A stretch of 64,000 nucleotides of DNA from Patiria pectinifera (lineage: Eukaryota > Echinodermata > Asteroidea > Valvatida > Asterinidae): the NCBI GenBank assembly GCA_029964075.1, contig CM057134.1:18640905-18704904 (forward strand), in the 5' to 3' direction. A model generated the notes under the pieces. The model was not told where the DNA came from. It saw only the letters and a list, made by a program, of their open reading frames with translations, and did no database searches. Below are positions 1 to 64,000 of the stretch, in pieces. The position numbers were made by a program, and so were the translations under genes. How positions within the stretch are numbered: position 1 is the first letter of the stretch; each line of letters starts with the position of its first letter.

Positions 1-1745
1 TATGTGGCTGGTAACCTACATGTGTTCTGCAAGGCAAATACCTTCTGTCAGCATGCCCATGATATTAGCCGCAGGGTTCAATCATTTGTTGGCCTTAACA
101 ATATTAACATAATTCACAATTTTAATGAAGGTATTACTTGGAAAAAAATCACATTGATTTCATGTTGTAGCTCTATTCTACTGTACATGTATAAGTAAAT
201 GTGAATGATGACATACTCTCATTTAAAAAAAAAAATGACCTTAATATATCTCAATATTTTTATCCAATTTTCTTTAAATTAAAGTAATTCTTTGAACGTT
301 ATGAAATATGAAGCAATTTCTTAGTCAGATAATTGTTGAAGTATGGCTTTGAATATTCACATTTTAATTACAGGCATATTTCAAAGTCATCCAGGAATTT
401 TCTCATGATGTGGTTGAGTTTTCTCATGATGTGGTTGAGTGTATCACTATGACTGCTGCGCATACGGCACAGAAAAGTTGTTTATAAAATAAAAAAATGT
501 AATACTTGAAGCGTGCAGCTACATGTAGTGAAGTGTTTGTTAAATTGCTAAATTGACTTTAATACCCTACTAATGCACAGAAATAGGTTTGAAAGACTGC
601 TTGTCAGAAGGCATCGGCGGTGACTTCATAACGATTTTCTTCAGAGAAAGAGATTCTTCAAGCATGGAAGGTATAGGACAGGCCTGGCTAAATAAATTGT
701 CTGTACTTCTGGCGAACGCCTCCCAATGTCAACTAAGTGTTCCAAATTGTTGCGTGTAAACAGTTAATGTTTATGTCGTGGTGCTCCCTGCATATTTGAC
801 AATAGCCCTACCCACTGTGTGTGACATACGGGCATCAACCCCAACTCCATGGGTTTCGAGCGTGTTCCTTCACTAACCGCGGGCCATGTAGAATACGAAA
901 ACGACGTCAATTACTATTCACTCTGCGTGTTTTTCAAATGCTGCACGCACTATATGCGTTTGCATTATATCCTGCACATCACGCACATACATTTTTTTTT
1001 CAAGACTGCGCTACGCCTCTACAATATGGAAAGTCTGGAAAGCTCATTTTGCGAGAAAAATATCTGTATTTTGTGCTGTAAAAGGGGTACACACAGAGGT
1101 ACGCATATTATACATTCTAGCAATGCGACGTCGAAATCTAATTGCTGAAAGGACTCATATTACAAATTAAAATACATCATAATTGAAAGCACTATCACGC
1201 GTTAAACACATCGACCGCAGTCCTAATTTAAAGCTCCAAAACAATGGGATACTTAAATCACAAAATACCAGGGGTTAAGATCGCGCAAGGCATGGTGGGA
1301 ACCAACATGGCACAGCAAGATTGTACCCATGGGAACGAGGTTGTACGCATGTACACACAGTCGTGTTTTACTATACTCTCGAGGACAAGGCTTTGTTTCT
1401 CCTTTTGCCCCTACAATATAACTGTCTCCCATAGACTAAGCATACACACGATCGAGGACCGTTTTCAACAAAAGATAAACGCTTGAGGACAACAAACAAT
1501 CTGTTGTTCTCCGTTTGTCTCTCTGTCCTCGGGTGTAATACATGTGCATGCATGTCGGACATTAATCACGGCTGTGATTGGTCGAACCACCACTGGGCAG
1601 GGCTAAATGGATCAGTGCACTGAGCAGTGGACACGTACATATCGTTAGGTGCAACGTCAGCTTTTTCCACAGACGAGAACTAAGATGTGCCGTAAAGATA
1701 CCTTGGATTTGTTTGCGTAAGCAAGAAGCAGAGATGACAGGTGCT
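1..1745. other. 3' flank of WRAP73, no gene seen
   Basis: AT-rich sequence downstream of the WRAP73 stop codon. I find no exon with splice signals here and the open frames are short. Positions 394-440 hold a short direct repeat of the phrase TTTTCTCATGATGTGGTTGA. A dispersed repeat sits at 1371-1542 (separate entry). No clear AATAAA signal for WRAP73 was identified. Confidence 0.6.
1371..1542. mobile_element. Short dispersed element, GAGGACA family, copy 1
   Basis: About 170 bp with imperfect inverted ends: a left end reading TATACTCTCGAGGACA and a right end reading TGTCCTCGGGTGTAATA. Internal landmarks are CCCATAGACTAAGCA and CGATCGAGGAC. The same unit recurs at 29249-29421 (inverted) and 55924-56097, so it is a dispersed MITE-like family rather than unique sequence. 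No transposase is present. Confidence 0.6.
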
Positions 1746-4700
1746 TTAAGGTGAGTCCTCAGACAGGAAGCAGACGCACATCTGATCTTTGCTCATCAGC
1801 AGGATTGCGTTGCCATCCGGATGCCACTGTAACCAGTTCACTTGGAAGCTCGCTTTGCAATCGGAAGAAACAGGAAAGAAAGCTTGCATTAATTATATCA
1901 CTGCCAGTTGAAACGGAGTACATCAGGTGACAAATAATTAAAGATAACCATTTGGGAGGCTAATCATCCTTTAGGCCAAAACAAAAGGTCTCCGGATTCT
2001 GGTATGGAGCTTGCCCCGAAAGTGGTGCAGCCACGCGGCTTTTTTTTTTTACTATTTTTTTCTTCAAATGTCGGGTGATGACTACAAATAATGCTGCCCG
2101 ACTGAATTAAGTGCAAAATGTATGGGAGCCCAGAGAGGCCACATAAAGCTTATACTCGATCGTAACCCCATCTAAAAACACGCTAAAATTGTGCAGCAGC
2201 AGGATTCCAGTCAAACCAGTGAGTTTGGCAGTTTTGAGACATCATCTTACAAGCCTTACATTGAGAAAATAACTTTTTAATTTTGCTGGCGCGCATGGCT
2301 ACGGCGACACGTGCGCATACCAGAAACCGGAACCTTTTTTTTGGCCTTAATACTCGCAGCTGAGATGTTGAATTGTGAAGGAGGTGCTGATTTGGCAATT
2401 AATTAAGCAAAACAGCAGGTGCCTGTTATCAAGTCTTCGGTAATCCGTTGTATGACAAAAACACACATACTGAAATTTGTATCCTTGTGGAGACATTTCT
2501 TTGTTCTCGTGTAGTAAAGTTTTCGAGTTTGAAAGTGAAGTTTCAAAATGCTCTTATTTTATCCAGAATTAATTTCCTTGGCTGAAATTTGGACATAATA
2601 TCCCTTTTCTAAAACTCATCCATTTGTAAATCTTGGAAATTCCTAGTTTTTGAGTAAAATCCATATATCTATTTCGTGAAAACCTTATGGAGACGTATTC
2701 ATCTATAGAAATTGCCCTGTGGAGACGTATACAATCTTTTGTTCCCTATTGTGCGCACGTCTCCACAGGGTACCAGTGTATCAGATCAGGGCAGCCAATT
2801 GACTAATCAACACATTCACACACTGTGCTGTCATACGCACCTTCCGCAGGTACTTCCACAGAGACGCAGCCAGCAGGGGACCACATATACAGCTTGTTGT
2901 TACCAGTGCACACGGCTAATCTTGCTCTGATGGGATCCCACTGCATACCTGCATGAAACAGTCATCAAGATCATTAAAAATTTGAACGAATTCAAGAAAC
3001 ATTTACAATACATGTTTCTTTCTACACACTGGTCATTGAAATGTCATAAAAAGAGATCCGTGTGTAGGGAGACACAAACTCTAAAGCTTGGGCGGCAGAA
3101 GGACTAAAGATACAGTGTAGGTACAACATTTTGATGAGGAAAACAATAAACAATGTTGTTTAAACCAACAAATAAATATGGTATCCAAATATGACATGAA
3201 ATCTGACACTGAAATATGCCATCGAATAGGCATGCAACTTTTCCTCAGATACGGCTGATTTCCTCGTTTTTTTTAACTTCTCATGAATGCCATTATTGAA
3301 AAACACTGTACAAAGTCTTGGGTGGTTTGGAATTTCCTCATTTTTTCTAAACTTCCAGTTGCATGCCTGATCAAATATGCCATCCAAATATGAGATCCAG
3401 ATATGACATCCAAATAGGACACCCAAATATGACATCAAAAATGACATCCAAATATGACATCAAATGGACACGTTGATGGTCAAAGTACAGACAGACAACC
3501 CAAAGGTTTGAGCACTAGCCAAATAGATACATGATAAGTGAGAAGACAAAGACAGCCAAAACAGAAATGATTACAGTAGAATAATGAGCACAAGAAGAAC
3601 GACTTTGCAACATATTGGGAGAAAAAAATTATACAAGCTCAACCAAAGAGAGAAAAATTATTGGTGGAGGTCAAATATAACAAGGCTTGATGTAACTTAA
3701 CTTTATCACTAACACATCACACATGAACAGTTTCGAAGTAACAAAATGAACACTAAATTGACATCTGAGCCATCACTATTTTTTTAATGGAATCCAACTT
3801 ACATTTGATAGCATTGACTTGTAACAACAGCACAGACTGACACAGCTTCTGCACGTCCCATATCCACAGTGCATTCGGCATGTTATCTGAAAACCAAAAC
3901 AAATATCGATATTTATAGAGTTACACCTGAAATACTTACTGTCTCACATATTTCATTCACATATATTGAAGGTAAAATTTGTCACCTGAAACCACAAATA
4001 ATGAGTTTAAAGTCGGAACTTTACATTTTGCAGCATAGTGAGGCAAAGCCAAAATTTGAAGGAGTGGTCGATTGTTTTCAGGTGAACCTCAACATAGCTG
4101 CCAACGAGTACGATTTTTTCGTAATTATTACGAATTGTTTGTTAAATTACGAAAATACGATTTGCCACTAAAACATTACGAATTTTCCATTTTCTACCTA
4201 ACGAAAAAAAAATACTTGTAAAGTATCGTTTTTGACCGAAAACTTCTGGCGAAATGTCGCGATAATGGATGGACTGGTGACAAGTCTAATAAGAATGCAG
4301 TCAAGCACCTGATAGACATCAATGCAGTGTGCGCAGTGGAGTACTTGAGGACCAGACTAAAAATATTTTTCAATGGTGTGTCATTTGTGTGCATCTCGTG
4401 GATGTGTGGTTGTGTGTACTGTATGTGAGTACTTTTCAGTGACGATCGTGAGCACATTTGGTCGCTTATTGCCGGGATGAGACCCATCAGTGCGAGAGTT
4501 TAATCATGGCATTTAATAAGAGTATGGTTGGAATAATTGGTAATAGAGTTTGATTTTGTCACAACGGACAGAAATGATAAATCAGCATGCGTTTGCAAGG
4601 TATGATGGCGGGATATTTCTATTGCATACGGTGGCCCTAAATCATTGTGTGTAAAAACATTGATACACACTCGAAACTCCACATCGATAAGCATGCATCT

Positions 4701-7700
4701 CAAAAAAAAATATGCGCACATGTTATTGTTGTTATTATTTATTTGACTTCAACAAACAAATACAGACATTAAAACAAAGTTAATTTAAAAAAATATATAT
4801 ATAATTTTTTTTAATTATCTTTTGGCCTACAGTGCATTATTATTCACAACAAGAAGGGTATGCACATGTATGTGTACATGTATACCATGTACCTGTACTC
4901 GATGTTGGTAAAGCTTTTGATAAAACGAGCAGTTGAAAGCGGGTTGATTACTAATTGGGATTTTGAAAAGTTGGCAGCTATGCCTCAATCTGTAAGTCCT
5001 GTTTTACCTTTCTCCATTTCTTTGTGCTGTCAAACATCTTTAAAACCTATTTCATCCCGTTTTATTATATGTTGATGTTCATTCACTGTAACACAACTGC
5101 AGGATTTTTAAATGCCATTTTCTCAAGAATCAGTTTTACAACTTCAAGTAAGTTGGTGGTCTATATTTCTGTTACTGAACTCAGTACCCCTTAATGTTGT
5201 ATACCATTGGAAAGCTCTTGTTCTGCAGAATCCAGATATATGAATATCTCAATTCTTAAAAAGTCTGACTTTAAGCTCATTTTGTGATGACAGGTAACAT
5301 TTGGCCAAGCTGTAATAAATACAAAAAATGATCAATGCTGTTTTTCTAAAATCCGGTTCTTGAGGTCATTTTTGTCCCTTCAGTATCATGTTCTTGTGCT
5401 CGGACAAAAGTAATAATTTAGACAATGGACCACTTACTGAGATGTGCACTGTTGAAAGCACCTTGTACTACTGAAGATTTAGCTAGACAACACCATCACA
5501 GAACAGCTTTGCGCTCAACATTGGTCAAGTACAATTTGAGCACACGATAGATAGATAGATAGATAGACATGGCATTATAGCTACACCTGGCAGCAACACA
5601 CTAGTCTATGAGAAGTGGATTCAGCCGCTTTCATAGGTGCATGTGTGAATGCCAGCTGTAGCCACGTAATTCAAATGCAGCCTAAAAAAAAATGTAGTTA
5701 TAATACAAAAAAGTGCCTGACCACTTCCATTTTTGTTCAGACAAATACGGTAAAAGGTTGCAATGTCGGATGTCAGAAAAGAAAATTCACGCTCTGTGGA
5801 CCCGAGGCTTCATCTATAGAATATCCCCTTGCACAGCAAGGGTCTATGATATGCGAGCAAAATCGGCGATAAATTATGCAAAACAACTGCATCTTGACCT
5901 CCAGATTCTGACCATTCAGCAGGCGTATTGTTGTATTACAAATAAATGGTAGCCAAATTGACCAATCAACAGCTTAGTCCACATTTGTGATCAAAATGAC
6001 GTCACAATTTCTAAAGTCAACTCTGAAACGCTGGCGCGCGGGGTCGCATAAAATGTGCATAGCTCATATCAGACGTTGGTTACGGAGAGGGCTCTATTGG
6101 ACAACGGGTGATACTCAGACTACCCGAATCCTTGCCACCTACCATTTTTGGAGGCCATGTATCGGTTGTCTGGACTGAACGACAGCTGGCTGATTCCAAC
6201 CTTGGGATTGGCTTTGTCTGGGTCTGGCTTGACCACCGGGATCTGAATGGATCCCTCCGTAAGAACTTCATCTGTACAACAGATCAGAACAATGACGGTA
6301 CATTTTAAAAAACGTAAATCTGAGTCCAATTGCTGACAAAAAGCCTTAATCAAGTACTTGAAAGAACACAAATTTCTTTTAATCCCAAAACTCTCAAGAA
6401 GATTATGAACTCAATAGAATTGTTGCAGTGATAGAAGACAAAATGTACAAGTGTGGATTTTGATTCCCCCATCCTCTGTTAGGGTTAAATCACCATTATT
6501 CTGTAAAGCGCAAGGGGTGTATGTATATGTCTTCACAAATTGATCGTGCACCTGGCAGGCAACTTGCCTGCGAAGGTGCCCTCCCTGCAAAGCGGATGAG
6601 GCAAAGCCTTGTCGTGTAAGCGGTGAAAGTGGTTTGAAACAAGAAATGGCAAAAGGCAACTTACATTTACTCTGGACGCTGAACATGCTGGCATCTGGCC
6701 TCCAGTTGGTCTGGTTACTGACTCCCCGGCCGCCTTCTCTGACTAACTGTGGTCTCTTCTCGACCTCTTTGTAAAGTACCTGAGAATAAAGTAATTAGGG
6801 TAGAATGCGAAATTAAACTGGGGGCAACACTACGTTTAACTCGAGGTTTTACTGGGTACCTCGGTTGTTGAACCTCTAGTTACCGCTTCGTAAATAATTC
6901 ATTCTTCCCTTACAAATGCCATATTCAATAACATGTGAACAAATACAGTACCCGGAAATGATGTATTTAATGATTTGTATTTACAAAGCACATTGGTGCT
7001 CAAGGTGCTACATCCTTATTACCCTGCTCATTTGGGCCTTTGAAACATTCCAAATACCATTTCAGCTCCCTGCTGGGGAGTATACAGCTCCATGCTGCCA
7101 TTTCAGCACAAAGCAGCTAAAATCAACCACAATAACCATCTCTGCCCTTACAGGTACCCATTTACTCCTGGGTGGAGAGAAGCAATGAGTGACAAAGTGC
7201 CTTGCCCAAGGACACGCACACCATAACCTCAGGCTGGACTTGAACCCACAACCTGCAGAATTACCCACAGACCATAAATTCAATGCTCCAGACCACAAGG
7301 CCATGGCACTCCACATCTAAACTTCCCAGATAATCCCAAATCTGTCAGGTTTTGAAGGGTTTTGCAGTGCTCAGGTAGGAAAACGCCTAGCCACAATTAT
7401 TAAACATGGACCTCTATGCCCCTTGAAAGAAATAAGAAGAGGAAGAATGTGCCGTAAGGTTTGTGCACAGTGGTGGACTCTGGAGGGTTAAATGGCCAGA
7501 TGGTAGAGCAGAAATGTGATAGCCTAATAAACTCAGTTTTGGTCAATTTTATTTCCTTCTACTTACAACTGAGCCACTGTCTAGGTTAGATGGATGAGCA
7601 TGCTCCACTACCGTCTTCCACGTCACATGGTTCAATACTCGAACCTGTTAAGAAAGAACGCGCACTAATTAAAAAGAGTAACAGACTAATCTTTGAAAAA

Positions 7701-10700
7701 TTACTGCCAAACTTACGTACGAGCTGACAAATCTGGCAGATTGTTTTCAGGAGTAACTTTACCGCCTATTGAAAAAGAGGGTCTCCTAGCTTCACTTAAA
7801 TAATACTTGTGCCTTGAAATGGAAAAATACATTACGGTGTACAACAGGAAGTAAGACAACACTATCCAGTGGTCATATGCTTGTCTACAAAGATTAAGCT
7901 GTGCATGTCTTAAGTAAAAGCTTTCACAGGCGAAACTGCAGATGGCTCATTAACCCTCCCTCTCTGGCTGGCAATTTCAACAAGGCCAGCCCAGCAGTCA
8001 AAATAAATCAAGTGACTGTTTTTAACAGTTGAGTGCTCCCTGCCTTCATAAAGCAGGATTGAATGGCTGTGATTGCTATGCTTTGACTGTAGGAAATTGA
8101 TAAGCCAGCTGTGCCTACCAGTCACCTGCTTTTGTCTGTTGATGGAATTTGACTGTCACAGTGCCTACAAGAAACATGATCTGACTGTTGGTGACTAGTC
8201 TGTGTAAAAGGCATGGAAGGGGAACAGGATTGAATTTTTCACTGTCTGTGACTGATCAAACAAAAGGAGGTTTAAATCAGTTATGGTTTCTCGGAGAGCA
8301 TCCTCCTAATGGATAACTGTGGTAATTCTAGAGCTAAAACACGCCGGCCAACATTGCAGGAGGCGTGCTTTTATAACAAACAAGGCCAACCCAGGCGCAT
8401 CCCGGCTCCCTTGGGGAGCTCTGGATAACTTGGCCAATCACACGGTCCTAGCACCGGCGATGAACCCTTCTCCTCACAGTGGCCTAAAGTCTGTCAAGCG
8501 TTTGAGGAATCTTTGCTTTCATTAAACAGAAATAAACAACACTATTAATACTTTTGAGACTTGGCTCTCACCTTTTGATCAAAACTTCCGATGGCAAGGA
8601 ACTGGCTTGTCGGGGACCAGGCGATGGATTTTATACCCAAGGCATAGTCATATGCCTTGAAGGTGGCCAGGCAGCGGCCGTCTACGGAGTAAAGCAGCAC
8701 CTTGTACTGTCGAGAAAAATCAAACTTCCCTTGAGAAAACATGTCGATTAAAATGATGTTTTATTTGGAAGGCTTCTGCGTGCTTTTGTAAATATGTGGT
8801 ACCGCATTTGAGGAATAAAGAAAGGATGATTATCTACACTTTAAAATGTACCTCCTCAAGGAAATAAGGACACTATCATTATTGTTCTCGATTGGCAAAG
8901 TTTCTTTTTCAAAGACACAATATCTGAAATCTCTTGGCTGAATTACAGCCACTAGGGCCATTTCATAAATTTAGGGCTCAAAGTGTGACCTTTTTTCTGT
9001 CCCTGTTACTACCATTCAAGTATCATTAAGAATGACTTCAACCAATTTTTTATTTGTTTGGTAGGGAGTTTGCTATCATAACCACATTGAGAGGACGACT
9101 ACGTTAAGGAGTACATCCAGAATTATAAAATATTAGATGGACAGGAAAAAAAGTGGACCCCAAAATTTTAGAATGACCCACTAACATGAGAAACTCTGCC
9201 ACTGCAACCGAATCCGACAACACAACCACTGGATTGCAAATGTAAGTGCATCACTGTTCCTAACTGTCAGACATATCTGATATAGTGTACCTGCAGTAGT
9301 AAGGGAGGGGCATTTCTTACCTCAAGCAGGGAGTCCCAGACACAGAGCACTCTGCCGTCGGGGGACCACTCCAGGCCAGCCATGTCTCTGGTGTCCGTCT
9401 CAAAATGCTGAAAATAACAGGTAAGGTTCATCAACTTGGACTGAACAGTGCCACCTAGAGTTTGATGATGTCCACTCATTCACATCCCCTTCACAACATC
9501 TTGATTCTGGAACGGCTAGCAGCCCCTCCATCTTGATAAGAAGTTGCTGCCTAGACTTACTATTTCTCTATGGAACCTAACGTCAAACACCACTGAAGAT
9601 GTCAGCAGAGGCCAACAGCAGATTGTGGGTTCGAGTCCCACCTGAGTGTACTTGTGATGTTTTGCTTACTAACTCAACAAAAACACTGATTAAGCACGTT
9701 AAGCACTTTGACATTAACCCAAACTGCCCTGAATCCTTCAAAATCCTCTTAGCCAAAGTGGAGGAATTTGGAGGATTGAGATGACATTGCAAAAGTGCGT
9801 TACTGATTTTGTTGGATGCACTTTGTCAAGGTCTTGGGCCGGAACTTTGTTTTTGCTCAGCCATGCATTAATATAGGACTGGATTATGCTTGAAATCCTC
9901 CGTACTGTTCCAGGATGTCACTGGCCAACACGGACCATATTCAAGAAACAATGGAGGAATTTGCAGGACTGAGGCTTTAAGCTATTTTTCCACGAGGCCA
10001 ATTGGAGGATTCTGCAGGATTGAGGCTACATCCTAGCAAAAAGGCCTAGGGAGTGGCAAAAAAGCACTATTAAACAGGTTTCAGAACTAGAAATTTTTGA
10101 CATACGGAAGAGGCTCACCTTTACTAACTGCCAAGTGTTGCAGGCAAAAACGCTGATGAAATCCTTGCAGTCTCGTCTCTCTGCCAGCGCTAGGTATTTG
10201 CCATCACGACTAAAATGCAAGGCTTTATGGGAAAATCAACAACACACGCCTGGTCAATAATGCCAAGATTGCTTGTAAATGTGGTCGCAGCACTATTTAA
10301 AACAAAAATGTGTGGCAATTTAAATCATGCTTAATGCAACAACTTTGGTCTAAAAAAGCTAGGATGCCAGGAGTGCGGTATCAATCAAAAATAATGAAAC
10401 AAAATGCAAGAGGCGAGTGATTATGTTGCATTGTGCAGTGAACAAGGTTGCCCTGTTGAATGCAACCAAATGTAACAGTGGATTCTGATGCATCAGCCTT
10501 GGCACTATGAGCAGTTACCCTGCGAAATGCAACAAAATCCAACACAGCTGAAATAAGAACCATGCCAATTGCAACAAAATGCAATATTGAATTATGTTGA
10601 ATAAGCTTTGACACTATGAGCAGATACCCTGCTTAATGCAACAAAATCAAACACAGCTGAAATATGAGCCATGCTAATTGCAACAAAATGCAATAGTGGA

Positions 10701-13700
10701 TTCTTTTGTATTAGCCTTGGCATAATGAGCAGTGACCATGCTAAATGCAACAAAATCCAACACTGCTGAAATAACAACCATGCTAATTACAACAAGATGC
10801 AATAGTGGATTCTGTTGTATCAGACTTGGCACTATGTGCAGTTACCCTACTAAATGCAACAAAATCAAACACAGCTGAAATATGAGCCATGCTAATTGCA
10901 ACAAAATGCAATGGTGGATTCTGTTATATCAACCTTGGCACTACTTGTATTCACAGTTACCCTGATAAATGCAATGTGATGCAAGTAGCATGCATCACAT
11001 TGAACGCAACGGTATGCAACGCTAAATGCAACAGTATGCAGCAAATTTTAACCTCTGTTGTTTTATGTTGCTTTTGGCATGGTTAGGATTAATGGGACTT
11101 GATGCCAGTGTTAAATTGGTTTCCTACAAAGTGGTGGGTTTGGAGGAATAACGAAAGTTCCTGAGCAAAAATGACTTCAGGGTTAAACTTTGGTGACAAT
11201 TAATTCCTCAACACTTACGCTGTTTAGCTTCTTTCGGGTACTTGATGTAGGACACCGATTTGGTCACCAGCGACCAGACAGTAATCCTGAGGTGGAATTC
11301 AGCAGTAGTTAGTATGTGCCTTCCATCCGGGCTCCAGCGTACGGCGATGAGGCCGGCCGACCCCTCGTCAATCTTGCAGGTCCACTCCGGCTGTTCCAAC
11401 GACCAGACCTGCACGATGCCTCGCTTGAACATGCCGCACAGGATGAAAGCAGAGTCTGATGACCACTGCAACGATAGTCATATTAGTGAATTAAACCGAC
11501 CATAAATTACCATATGCAAGTCGTACTTACAATCATAATGTGGTGCTTATATAGCGCCTCATAACAAAGGTCTGAAAGCGCTTCACAATTATTACCCCTG
11601 TTCATTGGGCCACGAGACCAGTTTTTGCAGCAGCTCGAGATCGGCGCATTCTGGTCTCTACCTTCACATGTATACCCATTTATACTCCTGGGTGGACAGA
11701 GGCGATTGTAGTAAAGGATCTTGTCCAAGAACACAAGCACCATGTTCCCCGTCGGGGTTCGAACCCATTTAATACGCAAGTCGAACACCGTAACCATTGG
11801 ACAACAGCGCTCCACTTTTAAATTATTGAGTTCAGCAGTGTGCCGTTCAACTTTTCTTGTGTCCATTCCTGTTTTCTTATTCAAAGCTACATTCTGTAAC
11901 TGACGCAAAGTTAATGGCCACTGATGCTTGTTGACACAACTGACCTATCGCCGTTTGCGAGTTAGCCGCGCCCCTCAGACAATCCTATGGAGTTTTTGTA
12001 CACTAATTTTTGTTTGTCTCAGCTTTAGCGTGTTCCACATCCATTTGTATATCATGTTATTGAACAATATTTCACAAGCTGCGTTGACGCGATTCTAACG
12101 AGGTCAATTAGTAATGACCATTTGCTGGGCATCTACACGTACCTCAATGTGCTGGACAGCATCCAGACAGGTGTACAGCTGTAGGATCTGAAGAGACTGG
12201 ACATCTCGTACGATCAGCCTGTACTGCAAGGTGTTCGCCTGTAACAACGGAAAAGAAGCTCCTTGAGGATATTTCAAACAAATTGCATTACAGCAAGATA
12301 AAATTTGTCAAAATAGGCCTAATTAAGATTTACTGAAGAATCGTTTCTTTTCGGGCATGAAAATTTTATCTTTAACCCTACTATGCAAATATACATTCTG
12401 TGTCAACTTGTCATTGCAGTCAAAATCAATCAAGTGACTGCTTACAACCCATAAGAATTCTCAGCCCACATAAAGCAGGATTGACTGGCCTTAATGGACT
12501 GCTAAGTAACTTGATACAGTTATGCTTTGACTCCCGGAAAGTGATATAACAGCTGTGACCACAACCTGCCTGCTTTGTCCGTTGAAACGTGTACGCATAA
12601 TTATGATCGAGAGATGATTTTCGGTTCGCTCGGAGCGCGCCGCGGGGGGTACGGTACAAGCGAAATGATAGTATGTGCATGCGTACAGGTTGGCTCAGTG
12701 CGGAAAGGGCATATTTTTCATCGTTTTGGCCTAAAAACCGACAGAATCCACCTATGTTAGTTCCGCGCATGATACGTGAGTATGTCAAGAGATAAAGTAC
12801 GGAGTATAGGGGCAAACTGTGCAGCGGTTCTGTGTGAAATGTCTGCATTTTGATGGACGTTTTTGCACTTTATTAGTGTTTTGTGCTGCAGACAATTTTG
12901 CGGGCTTCTACATCTATGAGGCTCCGCTCACGCGGAGCCTCATAGTTCTAGGAGTAGACAGCGCGGTGACAACATGCAACCCGAAAATAAAGATGGTGAA
13001 ACACCGCGCAATGAACCATGAGCACGCATGGCACACGGAATCACAAGGCACAAACCACGCAGGAAAATCGTGATTTCTACCAAAAAAAACTATTCAAAAT
13101 TGCAAAATGGGTGACATTAGAATTGAGAAAAGTCTGCTTTTGATTGTAAAGGTGATTTTTGAGCAATAAAAATCATTTTTGACCCTAATTCAATCAAAAC
13201 TAAACAGGGGCCCTACACTTTACGATCGTCATAGTTCTAGGGGTATAAATTGGCCACCTTTATTTATGGGGTAGTCCGAGTAACGTGGACATTCGGACAT
13301 GGTCTGGCGTAGCCCCATAAATGTGGCCAAGTTACTGGACTACCTCCGTAAACATAGGCCACACATCCACCATGTACAAAAACATGTCGAACTAAATTTT
13401 CAAATTTTGATTTTCACATTAAGGCTTAATTTGTAGTTTTTTTGCTTAAGAAGCATACTCACCCTCTTTATAGGCTAATCAGAAAGTGCTGCCTTTTCCG
13501 GATGTCTAATTTTCATGAAATTTCATGTTGAAATTTTAATACACAAACGTGTGCAAACGAATCTGGAAATTTCACGAAAAATTGTCTTGAGACTTGACTC
13601 TCCATTAGGTGAAGTGGCAATGTGGGGCGAAGGGGCGAAGGGGTGAAATGGCAATGCGGGGCGGGGCGTAAGTTTCAGTGCAGGGTGCCATTGCCACTGC

Positions 13701-13891
13701 ATGAGCACTGCACTGAATGCATAACCATCAATAACGTCATCAGGTCATGAACGTCGACTGCCGGAATTTTAGGAGTGATAAACCACCACAAGAAACGTCG
13801 TAATACAGCGATAAATACTTACCAAATATTTCCCATTGGGTGAAAATTTACATATATGACTACTCTGCTTAAATGGTTCAGAAAAATTCAT
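1746..13891 (-). CDS. WRAP73: WRAP73 (WDR8), WD40 centrosomal/spindle-pole protein, 12 exons
   Basis: Exons read on the minus strand, high to low: 13823-13891, 12143-12238, 11219-11465, 10119-10222, 9321-9407, 8572-8706, 7567-7644, 6665-6779, 6143-6271, 3803-3886, 2841-2948, 1746-1852. All junctions are GT-AG and the phases close to 453 codons including TGA/TAA, i.e. 452 aa; the human protein is about 460 aa. The start [11 protein letters not shown] is close to the vertebrate start. Diagnostic stretches are [69 protein letters not shown] and LYMWSPAGC. The fold is a WD40 beta-propeller. In vertebrates WRAP73 works with SSX2IP at centrosomes and spindle poles and in ciliogenesis (family knowledge). 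It is divergent from MRPL51. Introns hold many repeats, including an 18S-derived retroposon in the intron between 7645 and 8571. The last exon ends FLSEDSP, slightly shorter than human. Identity is certain; exon edges are inferred from splice signals and homology. Confidence 0.95.
1974..2346. mobile_element. Harbinger-like MITE, copy 1 (TSD TTA)
   Basis: Non-autonomous element of 373 bp in the last WRAP73 intron. It starts GGCCAAAACAAAAGG and ends in a run of T then GGCC, flanked by TTA at 1971-1973 and 2347-2349. Subterminal ends carry GTCTCCGGATTCTGGTATGG on one side and the inverse, CATACCAGAAACCGGA, on the other. A 3-bp TWA duplication with GGCC termini fits PIF/Harbinger (Tourist-type) MITEs; that superfamily call is inferred. 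Confidence 0.75.
2710..2772. repeat. Inverted repeat next to WRAP73 exon 11
   Basis: CCCTGTGGAGACGT near 2715 is matched by the inverse ACGTCTCCACAGGG near 2757-2771, giving a 14-bp stem with a loop of about 30 nt. It lies about 70 bp inside the intron after the 2841 splice donor. No function can be assigned. Confidence 0.5.
3170..3470. repeat. Degenerate short tandem repeat (ATATGACATCCA)
   Basis: Repeated copies of a roughly 12-bp unit related to ATATGACATCCA, dense at 3365-3465 and sparser at 3175-3235, in the intron between WRAP73 exons 10 and 11. The antisense open frame across it (3160-3447) is a by-product of the repeat. Confidence 0.6.
5547..5571. repeat. (GATA)n microsatellite
   Basis: About six copies of the tetranucleotide GATA in a WRAP73 intron (3887-6142). 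The rest of that 2.3-kb intron is AT-rich with no exon-like signal that I can support. Confidence 0.8.
6990..7300 (-). mobile_element. tRNA-derived SINE copy (TTGGGCAAGGCACTTTG family)
   Basis: Minus-strand copy of a SINE family that recurs across the window. Read on the minus strand it has a promoter B-box-like GGTTCAAGTCC near 7239-7252, then CTTGGGCAAGGCACTTTG and CCACCCAGGAGTAAATGGG. It lies in the WRAP73 intron between exons 7 and 8. Sister copies are at 11526-11816, 18300-18510, 21030-21290, 25020-25160, 25940-26580 and 27315-27595, and a plus-strand relative is at 29440-29790. Confidence 0.65.
7866..8535 (+). mobile_element. 18S rRNA-derived retroposon with SINE-like tail and 10-bp TSD
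   Basis: Sequence at 7866-7955 matches the conserved 5' end of eukaryotic 18S rRNA: GTCATATGCTTGTCT, then AAGATTAAGC, GCATGTCTTAAGTA, GAAACTGC and ATGGCTCATTAA. After a 315-bp insertion it resumes at 8271-8470 with AAATCAGTTATGG, GGATAACTGTGGTAATTC, TAGAGCTAA, CCAACCC and CTCTGGATAACTTGGCC. From about 8471 it turns into a tail, TTTGAGGAATCTTTG then TTTCATTA and CAGAAATAAA, which nearly equals the 3' tail of the tRNA-derived SINE at 20875-20915. Both ends are bounded by the perfect 10-bp direct repeat ACAACACTAT (7856-7865 and 8536-8545). That is the signature of LINE-type target-primed insertion. It is an inserted chimeric element, not a working rRNA gene. Confidence 0.88.
7956..8270. mobile_element. 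TTAA-flanked insertion inside the 18S-derived retroposon
   Basis: About 315 bp interrupts the 18S sequence exactly at CATTAAATCAG: the left side reads CATTAA then CCCTCCCTCTC, the right side reads AAAGGAGGT then TTAAATCAG. This implies a TTAA target duplication. Ends CCCTCC and GGAGGT are short inverted repeats. TTAA targets with CCC-starting ends are typical of piggyBac-type MITEs (inference). A related sequence lies at 12419-12600. Confidence 0.7.
9705..10055. mobile_element. Dispersed element, AATCCTCC family, copy 1 (inverted)
   Basis: About 350 bp rich in GGAGGATTnnGCAGGATTGAGG, ending in CATCCTAGCAAAAAGGCCTAGGGAG. The same sequence occurs at 28055-28395 (same orientation), and inverted at 15390-15795 and 15865-16280. 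Family ends resemble TTAGGGTT/AACCCTAA. It stops about 60 bp from the WRAP73 exon at 10119. Confidence 0.65.
10385..11080. repeat. Tandem satellite, ~115-bp unit, ~6 copies
   Basis: Repeated block containing TGCAACAAAATCCAACACAG, CATGCTAATTGCAACAAAA, TGCAATAGTGGATTCTG and TTGGCACTATGAGCAG. Successive units start near 10400, 10515, 10630, 10745, 10855 and 10965, with increasing decay at the right end. It sits in the WRAP73 intron between exons 3 and 4. Open frames over it are repeat artefacts. Confidence 0.75.
11526..11816 (-). mobile_element. tRNA-derived SINE copy
   Basis: Read on the minus strand: a GGTTCGAACCC B box near 11754-11764, then TTCTTGGACAAGATCCTT, CCACCCAGGAGTATAAATGGG, and an end region with GCGCTATATAAGCACCACAT. 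It belongs to the same family as 6990-7300. It lies in the WRAP73 intron between exons 2 and 3, about 60 bp from exon 3. Confidence 0.65.
12419..12600. mobile_element. Relative of the TTAA insertion (second copy)
   Basis: Shares GTCAAAATCAATCAAGTGACTG, CATAAAGCAGGATTGA, TATGCTTTGACT, CAGCTGTG and CCTGCTTTGTCCGTTGA with 7995-8140, showing that the insertion in the 18S retroposon is a dispersed repeat. It lies in the first WRAP73 intron. Confidence 0.6.
12914..12945. repeat. Perfect 14-bp hairpin, GC-rich
   Basis: CTATGAGGCTCCGC at 12914-12927, loop TCAC, and its perfect inverse GCGGAGCCTCATAG at 12932-12945. A nearby phrase CATAGTTCTAGG repeats at 12941 and 13229, suggesting a decayed repeat element of a few hundred bp around it. 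It lies in WRAP73 intron 1. Confidence 0.6.
13260..13580. mobile_element. Fragment of the foldback family (TAGTCCGAGTAAC ends)
   Basis: Contains TAGTCCGAGTAACGTGGAC, GACATGGTCTGGCGTAGCCC, TCCACCATGTACAAAAACAT and GGCTAATCAGAAAGTGCTGC. The same ordered blocks occur near 37950-38105 and 40790-40960, and inverted near 41610-41735. It is in WRAP73 intron 1, about 240 bp from exon 1. Confidence 0.6.
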
Positions 13892-14305
13892 ATCTAAAAG
13901 GCAACAAATGGAAATATTTCCTACGAACGAAACAAAATTTTATACACCGGATGTTCCGCCATCTTTAAAATTGGCGCTTCGCAAAGGTTGATGGGATAGC
14001 AATTTTGTCCTTTTTCACACATTTAAATGTATATCATCCACATTTGTCACGTTTTTAGTATCTTTCTCCCGTTATGTTAACAATAATAATTAATTAAAAA
14101 TCACGTAATTCTATTTTTCCGAGAATAATATAAATAAAATCTTATTTTCCTTTCAATTCATTCAACAAATTTAAGTTTGATCCAGAACGCAGGCGGACGA
14201 CAATCGACGGACGATGTCTGTAATTCGTCCGTAGAGTTTTGAACTTCATTTTCAATCAATTAAACAACAATTAATTAAACAAAAAGTATTCATCGTATTT
14301 TAAAG
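13892..14305. promoter_or_regulatory. Bidirectional WRAP73/MRPL51 promoter region
   Basis: 414 bp separate the two divergent start codons, so both 5' UTRs and promoters must lie here. On the minus strand 13954-13965 reads AAGATGGCGGAAC, a YY1-type core, and it adjoins an ETS-like CCGGATGT at 13948-13955 (read on the plus strand). No TATA box is seen in a sensible place. The GC content is low for a CpG-island type promoter. Motif calls are by eye. Confidence 0.55.
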
Positions 14306-15287
14306 ATGTCTGTCATTACGTCAACTATATCGGTTCTGACTAGATCATTACATTTAGGTTCGATTGTACGACATTTATCTCAAGGTAAGCAGACGATCCG
14401 ACAAATGTGTCGCGTGTTAGTCCGAGTAACTTGGACCCAACTTATCGCCTTTTTAACATTTGGACATGGTCTGGCTTACTATCGCCAGACCATGTCGAAA
14501 TGTTAAAAAAGGCGATAAGTTGGGTCCAAGTTACTCGGACTAGTCGCGTGTGAAGTTCGCTTGTCAAATGAGGGCGCTATTTTATAATAATGGGATAGGA
14601 TTGAGACAAAACTTGCAACTTTTGCAAGGATTTAGAGTATTAAAAGTGTATGAAAACACAGGGCTCCCTTCTCCAATTCATACTCTGCCCCCTTTCATAA
14701 CATTGAAAAATAAAATTTTATGAAAATTCAGCATTGTCTTTTGAATGTCATTGTCGGATTTCAATTTAAATTTGTTGTTCTCAAAGATATGTGCCGGTAT
14801 GGAATTTCATCATTGTTTTATAACATGGATTGGAGTTACTGAAGGCATGCTACAATTGCTAGGGATTACAATACATGTTTCTTTATTTTGCTTTTTAGGA
14901 GCATTTGCCTGCAGCAACAAGCCATGCCCACCAACCGAGTCCCTGATCCAGTGGAACAAACTCTCCGTCCCCAACAAACCCAAGAAGGATCGCTGGGACC
15001 AGAAGCACGCCCTCTTTGGCGAGAACGACTACAAGGACATCCTCGGGGACGGATCCTACCTGCTGAAGAACAACATCAAGCACGGCCCGCTGTGGCTCAG
15101 GGGCTGGAAAGGCAACGAGTTGCAGCGGCTGATCCGGAAAAATAAAGTGATGGGGGAGGACATGGGGCCCACGGAGCGATACGCCATGCTCAAGCGCATC
15201 AAGTACCTGCACAAGCGCATGAACAGAAACCATGGACGGTGGAAGTACATTGACAAAAATGTGCCAAACTACAGAGACGGCATGTGA
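14306..15287 (+). CDS. MRPL51: Mitochondrial ribosomal protein bL51m/mL51 (MRPL51), 2 exons
   Basis: Exon 1 is 14306-14384 (CAAG, then the donor GTAAGC), exon 2 is 14899-15287 (acceptor CTTTTTAG). The phases join to 155 aa ending NYRDGM. The N terminus MSVITSTISVLTRSLHLG, with Arg, Ser and Thr and no acid residues, fits a mitochondrial targeting peptide. Family landmarks follow in exon 2: DRWDQKHALFGENDY, ILGD, HGPLWLRGWKGNELQRLIRK, and KRIKYLHKRMNRNHG. Human MRPL51 (128 aa) has the same RGPIWLRGWKGNELQR core. The protein belongs to the large subunit of the mitochondrial ribosome. The C-terminal extension after RNHGRW is longer than in human. It is head-to-head with WRAP73. Its only intron contains a perfect foldback element with a 9-bp target duplication. 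Confidence 0.93.
14418..14542. mobile_element. 125-bp foldback element with 9-bp TSD in the MRPL51 intron
   Basis: The left arm (14418-14475) begins TAGTCCGAGTAACTTGG. An 8-nt loop TTACTATC follows. The right arm (14484-14542) ends CCAAGTTACTCGGACTA. The arms are inverse copies with one substitution and one extra base. Direct repeats GTCGCGTGT flank it exactly at 14409-14417 and 14543-14551. A 9-bp target duplication with long inverted arms is MULE/Foldback-like (inference). The arms also occur singly at 37620-37680 and, inverted, at 41560-41623. Confidence 0.88.
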
Positions 15288-15389
15288 CTCGACAGTAAAA
15301 AATGCTGTTGCATAGCGTTTGGTGTTTTTCTTGGAGTGTGCGGATGGAATTGAGACGTTGAAAATTTCACGACCCAATACCCACCTTTA

Positions 15390-15795
15390 ACCCTAACCCC
15401 TTAGGCCCTTTTGGCTAGGAGCCATCCTCAATCCTGCAAAATCCTCCATTTGCCATCATGTAAAAATTGGGTTCAGCCTCAATCCTCCACAATCATCCGT
15501 AGTTGAATACTGTCCACGGAGGGGCGACCACTGCCTCAATCGTTCAAAATCCTCCAACAATCACTGTTAATGGGTCGAGGCAGTGCCGATGACATTCAGA
15601 AGCAGTGTGGATGATATGAGCATAATGCAGGGCTCAATTATGCATGGCTGAACATAAACAATGCAGGGTACAAACTCGACACAATGCAAAATCAACGGAC
15701 GCTTTTGTGCCATTCAGCCTCAATCCTCCAAAGTCCTCCAAAAGGTTCCAATCATCCTCCGCCCTTAGGATTTTGGAGGATTGAGGGTTAGGGTT
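15390..15795. mobile_element. AATCCTCC family element, copy 2
   Basis: Begins after AACCCTAACCCCTTAGGCCC, with repeated CCTCAATCC/AATCCTCC phrases, and ends with GGATTGAGGGTTAGGGTTAA. Opposing AACCCTAA and TTAGGGTT ends suggest inverted termini. It lies right after the MRPL51 stop codon and may supply part of its 3' UTR. Confidence 0.6.
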
Positions 15796-15864
15796 AATAA
15801 ATTACGATTTGCATGTATTTGGTCTGTCCTTGTCATGCTTGTTGGAATTTCAAGATTGAAGACT

Positions 15865-16285
15865 TAACCCTAACTCCCTGGGCCTTTTTGCTAGGATGTA
15901 GCCTCAATCCTGCAAAATCCTCCAATTGGCCCCATGGAAAAATAGCATATATCCTCAATCCTGCAAATTCCTCCATTATTTCTTGAATATGGTCCGTGGA
16001 GGGGTGACCACTGCCTGAATCTTGCAAAATCCTGCGGCAGTGACTGTCAATATGTCGAGGCTTGGCTAGTGACATCCTGGAGCAGTACGGAGGATTTCAA
16101 GCATAATCCAGCCTATATTTCAGCACGGCTGAGCAAAAACAACACAAGGTCTGGCCCAAGACCTTGACAGAGTGCATCCTACGAAATCAGTAAGGCACTG
16201 TTGCCATGTAACCTCAATCCTCCAAATTCCTCCACTTTGGCAAAGAGGATTTTGAAGGCTTCAGGGCGGTTAGCGTTAATGTTAG
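15865..16285. mobile_element. AATCCTCC family element, copy 3
   Basis: Begins AACCCTAACTCCCTGGGCC and runs through TTGCTAGGATGTAGCC, CCGTGGAGGGGTGACCACTG, GTCTGGCCCAAGACCTTGAC, ending near GGTTAGCGTTAATG. It is colinear with copy 2 and inverse to 9705-10055 and 28055-28395. Confidence 0.65.
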
Positions 16286-16913
16286 TCAATATTGTCCAAC
16301 AAAATTTAGCGATCAAATATTCAGTAATACATTTTTTTTATACAAACATTTGTTTCACTCTTGTGCGGCAGTGTTAACGAATACTTGTATCAATACATGA
16401 TATGCATGTGGATTTACAGTGAGCTGGCCAAATACATGTACATCCAAACAGGGATTCCTGAATTCACTTTTGTCCTGGCCAAACAGACATGCTTTATTTC
16501 TGGAAAACATTTACAAGTACAATCATTAAAACAAGCAATCATTTTGTTTTATAATAAAACAATAAGTGATGTGAAAAGATGTCTTCTTTTATCCGAGTTT
16601 TTCCTAATTTGATAAAATTTAGCTCCCAATTTGATAAAATTTTGCCATTTGGACTTTGACAACAAATCTTTTCATTCCATGAATTTTAAGAAGTCGCGTT
16701 CATCACAAGTCTTGAGTCAATTTGCGAGCTGTTCAACTGAACTGTAAGAAAGGCATTCCTTTGTTATTGTTCATCCACTGTTGCTTGTGACTGGACTTGT
16801 GATGGAAAGGGGATGGACATTGCAATATTGTATCATATGCACTCCATACTTTTGTACTTGATGACATCACAGGTCACACAGAGTGACCTTTAGTCAGTAG
16901 TTGAATACATTAA

Positions 16914-17431
16914 AGGGGCACTAGGTCCTGAAATCCCCGAAAATTTCAGGTTTTGGATTGTTTGCTTATCCTATTTCAAACATCTGGTTGAAAGGAAACC
17001 AACCTAATGTCTTACCGTTCCCGAGAAAAGAGGAAAAATCCCCAGTTGTTTACATCGGACACGACGGAGTACGAATACAGTTTCGTGTCGTTCTCAGTGT
17101 ACGATATACACGTTGTGTGTCTTGGGAACAGCGGTGACCAATCACCATCGCAAAAAATGTGGTTTCTTCAACGTCCGCAATAGGCGAACACTTTACGCAT
17201 GAAATCACAACTAGCATCCAAACTGCTCGAATTTATGGGGTCGCAAAAGTGGACCCCAAAATTTGTTTTCGCACGCATAATACAGAAATAACACAAAAAC
17301 GCCCAGTTTTTAAAGGATAGTTGTGTGGATGTTTACATGTATATCCTAGTTTTAAATGTTCTTTCCGATTAACATCTCGTTCAAAGCGCGTTTTGTAGCC
17401 CAATTGGGCTGTTCCAGGACCCAGTGCCCCT
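16914..17431. mobile_element. TTAA-flanked MITE with 20-bp inverted ends
   Basis: The left end reads AGGGGCACTAGGTCCTGAAA and the inverse of the right end reads AGGGGCACTGGGTCCTGGAA. TTAA is present directly outside both ends (16910-16913 and 17432-17435). About 518 bp, with no coding capacity recognised. Confidence 0.78.
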
Positions 17432-17564
17432 TTAACAGTGAGCTGATAACTGCAAAAACCTAAAACACCAGGAGTTGATTTCATTAAACCCATCTTGTTA
17501 CTCCTCGGAGGACTTGCATGTAAAGATGAGTCCCCGCTCAAAGATGGTTTCTAGCTAAGATGCG

Positions 17565-17960
17565 TCCCGGGACCGATTTCACTAAACGCATCTTAAGGAA
17601 TCGTTATTTATTAGATGAGGACCAAATTGCCAATTTGACGGCTGTTTCATGTTTGTTTTTACCCCTCGAGGAAACGGTCGTTGAGAAGAATCGTCGAGGA
17701 ATGGTTGTTGATATTACAGAAAAGTGCAAAACCAATGTTCACGCGTGTTCACAGAACAAAAAGTTTCGCTCGAAAAAAATATCGTCTGCTTAAGATAGCA
17801 TTGCACAGTCAGAGTTCACAGGATACCATTGAGTTAATACCCTCTTGCGTTAAAATTAGCTAAGAAACTGTCACGAAAATACCCTTAGACTGAAACTCGC
17901 CTTTAACGAAAAGTCATTGTAGTGAATGCATCTTAAGTTTGGTGAAACCGATCCTAGGAT
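17565..17960. mobile_element. MITE-like element with ACCGATTTCACTAAACGCATC ends
   Basis: GGGACCGATTTCACTAAACG and CATCTTAAG near 17568-17597 are mirrored by CATCTTAAGTTTGGTGAAAC and CGATCC near 17929-17955. Spacing is about 395 bp. The open frame inside (17560-17793) has no recognisable domain. Confidence 0.55.
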
Positions 17961-18299
17961 GAGTCGCAAGATAACTTGAGACGAGTTACTTTTCCTAAGA
18001 AGCATCTTAATTTTTCTTTCAATTGGCCCTAGTCATGCTTGGTAAAATGTATTTTGATAACTTCTTTGGGCAACCCTGGAAATAGGAAGATCTGTGTTCA
18101 CACTGTGTTTAATAAATATACAAATATTCGGATGATTGGTCAAATTTACGGTCAAATATCCAACACTGTATTATTTGTGCTGACTCAACCCTAATCTGTG
18201 CAAAAGTAATCAACAGATATTACTTCTGTTATAATTCTTTGGATATGTGACCTTGGCAATGAAGGGTTTTCCTAAAAGGTAAGTTAAAAAAGTAAAGTC

Positions 18300-18510
18300 T
18301 GTCACAAGCCAATGTGGCCTATCAGGCCAGCGTTTATCTCAAGTTTCATGGATGGGACGCTAGTCCATCGCAGGTTACTCCCCAGCTAATATCGGTACCC
18401 ATTTATACTCCTGAGTGGAGAGATGCAAGTGGAGGTGAAGTGGCTTGCCCAAGGACACGACATATGACCAGCAGCCGGATTCCAACCCCTGACCCTCTGA
18501 TCATGAGTCA
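18300..18510 (-). mobile_element. tRNA-derived SINE copy
   Basis: Carries the family phrases (plus-strand reading) GTCACAAGCCAATGTGGCC, CCCATTTATACTCCTGAGTGG, and GTGGCTTGCCCAAGGACACG. It matches 21030-21290 and 27315-27595 in order and spacing, with internal deletion. Confidence 0.6.
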
Positions 18511-18689
18511 CAAAGTATTAATTTAATTCACAAAGTAAAAATTTAGTTATCTGATTTCATGTCATTTTTCATTGTTAAAAATGAAAATTAAAAAAAATAC
18601 AACAGCTTTTTGTTTACAATACCCAACTTCGCAAACTTAAGTAAATCTCTGATTTTGTGACACACTTTGCTGTTATGGAGGTAGAGTCT

Positions 18690-19245
18690 ATAGAACAGCA
18701 TAATCGAGTCCATCACAAGTCCTGTCCGAAATAAATAGCAAGTCAAATTTAGAAGTCCAGACAGAAATAGGGACGAACAATAAAGGAATACCTTGCTCAA
18801 AGTTCATTTGAATAGCTTATTAATTTTGAATTGATGACTTACGACTGAATAGACCCCTCTAAGACGGCCATCTTCGAAGGAAAATTACAACTGCGAATTC
18901 AATGCCATTAGGTACGTCTGCACGCAGTGTGCAAAATGTTCTAAACACGCGTGCATGTTGCTTGAAATTTCTCCGAAATACAGCGCAGCTGATACGCGTC
19001 ATAAAAATTTGACTCGCAAAATGCCGATGCACGTGGCAATCTGTAGGCAGAGACATCATTTGAGAGAAATATATTGTGAGAACTTGTGACGGACGACGCT
19101 GATCATGAACAAGGATGCAGTCGAATCCATCACAAGTCCTCCAGTCCCAATTCAACTCGCAAGCTATTCAAATGAGCTTTGACAAAGGCATTCCTTTGGT
19201 ATTGTTCATCCACTGTTTCTTGTGACTGGACTTGTAATGGACTTG
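18690..19245. mobile_element. Foldback-like repeat around a dispersed 215-bp repeat
   Basis: The left side (CGAGTCCATCACAAGTCCTG, then GGAATACCTTGCTCAAAG and TCATTTGAATAGCTTATT) is inverse to the right side at 19125-19240 (AAGCTATTCAAATGAGCTTT, AAAGGCATTCCTTTGGTATT). A third partial copy is at 16705-16805. The centre, 18860-19105, recurs at 29920-30120 with phrases ACGGCCATCTnnG and ATGCCGATGCACGTGG. Confidence 0.55.
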
Positions 19246-19582
19246 ATTACATCCCTGGTCTTGAATGTTCTGTTCCAGATTTGGCCATAAGCCCCGCCCA
19301 CATTCGGTTTATGTAAATTTCTCACAGTGCTTGTGACTGAGTTTGACTGAGCTACCATGGTCACCTGACCAAAAGCGGTGATCTGATTGGTTAATGTGCA
19401 GTTTGATTGACAGGCAGGAAGGATCCATTAGAGATACTTAGAGGCCTGATCAAAGGAAAGGGGCCAAAAAATTCAACAATCCTGTAAACGTCTTGGGATG
19501 GTTCAAATTCAGGTCAGTGAAGACAAAAAGTCTTGAGGGTTTGCTGGAAGTTTTGCATATGTTACCGGGATTTCACCCCATC

Positions 19583-22500
19583 TCAACTGGGATTTACATG
19601 GTGAGCTGTTGAAGAAAATGAAGAAAAAAAAACAAATAAAAATTAGGAAAAACATCAACTGCACAGACGTTTTTCTCTTAAACTAATTTTCTAATAGTAA
19701 TAGAGGATAAAAATAAGTTTTAATCCAAAAAAAAAAAGTCTCCGGTTTCTGGTTTGCGCGCGCGTGGCCGTAGCCATGCACGTCGGCAAACTGAAAAAGT
19801 TTTTTTTTCAATGAAAGATGATGTCTCAAAACCGCCAAACTCACTGGTTTGACTGGAATCCTGCTGCTGCACAATTTTAACGTGTTTTTGGATTGGGTTA
19901 TGGTCTAGAATAAGCTTTATGTGGCCTCTCTGGACTCCCATATATTTGCACTATTTAGTCGGGCACCATTTGCAGTCATCAGCCGACATTTGAAGCAAAA
20001 AAATCAGTTAAAAATAAAAAAAAAAGCCGCGTCGCCGCACCACTTTTTGGGCAAGCTCCATACCAGAAACCGGAGACTTTTTTCTTTGGGCCTACGGGAA
20101 GTTACATATTCTGAGGACCTTGTTTTAAAAACGTTTAATATTCGATATGTAAAGATTTGTGTCCCAAACAGTGCCCCTAGCATCAAGTTACATGTATGTC
20201 TAACTCCCCTATCCCCATAAATTTGAATTTTCCACAGCCAGAAAACTTTCAAGACATTCTCAAGTATTTCCTCTCAATTGAGAAATGTCCAGCTACATTA
20301 CTGGCTAAATCTAGCGAGAAAAAGGACCAACTTACATCTTTTGGGTATTCGCAGAGGTTCGTTGTCTGCTATCGTGCATTCGTGTTGTTCACCGTGAAAC
20401 TCGTATTGGACACGGAGATTTTTCTCTTCGCCCACACACGGGTCGTAAAACCCTGGCAGGGCAGCCTGTGGACAGACAAAACAAATTAAGGTTCACCGTT
20501 ATTACACTGCCTGGCCGGTAAAAAGACACACACATGTTCATGCTCGTCGCAAATTTCATGCACTAGCCTAGTCGACCAATCCCAGCTCGCTATCACTGTA
20601 TATTCATGAAGGCATTGTACGTAGCAACTGCCCCATGACAGACTGGGGAGTCAGGTTGGCATAGCGGTACTTTCCTCGCCTACCACCGCTGTGACCCGGG
20701 TTCGAATCCTGCCTGGGCCAATACGTGGATTGGGTTTTCAGTCCCTACCTGATTCCTTGGCTTTTCCCTAGAATATTCCTCTGGGGTTATCCTCCCACCT
20801 CTAAAACTGTAATTTCTTCTCATTGTTTTCTCTCTACAGGTTTCTTCGGGCTTGCAGGCTACAGTGCCTGGGGCACTTTTGAGGAATCCTTGGTTTCATT
20901 ACCAGAAATAAATAATAATAATAATAATAATCATCATCATCTGAACAATAGCTAGCACAATGCTTTCACCAGTGAAAAGGGCTCCGCGAGTGTAATGGCA
21001 TTTTTAGAATGGTTTACGTAAAATAAAATCTGTTATAAGTCAAATGGCCATCAGGCCAGCGTTTATCTCCGGTTTCCTTGGCATAAAGCGACTGAGAATA
21101 TTTCTACTCCCCTGGATGGGATGCCAGTCCATTGCAGGTTACTCCCCAGCTAATGCTGGTACCCATTTATACTCCTGGGTGGAGAGAGGCAATGGGGGTA
21201 GAGTGGCTTGCCCAAGGACACAACATATGACCAGCAGCTGGATTCAAACCCCTGACCCTCTGGTCACGAGTCACAAACCCTAACCACTGGGCCATCCCCC
21301 TAGAACAGTCTACAGTGCATCAGCGCATGGCCCTGAACATCCCGTGGCAGGATCACATGAGGAATGTAGACCTCTATGCTGGCTTGCCGAATGTGATGAA
21401 AAAGATCCGAGAACGCCACCTCAAGCTGTGCAGGGCATTGCGTCCGTCACCTGGAGCTGGCCGCTAGCCCGATCATTCTCTGGGAGCCCACATGGGGCAC
21501 TGCCTCACGTGAGAGAAGAAATCTCTCCTTCGTGGACATGCTGAAACGGGACACCGGCTTGACCACCGCTGAGGAGCTGTGCTCATGCATGCTGGACCGG
21601 GACATCTGGACCAAGATCATTGGGCAGGCTCGAGCTGCCAAAGGGCCTCGACTTGATTGATTGATAGTGCATTACATTTGCGTCTACGTTTATAAATCAA
21701 GAATCGGTGCAAACCTTGGAGGCATCCGTTAGCATCAGCTTGGAGTCCTTGACTTGGCACTGTAGCTGTACCGTCACGTCAATCATGCCCTCGATTTCCC
21801 CGCCGACTTCCCCGTCTCCGTTCTCCTCCTCGGCATCCCGGATGACCAGCTTGCCGTACCACGCCCTGGTGATGATTAGCCCCTCCCGGTTACGTTCCGT
21901 CTCGATGATGCGCTGCACCATTTCTTGCATGAGATGCACCTGTAGAACACAAGAGATAGTTTCTAACCCCATGCACGGACATACACACTTAGCATTTGGG
22001 GTTTATGGGGTACCACTATTGTTCGACCTTAATTCCCTTCTTTTGTTCTTCTTTGTTCCCTTAGAAATCTCAAAACCATAGCGTTATGACTATGTACTTC
22101 AATTTCTAAAGACCATACTTGCGGGGTACCATTGTCCCTATTGTTGTCCTTTGTTCCCAGTACCCCATAAGTGCCAATATGTATAAAAGCAGTACGCCTG
22201 GCACAAAAAGAAACTAAGCAGTTTTTTATAATCATCCTTGTTTGGACATTTTCTCGGTGAACAAAAAAATCCAAAATATACATTTTGTCACAGAAACTTT
22301 CCAGTCTAATTTGATACCTCACTTAAGAACACTGTGTTAGAAATAATGAGAGCGCAAGCGCTGAAACTCCTGAAAAGTTGCCCTCAGCGAGATTTTCAAT
22401 CGGCATTGCAACACACAATTCAATGCGGGGCCTGCATCATTGCATTCAATTGTGTGTTGCAATGCCCATGGAAAATCTTGCTAAGTGCACCTTTTAGTTT

Positions 22501-25500
22501 TAAGCAATGCCCTCGAATGTCTCTCCCAGTGGGCTCCCCCAACTCTCTCATTGTAACTGCTGAGGGGGTACTTGTGCACGGAGTTCGTACCAATGATACA
22601 GAATATTCCTTTTCGTATGGCCAAAAAAAAGTCTCCGGTTTCTGGTCTGTGCGCGCATCGCTGTAGCCATGCGCGTCGGCAAAATTAACAATGTAAGGTG
22701 ATGACTCAAAACAGCCAAACGCACTGGTTTGACTGGAATCCTGCTGCTGCACAATTTTAACATGTTTTTAGACGGGGTAACGATTGTGTGGCCTCTCAGT
22801 GTCGTAATTTTGTAATTGTGCATCTGGAAGCCGCACTGAGGGAGCGATGGTCGTGTATCTGGAACCTTAAAAGCTTTTAATTAGCGCAATATGTAAGGGA
22901 GCAGACTAATGACTAGCCTGGCAGCACATGCCCGATATTGATGTCGCTGTATGGTCTGAGGTTACAGTTTTCTCTGATTTTTGTCTTGACTATCCAAATT
23001 TCCCGAAGAATGTTCGTGTTGGTCGAGATCGTAAATAGGTGCAGAATTCTCAAGCCTTATGGCCTTACTGAGGTCACCTCAAGCTCCACCCTGAAGGATA
23101 TTTTTGAGAGTTTTAAGGGGATCGAAGCGTCATCTGCAACATCAACCAAAATTTGAAGAAAAAAAAGTAGGGAAAACAAAATTGTGTCGCCGCACCACGT
23201 TTTGGGCAAGCTCCATACCAGAAACCGAAGACTTTTTTTGTTCATTCTAACTTGACGATTTAATAATCTTGTCTATTAAAGGGAAAATACAACATTTGCA
23301 AACATCAAAAAATAAAACTACCAAATCATTTTGAAATACCTTGCTGGACTGTTAGTGAATGACAGTGTAAAGCATCCTGTAAAATCATGGCACCTGGTAT
23401 ACTGTCATTTTCAAGCAAAGTGGTATTTTCGTCTCAATTTCCAACGCTGGTCGGCCGACCAGCGTTGGAAAAACAACTGGCTTGTTTTCAAATACTGGCC
23501 CCAATTGACCATCGCACTTGTTTGCAATCAATTACACACCTTTGAACGGGTACAAGCCAGCTAGACTGGTTCCCTGACCTTACAATTCCCCAATGTATGT
23601 ACTGCTCTGTTTATTCTTACATGGAGTCAGGGAGCCAGACTACAGGAAAATGATTATTTTTCTTGGTTTTTATAGCATTTTCTAACCCAAAACCTCAAAA
23701 AAGTCAGTGTAACTATATTTGCTATATATTTCCAACCCCCCAATTCCATCCATTTCTGAAAATTACAGCAAAAGCAAATGATGTATATTCCCTTTAAAGA
23801 AGCACCTGCTTTGCTTTGTTAATACCAACCTCATCCTGAGCTTCTTGTTTCTTCAGGTCCATCATCTCCTGCTTAGAGTCACGTTCCTTGGCAAGCTCGC
23901 TGGGGACACAAACCAGAGAAATTTCATTTTAATTGAGCGGAGGAGGGTTTGAACCTGCAACCTCCGGATTACAGTTCTGGTACTCTACCAACAGCCCTAC
24001 ATGTATGTTGGCAATTCCCCATTTTGTTAATGCCTTTGTTCAAGAGGCACACGTCATGATCAGAAGCCATAAACCTGTATATGCAATGTAGCCAGGGACC
24101 ACACACCTACGCTCTAGCAACATTAGCAATGCTGCAAACCTGAGAAATAGCGAACGGGGATCACTCAGAATCTGACTGCGTGTATTATAATGATTGTTAA
24201 AGAGAATATTCAACATTTGCAAACATCGAAAAACAAAACTAACAAATTTTACGAAATACCTTACTAGGATGTTGGTAAATGACAGTCTAAAGCATCCTGT
24301 AAAATTATGGCACCTGGTGTGAAGTCATTTTCCAAGAAAAGTGGTATTTTGCATAAATTTCCAACGGTGGTCAGCCGACCACCGTTGGAAAAACCTAACT
24401 ATTTTTCAACTACTGCTCCAAATTTACCATTTTTTTCCAGTCCAAATTGTGTTTGCTATTGGTTACATGTTCATGAACGGGTGCAGGCCAGCTAGACTGG
24501 TTCCCTTACCTTACAATTTTCCGGCATCTATGAATTGATCCATTTCATCTTTAGTGGAGTCAGGGAACCAGACTACTTGAACATTTTTGTTTTTCTTGGT
24601 TTTTCCAGCATTTTCAAACACAAAACTTCAAACATGTCAGTGTAACAATACTTGATCTATTATACTAACCCCTCAATTAGTTCATTTCTGAAAATTATGG
24701 CACAAGCCAATGATGTACATTCCCTTTAAGTTGAACAACAAAATTGACTGGAGCGGGGTTTGAACCTGCGACCTCCGGATTGCTGTTCCGGTGCACTACC
24801 AACTGAGCTATCCAGCCCTACGTTCGCAGTTCCCACTTTCTTGTTCAAGGGGCGTAGTAGTAAGAAGTCATTGAATGTGTTGAAGAGCACGGATAGAACA
24901 TTTTAATAAAGGCAATTACTTGTAATTCCAAAGTGAAGAGTGAAGGAGCCTCTTGCAATCGTTGTGTGGACTTAACATGTTTCTGAAAATATGACTGGAA
25001 AAATTACGGCTACTCCCTAGCTAGCTGGTAAACCATTGTCACTCCAAAGTGGGTAGAGGTACATGTAACTTAGGGTAAAGTAGCTTGCCCAGCGACACAA
25101 CACATGGCCAGGAGCTGGAATCGAACCCGGAACCTTTGATTATGAGCCACGATGGTGCTGAGAATATGAGAGAGTAAATACAAGGAATACTCACTCTGTT
25201 TTTCGCTTGTTGAGGAACGGGTCAACCACAAGGACTTTGATGAACCAGTATGCGAGGAGGGGGGCCACGGTGCCGTAGAACAGGGCCTGGGGTGAAAGCT
25301 CGTGGGAGAGGTTGATGGGGAAGAGGAAGGTCTGATTACCTCTTGCTAACCTGAGGAGGATAAATATGATAAAGAATAATGTGCTAAAGGTATAGTCCAT
25401 CATTTGTAATTTGTGCATTTTGTTCGTTTAAAGCAACTCTAAAGAAGGGTGCTTAACAACTAACCTGATGAAGTTTAAGCTCGGCTTCAGCTGTAATATT

Positions 25501-28500
25501 TCGGGAAAAACAACGTTCTAGGATTTCGATTTCAAATCAAAAGTTGCTGAATCATGTTTTGAATTGGGCCTAAATTCAGCGTCCGAGACATGTTCTCACT
25601 GAGCCGATTGCAGCTACCCGATATCGCGCACTGATCCGACGAATGATAGCAACCACGCGCGTGTGCATCGTGTCAACGCCAAGTGCGCGCTTCGCCGAAT
25701 AAAAAAAGAGAACTACTAACGGAAATTTCCAACGGTGCTTCTTCAGACGCAACGTTGGAAAGGCCTTCTTTTGTTGATTTCTTCAAAATGACAGCTAGCC
25801 AGAAAGAATAATTTCACAGGGAGTTTAGTCCCCTTACTATCTTTCAACCAAGTATGTTTTTCAACAATAATTACGCCAGTTACTTTTTGGATAGCTGCAT
25901 ATGATGGACTCTGGCTTTATGCAACGTATCCACCATCATTAGTGCTCAAGGCGCTACATCATTATTACCCTGCTCATTGGGACAATGAAACATTTCAAAG
26001 ACAATCTCAGCTCCCTGGGGAATATACAGCTCGATGCTGCCATTTCGGCGCAAAGCAGCTAAAATCAACCACAATAACCATCTCTGCCCTTACAGGTACC
26101 CAATTTACTCCTGGGTGGGGAGAAGCAATGAGTGGCAAAGTGCCTTGCCCAAGGGCACACGCACCATTGGGCCAATGAAACATTCCAAAGACAATCTCAG
26201 CTCCCTGGGGAGTAGACAGCTCCATGTCACCATTTCGGTGCTACTAACGAACCACAATAACCATCTCTGCCCTCACAGGTACCCATTTACTCCTGGGTGG
26301 GGAGAAGCAATGAGTGACAAAGTGCCTTGACAAAGTGCCTTGCCAAAGGGCGCTCGCACCATTGGGCCAATGAAACATTCCAAAGACAATCTCAGCTCCC
26401 TGGGGAGTATACAGCTCCATGTCAGCATTTCGGTGCTACTAATGAACCACAATAACCATCTCTGCCCTCACAGGTACCCATTTACTCCTGGCTGGAGAGA
26501 AGCAATGAGTGACAAAGTGCCTTGCCCAAGGGCGCACACACCACAACCCCAGGCTGGACTCGAACCCACAACCTGCAAAATGTTAAAATTTTGAATCTGT
26601 AGACGGAAGTTAGGTTGCTCAGTCACTACGCAACCTCTTTTCGCACATTGCAACCTTGTACCCACCTTAGCCTCAGAGTGACCCCAGCAGGGATTCCTAT
26701 GCTGATTTTGGCAGCCGCCCTGCTGTGCCTTGATATTTTCTTGTCGCAGCCGTACTCGAATACTGACCCGAGTAGGCCCACCCTAGAGTATAGAAAGAAA
26801 GGAAAAAAAGAACAAACAAATCATTCTCTTGTTACATTCTCACTGAGAGTCAAGAAATTATTTTCAATATGAAAAAAATACCAAATAAACAACAAAAAGT
26901 AAACTGACAAGGAGCCAATTTCAAAATATTGAAAATTGAGAAACTTGATGTGATCAGCAAAAATTAGTCAGTAACCAGTCAACACCAATGCACATCATGT
27001 GGCCATTTTTGGTTGGTAACCTGTTATTGGTCTTTTCTGCGTTTCAAAGCGCTTTGAAATTGTTGTGTTTAATAATTAGCAGAAAAGTTGAGCGAAACTA
27101 CTGCCAAAATCTTGTGCAAAATTTAACCCTAACCACCCCAACCCTTCAAAATCCATCAGCATGTTTTGTTGGAATCTGTTGGAGTGAGTACTGCACTAGT
27201 AAACTGATTATGCTTTACATGGGATTAAGCATACCACCATAATCAGAGCCCAACAGTTTGGGTGTTGAGTTTACCATATGGTGTTGGATTTTGCAAGAGC
27301 GAGGAAAGTGAAGAGGTAAAGTCTGTCACAAGCCAATATGGCCCATCAGGCTGGCATTTATCTCCGGTTTCAGTCGCATGAAACGACTGAGAATATTTCT
27401 ATTCCCCCTGGATGGGATGCTAGTCCATCGCAGGTTACCCCCCAGCTAATGCTGGTACCTATTTATACTCCTGGGTGGAGAGAGGCAAATGGGAGTGAAG
27501 TGGCTTGCCCAAGGACACAACACATGGCCAGCAGCTGGATTCGAACCCCTGACCCTCTAATCGTGAGTCGAGAACCCTAACCACTAGACCACACTCCCCC
27601 TTAGCGCGATGATGGTTCCTAGTGAATCACTCAAGATTAGGTTAAAGATGCGTGCCCCATGCTCTTTTAAAAAAGGCATTTTTTCTTCTCTTATCAATTT
27701 TTCAATTTGTATAATTTGTTTTAACAAACAAAAACTACTTTTTCCACCAACTTTGGGCGTCGGCCACCCTCTGAAAAGGGGTTTTCATTTTTTTGCACAA
27801 AATCGAACCCACCCTGCGAGAGTTGCAATGATTCAAATTTTGTTAAAGAAATGTGTCAACAACTAATCTTTGATGGATTTTTTTGTTTTTTGTTCAATGT
27901 CTCTTTCAAAATGTGAAACACTTTTATATTGCTACAAAAATAGCAATTGAAAAAAAAAAAATTCATTCTACATTTTGGGTCAAACCGGAACAGGCATGAC
28001 GAGTGCCTCTTTAAGAATTTTTCAGAGTGTTGAAATGCTAATGCTTGTACATGCAAAAGTGCGTTACTGATTTCGTAGGATGCACTTTGTCAAGGTCTTG
28101 GGCCGGACCTTGTGTTGTTTTTGCTCAGCCATGTATAAATATAGGCCTGGATTATACTTCAAATCCTCCGTAGTGCTCCAGGATGTCACTGGCTAAGCCT
28201 CAACATACTGCCAGTCACTGCCGCAGGATTTTGCAGGATTCAGGCAGTGGTCACCCCTCCACGGACCGTATTCAAGAAATAATGGAGGAATTTGCAGGAT
28301 TAAGGCCATATGCTATTTTTCCATGAGGCCAGTTGGAGGATTTTGCAGGATAGAGGCTACATCCTAGCAAAAAGGCCTAGTGAGTTAGGGTTAAAGAGAG
28401 GCGTAATCGTGACTTACTTGGCAGCTAGTGTGATTTTGCCGTCGTGCTCTGGAAACTTCTTGGTGAAGCTTACGCTAACAAACGAATTTGGAATTCCAAG

Positions 28501-31500
28501 CTAGAAAGTAAACAAAAAAACTTGTAAGAAACTGGATGGACATCCTTCTGGAAAAGCATTTTAAAGAGGTTGTGGAATGCTCGAATACATTTCCGTAATT
28601 TTTCGGGTATATGTAGCCTAAGGTGTGATGAAATAAAAACGACTATTGTGTCTGTCATGAAATGAGTGCAAAAGGTACTTTTGAGAGCTGTTTTTCAGGT
28701 CCTGTTTCGACCCGAACGTGCCATTTGTGTAAAAGTCGTCGTTGGGGGCAGCAAACAAAACATAATAAATCGTGACGTAATAAACAGGACTCGTTTATGC
28801 TACGCTGCATCAACATTTGAAATTGTTCCTTTTTCCGGTCAGTAGTTTCGTAAGTTTATGATTCGAGTATCTGTTTGCACTTTTCTTTTCTTTTTATCAA
28901 TATATTTTTTTTGTATGGTGGCAGAACACTATGCCCCAATCTATAACGAATTAGCTCAAGTTGTCTACTGACACTCATTCAAAAGGGCCATGTTTTGTCG
29001 ACCGTAAACTTGAAAATTGGACTCTCCATGGTAAACTCTTGGTGGCGCACTGCATTGTGAATGTTAAGATTTCTCCTACCTGCATTTGGCACATGGTGTG
29101 GGTTGACTGCGTATCCCTGACGACCATGGTTGTCATGGAGGATGCCATCCCCCATCTCCAAGTCATATAACCCATGGTGTGTTTATCCAGCTGCCTCCCA
29201 GCAACTGCACGGAAGAAATAAAAATTGCAGCATTGTACGTTTTCTACATAACCCCCGAGGACCATCACACAAAGGGAGAACAACAGATCCTTTCAGTCCT
29301 CGGGAGTTGGGTCTTTTGTTCAAAACGGTCCTCTGTAGTAGGTTCATGTGCTTAGTCTATGGGAGAGTGTTATATTACAGGGACAAAGGGAAAAACAAAG
29401 CATTGTCCTCGGGAGTATAGTAAAACAAGAGTGTATGCTCATGTTTGTGGGCACAGGATTCATGATAGTGAGGTTGTGGGTTCGAGCCCTGCCATGGCCA
29501 TGTGTGTTGTGCCCTTGAGTAAGGCGCTTTACCTCAATTACTCCCCTAAACCCTGGTGTTAAATGGGTACCGGCATTATTCAATGCTAGGAAGGTAACAG
29601 ACTCGCTGTGGAGGAGGTGTGGCGATCCCCCAACAGCAGCATATGAATCTGGCCGAATCGCTTCGAAAGAGAGATGGGCACTCCGTTCCTGTGAACACAG
29701 GTTCGTCCCCTTTACCTTTTTTTTCTTCATGTTCTTGCATCGGGACTTTGGGCGTGATCCCTGGCTACATGGCATATTGGTTTATGGCTTCTGACTAGCG
29801 CCCCTTGAACAAAGACATTGACAAAATGGGGAACCGCCCACATACATGTTGGGCTGTATGCCGTGCTCATGAAAATTACTTCTATGAAAAGCAGCATCTA
29901 AAATAGGGCTCCCTCAATGACGGCCATCTCTGTAGGAGAACTGCAACTCCGTATTTTACGCAATTAAGCACGCATTGCACAGTGTTGAAAATGTTCCAAA
30001 CACGCGCGCTTGTTGCTCGAAATGCGTTTGAAATATGATGCAGCCGATGCGCGTTATGCAAGTTGACGCTCTAAATGCCGATGCACGTGGATGGTCTGTA
30101 CGAAATGACGTCATTTGAACGAGACCTATTAGTATGTTTTCTCAATATTTTCTTCAGAATGCGTGTTTAACCGTATCAGGGAAAACACAATAGCATGGAA
30201 CGCTGCTACACCGAACACTGCTATACCAAACATTTGGCTATACCGAAAATCATCCTTGGCTCCCGATTTTAATGTACAAAACGTACGAACATTGATGTTG
30301 AAAAAGTCAACAGATTAACAACAAATCTACTATTTGGGCCACTGTTGATTCTTGAACATCAAACCACCCATGGTAACATCGTGTTCGAATGTTGAAGAGC
30401 GATAGATGGCTATTATTTCCCCAAGAAATAGAAGGGAAAACCACACATTGCTAAAGTTTCGTGATGACTCCTCGTGTAGAAATGCCAGTTCACTTTCCGG
30501 TTCGTTAGTGTGACGTCATCTCAATTCAACCATGCGTACTTCACAAGGTGTAGCATAGCACGAATGGAACCGGAAGTGAACGCACCTCGAGCGTTTATCC
30601 AATGGGCGCTGGTAATCAGTGGTGCGTGGGCGTGTTTGACGTTTTTACTAACGAACCGAATTGGTCAAAAGAGGGTACCGGCGGTTCAAAATCGCTATCC
30701 CGAACAATTGTTATTACGAACACTTTCTGTGGATCCGGCGACGTTCGTTATAGCAGCGTTCCACTGTAGCAACATTTAACAAGCGTTGCAAAATACGATA
30801 TTGTGAGGAATAAAAAGATGAAACGAATTGGCATCTCACCTGTGGCTATGCCTGGGGCGATGACCATTCCAGATATTAGCCGAGCAGATCCCGTACAGCT
30901 CACAAAACTGTGAAAGAGAAACGAGACATTATTATTTCATTTGATTTACATCACCCCGACGCAAAATTCCATCTTATGAATAGTTAATGCGGTACCCGCT
31001 GCTATGTACATCAGATTCGAACCAGCCAACCGATCCCGTTAGCTCGGTGGTCGAGTGGTAAGACATCTGCACTAGAAAGCAGGAGGTCGTGGGTTCGAGT
31101 CCCACCCGAGTGATTTTTTCCAACTTTCACTTGGGAGGTAACACACTGAGTATACAGTGTTTATACATCGGTGAAGAGCAAAAACCTTATTTGATTTACA
31201 TCACCCCGATGCAAAATTCCATCTTATGAATAGAGACATTATTTGTTTCATGAAATGTGCCAACCACAAGGCTAAACGCCACTATAGGAGGCAGCAAAAA
31301 TAAAAAAAAGAACGAACAGAACAGAACAGAACAGAACGAACTGGTTATTCTACTTGTCCGGTACCTTCTCTTGTTGATGTTCCTGAAAATCTTCAGAGCT
31401 AGGGTGGGCCCACCGCCTGCTGATGCCTGGAACTAAAATTGAACAAACAAAAAAACAGGTCTAAGTTCAATTAACCTAACTCCCTAACATGATTTACTAG

Positions 31501-34500
31501 GACCATACCCATCCTGGCAAATTCCAACACCATATGGGAAACTGTGCACACACATATTTCTGACTTTGATTCTGGAAGTGTGCCAACCCAATGTAAAAGA
31601 CTGTCAGTTTTTGGTGTACTGTACCCATCCTGACAGATTCCAACAAAACATGCCGTTGGGGTTTGATGGGTCGAGTTCTGTAACGATTAAAGACGTCACC
31701 TATTGTGGAATCCAGTGACAAGAGTTGGAAGCATTCACTGCATTGGTGTCGCGCTCACAGGCATGCTTAAAGACGAAGCACACGCGCATTTTGGTATTCT
31801 TATTGGTCGAAGGAGCCTGGAGTCGCCCTCAGACAGTACCTGAGTAAGTCCTACGCACCGCGTAAGTTACGCGGTATAAGTGAGGTGACAGTGTGAAAAC
31901 GCCTTAGGCCAAAAAAAAAAGTCTTCGGTTTCTGGTATGGAGCTTGGCCCAAAAGTGGTGCGGCGACGCGTTTTTTTTTTTTTTACTTTTTTTTCTTCAA
32001 ATATCGGCTGATGACTGCAAATGGTGCCCGACTAAATTTAGTGCAAAATATATGGGAGCCCAGAGAGGCCACATAAAGCTTATACTCGATCGTAACCCCA
32101 TCTAAACACACGTCAAAATTGTGCAGCAGCAGGATTCCAGTCAAACCAGTGAGTTTTTTTTTTTAAAGTTTGCCGACGCGCATGGCTACGGCGACGCATG
32201 CGCATACCAGAAACCGGAGCCTTTTTTTGGCCTTATGTAATGTTCTACATACCTCCCCCCAAGACTGGTAGGAGAATATGCGCCGATAGGCCACGTTGAA
32301 GTTACCACTGCCGTTACCGTTCTGAGTAGACAGGTTACCAGACAGCACGGCCGTGTCGGTGGGCGTCAACGGAGCGTCGATAGATTGCGTAATGGACATG
32401 TTCTTGACCTCTATAGAAGGGACACCGCTGAAAAATAAAATAAAAAGGAAACTAGAGAACGAGTATCTTTTTTAATAGAACACTGGGCTGTTTTGACTAG
32501 ATAATGAGAAAATAAGACAGGTCTTTAACCCTGCGCGGAGTGACCTGCGTAAAAAAACTTGAGGGCCAATGACATTCACCTTCCATCTAATCCTCATTCA
32601 ATCAATGCCAAATCAGCTGGTTCAATGAACTTTGCAGCCAGGGTTTCACCCGAGTGGTGTCAACAACCTTGGGACCAGGCCTCCTGCCAAGTCTCATTGA
32701 AACATATACAAACACCTGTAACTTGACACAGCCATCTCCCTTCATAGCCGCAAACCGCAGCCACCAGTCAATTATCTTTTAAGTGCCCTGTCTGGCAAAT
32801 GCCTGGACACTGTCTGGCACGTGGCTTTTTGTTGTTTTGACATGGATTGGTTCTTGCGTAGTGGGGGAAGTACCTGCGTCCCAAAGGTACGCAGTTGGCG
32901 ACTTCGGATAAAAATTTCTTGTGAACGCTGCGCAGGGTTAATAGTGTTTTGTGAAATTGGCCCCAGGCCCATGTTCTGACGTACCTAAACTCCATGTCGT
33001 ATTCTTCGTAAACGTCAAAGAGATCTGTGGCGTCAATTCCAACAGTGATTGCTCCCTGATATGAAAAAGATTGATACATATGACAATATCTACATAAAAT
33101 CATCAATTTAATAATATCGATTCTCAAGGAAGACACTCATAGAGAAGACATCTAGAAGACAATGCCTCATCTTTTGTTATAGAAACTAGGACAGGATAAC
33201 ACGCGTGGCACTTTCGTGGATATGTGCACTAAATCAATCTTATTTTTATCAACCCTAATTGGCAAAGAAATTTTTTGCAGGAATCTTCCCAAATTCTCCA
33301 AGTTGATTGACAAGAAACTTTACTCTCCATGGAAAACCAAACCCATTTTATTATACGTGTAAAGGTACCATTAAGGAGACACGTTATCGTCATTTTTTCG
33401 CACGATTGGAGACATCGGTCATTAGGGAGACATTTTCTTGTCTCCCTAATGTCACAGCCCCCCTTTAGAGGCAAAATTGTATTGTCGCAATTAGATTACA
33501 TTTGTTGCTCGTAGTCTAATTAGTAAACATACAGAAATTCATGGAAAAAGGACAAGGGAATATTGGTTAGGGCACATTTAAGTTTGAAAAATTGTGTGCA
33601 CAAGTCTATGGGGATGTCTCCCAAATGTCAAATCCCAGGTAATTGTTATTATAATTATTATTATTACATGCCAGGTTAATCTAGTATAAAGCAGTTTGCA
33701 GTAGTTTTATTTTTTTAAATCCTGTAAAAAAATTCTCCAAAAAAACTTAGGTCTTTAAAGGATCTGGGATTCATTGGTTGAAACTTACCCTTGGGTTGGT
33801 GCTCTGTTGCAGACGTCGTTCCTCCTTTTCCTTCGCTAGTCTCTCATACTCCTCGTGGATTTCTTGGGGCGTCCTCCGTCTGGGTACGATGTCCCACTCC
33901 GCCTCCAGACCCGTCTCCCCGTACACGTCATAGATAGCTCTTTTACTCGGGTCGTTTAGGACTGCAGAAAGAAAAAATGAAACGGGGAATCTTGGAAACG
34001 CGATAAGCAGTTAAACAATACCGCCCTCTTTGATGCGTATACATGTATGAGTTGGCCGACATTATATAAGGTATTAAATTACCACCGCCGTTCAAGGAGC
34101 ATGTGTGGCCGAGTGGATAGTATCGAATACTAAATTATTCGAAAAGGAACAGCCCCACTCCCAGTAACAGTTTTCATTGTGAAATGTGTGTTCTTTTCAG
34201 AACGTTACTAGAAATACAAATACAGGTTGAGTCAAAAAAAGCCAGAACCCAAACCCCCAAAAATATATTTCATATTTTAAAAAAATATGTAGCACCAAAC
34301 ATAGTAATGACTGGAAAGCAAATTTCATAAGCTACTTTTAGATGAAAAATTACTGAAATTGCTCAATCCGTTCAAAGAATATCACCATTTAAATGCAATG
34401 ACCCTAAAACCTCTTTCGTCCAAAAAAAAAGCAGTTTAGTCTGTATTCTGACTGTTTGGAACAACAAAGAAAATGACAGAGAATACGTGTTTCAACAACT

Positions 34501-37500
34501 GTCAACAACTGTTGTACACAATATCTTTATTAATAACCCTGGTTAGGCAAACAATGTGATATGTACAAACCACTTTCTTTAAAAGACAAGCCTTCAAATG
34601 GACTTTGTTGAATATTTTTTACTTTTAAACTGAGGTTTAATCACTGGTGATGTTTGAAGACAATTGTGACGATGATTCTTGAAGTTGCAATTTTGGACGA
34701 AAGAGGTTTTAGAGTCATTGTGTTTAAGTGGTGATAATCTTTGAACGGATCGAGCAATTTCAGTCATTTTTTTCATCTAAAAGTAGGTTATGAAATTGGC
34801 TTTCCAGTCATTATTATGTTTGGTGCTACATGTACATATTTTTTTTAAATATGAAATATAATTTTGGGGGTTGGGGTTCTGCTTTTTTTGACTCACCCCT
34901 GTATTCATAGTAAAATTCCTCCTCTTTAAGTTAAAACCAAATATGTTCACACAGATTCAACTTAAAGGGAAATAAATCATGGCTTTGAAACAGGACTGAG
35001 CCCAACAGTTGCGGATCACTTTCGTCAGTTCAGGATCATGCACGCTGCGCTACCTGGTGCATGTACAAATTCATCATTCACGGCGTGCTCAGCGCGCGCG
35101 TCGTGTGCCACGCCTTCATCATAAAACTGCACAGAAAACTGCATCGCGTGCAAGGGTGATCCGCAACTGTCTCACATGGGGATAAAAATCTTTCAGCGAA
35201 CAGCAATTCAGTTTAATTCAATGCCAAAATCATTATCACTCAGTGATGCTTAAGATTATGTCCTTGCAAAAAAACCCCCAAATATAATGGGAAAAAAGGA
35301 TAAATAATGGCTACGTTCCACTGGAAACCAGATTTTCGCCTTTATGCGTTTCCTTTCACCGGTCAGTCACAAAACACGTGGATATTTGGCCAAACTGGAT
35401 TGTAGGTAATCTTTAAGCGATTTACAAAATTTCTTTTCCCCCAACATATAGTCGGCAAAGCATCCCCAGGGAAACATCACACCAACTTAGAGAGAAGACA
35501 ATGAGAAGAAAGTACAGTCTTAGAGGTGGGAGGAAATGCCCAGAAGATATTTTGGGGAAAAACCCACGGAATCAGGTAGGGGCTGAAAACCCAATCCACA
35601 TGTTGGCCCAGGCGGGATTCGAACCCGGGTCACAGCGGTGGAAGGCGAGGAAAGTACCGCTACCCCAACCCGACTCAGAATGCACAGTGATAATCAAACA
35701 CAAGAAATACGTTTATTTATGTATTTTCATCCCCACGAGACATGCGCAGAAAAAAATGTTGTAACCCGACGCCAAAGGTTGGATCATTTTTTTCCCCTGT
35801 GCCAGTGTTCTCCAACTTTAAAAATTAAAGGTTGGTGCGCCGTCAAAGAGTAGAGTGCTATAACTATATCAGGAGCGCTATTTGCAGTCATACATTTCTT
35901 TATGCTAGGGGGTGCTATTTGCAGATGAACATGTACATTATGTACGGATAACAGCTTTTAGGCCATTTCTAACACAGTAACACTAACAACTAAGTACAAT
36001 ACTGGCTCAGCAGCATCTTTTTTTAACACATCAGTGACCAGGGACTCTGAGGCAGTTTGGCCCTGAGACTTTTGACCTGATCGATTGCTACAATGGGCAG
36101 GCTTGTCAGTTTGACAAGTGTTGCATGTTACTGCTTTTGGCAGAGTTTCTGGCCAAAGTATACCCTGGAGGGTAAGGCCAAAAAAAAAAAATATTCGGTC
36201 TCTGGTCAGACCAAAGTTCCGGATTTGACGCGGCCACGCGGCTTTTTTTTTTTTTTTCCCTTTTTTTTTCTTTTTCTTCAGCTTGGATTGTACAGACAAG
36301 GTGGGTACTATTTTGCTTTTTTGGTGTCCTCGTGTACATTGGTGGCCTCCATAATTTGCCTTGGTGCTTTCGATCATTTGCCTTGGTGCAATTTCCCATT
36401 CCTTGGTGCTCTTTGGTACAAAAAATTGAGGAGGTGCGGAAATAGAGGGCGCTGTTGGAGTTACCGCGGAACATTTTGAAAAAAAAAAAAAGATCGACGC
36501 GCACGCTTAAAATCGACGCGCGCGCTGACCAGAGACCGACTTATTTTTTTTTTTGGCCTAAGGGAAGTGGTACTTGTTTTTCTTTTTAATTTTTTCTTCC
36601 TTTTTTTACAGCATGGCGGGGAACTTTTTAAGCTTGGCGGCAGCTTTTGAAGCTTGGCGGGTGCCTCAGAAGTCTTGGCAGGGCACCAGGTTATTTTTAC
36701 AGGTTGGAGAATGTGCACCTACCTTGATAAGCTTTCTGTACTTTATTGAAGACGGCCTCGGCAGCTGTTTTGTCCTTCTCATCTCGGTGTTTGTCGGGGT
36801 GATACAGAACGCACATGCGTCGATACGCAGCCCGTAGTTCATCACTGCTAGCCTAAAACAAATTACAGTATACAGTGAAGAGACATAGAAAATTGTTACC
36901 ATTTAGATCATCATTATCACGACCAGAAGTTAAAGTCTTCACCATGTTCACGAAGTATAGGGCCTAGCTAGTTCAGACTTCAGTAGATGAAGCCGCCCCA
37001 GAAAGAATGTTGCAACCTGACGCTTTTTTTTCTTTCTTCATATATCATCTCAATGAAGGTCAGTCATTGCAAAAATGGTGATAAGGGAGTAGCTAAAGAA
37101 TGCAGGGCCACGCCGGAAAAGGTTGGTTTTCCTTTTTTTTTGTAGTTGGATGCGATGTGAGGAGTGGGTCGTCGAGCAGAATGGCACTCTTTTGAGAATA
37201 AAGCAATGATGAGACTTCTCTTATGCGTACGCGGGTACAGTATGAACGTAAAAAAAAATAGAGGGCGGTATAAAGAGTGAATGGGCATGAAGTAAATTGT
37301 GATCAATAGAGGGCGCTATAGAGAGTGAATTATTGACAAGTACGTAGTATATATACCGAGTGAGACGGCTTGGGATGTTGGATGCGTGGATGCGCGGTGG
37401 ATGAGCATGAAGTCATCAATAGAGGGCGCTTTATTTACCCCAGGACCCTCTACTGTATCTAAAACCAACCCCAACCTACACACTCATTTCGTCTTGGATG

Positions 37501-40500
37501 CATGGATGCGCGGATGCGGGGTGGGCATGAAGTAAACTTTAATCAATAGAGGGCGCTTTATTGGATGCCTGGATGCGCGGATGTGTGGATGTGCGGATGC
37601 AGGAAGTCAATTTCAATCTAGTCCGAGTAACTTGGACCCAACTTATCGCCTTTTTAACATTTGGACATGGTCTGGCGATAGTAGGGTCCAAACTAATCAT
37701 GCCCAGCGTTCCTTCGATGGTCCCCATATCCCGAGTGCGATTCTGTTACCGAGCGTGCGCGATGCAACGATTATGATAATGAATAGACTGGATCACGTTT
37801 GTAAACACAAGTGCATGTCGAACGATAATCGGGAGTCGGGAACTAGGGCAGATTTTAGGGACAGAAACCAGTTGAAGCTAGTTCCCGACTCCCTTTTATC
37901 GTTCGAAAAGCACTTGTGTTTACAAATGTCATCCAGTCTACTTATTATTAGCCCCATAAATGTGGCCAATTTACTGGGCTACCTGCGTAAATAAAGGCCA
38001 CACTTCCACCATGTACAAAAACATGTCGAACTTTGTCAAATTTAGATTTTCACATTTAGGCTTAGTTTGTAGTTTATTTTTGCTTTAGAAGCATACTCAC
38101 CCTAGCTTGAGTAACTCCAGCTGACATGCTCATATTCATTCACATGTAGAGCTGGAGACAAAACCTAGTCGTGAGAGTGTGGTAGCAAGAGACCCTAAAA
38201 TAATGGCCTCTCAAAACATGTCAATTTTCACCTCTAATATCCCACCCCAGATTTCATTTACATACCTCATACATTCAGCAGTCATTCACGAAGCTAATGA
38301 TCGACTTGAAACAGACCACACAAAAAACAAATGTGAAAAATCTTGATGATTTCGGTGGCTTGTCCGTAAAAAAACGCCAGTTCCAACGGCTGTCGTCCAT
38401 TTTGTTTTGTTAATTATGTAAATGCATGCATCACGTGATGACATAGACAAAAATCTGCGCGCGTGATGTACGTGGGTACCACACCGCTTTCAGGCGCCGC
38501 AAGTGGGTTCAGTTTTCGTCTGGTGCGTTGTCGCGGAAAGCAAGATATTAGATGGTGGGATATTAGAGGTGAAAATCAACAGTTTTTGAGAGGCCATTAT
38601 TTTAGGGTCTCTTGCTACCACACTCTCACGACTAGGTTATGTCTCCAGCGCTACATGTGAATGAATATGAGCATGTCAGCTGGAGCATAGAGCATGGGCC
38701 CAAGGAGTCAGAACTCTTCGGCGATTTACATTTTGACCATTAACATACCAATCCCTCGGGAATGTCTATAGCTACAGCACTGTGACCGCAAGCCTCGACC
38801 ATTCAAAGCGTAAATGCCAGTGGCGTTTGAACACGATGATCGTCGCCGCCTTTTTAGTTGGTAACCAACAACCTCCCTATATGCTGCATAATAAGTCATG
38901 TCACGTCGCTGCTCTTTTTTGAAAAATATATTTTACGATAAGATATGTTTTTACAACTGCGCAGTTGTTAGATGTGAGTTATGAACTCAAGTTAATAGCA
39001 ATGTGCAGTTGTTGGTGCTTAAGAGGTTATCTGTCCCTGTAATTTGGAGATAAATTGGATTTCTTTCGGACAAGTTTTCATGTATTTTCAGAAATTTTAA
39101 TTGGCAATATATCATTGATGAAATGTGTTTTTTGGAAAATTCCACAAGTTTTCACACTAAAGGTACAGAGCATTTTGTTCTTCATGAAATGATTGTTCCA
39201 GTGATGTTGACCACATTTATATACAGTATCATCCAACTGCGAACAAACACTTCAAAATCATTCATTTTTAGCGATGTATGACAACTGCGCATGCGTATTT
39301 ACCATGGTACTGTCTACGAAGCCATGCAAACTCCTTTTTTGGCATTAGTGAGCGCAGATCTCTATTGTGTCGAGCAGTGTTGGAGCAAAGGCTTTGACCC
39401 TCAAGGCCAAGGCCAAGGCCAAGGCTTTGACCCTCAAGGCCAAGGCCAAGGCCAAGGCTTTGACCCTCAAGCCTCGAGGCCAAGGCCAAGGCTTAACCCT
39501 CAAGGCCAAGGCCAAGGCCAAGGCCCTGTTTTATGAAATGACCACTGATATAGAACTTATTACATGTATAGTCAAAATGAGTGACACATCATCACGCAAG
39601 GGCGGATCCAGAACACAATTTGGGGGGGGGCAAAAAAATTTTGGTCCCCCCCCAAAAAAAGTAGGTCAAAAAATTACAGCTTGGGCTTCGGGGCCCGCTT
39701 AAGGGCCCCGAAAAAAAATTGGATTCGAGATGCTCTGTGGTGCGATTTGAGGCAATTTCTGACCATTTTAACCGATGTTTTTTGAGGAAAAGATGGTGGT
39801 GTACTCATTGCCTGCCTTTATTACGACGTCACATAAAAAAAATGGTTTCATTTTTTTTTAGGGGGGTGGGGGGCATGGCCCCTTTTGGCCCCCCTGGATC
39901 CACCCTTATCATCACGAATTGCTCGTTACGAAGAACAACATTTCTTTAATTGCAATCAACATGCTCGCATAGGCCTACACCGTTTTATGACTGCACTGTA
40001 TCTATAAAAGTATAAGTTCAGGTCTTCAATATGGTTTAACTAAACAAAATAATGATTTACTTCTACATGTATATTGACACACAATTCTCCCAAGTGTAAC
40101 AAAAGGGGGATCCAAGAAACTGATTTGGGAAATTTTTATTTGCTGGCCCAACATGGTCAGAAATATCAGCATTATCTAAAACAGATACATGCAAATCTTT
40201 AGCACTTATCAGGGAGACATATACAACCAATCAGATCTATTCCATGGTTATATGCAATTAAAGTGATCATCTCATTAGCCCCACAAGTGTACGGAATATT
40301 TTTGCAGCAAATCTACTACAATGGTAACAAAATATGATGCTACAAAAGTGGAAGTGTGCCAAACACACAAATCTATAGGGTGCTTCCCTCCTCCATGGTA
40401 ATACGATTAAAATGGTAACAGCACAATTTCGAACAGATTTATCTGGAAAATGCAAAAATCTATGGGCCTTTAAGAGCCTTGACTCAAAATTGCAAGGCCC

Positions 40501-43500
40501 TGAACCCTCAAGGCCAAGGCCAAGGCCAAGGCCAAGGCTTTTGCCCTCAAGCCTCGAGGCCAAGGCCAAGGCCCTAAAATCCAGCCTTAAGGCAGCCTTA
40601 AGGCCAAGGCCCAGCATCAAGGCACTACATCACTGGTGTCGAGATTAGCGTAGTGAGCAACAGAGCAAGCTGGCGCCAGGTGCTTTCTATTGTAGCTTTC
40701 GAGCGCGGCGACGATCATTTTACTTTTGAAGTCTTGGAGTACGAACTCCTTGGGTCCTTGCTCTATGGCTGGAGTTACTCAAGCTAACTCACCCTCTTTA
40801 TAGGCCAATCAGAAAGTGCTGCCTTTTTCAGATGTCTATTTTTGTGAAATTTCTAGATTCGTTTGCACATGTTTGCATATCAAAATTTCAACATGAAATC
40901 AAATTTCACGAAAAAAATAGACAACTGAAAAAGGCAGCACTTTCTGATTAGCTAAAGTAGGCCTATACTTCTGAAACAAAAACGCGATGCATCGCGCGCG
41001 CTCGGTAATGGAATCGCACTCGGGATACAGGGACCATCGAATGTACGCTGGGCATGAAGAAGAAATCGCGTCGTTCAAACATTAACACGAGTTGGAAATT
41101 TAACGTGTTCAAGATCGCGAGGGGAGCTCTCAGAATTGAACGGGAAATTTCACTTTTCTTCCGGATCGTAATTAAACTTCAGTACAACCATCTTAATCAT
41201 CGATGTCTACTTGTACGTCAGGTGGCATATCTAGTAATTTGGAGGCCGTTTTGAAGGTGAAATCTGATGTTTTTTGTTGGAAAATGTTGGTTTTTGGGAC
41301 AGTGACAGGATGATGTTGTCCAGCTCGCACTATTAGCGGAAAGATTTCCATATACGAAGTTCACTAATTTTCCTCTGTATTGACTAACAAGCCCCCAGAT
41401 AGCAATTTCATGTCATCAAAGTCAATTTGAGCAGTGAGAAAATACAAGCATTTTCTTAGAAAACACTTAGAATTTTTCAGTCCAATCTCATAGGGTTTGT
41501 ACACAGGGTGTTGAGTGAACTTCGTATATGGAAATCTTTCCCTATTAGCTTGGACCTTACTATCGCCAGACCATGTCCAAATGTTAAAAAGGCGATAAGT
41601 TGGGTCCAAGTTACTCGGACTAAGCCTGAATCATAGTAAATGTGAAAATCAAAATTTGACAAAGTTCGACATGTTTTTGTACATGGTGGAACTGAAGTGT
41701 GGCCTTTATTTTACGGAGGTAGTCCAGTAAATTTAGCATTATTACATGATTTTTAATTTTTTGTTAAATATGGCCAAACTATACATCAAATAAAAGCTCT
41801 CGATGGGAGAAATTCAATGGTGCAAACAACATTGTCATAGGTGCTTCCGTTCAGAAGTTATGTCCTCCCAAAGACACCATACTCCTGGAACTCCTCTGGT
41901 CGTCATTCGAGTTAATGTATTTGTTAACGTAGAACCGACCATACTATTCAGTTTTGGTTCAAATATAGTCAAACTATACATCAAATTAAAGCTTTCGATG
42001 AGAGAAATTCAATGGTGCAAACGTCATTGTCATAGGTGCTTCCGTTCAGAAGTTATGTCTTCTGAAACACACCATTATTACTCGTGAAACTATTCTGATT
42101 GTGTGTGTGTTTTTATTTCTGTAACCAGGGTGGAGCAGCACCTACCTACTGAGGAGAAAGTGATGCCTCCAGATATTCCCTTTATATCAGCATTCAGCAT
42201 CCCAATTCCTATGACCCCCCCCCCCCTTTTTCTGCATAAGATGGAAGATGAATTTATAATGTAACCTTATCTGCTTATTGATCTTCAATGATTAGGTCTC
42301 GTGTTTGAAGATCTTCCTGCAGCTTGTGGAGATCCACTCATGATCTTTTGTGATGAAGCATGAATCCAGAAAGACTAATTTATGTGTAAAATAAACACGG
42401 AATATTGACATACCTTTTAAGACATTTTCCTTTCCTTCGATAATTGAAAAAAGAGAAAAAATCTGCCTCCACCAGAATTATGTCTCACTGCACACTTACC
42501 ACCCCTCCCCCATCGAAGGTTACAAGTCAAGTTTTGGCAGCAAATGGAAATGCATTATTATTGCTGATGTAATTAAATTAATCCTTTAATCATGTTAATG
42601 ATTAATTTTTTTTATTATTAAATTAAAACAATAATTTTGAAATCAACTGAAATACATTTGTTGGTCATAAATGGACGTTTGTACGACTTTCATTCGTAAA
42701 AAACACTGAGTTACTGGTACAAACATGACAGCGCATCATCATCAACTGCGTCAAGGGCTGGCCGAACATCAGCACGGAGATTCGACATCATCGACGATGT
42801 CATTAGACTTTTTAACAAATACATTTCTACAGACCGCAATCACACGCAGGAACAAAATCAAGATATTCTTACTCAGAAAGGAACAAGGAATCTAGTGATA
42901 TAGGTTTACAGGAATCCCCCCCATGTTCTGTATATCTAAATTGTGAAAAAAAGTGGCAAATTTGATCAAAATTTGGCAAAAATTGGCAAAAATTACCGTA
43001 AAACCTTATTTCTTGACCGTTTGAAACGAAACAAAAAGCATCAGCAGATTGTCCTATCCTATCTGGTCAATAGATGGCAGTATTTATTGATTTGGAAGTC
43101 AAGAGAGGGCGGTATTAATCAAAAACGGTAACCCATTTTCGAGGCATGAAAATGCCAAACTTAGTGTCAAAATGGCCGCGCTCAAGACGGCCGTCCTGAA
43201 AATCACGCTCTGAAACTTCTGGTTTTGGACAAATTGAGGTATGCTTTTCCCGATCTATTGCCATTCTGTAAAAGAAGACATATTTGTCGACATGTAGGAG
43301 TGATTTGACGCTAAAATAGCTTGATGGGACAAAGTAACATTCATTTGAAAAACTTCAGTTTTGTGTGTCACCAGAATAGGAAATGTCAATATCGCGGTAC
43401 CTCTAACATTGCTAGTAAATTGTTAACATTTATGGGGCTAGAAGACCACATCGCAATTCAAACAGGAATCGGAAATTAACGTGTTCACGACCGCGAGGAA

Positions 43501-43789
43501 CTTTTCTTGACTCTCCATAGACTTTGTACATGACCGCTGAACATGCTGAAGTGTCGTCAGGTCATGCATGGGTCATGCAGCCTTGCAGGTTGCAACATTC
43601 TTCATGTTCTTTCCGCCACCCCCCAATAACAAACATTTCCAGGCAACAACCAACATGTTGCAGCACTCAATACTTAAAAAAGAGATCTTAGGGATAATTG
43701 TAACATGGACTCACCTCTTTCCTCGTGTTCAAAATAGCGTAATAATCATCAGAATTTATCAAACCTTCCTCCAACATGGGCGCAGCCAT
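19583..43789 (-). CDS. DNAJC11: DNAJC11, J-domain protein of the mitochondrial MICOS/MIB complex, 15 exons
   Basis: Exons, high to low: 43715-43789, 36723-36852, 33789-33961, 32985-33055, 32253-32427, 31365-31432, 30840-30907, 29080-29204, 28418-28500, 26666-26782, 25195-25350, 23830-23899, 21715-21939, 20336-20465, 19583-19605. All phases close to 562 aa; human is 559 aa. The start MAAPMLEEG leads into a J domain (about 17-80) with HPD at residues 43-45 in [10 protein letters not shown]. Then come [70 protein letters not shown], the beta-barrel-like central region, a hydrophobic stretch [20 protein letters not shown], and the C-terminal DUF3395 region ([41 protein letters not shown]). In mammals DNAJC11 is a mitochondrial outer-membrane-associated partner of MICOS and is needed for cristae shape (family knowledge). 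The donors after exons ending 23830 use GTTGGT. The final exon adds only SHHVNPS plus the stop codon. Confidence 0.95.
19724..20092. mobile_element. Harbinger-like MITE, copy 2
   Basis: 369 bp in the last DNAJC11 intron. GTCTCCGGTTTCTGGTTTG at the left and CATACCAGAAACCGGAGAC at the right are inverted, with poly-A/T just inside the tips. Flanks are TAA (19721-19723) and TAC, so the target duplication has decayed. It is in inverse orientation to copies at 1974 and 31907. Confidence 0.7.
20640..20945 (+). mobile_element. tRNA-derived SINE with (AAT)n tail
   Basis: The head carries A-box-like TTGGCATAGCGGTA (20657-20670) and B-box-like GGGTTCGAATCC (20698-20709). The body reads GGGTTTTCAGTCCCTACC, and the tail reads TTTGAGGAATCCTTGG, TTTCATTA, CCAGAAATAAATAAT, followed by AAT and CAT repeats. 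The tail is shared with the 18S-derived element at 8490-8535. An inverted copy lies at 35454-35680. It lies in the DNAJC11 intron between 20466 and 21714. Confidence 0.78.
21030..21295 (-). mobile_element. tRNA-derived SINE copy
   Basis: Plus-strand reading contains ATCAGGCCAGCGTTTATCTC, CTCCCCTGGATGGGATGCCA, ACCCATTTATACTCCTGGG, GTGGCTTGCCCAAGGACAC and a B-box inverse at 21241-21252. A near full-length member of the family, directly next to the LINE fragment at 21306. Confidence 0.65.
21306..21660 (+). pseudogene. Frameshifted non-LTR retrotransposon fragment (reverse transcriptase C terminus)
   Basis: The first segment translates to a block with [33 protein letters not shown] and [10 protein letters not shown]. 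After a frame change near 21450 a second block reads [42 protein letters not shown] and stops at TGA 21655-21657. These match the conserved region after the RT domain of LINE-type elements, where KIRERRLRFAGH-like and LW-P-HG phrases precede a VDxLKRDTGL segment. Only the 3' end is present and it is broken, so it is a dead 5'-truncated copy in a DNAJC11 intron. Confidence 0.75.
22334..22520. mobile_element. Short foldback element
   Basis: GCATTGCAACACACAATTCA (from 22403) is mirrored by GAATTGTGTGTTGCAATGCC-type sequence (22440-22468), with about 40-bp arms extending outward (AGCGAGATTTTCAATC versus GGAAAATCTTGCTAAG). It lies in the DNAJC11 intron between 21940 and 23829. Confidence 0.65.
22619..23245. 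mobile_element. Harbinger-like MITE copy 3, middle replaced or interrupted
   Basis: The left part 22619-22797 and right part 23155-23245 match copy 2 (CTCCGGTTTCTGG left; CCATACCAGAAACCGAAGAC right). The interior 22798-23154 does not, so about 350 bp of unrelated sequence replaced the middle. It lies in a DNAJC11 intron. Confidence 0.6.
23280..23793. mobile_element. TTAA MITE with central palindrome, copy 1
   Basis: Ends AGGGAAAATACAAC and (inverse) AGGGAATATACATC, flanked by TTAA on both sides (23276-23279, 23794-23797). The centre near 23439-23472 is a perfect palindrome around GGTCGGCCGACC (CCAACGCTGGTCGGCC and its inverse). A smaller phrase CTGGTTCCCTGAC near 23565-23577 is inverse to GTCAGGGAGCCAG near 23626. 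It ends 36 bp from the DNAJC11 exon at 23830. Confidence 0.78.
23933..24000 (-). repeat. tRNA-like SINE head, degenerate
   Basis: Minus-strand reading gives a B-box-like GGTTCAAACCC and an anticodon-stem-like region. It is a decayed relative of 24746-24817. It lies 34 bp beyond the DNAJC11 exon 23830-23899. Confidence 0.5.
24201..24725. mobile_element. TTAA MITE with central palindrome, copy 2
   Basis: Flanked by TTAA (24197-24200, 24726-24729), with ends AGAGAATATTCAACA and (inverse) AGGGAATGTACATC. The palindrome near 24357-24391 reads CCAACGGTGGTCAGCC and GACCACCGTTGG. Same order of internal blocks as copy 1. Confidence 0.75.
24746..24817 (-). repeat. tRNA-like sequence (SINE head or tRNA pseudogene)
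   Basis: On the minus strand: a GCTGGATAGCTCAGTTGG D-arm start, an anticodon arm CCGGA, loop ACAGCAA, TCCGG with a perfect 5-bp stem, and a T arm with GGTTCAAACCC. Position 33 is C instead of the invariant U and the acceptor stem has mismatches, so a functional tRNA is unlikely. The next TTAA MITE copy sits immediately to its left. Confidence 0.55.
25940..26580 (-). repeat. Tandemly multiplied SINE body, 3 units of ~185 bp
   Basis: Three consecutive units at about 25975-26158, 26162-26340 and 26358-26535 share GACAATCTCAGCTCCCTGGGG, CCACAATAACCATCTCTGCC and CATTTACTCCTGGGTGGGGA, then AAGTGCCTTGCC. This is an expanded part of the SINE seen at 6990-7300. It ends about 90 bp from the DNAJC11 exon at 26666. 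Confidence 0.7.
27315..27595 (-). mobile_element. tRNA-derived SINE copy, near full length
   Basis: Plus-strand reading: GTCTGTCACAAGCCAATATG, CATCAGGCTGGCATTTATC, CCTGGATGGGATGCTAGTCC, ACTCCTGGGTGGAGAGAGG, TGGCTTGCCCAAGGACAC, B-box inverse GGATTCGAACCC. One of the clearest members of the family here. Confidence 0.7.
28055..28400. mobile_element. AATCCTCC family element, copy 4 (inverted)
   Basis: Inverse of 15865-16285, ending GCCTAGTGAGTTAGGGTTAA. It stops within about 20 bp of the splice donor of the DNAJC11 exon at 28418. Confidence 0.65.
29249..29421. mobile_element. GAGGACA family element, copy 2 (inverted)
   Basis: Inverse copy of 1371-1542, from CCCCCGAGGACC to CCTCGGGAGTATAGT. It begins 45 bp upstream of the DNAJC11 exon at 29080-29204, close to its acceptor region. 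Confidence 0.6.
29440..29870 (+). mobile_element. tRNA-derived SINE, plus orientation, abutting another SINE-like end
   Basis: B-box GGTTCGAGCCC near 29481, then TTGTGCCCTTGAGTAAGGCG, TTAAATGGGTACCGGCATT. From about 29795 a different tail (CCCCTTGAACAAAGACATTG, AAAATGGGGAACCG, ACATGTTGGGCTG) matches the inverse of the region at 23998-24060. It lies in a DNAJC11 intron. Confidence 0.55.
30940..31240 (+). repeat. 45-bp direct repeats enclosing a tRNA-like sequence
   Basis: TTTGATTTACATCACCCCGA plus 25 further bases occurs at 30945-30990 and again at 31191-31236 with one substitution. Between them, 31036-31112 is tRNA-like: A-box-like TGGTCGAGTGG, an anticodon loop CTAGAAA that would read AGA, a perfect T arm GTGGG-TTCGAGT-CCCAC. 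It lacks the long variable arm of a true serine tRNA and has a mismatched acceptor stem, so it is more likely a SINE head. It lies between DNAJC11 exons 6 and 7. Confidence 0.55.
31907..32232. mobile_element. Harbinger-like MITE, copy 4 (TSD TTA), 17 bp from a splice donor
   Basis: GGCC-starting ends with flanking TTA at 31904-31906 and 32233-32235. Internal match to copy 1 (GGGAGCCCAGAGAGGCCACA, AGCAGGATTCCAGTC). The DNAJC11 exon 32253-32427 has its donor at 32252, so the element starts only 17 nt into the intron. Confidence 0.8.
34216..34914. mobile_element. Long-inverted-repeat element, ~200-bp arms
   Basis: The left arm 34216-34430 (ACAGGTTGAGTCAAAAAAAG, TGTAGCACCAAACATAGTA, CTTTCGTCCAAAA) is inverse to the right arm 34690-34914 (TTTTGGACGAAAGAGGTTTT, ATGTTTGGTGCTACATG, TTTTTTTGACTCACCCCTGT). 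About 260 bp lie between the arms. No coding capacity. It lies between DNAJC11 exons 2 and 3. Confidence 0.75.
35454..35680 (-). mobile_element. tRNA-derived SINE, inverted copy of 20640-20945
   Basis: Minus-strand reading gives TTGGGGTAGCGGTACTTTCC, then B-box GGGTTCGAATCCCGCC near 35616-35630 and GATTGGGTTTTCAGCCCC, and ends before the TTTGAGGAATC tail, so it is 3' incomplete. Confidence 0.65.
36176..36558. mobile_element. Harbinger-like MITE, second subfamily (TSD TAA)
   Basis: Flanking TAA at 36173-36175 and 36559-36561. Ends GGCCAAAAAAAAAA then ATTCGGTCTCTGGTC, and inverse GACCAGAGACCG then TTTTTTTTGGCC. It shares the GGCC-polyA architecture with the main family but has different subterminal sequence and internal poly-T. 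It lies 165 bp from DNAJC11 exon 2. Confidence 0.75.
39390..39532. repeat. AAGGCC hexanucleotide minisatellite, block 1
   Basis: About 20 copies of CAAGGC/AAGGCC grouped into higher-order units starting TTTGACCCTCAAGGCC. It lies inside the foldback nest. A second block is at 40498-40612. Frames through it encode KAKAKA or QGQGQG artefacts. Confidence 0.85.
40498..40612. repeat. AAGGCC hexanucleotide minisatellite, block 2
   Basis: Same unit and higher-order phrase (CCCTCAAGCCTCGAGGCC) as block 1, same orientation, 1.1 kb away. Antisense frame gives a LGLGLG artefact. Confidence 0.82.
41766..42076. repeat. Tandem duplication, 197-bp period
   Basis: CAAACTATACATCAAATAAA, GAGAAATTCAATGGTGCAAA and TCATAGGTGCTTCCGTTCAG occur at 41768-41880 and again at 41966-42076 with about 90% agreement by eye. 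It lies in DNAJC11 intron 1. Confidence 0.7.
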
Positions 43790-43793
43790 TTTG
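43782..43793 (-). promoter_or_regulatory. YY1-type motif overlapping the DNAJC11 start codon
   Basis: Minus strand reads CAAAATGGCTGC with the ATG at 43789-43787. YY1 motifs (AAnATGGCnGC) often overlap start codons of animal housekeeping genes. Call by eye only. Confidence 0.4.
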
Positions 43794-43879
43794 CCTGGAA
43801 CTGGAAGTTTTATGGACGGCTAGTTTGCTGCCCTCTATTGAATTCAATTCGGCTTGTGTTTTAATGAAACACTACATTG

Positions 43880-44940
43880 CTTTTGTTATATTATTTTGTT
43901 GTTATTTGAAGATTTCTCCCGATTTTCAAAAGATTGTGTGAAATATCAAACTTAATTAGTACATGACATTTCAATTCAATATAACAAGTATCGTCTGGAA
44001 ACCGAGTGTATTGTTTTTGTGTCATGAAAGATGACTTCAATTTGACTCTATTTTTTTCGCGCTTACATTGGTCTGTTATAAATATTTTTTTTTTATTATT
44101 TGACAATTTCTCCCGATATTCAACACTTTTGTGTTACATATCACATACAATTAACATTTCAATTTAAGGCAACAATTATTTCTTGAGGTATCGTTCGGAA
44201 AACGAGTGTTTTTTTTGTTCCATATTGTAAGTTGACTTTAATTTGTTGTGTTTTCTTTCAAAAGAGGGCGTGCTACACAAATAGTGGTCCCCACCTAAAT
44301 ATTTTTTATTTACACGGAGAAACACATGTCCCAGGTATTTCTTGGATTATCGTCCGCAACATGAGTGCAATGTTTTTGTTCAGTATTAAGGCAGCTTTTC
44401 AGTGTACTTTAACTTAAATTGATCAGTTTTTCTCTGTGCGGTGGTGACCACGTTTTGTGTAACGCGCCCTCTTTCGAAAGAACATTTTAGTTGGCTTTAT
44501 TTCTGCTTGTGTTTTTCGCGCATACTACATTGTTTTGGTTATGTCATTTTAATTATTGAACCATTTCTCTCGATATTCAACAGGATTGTGTTATATATGA
44601 CGACCAATAACTAGATGAAATTTCAATTTGTAACTACATGCATTTCTTGATTTATCGTCTGGAAACCAAGTACGTTGTTTTCATTATGAAGGTTGACTAC
44701 AATTCGGGTTGCGTTTGTGGCACATTAAATACTATATTGTCTGGGTAATATTATTTTGGTTGTTTGAGGATTTCTCCCGATTTTCAACAGAATTGTGTTA
44801 CCATTCACACTAAATAAGTGTATGACGTTTCAATTCAATATTTTTGAACTTATCGTCAGGAAACCGAGTGTATTGTGCTTTTTGTCACAAAAGATGACTT
44901 TAATTCGACTTGTATTTTTTTTTGCGCTTAACCCCTTAAC
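43880..44940. repeat. Degenerate ~200-bp tandem repeat upstream of DNAJC11
   Basis: Units carrying TTTCTCCCGATnTTCAACA, TTGTGTTA, CATTTCAATT and ATCGTCTGGAAACCGAGTGT recur near 43910, 44105, 44315, 44565 and 44770. It directly abuts the 5' end of DNAJC11. Confidence 0.65.
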
Positions 44941-47240
44941 TATATCATAACCAAGACCGTGTAGTTTAGGAATATCTTAAAACAATTTCAAAATGTCTCC
45001 CCACTTTTGATAAAGCTGCGTCTGAAAAAGTGAACACTTCTTTGGAAGGGGGGGGGCGCCCTGTAGACCAATCCGGTCACGCAATCAATTGTATCACGAA
45101 GGCCCCCTTCAGTGGCGAAAGCATAGCGCTAGCTATTGTTCTGATCAGTCATCACGAATCAGTTGCTTTGTACAATAGGGTACAATTGTTTCTCCATCGA
45201 AGGGGCCCTGTAAGTGTACAGTGATCAGTTGCCCAGATGCTATGACAAAATAATAATTTTCACTAAGAGCGAAGTGGCATGACTTGTTCATCGTACGCAG
45301 AATAGATTTATTATGGATTACCAAAACTATAAAAACGGCGTTTATGGGAATAGTTGATACAAAGTTTGCAACTATAATTTAGATATATTTTTCTAAACGC
45401 ATCTTGGATAACGTGTAAGTGCATTTCAAAGCAAATGTAACTTAATAAAGAAAACTCTTGACCTCAAGATATTTTGAAGATACAGACTTGATGTCATTTT
45501 GTGTCTTGGATATACATGCATACGTTTGTTATAAAATACATTTAATTAAGTATCCACAGTAGTAGGTGAGGGGATAAATCGTGCCTTCTTTGTGAGGAGG
45601 GGGAGTTTGTGAGGGGGGGGGGCAGAGGGCGGGGGCAGAGGGCAGCGCTCGAAATGTTGCACGGAAGGGGATGATGGAATGGGGCAGGCATAGTAACAAA
45701 GAGGGAGGACGTCAAGGAGGAAACGTCATGAGTGATTTCACAGAAATGGGATTTGCGCATCTTTTCCCCATGCTCCTTATCCTCCTGTCCAAGTTACGCG
45801 TGGGGTGCTCTCCCCTCCTCAATACAAGCTCCTCCCTCCTCCTCACAAAACAATGTATACAATTGAGTAGTGAACAAACGACGTTTATCGGAATGCAACA
45901 TTTCCTTTGTTCGTACATCCCAACACAACTTCGTTTATCCTGCTCCCCTGTACAAAACTATAGCAAACATCTGAGTAAAACGTGTAATAAATAGCAACCA
46001 ATAAACTTAAAGTCTATGGACTACTTTAAATTGCTTGTAAAAAAATATCTGTTAAAATCACTCGACAAAAAAATCTTCTTCCGATTTCCCTTCGTCCCAA
46101 ACCACACAATATAAAATTTACATTCTTGAAAGACGTTTCTCCTAAATGTTAATAGAGTAAATCTGTGTACTAACAACTGCTGGCAAAAATTGTCTCTTAA
46201 TTACAACCAATGGAAATATAAATGATTGTCTTTACTATTAATTAAAATTCAAATGTGAAAGACAATTGAGAGATATTTCACCTACTTTTGGGCACTATAA
46301 CGGGCCTGTGCATCCTTTGAACGGCCGATTACAAGTGGTTTTACAAACAGGTTTTCTAATTAACGGAAAACGATTGACTACAATCCAATCACATTTGGAG
46401 CAAAATAAAGGGTTTCCCCTCACCTGCATCATTTTCTAATCCTTGCGGACTAATCTACACATTACATTTTAGGTAAATTGAAGCATTTCACCTTATAGGG
46501 CAATGGCTATCTAAAATATAATGAACAAACGATGTTCTGTTACAAAAATAGTTATAGCAAATATCTGAGTAATAGTTATCAAAACTAAAAACAATTATAC
46601 TTAAAGTAAAGCCTCCGGATTGCTAAAAACTGCTAGTAAAATATTCTCCGTTTAAACCATTTTCTTCTTACCAGATCCCTCGCTCAAAATCAAACAATAT
46701 AAAATGTACAGATTGGAAGACGGTTTTTCTCATTTGAACATATTACATAAGTGTTCTAACAACTACTAGTTAAAGTATTTATCTCGATTTAAATCAGTGA
46801 GAATATAAATGATTGTCCTTACTATTTAATAAAATACAAACTTGAAAGTCAATTGAGCCGATAACAAGTGTTTTTTACACACAGTTTTCCTTATTAACGG
46901 AAAACGAATAACAATCCAATCACATTTCATTTCCTCAGCTGCAACATTTTCTAATCCTTGCTAACCAATCTAGCAGTGTGATCATGAATAGGCACTTCTC
47001 TTGGACGTGTAAACTATTCCAAATTGACAAACTTGATTAAACTCGATTATGTGGTTAATTATACTCTTCATAAACAAAAAAACGTTAAAGCAATGTTAAA
47101 AATCAATATCTTTACCATCTTGATTAAAATTCGATTATATGAATATTTTTACACTTTATAAGCAACTATTCGTTCAAGCAGTGTTCAAATCGGTATTTAA
47201 CCATCTTGATTAAACTCGAGTACATGATTAGATATTCTTC
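44940..47240. other. Intergenic, left copy of the SRCR-gene 3' flank
   Basis: From about 45266 on, the sequence is colinear with 59272 onward: GACTTGTTCATC, ATTTATTATGGATTA, TATACATG, then GTAGGTGAGGGG/GTGAGGAGG, CTCCTCATCCTCCTGTCCAAG, CATCTTGATTAAA units of roughly 90 bp near 47030-47240. This marks the left border of the tandem gene duplication. No exon is seen. Confidence 0.65.
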
Positions 47241-47254
47241 ATAAACGAATAAAC

Positions 47255-48230
47255 TGGGGCTGGGGCTGGGGTGGGGCTGGGGTGGGGCTGGGGCTGGGGC
47301 CGGGGCTGGGGCCGGGGCTGGGGCCGGGGCTGGGGCCGGGGCTGGGGCTGGGGCTGGGTCTCGGTCTGTTGCTGGGGCAGGGGCTGGTGTAGGGGTTTGA
47401 GCTGAGGCTGAGGCAGGGGCTGAGTCTAGGTCTGCAGCTAAGTCTGTGGCTGAGACTTGGACTGTGGCTGGGACTTGGACTGCTGGGGCTGTGGCTGGGA
47501 CTGGGACTTGATCTATGGCTGTGTCTGGGGCAGGGTCTGTGGCTGGGACTAGGGCAGGGGCTTGAGTAAGGGCTGGGTTTGTGGCTTGGTCTGTGGCTCG
47601 GTCTAGGGTTGGGGCTTGGTCTCTGACTGGGACAGGGGGTTAATTGGGGCTGTGTCTCTGACTGGGCAAGGGCTGGGGCAGGGGTTGGGGCAGGGGCTGG
47701 TGCTGGGCTGGGTCTGTGGCTTGGTTTCGGTCTGTTGCTGGGGCTGGTGTAGGGGTTTGAGCTGGGCTGAGGCAGGGGCCGAGTCTAGGTCTGCAGCTAG
47801 GTTTGTGGCTGTGACTGGGGCTGTTTCTGTGACTATATAGGACTGTAGCAGGGGCTGCTAGGGCTGTGTCTTGGTCTGGGACTGCGGTTAGGGCTGTGGC
47901 ATGGGCTGGTGCATTGTCTGTGGCTGACGGTTCTGTGGCTGGGTCTGGGGCAGGGTCTGTGGCTTGGACTGGGGGCAGAGGCCTGGGCTTGGGCTGGGGT
48001 AGGGTCTGTGGCTGGGTCTGTGGCTGGGTCTGGGGTAGGGTCTCCGGCTGGGACTAGGGCAGTGGCTTGGGTAGGGACTGGGTTTGTGGCTGGGTCTGTG
48101 GCTGGGTCTAGGGTTGGGGCTGTGTCTCTGACTGGGCAGGGACTGCGGAAAGGGCTGTCGCTGGGTTTGGGTTTAGGGTTCGGGCATTGTCTCTGACTGG
48201 GGGCAGAGTCTCTGACTGGGCAGGGGTTGG
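47255..48230. repeat. G-rich minisatellite at the 3' end of SRCR gene A
   Basis: GGGGCT hexamers (dense at 47255-47360) grading into 12- and 18-bp units such as GGGTCTGTGGCT. Antisense to the gene it encodes proline-rich text in every frame. The last 20 codons of gene A (from 48230 down to the stop at 48173) enter it. A partner array is at 61930-62560. Confidence 0.85.
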
Positions 48231-48711
48231 GGTGCCGTACCGGGGTAGAACGGCGGACTATTAACCACTGCAGCATATGCAGGAGGTGGCGGACTAACAA
48301 CCACTGAATCATATGCAGGAGGGGACAGGTCGGCGTTGGCGGTGTTTGATACCGGAGCAACCCCTGGTGTACGGTTGTACTTGGGAAACCCGGTACCAGG
48401 TAACTGGACCATTAATTGGGGCTGGTCACTGAAGGGCATTGGGTAGTACCCTGGAGGTGGTTGACGAGGTACGGGCTGGGCAAAGGGGTGCTCGCTGTAG
48501 AGAGGGTTAGTTACAATATTGGCTCTGTTGGAATTCTGGTCAGGGGCCAGTGGTTCAGCGGCCGATGCCAAGGGTATGTTTATGTTATTGAATGTCGGTG
48601 ACAACTTCTTGCGCATTCTTCTGACTACGACTATGATGACAATGGCAATGATTGCGATCACTAACGATGAAGAGCAGATAGCAATTCCTACGACTGCACC
48701 AGCGGAGAGGC
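48173..48711 (-). CDS. Gene A exon: transmembrane segment and cytoplasmic PPxY tail
   Basis: Acceptor CCTCCAG precedes GGC CTC TCC ([15 protein letters not shown]). The membrane helix ends in basic RRMRKK. The tail has [38 protein letters not shown] and SPPFYPG, then [19 protein letters not shown] and a stop at 48173-48175. PPxY motifs bind WW domains of Nedd4-type ubiquitin ligases (family knowledge), suggesting ubiquitin-controlled trafficking. The last codons run into the minisatellite. Confidence 0.88.
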
Positions 48712-51700
48712 CTGGAGGAAAAGAGGAACACAGACATTACGTTGAATCATTTAAACAGGGAAATTCGCCTGAAACAGATATTCCAGTCTTTGTGCCAACT
48801 AACGTACATTTAGAATGAGATTCAATAAACGCACCTAGTTATTCAAAATGTTCCAGTTTCATTTTTGGCTCGGTGATGTAGTGTAGGATATTTAAAGTTA
48901 TGACGTAAAAAGGTCGCCATGTAATAATTGAGCCATATTTGGCGTTGGCATGGCAACGAGATCACGCTTTCAGCTAAGATACTATGGGAGTCAGGTTGGC
49001 GTGGTGGTACTTGCACTGACCTGGTTCTGTCATGTGTGATTTGCAAGTAACTCCGGCGTCCTCACTGTGCTTACAATCATTACTAAACCATCTGCTGTGT
49101 GAACAGTCATCAATGCTTGATTCGAAGCCATAGCAGTGGACATCGTCAAGGATGATCCATCCTGATCCTTGGCCAAAGTGAGCATTGCTCCAAGCATTGG
49201 ATGCAGAAGGCAAGCCAAGCATGCGACAGACGACATTTGCATCATCAAGGTCCCATCCATCATCACAGACTGTGCCCCACTCGCCTTGGAAGTAGACCTC
49301 TACTCGACCCTCGTAGGAGGAGCTGCCACCAACAAGTCGAACTGAACCTAAAAGCAACAGGAAAATACATTGTGGTAATTTGTCTTTTCTTTTGTCTCTT
49401 GGACAATATGTTTAAGCTGCTAACATCACAGATTCAAATAGTTTACCTTCAGGCACGGGAGTAGTAGAGACATAACGACAGATGACGCCTGCATCTTCGC
49501 CATGACTGCAATCTTCTTGTCCCCACAGCGCATGATCACATTCTGACAGAGTCGACTCAGATCCGGTACAACGAACATCATCCAGGAGGATGCTACCCGA
49601 TCCCTGCCCAAAATAAGCACCACTCTTTGCCCCAACAGCATAAGCATAGCCAAGCTGATGACAAACGACTGTAGCATCGTTGATGTCCCACGCATCATCA
49701 CAGACGGTACCCCACTGTCCACTGTGGTAGACTTCAACTCGACCTTCCCAAGCTGCAGAGCCACCAACTAGACGGACCGGCGCAGCTGAAACAGTCAACA
49801 GGATACTATATTTCAGTACCTATTGTAGCACTACAATTTATCAATCAACTTTCAAATCTACTAAGATAATAGATCATCAATAACCAATAGAAGGACTCAG
49901 CCACCGACTCAGTAGCACAGGACAGATTAACCTGATTAATAGTGTTAGACTTGACCGCTATTCCAGGAGCTACAACTTGCGGTTTGGGGGGGATTACTGA
50001 ACTTCCCAATGAACGAGCTGACTACCCCTAGTGTCAGCATAAACACAAGCAACAAAATATCACAGACGGTTTATACTTGCCACCGTAAAGTTAATTACAA
50101 CCCTCATTCATAATAGGTGAATTTTAATCGAAAAGGAAGTTCAAATTAGGTATTTATCTGATTTTTTGAACTAACTGACTACCAACCTGGGATTGGAGTT
50201 GTTCTGATGGTTTCGTCACAAGTTACTCCAGCATCTTCACTATGCTGACAGTCATTACTAAACCAACTTCTATGTGAACAGTCAGAAATGCTTGATTCAT
50301 AGCCTTCGCAGTTCACAGCGTCAAGCATGATCCGTCCTGATCCTTGGCCGAAGTGAGCATTGCTCCAAGCATGGGACGCAGAAGGGAAACCAAGCATGCG
50401 ACAGACGACATTAGCGTCATCAAGGTCCCATCCATCGTCGCAGACTGTACCCCACTCGCCTTGGTAGTAAACCTCCACTCGACCCTCATTGGAGGAGCTG
50501 CCACCAACAAGACGAACTGAAACTGAAAGAATGCAATATGGAATAAAATTAAGGTAAGAAATGTTGTCAATAGTATGACAAAAACCAAGCAATATTGATG
50601 ACGTCTGAAAGCCCAACATCTATTAATTCTTAATTCCTATGAAATTTAAATCACTGTCATTTGAGCCACTAACCTAGTGGGCTTGGAGTTGTCATGATAC
50701 TTTCACCACAAGTTACTCCAGCATCTTCACTATGCCCACAGTCATTACTAAACCAACTTCTGTGTGGACAGTCCGCGATGCTTGATTCATAGCCTACGCA
50801 GTTCACATCGTCAAGGATAATCTGTCCCGATCCTTGGCCGAAGTGAGCATTGCTCCAAGCATGGGATGCAAGAGGGAAACCAAGCATGCTGCAGACGACA
50901 TTTGCATCTTGTAGGTCCCATCCATCATCGCAGACTGTGCCCCACTCGCCTTGATAGTAGACCTCTACTCGACCCTCATTGGAGGAGCTGCCACCAGCAA
51001 GGCGAACTGAAACTGAAAAGATGCAATGTGGAAGAGAATAAAGGTAACAAATGTTGTAAAAATACTACTGTTGATGACGTTTGAAAGCCCAACATCTAGC
51101 GAGTCGTAATTTCGTAGGAAATTTAAATCACTAGTCATTTGAACAGCTTACCTGGGCTAGGAGTTGTCATGATACTTTCACCACAAGTTACTCCAGCATC
51201 TTCATTATGCCCACAGTTATGACTAAACCAGTCACGATGCTGGCATTCAACTAGGCTAGATTCATGTCCATGGCAGTTAACATCGTCCAACATGATCCGT
51301 CCTAACCCTGGACCGAAGTGAGCATTGCTCCATGCATGGGATGCTGAAGGCAAGCCAAGCATGTGACAGACAACACTTGCATCGTCAAGGTCCCATCCAT
51401 CATCGCAGACTGTACACCACTCGCCTTGGTAGAAGACCTCTACTCGACCCTCCTTGGAGGAACTGCCACCAACAAGACGAACTGAAAGTGAATGAAGAGA
51501 CAATGAGGAATATATAGTTGAGCTAATTGGAAAGAACTACAAATGAGAAATTATCTTCTTCTTTTAACCTAACAAACCACACTCTAAAAACTGAAGTGTT
51601 GAATTTTAACATTTTCGAAGTGTTACTACCAAAACAAAATTTCAAATGTTGCAAAAGGTTATTCCAACTCTTAGTAATGCTAAAGTTAACCAACTTCAAG

Positions 51701-54700
51701 ATTTGACTTTTCACATTTTAAAAGTGTTGTGAGCTTTCCTGCATAGACGCATGCGCAGTAATGTATTAGGCGACCGAGCATTTTGATTGGATAGTGAGTT
51801 CAGCGCGCGCGCACTAGATTTTTTTTCCGTCCGAGCTCCAATATGGCGTTGCGTTCTTCATAACTTTTGTCCTACATCGACCAACATCGCCGACCATCAT
51901 GATATAACCATTTGAGTAAAGGTGAGATTTTTTATACTGAGATATCAGCGTAGGAACACTGCACATTTTGATGTTAATACTACTTCTATACCGTACGAAA
52001 TTGACAGATAATTTTAAACCTTAGTTCTAACAGATGGGTGTCGCTATACATTGTACGTGTACGTGCATAACGTGCATTTGATTTGCGTGATGTATCGATG
52101 GTGTAAGCACGTATCTTACAATCGACAGAAGTATGACCAATCTTTAATCTTTACAATCTCAGTTTAATATGTGTACATGTATTTCCATATGAGGACCATG
52201 TATCGATACATCAGGCAAATCCAATCCACGTATGAACGTACGAACATGTATAGCGACACTCATCTGTACTTATATGGTCTAAAATTATCTGTCAATTTCG
52301 TACGATATAAAAGCAGAATTTACATAAAGATGTGCAGTGTTCCTACGATAATATCTCAGTATAAACAAATCTCACATTTACTCAAATGGTTATATCGGGA
52401 TACTTACTAATTGTTAAATCATAATTATGACATATCTTATATACGATTAAGTCGTAATTACGACTTAGGATATCTCAAAATTATGACTTAATACTAAGTC
52501 ATAATTATGAGATATAGGCCTAAGTCATAATTATGACTTAATAATAAGTCATAATGATGAGATATGTCATAATTATGATTTAACAATTACTAAGTCGTAA
52601 TTAGGAGATATAAGTCATAATTATGACTTTATTTTGTTATTGTTTTGTTTTTTGTATTATGTCCCTTTAATGCTTCCGTACAAAGTAACACATTTAAAGG
52701 GTAACAAATAGCTGTCATAGATGGCAATGGGTAAAGAGGTAACTGAATAGTAGTTGTAACATTTTATAAGGGTAAGATCCAACACTTTCCTACACTTTCC
52801 TAACATTTTCAAAATGCTGGATCCCAACACTTTTTTAACGCTTGGAAAAGTGTTGCAAAAGGGATCGACACTTTTGTAACTTTCTAAAAGTGTTGGAATT
52901 CGTAACACTTTGGAAAGTGTTGAATCAACCTTTAAAGTGTGGTCACTGATCGCACACTGAGCAAGTGTTAAAGTTATCATTTATAAAGTTGAATTGAACA
53001 CTTTAGTTTTTAGAGAGTACCAACCTGGTAAAGGAGTAGTTGTCATGTTACCACAAGTTACTCCAGCATCATGCCTATGCCAGCAGTCACGACTAATCCA
53101 ACTTCTGTGTGGACATTGATCAATGTTAGATTCGGTTCCTAAGCAGTTCACATCGTCAAGGACGATCCGTCCTGATCCTCGGCCAAAGTGAGCATTGCTC
53201 CAAGCATTGGACGCAGAAGGGTAACCAAGCATGCGACAGACGACATAAGCATCATCAAGGCCCCAACCATGATCGCAGACTGTACCCCACTCGCCTTGAT
53301 AGTAGACCTCTACTCGACCCTCGTATGAGGAGTTGCCACCAGCAAGGCGAACTAAAACTGCAATATGGAATAGAATTCATGTACGAAACATTGTCAATCT
53401 AGTACTACAAGAAACAAGCAATGTTGATGATGCTTGAAAGCCCAACATTTTAAATCACTTTCAACTGATCCACTAACCTAAGTTTGAAGCACAAGTGACT
53501 CCAGCATCTTCATTATGCCCACATTTATGACTAAACCAACTTCTGTGTGGACAGTCCGCGATGCTTGATTCATAGCCTCCGCAGTTGACATCTTCAAGGA
53601 TAATCCGTCCTGATCCTTGGCCGAAGTGAGCATTGCTCCAAGCATTGGATGCAGAAGGGAAGCCAAGCATGCGACATACGACCTCAGCATCTCGTAGGTC
53701 CCATCCATCATCGCAGACTGTACCCCATTCGCCTTGGTAGAAGACCTCTACTCGGCCTTCGTAGCTGCCACCAACAAGGCGAACTAAAAGTGAACGTATA
53801 GTTTCTACGTCAATATTAAACAAGGCTACGCCGCGGTCTCGGAAAAGTGTTGCAAAAGGGATCGACACTTTTGTAACTTTCTAAAAGTGTTGGAATTCGT
53901 AACACTTTGGAAAGTGTTGAATCAACTTTTAAAGTGTGGTCACTGATCGGACACTGAGCAAGTGTTAAAGTTATCATTTATAAAGTTGAATTGAACACTT
54001 TTTTTTATAGAGTTCTTAGAGTGCACCAACCTTGTAAGGGAGTAGTTGTCATGTTACCACAAGTTACTCCAGCATCATGCCTATGCCAGTAGTTACGACT
54101 AATCCAACTTCTGTGTGGACATTGATCAATGTTAGATTCGGTTCCTAGCAGTTCACATCGTCAAGGACGATCCGTCCTGATCCTCGGCCAAAGTGAGCAT
54201 TGCTCCAAGCATTGGACGCAGAAGGGAAGCCAAGCATGCGACATACGACCTCAGCATCTCGTAGGTCCCATCCATCATCGCAGACTGTACCCCACTCGCC
54301 TTGGTAGTGGACCTCAACTCGGCCTTCGTTGGAGGAGCTGCCACCAACAAGGCGAACTAAAAGTGAACGTATAGTTTCTACGTCAATATTAAACGAGGCT
54401 TCGCCGCGGTCTCGCCAGTTCGCCGCCCCCCCCCCCCGCTTCGCGGTCGCGTCCAACATGAACTCGTGAACACACCCACACAAGAGTGTACTCACCTGCA
54501 ATCGTGGACTCCTCATTGTTCCTCTTTTGTTTGTGCTTTATCTTTTTAGGAAGACATGTTTGTTTCGTACACGATCGCCCTCCATTATTTAACGTCCCCT
54601 ACTGAATGCAAAAATAAACTCATACGCATACATTCTTGTGACATCCTAATGACGTCACATATTTTTTTTGAAAATTGTGTGCTTATGATCATGACCTACC

Positions 54701-57700
54701 AAACATGTTACAAATCGAATTAAGATATTAGCATTAGGGGAGTATGTATTGCGAAACCCCCGTGCACCTCCCCCCCCCCGAACTAACCCGCACCAACTTT
54801 TTTGGTGCCTTTCTGGGTCCTAAAACACATTTTGGGTGTTAACAGAAGAAAAAAAATCAAATGCTCTTGAGATATCGAAGATGGCGACAAATATGGCCGC
54901 CAAAAATGGTATAAACGGGAAAAAGACATTTATCAGCTGAATAATGTGATAAAAGCATATATAAAATGGTTAGGTTTATAATTTAGACCCCCAAAAACTC
55001 ATTTCTGGTATCCCTTTTTTGCTATCATGCTTCAAATTCAAGATGGTGGCCAATATGGCGACCAATATGGCAAGCAATAATTATGGTCGCCTAATTGGTA
55101 AAATGGGTAAAGTCATATATCAGCCTAATAATATGAAAAAATCATAAATGAAATTGTAAGTTATATGTTTTTCACCCTCACGAATTCATTTCTGGTATCC
55201 CTTTTTTGCTATCATGCTTCAAATTCAAGATGGCGGCCAGGATAGCGGCCAATATGGCGCCAAAATGGTAAAACAAAATGGAAAAAAGTCATACATCAGC
55301 CAAATAATGTGATAAAAGCATCAATAAAATTGTTAGTTCTGTGTCTTTTACCCTAAACAAATTCATTTCTGGTGTCCTTTTTTGGTCGCCTAATGGCCAG
55401 GATGGCCGCCAATATGGCCTCCAAAAGTGGTCAAATGTGAGACAAATGTTATCTATCAGCCAAATAATATGATAAATGCATGCAATTATTAGATATAATG
55501 CTTTGAACCCTTACAAATTCATTTTAAGCATTATTTTGTTTTGCTACCATGAACCAAAATCAAGATGGCTGCCCATATGGCTGCCAAAAAATGGTTAAAT
55601 TTGAGAACAGTCAAAAATGTAAGTGATATGTATAAGCGAAAGTTGAGATGATGTGTTTGAGACTTCATTGCGCATCTGGATTTGTCTTACTTGTGAACAT
55701 TTTCCAAATTCAAGATGGTGGTCCAAGTGACCGTAGTATATCAAAATAAATAAAAAATATATTTATCAAAAATGTATTAAATAACTATGAACACTCACTA
55801 AGTGGTGTGGAAAATAATATCTTTAGGTATCTCACATAAAGGCTAAAGTAATATACAGACATGCTGTATAGTGATTGTCCACTGCTTTAACACACAAACA
55901 CACACACCCCCGTCGTGTTTTACTATACGCCTGAGGACAACCTATTGTGTTTCCCTTTGTCCCTGTACTTAAACACTTTCCCATAGACTAAGCACGTAAA
56001 CGTACGATCGAGGACAGTTTCGAACAAAAGCACCGTCGATCGAGGACTGAAAGGATGTTTTGTTCTCCATTTGTGTGTCTGTCCTTGAGCGCAATACAAG
56101 ACAGGAACACACAGGCACATACAGCATACACACCCACACACTTGGTATTGTGAAAGACAAAATAATACCCATTCTGTAATCCATCTGGAGGTACCTCAAC
56201 TAAAAGCAAAAGTATAACCTATGGACATTTTATATAGCCATTGTCTATAATTATAAAATGGAGGACAGATCATGTTTCCCATGTGCGCTTTCCTTTGTGG
56301 TAGACGGTCCCTACTTCGTCTGGCGTCCCGACTTCGCTCCCATAAGAAAGCACATAATGTAAACAAGGCCATTACGTCATTGGGTCTTAGGTCCATTGGA
56401 GGTGACCAAAGTCATTGAGCTCTGCAATATGATTTTTAAGGAGCATTCATTTTTTGTTTATGATCCATTATTAAATATTAAAAAAATTGTCAACTTAAGG
56501 CCCCCCCCCCCAAAAAAGTCTCCGGTTTCTGGTATGCGCGCGCGTCGCCGTAGCCATGTGCGTCGGCAAAATGAAAACTTTTTTTTTCCAATGAAAGATG
56601 ATGTCCCAAAACCGCCAAACTCACTGGTTTGACTGGAATCCTGCTGCTGCACAACTTTAACGTGTTTTTAGATGGGGTTATGATCGAGAATAAGCTATAT
56701 GTGGCCTCTCTGGTCTCCCATAATATTTGCATTAAGTTTAGTCGGGCACCATTTGCAGTCATCAGCCGACATTTGAAGCAAAAAAAAACAGGTAAAAAAA
56801 AAAAAAGCCACGTCGCCGCACCACTTTTTGGGCAAGCTCCATACCAGAAACCGGAGACTTGTTTTTGTCGCCTAAGCAAGTAGATCTTGCATGGTATCCT
56901 TCAGATCCATGCACTATAATTTAAAAGCATATCCACTATATTATGTGACTATCATCTCCAAAAGCAATATTGCATTCACCCAATTACGCACAGCTAAACT
57001 GGGAAGTAAAAACACATCGAAATACTTATACAGCCTATACATGAAGCATATTGACTACTCCTTGAGCCCATATAGCTGACTAATGGCCGCTCTATCCCCA
57101 ATTCAAACTTTTTTTCCCAACATTTTCTTCCGAACATTGGGACTCTAGATACTGTGTATGAGAGTCCCAACACTTAAGGTGTTGAAAACATGCTATACAG
57201 GAAAATAGAGTGGCACATGAATCAACCAGTCCAACACCCCTTCAGTACTGCATCAATTACCTGTGCCAAGAGAAAGATGAGGCATGAACCGGGAACTAGT
57301 CTCTATTTGCTACACATTTATCCACAGTCAACCACCAGACTAATGACACTGAATGAAAGGGTCAGTCTTTTCAAATAGTTGGAACATGGTTAGACATGTA
57401 CCAGACATGCACCAGTCTAGTCTTTAGCCTCATTTTGAAATCACTTGACTTCCCTCTCATGTGCAAAATATTGACGAAATTCCTCCTTTAAAAGTTGAAT
57501 TGAGATTGCAAACTTGGTTGGTGAAAATTTGAGGACCTTACATTTTTTTTGGCCAACGAATTTTGGGAGAAATTTGCTTGCTAAAGAGTGAGTAAAGTTG
57601 ACCTGATTTAGTTTTGCACGTTTCAGCGCACTCCAGGTGACCACGTAAAAGGTGTAAGCTAACTCCCCCGGATTTTCCGAACGTGTGTCGCTACGATTCC

Positions 57701-57814
57701 ACAAGTCTTTCTCAGTGTACACTTACCCGACGGTTCCTGGGCCCATACCCATCGAACGTTGACAAGAAAACTCAGTGAAAACAGAAGGAGGATTGGCATC
57801 AGGAATCCCCGCAT
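48173..57814 (-). CDS. SRCR receptor gene A: signal peptide, SRCR x7 (+1 broken), TM, PPxY tail
   Basis: Exons, high to low: 57727-57814 (signal), [54031-54356 broken SRCR h], 53478-53783 (g), 53025-53351 (f), 51152-51481 (e), 50674-51012 (d), 50187-50522 (c), 49447-49785 (b), 49021-49347 (a), 48173-48711 (TM and tail). Every exon boundary is phase 1. Without h the reading frame closes to 976 aa. The signal peptide [18 protein letters not shown] is likely cut after Ala25. SRCR domains fill 30-797; one membrane segment (about 803-827, [11 protein letters not shown]) is followed by RRMRKK and a 150-residue cytoplasmic tail with PPGY, two PPAY, PPFY and an NPLY motif. Domains have six cysteines (group A type). 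This fits a type I scavenger-receptor-like surface protein; ligand unknown. The gene is tandemly duplicated (gene B). Assembly of exons into one transcript is inferred from phase and spacing. Confidence 0.85.
48983..49013 (+). repeat. SINE head fragment at a splice donor
   Basis: GGGAGTCAGGTTGGCGTGGT and GGTACTTGC match the head of the SINE at 20644-20672. It lies immediately inside the intron after SRCR exon a, whose donor (GTCAGTGCAAG read on the minus strand) starts at 49020, so the intron's first 40 nt are SINE-derived. Confidence 0.55.
49021..49347 (-). CDS. Gene A SRCR exon a (membrane-proximal)
   Basis: 109 codons, phase 1-1. [63 protein letters not shown]: six cysteines. Ends KSHMTEP before the donor GTCAGT. 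There is no equivalent exon next to the TM exon of gene B. Confidence 0.88.
49447..49785 (-). CDS. Gene A SRCR exon b (divergent type)
   Basis: 113 codons, phase 1-1. Reads [72 protein letters not shown]. It differs from all the other copies here ([15 protein letters not shown] instead of [13 protein letters not shown]) and looks like an older lineage nearer the DMBT1-type consensus. It lacks a counterpart in the visible part of gene B. Confidence 0.88.
50187..50522 (-). CDS. Gene A SRCR exon c
   Basis: 112 codons. [62 protein letters not shown]. Two acceptor sites lie in tandem (TTTCAGTTTCAG, 6 bp apart). The intron beyond it matches the intron beyond the gene B SRCR exon (CATAATAGGTGA, TTTAATCGAAAA), so this is the positional equivalent of 63618-63950. 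Confidence 0.88.
50674..51012 (-). CDS. Gene A SRCR exon d
   Basis: 113 codons. [69 protein letters not shown], ending [11 protein letters not shown] at the donor GTTAGT. Tandem acceptor TTTCAGTTTCAG-type as in exon c. Very close to exon e in flanks, indicating recent duplication. Confidence 0.88.
51152..51481 (-). CDS. Gene A SRCR exon e (extra cysteine)
   Basis: 110 codons. Reads [18 protein letters not shown], then [20 protein letters not shown], where the usual WGTVC glycine is cysteine, giving seven cysteines. [32 protein letters not shown] follow. Odd cysteine number could permit an intermolecular disulfide (inference). Confidence 0.87.
51898..52407. mobile_element. Foldback element, ~165-bp arms, in a gene A intron
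   Basis: Left arm ATATAACCATTTGAGTAAAG, ACTGAGATAT, GAACACTGCACAT, ACGAAATTGACAGATAATTT, GGGTGTCGCTATACAT; the right arm 52235-52400 carries the inverse of each in reverse order. Both arms together with the short spacer span about 510 bp between SRCR exons e and f. Confidence 0.75.
52408..52640. repeat. Array of TAAGTCATAATTATGACTTA palindromes
   Basis: At least six overlapping inverted/direct repeats built from ATAATTATGACTTA and GAGATAT, each half-unit about 12-14 bp. Immediately adjoins the foldback element at its right end. Strongly cruciform-prone AT-rich DNA. Confidence 0.8.
52760..53003. repeat. AAAGTGTTG inverted repeats, left copy of the f/g duplication
   Basis: Short inverted phrases CAACACTTTT/AAAAGTGTTG recur every 20-40 bp. 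Sequence from 52853 (GGAAAAGTGTTGCAAAAGGG) to 53003 is nearly identical to 53841-54000, showing a local duplication of about 1 kb. Confidence 0.78.
53025..53351 (-). CDS. Gene A SRCR exon f
   Basis: 109 codons. [74 protein letters not shown], ending [19 protein letters not shown] departs from the common CDDGWDLDD. It is one parent of the chimeric exon h. Confidence 0.87.
53478..53783 (-). CDS. Gene A SRCR exon g
   Basis: 102 codons; two residues shorter near the start ([12 protein letters not shown] instead of GGSSSNEG) and with a short linker (CASNLG). [51 protein letters not shown]. If h is skipped this is the first domain after the signal peptide. The flanking intron (GAACGTATAGTTTCTACGTC) is duplicated beyond exon h. 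Confidence 0.87.
54031..54356 (-). pseudogene. SRCR exon h: f/g chimera with frameshift and lost cysteine
   Basis: 326 nt instead of 327. The 5' part (to [18 protein letters not shown]) matches exon g; the 3' part ([14 protein letters not shown] onward) matches exon f. Diagnostic sites place the switch between 54216 and 54227. Near 54148 one base is missing relative to exon f, turning AACTGCTTAGGA into AACTGCTAGGA and giving an in-frame TAG. A conserved cysteine (f: RDCWHR) is tyrosine here (RNYWHR). As a phase 1-1 exon it can be skipped without breaking the frame; if included the protein would stop after about 100 residues of mature sequence. Confidence 0.85.
54877..55745. repeat. Degenerate ~180-bp tandem repeat rich in AAGATGGCGGCC motifs
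   Basis: About five units, each with AAATTCAAGATGG(C/T)GGCC, AATATGGC(G/C)(A/C)C, a CAGCC(A/T)AATAATnTGATAAAAGCAT-like stretch, and TTCATTTCTGGTnTCC. Unit starts near 54880, 55030, 55218, 55395 and 55552, with a stub at 55708. CAAGATGGCGGCC at 55226-55238 is a full YY1 consensus; others vary by 1-2 bases. It lies in the first intron of gene A. Confidence 0.75.
55924..56097. mobile_element. GAGGACA family element, copy 3
   Basis: Colinear with 1371-1542: ACTATACGCCTGAGGACAAC, CCCATAGACTAAGCACG, CGATCGAGGACAG, TGTCCTTGAGCGCAATAC. It contains a small internal duplication of CGATCGAGGAC. Confidence 0.6.
56499..56872. mobile_element. Harbinger-like MITE, copy 5 (TSD TAA)
   Basis: 374 bp, TAA at 56496-56498 and 56873-56875. 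Left end has a C-run replacing the usual A-run, then AAAAAAGTCTCCGGTTTCTG; right end CATACCAGAAACCGGAGAC. Same orientation as copy 2. Confidence 0.75.
57727..57814 (-). CDS. Gene A exon 1: start codon and signal peptide
   Basis: ATG at 57814-57812 in CCTCAAGATGCGG. 29 codons plus one base: a positively charged start, MRGF, a hydrophobic core [14 protein letters not shown], then WVWA before QEPS. Donor GTAAGT at 57726. Phase 1 matches all the SRCR exons downstream, which is the main reason to join them. Confidence 0.75.
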
Positions 57815-57918
57815 CTTGAGGATGGTCGTTGCCTTGGAGACCTATACGCGCCCTTATCACGACTAACGACACAACTTGACTTTGTCTGCCGATACTGCAC
57901 TTCGCACAAAATGGCGTC

Positions 57919-57926
57919 GTATATAG
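57919..57926 (-). promoter_or_regulatory. Possible TATA box of gene A
   Basis: CTATATAC on the minus strand, about 105 nt upstream of the start codon. Spacing would allow an 80-nt 5' UTR. By-eye call with no transcript support. Confidence 0.3.
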
Positions 57927-59270
57927 CGGTTATGACACGCGCCGTGCTTCCTGCACAATCAGGCAATGTACGTACATCGTGTACGTAGTTCTTATGGTGA
58001 AATGACTACTTTTGTTGTTGTGCATCCACCATAACGACACAAAGACGTCGTGCGCAGTCTCAGATTCAGTCTCAGTTTCGTTAGATTGTTTGCCGATTTT
58101 CATAAGAAAAAAAATATATCCCACTGGGAATGACCTGCATGCTTACAATCTGTAAAATTGGTTGGTACACTTTATCATACTTGCACACATGGATCGCGAC
58201 GTACTAATTTTAAACAAATTATATTTATTATGAATAATTATATGGGATTACTAGTCAAACGTTTGTAATTACATCTTGATATAAAAACTTTGCTTCCGAA
58301 CACGCTTTAATTAAACTCCATTTCGAAACCTAGAATTCCCTCTCTTGGTTGCCTTTAGTTGCAAAATCAGTTCTTACCGGCTGTTCGGCATAGGCCTATA
58401 TTTTTCAGTTAACACACATTGTACATGTTTTATGAGTTATATAGTGCAACTTTTTCCTTTTTTCCCTCAAATGGGTAAATAGGCCTATAGGTTTGGAAAT
58501 ACATTCTTCAAATGCTCGCTGGCACGTAAGCCTACATGGCTTGTGTGGCGTGATCAGATTCGGGATTTCCGAATGAACAGTGCCGCACCACACAAGAAAC
58601 TAATTTGCATGTGACCTGACCGTGTAACTAGTTTATTTACTTTTGAGAATCTTCGCAAATATGGAAAATTATCATGGCGGTTTGCGTGTCGCCATTTCTG
58701 ACTGCTACTTTAGAGCATTTCATTACTCTGGAAGCTGTTTTGTAAGCATCCGTCCATGTCTGCGCAGATGAGTATTGGCAGGATACCCCGAGGCTTGGTC
58801 ACGTCACTCGGTGGATATGCATAATTACGATTGTGTAGTTATGGGCCACAAACCAACTTTTACTAAGGTTACTGGACTTACCAAGTTAGTTTGTGACACT
58901 GAACGCCAACAGGAGTGTCGTGGATAAAGGGCTGCAGGGTTAGGGTTTTATGAGAATTTTGGGGTAAAACGATGATAAAGACGATAAAACGCAACACGAT
59001 GATAAAGATATTTGCGACCAACTGTGTAGGGCTATTCAATCGCAGTAGGTTAAAGACTTTCGTGTGCTTTTACTTAAATAGTCGATCTCTTTAGAAGTAA
59101 GCTCGATCCTTATTTTAGGAACCAGTTTCCACCCGCAATACTGATCGATATAAAACCAGTAACGGCATAGGCCTAATCATACTTAATGTTATCATAGTAG
59201 AACAACATCATGCAGTCATACACATGCACAACTACTATACATTATTAGGTTGGCGTTTACAATACATACA
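57927..59270. other. Intergenic, upstream of gene A
   Basis: AT-rich spacer between gene A's promoter and the start of the duplicated flank. No exon, tRNA or clear element was recognised; ORFs are short and unsupported. Confidence 0.5.
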
Positions 59271-59271
59271 A

Positions 59272-61930
59272 AGGGCGAAGTGGCCGGGCATGACTTGTTC
59301 ATCATATTAAGCAGAACAGATTTATTATGGATTATCAAACATCATGAAATATGAAAACGGCGCTTATGTGAATAGTTTATAAAAAAGTTTGTAACACTGA
59401 TTAAGGCATCTTAAAAGGCCAAGGCTATAACGTGAAAGTGTTTTTCAAAGCACATGTAACCTAATGAAGAAAACTCGTGACCTTTATATATAGATATTTT
59501 TTGAGATATTTTTGTCTTGGATATACATGTATACGTTTTTTAATTTTTTTGTATCAAGTATTCACAGTAGTAGGCGAGGCGTAAATCATGCCTTGTTTTG
59601 TGAGGAGGACGAGGAGGTGAGAGAGGAGGAGGAGGAAGGACTTTGCATTGAGGAGGAATGTTGCACGGAGGAGGGTAGTGGAACGGGGCAGGCGTAGTCT
59701 AGCGAAGAGGGAGGACGTTACGCGATAGCGTCATGATTTCACCGAAATGGGAATGATTTGCTCATCTTTTCCCTCATGCTCCTCATCCTCCTGTCCAAGT
59801 TAAGTGTGCGATGCCCTGTGCTCTTCCAATACGTCCTCCTCACAAAACATGGCATGATTCACCCCTCACCTACTACTATTCACTCTTCTGAACTGTATAT
59901 GAACAAAGAGGCATTAAGTACATTCTACAATCGTAAAGGTAATGTCCTTTGCAAACATCAACAAAACACCAAATTAGCATATCATTGCGAAATACCTTAC
60001 TTGACTGAAAGTGAACATTAGTCTCAAGCATCATGTGAAATCATGGCATCTGATGTACTATCCTTTTCAATAATGAACAATGTTCGTATCGATTTCAAAC
60101 GATGGTCGGCCGACCATAGTTGACTGCCTTTTTTCAAATACTGCCCCAAAGTGCACAAATTGAGTAAGTTCACATTCTTGTTTGCAATCGGTTACACATC
60201 CGTGAATCAAACCAGCTAGTCTGGTTCCCTGACCTGACGATTCACCGATAACTCTTAAGTGCTCCGTTTCGTCTGAGGTAGGGTCAGGGAACCAAACTAC
60301 AAGAACAGCATTTATTTCTTGGTTTTCCATGCATCTACGAACCAATTTTTTTTCTATAAAATACTAACCCCCATTCCATCCATTTATGTAAAATACAGCA
60401 ACAGCAAATGTTGTGCATTACCTTTTATGTAAGTAAACTTCAAGCTTTTCGCTATAGGGCAATGGCTATCTAAAATATAATGAACAAACTATGTTCTGTT
60501 ACAAAAATAATCATAGCAAATATCTGAGTGATAATTATCAGAAATAGCAACAAATAAGCTTAAAGTAAAGTCTATGAACTCATAAAATCCGCTGGTAAAA
60601 ATATTATCCGTAAAAATCACTTTCTTCTTACCATTACTCTTTGTCCAAAATCGCACTTATACAATTTACAAATTTAAAAGACTGAAGTGAAAGACGATTC
60701 TCCTTATTTTAATAACAACGGCTAGCAAAACGGTTATCCTGAGTACAATCAGTGAAAATATAAAAGATTGTCCTTGCCATTTTATAAGATACAAACTTGA
60801 AAGGCAACTGGGAGACGTTTCTGATACTTTTGGGCACTGTGACAAGCCTTTGCATCATGTGAATGGCCGATTACAAGTGGTTTTTGCACAGTTTTCCTTA
60901 TTAACGGAAAAAGATTAACTACAATCCAATCATATTTGGAGCTAAATAAAGGATTTGTTCAGCTGGAATCCTTGTTGACTAATCTACACAGGGTGATCGT
61001 GAATAGGCACTTCTCTTTAACGTATAAACTATTCCAAATTTACAAACTTGATTAAATTCGATTATATGGTTAATAGATGCTTCATAAACAAATAAACGTT
61101 AAACCAATGCTCAAAATCAATATCTAACCATCTTGATTAAACGCGATTATATAAAGCAAACGTTCAAGCAGTGTTCAAAATCAATATGTGACCATCTTGA
61201 ATAAACACAATTATATGGTATTTGTATCCTTATAAGCTGACAAACGTTCAAGCAATGCTCAATCTCAATATCTAACGATCTGCAATAAAATCGATTATAT
61301 TGTAGTATGCTTCATAAGCAAATAGACGTTCCAGCAATGTTAAAAATCAATATCTAACCATCTTGAATAAAATCAATTATACGATTATTGTATACTTTAT
61401 AAGCAAATAAACGTTCAAGCAGTGTTCAAAATCGATATCTAACCATCTTAGTAAGCATACTGCAACTGGGAAGTTCAGGATACACGTGATATTTAAACCT
61501 ACATGAGAGAAAATCTTTTATCTTAGATTAAAGCAACCTTGATCCGTTCTGGCGAAATCCCTATGCATCTCCGAAGCAATTTAGAAAGCTCCAAAGTTCG
61601 TTTGTTTGCAGACTGAAATCGAAGAAGTTGTTTTTTTACAAATCAATGTCGGCACCTTTTTGAATTACTGCATTCATGTTATTATATAATTCATAGCTGT
61701 AACGGAGGAAGTAAGGGCTAATCACATTTTATGAAGAACTTTAACGTAAGGCTAATATATATCACATCAACAAAAACTAATTGTTCTAAGACTGTAAACA
61801 TTTCTTGTTTTGCCACTTTCGATCACAAACATTCTTAAACTGACATTTCATTTGTGTTGGCCCGGTAACTTTGATAGTGTTACAAGCATCAGCATTTGGC
61901 CAGGCACAGAAGGCAAAGTGGATTCGTAAA
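59272..61930. repeat. Right copy of the duplicated 3' flank (gene B side)
   Basis: Colinear with 45266-47250: GACTTGTTCATCAT, TTTATTATGGATTATC, TGTCTTGGATATACATG, CTCATCCTCCTGTCCAAGTT, GGCAATGGCTATCTAAAATA, TTATTAACGGAAAA. It differs by an inserted MITE (59936-60426) and by more copies of the roughly 90-bp AACGTTCAAGCAGTG unit (about five at 61030-61450 versus about three in the left copy). The sub-block 59564-59883 has inverted ends (CACAGTAGTAGGCGAGG versus CCTCACCTACTACTATTCAC). Confidence 0.75.
59936..60426. mobile_element. TTAA-type MITE with central palindrome, copy 3
   Basis: Shares block order with 23280-23793: TGCAAACATCAACAAAACAC, GAAATACCTTACT, ATCATGGCATCTGATGTACT, GATGGTCGGCCGACCATAG, CTGGTTCCCTGACC. 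Absent from the left copy of the duplication, so it inserted after the gene duplication or was lost from the other side. Confidence 0.72.
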
Positions 61931-62560
61931 CTGGGGCTTAAGCTGATGGGGCTGGGGCTGAAGCTGATGGGGCTGTGGCTGAAGCTGATGGGGCTGTGGC
62001 TGAGGCAGGGACTTGAGCAGGGGTATGGGCTTGGGCAGGGGTATGGGCTGGGGCTGGGAATCGAACTTTGGCTGTGGCTGGGATGAGACTAGAGCTTGGG
62101 CTGTGGCTGGGCAGGGGCAGGGGCTGATGCAGGGTTTTGGCCTGGGGTTGGGGCAGGGTCTGGGCCTGCAGCTGGGTCTCTGGCTAAGAATAGGGCTGTG
62201 ACTGGGGCTCCTGGGGCTGTGGCTGCTGGAGCTGTGGCTGGGACTGTGGCCTGGCCTGGGGCAGGGTCTGTGGCTGGGCCTGTGGCTTGGTGTGTGACTG
62301 GGTTTGGGGCAGGGTCTGTGGCTGGGACTGGAGTAGGGTCCGTGGCTGGGTCTGTGGCTGGGCATGTGGCTTGGTCTAGGGTTAGGGCTGGGTCTCTGGC
62401 TGAGGCAGGGGCCTGGACAGGGACTGGGGCAGGGGTTGGGGCTGGGTCTCTGGCTGAGTCTGGGTTGACGGTTAGGGCTAGGTTTCTGACTGGGGCAGGG
62501 ACTGGTGCAGGGGCTGTGGCGGGGGCTGTGGCGGGGGCTGAGGCTGCGGCTGGGAAGCCT
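61930..62560. repeat. G-rich minisatellite at the 3' end of SRCR gene B
   Basis: GGGGCT/GGGGCTGTGGCTGAAGCTGAT units at the left, then GGGTCTGTGGCTGG-type units. Partner of 47255-48230. The last 25 codons of gene B (PQPQPPPQPPPQPLHQSLPQ) are encoded inside it. Confidence 0.85.
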
Positions 62561-63950
62561 TGCCGGGGTAGAATGGTGGACTATCAGCCGCTGAGGCATA
62601 TGCAGGAGGGGACAGGTCGGCGTTGGTGGTGTTTGATACCGGAGCAACCCCTGGTGTACGGTTGTTCTTGGGAAACCCGGTACCAGGTAACTGGACCATT
62701 AATTGGGGCTGGCCACTGAAGGGCATTGGGTAGTACCCTGGAGGTGGTTGACGAGGTACGGGCTGGGAAAAAGGGGTCCCTCTATGAAGAGGGCTAGATA
62801 GGCTATTGGCTCCGTTAGAATTCGGGTCAGAGGCTGGTGGGTCAGAGGCTGGTGGTTCAGCGGCCGATGCCAAGGGTATGTTCATGTTGCTGGATGTCGG
62901 TGAAGACTTCTTGCGCCTGCTTCTGACTGCAACTATGATGACAATGGCGATGATTCCGATCACTACAGAGGAGATAGAAATACCTACGACTTCACCAGTG
63001 GCGAGGCCTGGGGGAAAGAGGAACACATATATTACGTTGGACGTTAAAAGAGCTAGCCAAATTCGTCTCTCACAAACGTCCGGCATTGTACAAGTCGTTG
63101 ATGTGCATTTAATTAGATTCAATAGCAACTCTACACAAGTTCCCGTTTCACTTTTAGAATAGGTTGCCATGGAATAGTTGCGTCATATAATGGCGCACAC
63201 TGGCATGACAACATGATATAGCATTGAGTTCAGATATTCAGAGGGTTCTATACAGTTTTATACAACAAAACAGTCTTTACAATCTACCCAATGATCCTTG
63301 GAAAAGTGTGTAGCTTTCAAATTAACGTAACAATACAGATGACAAAGGATTCCACGTCTTAAGCATTCTTATTCTTATTCTCACCCAATAACACCCTACT
63401 AGATCATCAATTAACTAATTATGGAGATACACACTAGCACAGCACAGATAAACCTGACCAACAGCATTAACAACCGACAACACAAACAAACATCACAGAC
63501 GTTATACTAACAATCGTAAAGCACCTAACCCCAACCCCTTTTCATAATAGGTGATCTTTAATCGAAAAATGAAGTAAAAATGAAGTAAACATTTCTTTTG
63601 ATTAACAGACCACCAACCTGGGTTTGGAGTTCTCATGGATTCTCCGCAAGTTACTCCAGCATCTTCGTTATGCCCACAATCTGTACTAAACCAGCTTCTG
63701 TGTGAACAGTGAGCGATGCTTGATTCATATCCTTGGCAGTTGACATCGTCAAGGACGATCTGTCCTGAGCCTTGGCCAAAGTGAGCATTGCTCCAAGCAT
63801 GGGATGCAGAAGGCAAGCTAAGCATGCGGCAGACGACCTCAGCATCTTGTAGGTCCCATCCATCATCGCAGACTGTGCCCCACTCGCCTCGGTAGAAGAC
63901 CTCGACTCGACCCTCATTGGAAGAGCTGCCACCAACAAGACGAACTGAAA
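62478..63950 (-). CDS. SRCR receptor gene B, 3' part (SRCR exon, TM and tail); continues beyond the window
   Basis: Exons visible: 63618-63950 (SRCR, 111 codons, phase 1-1) and 62478-63007 (TM and tail, stop TAG 62478-62480). [70 protein letters not shown], six cysteines. TM exon: GLATGEVVGISISSVVIGII then RSRRKK; tail with PPGY, PPAY and PPFY, a tandem ASDPPASDP repeat, and a PQ-rich end. It is a close paralog of gene A, but lacks exons equivalent to a and b, has three rather than four PPxY motifs, and SPLH where A has NPLY. The 5' part lies to the right of the window. Confidence 0.86.
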
Positions 63951-64000
63951 CTAAAGCAACAGGAAAATTAGTGTGGTACTTTGACCTTCGCCTTTTCAAC

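Follow-up and report, generated by a model that had tools for sequence, protein, structure and literature searches.

The element at 7856..8545 of the window (by which we mean the whole 64,000-nucleotide stretch of Patiria pectinifera DNA that was analysed) consists of a fragment of the 5' part of 18S rRNA followed by a 35-nt SINE-type tail, the two lying together inside one 10-bp direct repeat. It is very probably a single, old chimeric retropseudogene made by a LINE template switch, and not a new SINE family. As such it illustrates well what appears to be the fusion of rRNA to a SINE tail by LINE machinery, a route by which new SINE heads are thought to arise. Its junction lies beside a predicted hairpin, and this position hints at the point where the reverse transcriptase released its template. 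Since there is a single copy, no classification is changed, and the element has no known function and shows no evidence of further spread. Its parts, and the SINE used as reference, are as follows.

7856..7865, + strand: left target-site duplication ACAACACTAT, an exact 10-bp repeat of 8536-8545, directly 5' of 18S nt 17
7866..7953, + strand: first part of the 18S rRNA-derived head (18S nt 17-102), matching Rfam RF01960 (E 1.6e-10) and host 18S
7954..8275, + strand: high-copy repeat inserted later, 322 nt including one flanking TTAA, splitting the 18S part and known from genome copies
8276..8477, + strand: second part of the 18S rRNA-derived head (nt 103 to about 310), matching Rfam (E 1.7e-6) to 8477 and host 18S to 8428
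8478..8500, + strand: junction of 23 nt, decayed 18S or extra bases, without significant match
8501..8535, + strand: tail common to the 3' end of a tRNA-type SINE, TTTGAGGAATCTTTGCTTTCATTAAACAGAAATAA, 87% identical to 20878-20915, with 1761 copies of its core 15-mer
8536..8545, + strand: right target-site duplication ACAACACTAT, an exact copy of 7856-7865
20646..20925, + strand: reference tRNA-type SINE with the same tail, its tRNA-like start judged by eye

What identifies the head as 18S rRNA? Two matches to the Rfam SSU_rRNA_eukarya model (RF01960) cover it, 7859-7960 against model positions 1-111 (41.3 bits, E 1.6e-10) and 8280-8477 against positions 109-307 (31.1 bits, E 1.7e-6), with model order kept and on one strand. 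Both scores fall under the gathering score of 50, as expected of a fragment, and the default scan of the window reported neither. When the insert is removed and the element is compared with host rDNA (L011), 213 of 248 columns are identical from 18S nt 17 onwards (pairwise E 1e-68), and the 18S head that the original prediction had read from conserved phrases is thereby confirmed. A gap-free comparison finds 25 of 239 bases different from host 18S, by 17 transitions and 8 transversions. The host reference is one readable 18S start met by the searches and its sequence runs to nt 262, so that for 8429-8477 the Rfam model is the sole support. Continuation of 18S into 8478-8500 was not detected with an approximate query of conserved 18S sequence, whose score was equalled or exceeded by 641 of 2000 shuffled versions. 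At its other end the head begins 16 nt inside 18S, and no external spacer is seen at its start.

The two parts of the head are separated by 322 nt beyond 18S, lying between the TTAA at 7950-7953 and the TTAA at 8272-8275; with these 322 nt taken out, the sequence reads CTCATTAAATCAG, the same as host 18S. A first, tentative guess at the class of the insert would be a piggyBac-like MITE. It represents a repeat with 3305 first-look candidates in the host genome, 40 of which were scored to give 42 matches, the window copy included. Among seven other copies (L002-L008), two start with TTAACCCTCC and six end with GGAGGGTT, and TTAA on both sides was found in none of the seven. The insert is a later event, unrelated to the 18S-tail hybrid. 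The ends of the repeat read CCCTCC/GGAGGGTT, and window positions 12416-12585 are similar to the insert.

The tail belongs in common to another mobile family, a tRNA-type SINE. It had been matched by eye to the end of the SINE at 20875-20915, and alignment bears this out: 8501-8539 and 20878-20915 are 87% identical (E 7e-8), the first T of TTTGAGG in the element falling at 8501. ARAGORN reported no tRNA for the SINE at 20646-20925. The 15-base core of the tail, TTTGAGGAATCYTTG, has 1761 exact matches in the genome against 1 for its reversed control, and the 24-base form nearest to the element has 30, including the element, against 0 in the control; the tail pattern has no matches in IMG/VR viral contigs. 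We read 73 tail loci, comprising 30 of the 1761 core matches, all 30 of the 24-base matches (the element among them) and 13 of 17 matches in an unusual base context. The other four of these 17 were L019, L072 and the element, already in the sample, and C853, which was left out. The census is not a random sample: the 30 core loci head the list of 1761 and come from a single contig, and L014 and L016, both among the 30, are identical upstream of the tail. For 69 of the 72 tail loci other than the element, SINE sequence is matched strictly upstream of TTTGAGG; for the remaining three (L038, L040 and L079), the match extends to SINE position 196-204 only in a joint alignment with the tail. No foreign head was identified in any of the 72; the element alone has one.

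Target-site duplications are not a clear feature of this SINE family. In a sample of 37 full-length copies from 59 loci (L012-L041 and L051-L080, without the element), 35 fall short of a score of 9, a level to which 8% of mismatched flank pairs attain. The two exceptions are L015, whose repeat is AT-rich, and L041, which may carry a genuine duplication. Exact matches of at least 8 bases occur in 1 of the 37 copies, compared with 2 of 37 in the control. The 10-bp repeat of the element is consequently not the usual mark of the family, a point against the preferred reading. In one copy, L036 (G000:C1:12975774 region), the 5' part of the SINE is, by eye, seemingly inverted directly before a normal 3' part, as expected of twin priming.

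Is the element one of a family? The original prediction left this as a choice between a one-off chimeric pseudogene and the founder of a family, with further copies of the 18S-tail junction as the means of deciding. In the 613.5 Mb and 1020 contigs of the genome searched, the junction query returned one candidate, the element itself, and a query of 8267-8536 returned two, the element and rDNA. Host 18S nt 1-262 as query gave four candidates: rDNA, the element, and a pair of short 18S bits that lack the tail. Searching with one of this pair led to the same four places. The junction 21-mer, allowing up to 3 mismatches, occurs in the element and at four other loci, compared with three occurrences in the reversed control; the four loci have no match to host 18S and share merely 19-26 nt around the word. 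These searches were sensitive enough to pick up matches of 42 nt at 93% and of 157 nt at 84%, and a family of similar age should therefore have appeared; copies more than about 15% diverged, in stretches that read N, or in other species could escape. At this sensitivity the element is the only 18S-tail copy found when copies with differing flanks are sought. By the test that the original prediction had set, absence of a second copy makes it a chimeric retropseudogene, and the founder half of that choice finds no support.

An 18S-headed SINE family, of which the element would be the founder or the one surviving old copy derived from a mobile master, is on this evidence very unlikely. The element does possess a SINE tail of the sort that a LINE would be expected to recognise and a defined head-tail build, and a perfect repeat around a diverged head fits a head that had diverged before it was inserted. 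Indeed, given the roughly 10% decay indicated by the 25 of 239 head differences, the reckoned chance of the 10-bp repeat remaining perfect is about 11%, and this counts against a single old retropseudogene. Set against a family are the lack of a second junction copy in the 613.5-Mb assembly and the nature of the head, 18S being a product of pol I in which a pol III promoter is not expected. In a broader form of the idea, an 18S-headed SINE was short-lived or has died out and the element is what remains of it, or else the element gave rise to such a SINE that multiplied in a related species; this too is a long shot, if a little less so. If it were true, this LINE machinery would use the hairpin as a recurrent switch point for putting new heads on the 35-nt tail, and such head swapping would be a route for new SINEs.

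The two short 18S bits without a tail deserve mention in their own right. One, L045:1501-1566 (G000:C1:8690384-8690449), covers about nt 40-102 of 18S and the other, L046:1490-1542 (G000:C2, around 8717706-8717747), nt 44/61-102. Both stop exactly at nt 102 (CTCATTAA), their flanks are mutually dissimilar, and the two have the appearance of tailless retropseudogenes for which priming took place at ATTAA. TTTCACA is found in L045, L046 and the element, compared with TTTTACA in the sole readable host 18S.

The boundaries of the element point to a single insertion. As originally described, a perfect 10-bp repeat surrounds the whole: copies of ACAACACTAT adjoin the 18S start (7856-7865) and the tail end (8536-8545), in register with both. 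When 25-mers of the window were paired at random, 4 of 3000 draws had 10 or more bases in common at any position. The 18S head and SINE tail have the same orientation, both +, with 23 nt (8478-8500) between them. One could instead envisage two events, in which an 18S fragment landed within or next to a SINE remnant that was already there, and tail-only remnants starting at about SINE position 196-204 are indeed present in the genome (e.g., L076 and L079). This was the case named beforehand as the one that would overturn the prediction, and it finds little in the sequence to sustain it. One repeat encloses the entire composite, no SINE sequence was detected 5' of the head (7400-7865 gives no match with an E of 1 or less), and the inner junction shares no word of at least 7 bases with the 18S start, one 6-mer being all that they have in common. 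Taken together, the outer repeat adjoining both ends, the lack of SINE sequence upstream and the lack of an inner repeat support a single insertion of the hybrid, and we regard two successive insertions as most improbable.

How might such a hybrid be formed? In the single retropseudogene reading, a LINE reverse transcriptase would begin by target-site priming, with the 3' tail of SINE (or LINE) RNA as template, copy about 35 nt of tail, and pause at the foot of a hairpin 5' of UUUGAGG. It would then switch to 18S rRNA, entering that molecule at about nt 310-330, and copy 18S back to nt 17, and the hybrid cDNA would be integrated with duplication of 10 bp. We infer the template jump itself. The earlier view that LINE template switching or tail capture was the likely origin is supported. 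In the SINE, a hairpin, AGUGCC-UAG-GGCGCU, is located directly 5' of UUUGAGG (predicted fold alone, -6.8 kcal/mol), and the tail of the element begins at the 3' foot of this predicted hairpin. The hairpin is conserved across SINE copies, with 262 of 282 hairpin cells paired. In the covariation set, which holds 47 of 59 rows after 12 were dropped as too unlike the 15-nt reference, there is no covariation beyond chance, 213 of 1000 shuffles matching the observed pairing. This lack of covariation, like the 23 nt before the tail that gave no significant match, counts against the template-switch reading. Among the first 30 tail loci, L019 and L029 have internal SINE deletions joined at the same TTTGAGG edge, which fits a switch there but is biased evidence since the search pattern itself began at TTTGAGG (ascertainment bias). 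L092, L097 and L103 are SINE copies without part or all of the hairpin before TTTGAGG, and the pattern by which they were picked favours such cases.

The same hybrid might have existed first as RNA, an 18S fragment and a SINE tail fragment having been ligated and only then reverse-transcribed, with no template jump. RNA ligation is considered alongside template switching for the 28S/LINE-1 chimeras (PMC13174262), and the two routes give an identical product; the switch point at the hairpin foot, however, favours a pause and jump, and prior ligation seems to us a very poor prospect. An origin at the DNA level, in which a piece moved out of the rDNA array came by accident to adjoin a SINE tail and the repeat is coincidental, is scarcely credible: two other short 18S bits do exist (L045 and L046), but the piece starts 16 nt inside 18S without external spacer at its start, and it has a retroposon tail at its end and a perfect 10-bp repeat adjoining.

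For the preferred template switch, the partner LINE would carry TTTGAGGAATCCTTGGTTTCATTACCAGAAATAA(TAA)n at its 3' end. A search of the genome for RVT_1 gave 150 scored places; 11 of those whose match length (about 720-770 bases) looked LINE-like were taken. The LINE with the same 3' tail that the original prediction expected did not turn up there, the tail being present in none of the 11 LINE-like 3' regions (2.5-2.7 kb on the 3' side of each), and this weighs against the template switch. A longer tail-bearing repeat at L038 and L040 was considered as a LINE end and rejected; it is a two-copy duplication on one contig, made of the tail and an unrelated repeat.

Elements of this general kind are known from other organisms. 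The closest in build are WEIRD-MgSINE and WEIRD-MGL of Magnaporthe (PMC2104539), in which cellular RNA is joined directly to the 3' end of a 5'-truncated SINE or LINE. WEIRD-MgSINE, a transcript fused to a 5'-truncated SINE, has 12-bp repeats, so that it shares with the element a single outer direct repeat (12 bp there, 10 bp here) and a hairpin near the switch point; in the Magnaporthe chimeras, hairpins are predicted directly upstream of switch sites (PMC2104539). Unlike the WEIRD elements, of which 33 are bipartite, the element has 18S rRNA as its 5' partner, only a 35-nt tail and one copy found. The 28S/LINE-1 chimeras, 18 loci in a comparative survey (PMC13174262), resemble it in that rRNA fragments of comparable size (median 269 nt there), mostly in sense orientation, are fused to the 3' part of a retroposon. 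They differ in having 28S rather than 18S and LINE-1 rather than a SINE tail, and in numbering 18 loci; the term 18S is absent from the main text of that report.

SINE heads are typically derived from tRNA, 7SL, 5S rRNA or snRNA, and MeloSINE carries 28S (PMC7245038). The element is similar to 5S-headed SINE3 and 28S-containing MeloSINE in combining an rRNA part with a LINE-type tail. Uniform structure among copies is the test of a SINE family (PMC7245038), and unlike SINE3 and MeloSINE, which are families of uniform chimeric structure, the element has no second copy among those found here. In human, two 5'-truncated 18S tailless retropseudogenes have been attributed to LINE machinery (PMC5322556). 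The element likewise has an 18S fragment attributed to LINE machinery; unlike the tailless 18S/28S retropseudogenes, which L045 and L046 resemble, it has a SINE tail at 8501-8535. Among the matches listed in the open-access literature, a scope with most subscription papers outside it, there was no 18S–SINE chimera. As far as these sources go, the element is a chimeric retropseudogene of the known LINE template-switch kind with an unusual partner, 18S.

The window has further features of note. An array of open frames similar to scavenger receptor cysteine-rich (SRCR) domains occupies 48974-54516 and 63502-63999 on the - strand, one frame matching Pfam with E 2e-34, and near the array are GC-rich 12-base repeats that can in part be read as proline-rich open frames. 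At 26133-26522 there is a tandem 195-bp unit, 95% identical and part of a wider repeat family. An open frame at 14745-15287 on the + strand encodes a mitochondrial ribosomal protein L51 domain (Pfam MRP-L51, E 5e-27).
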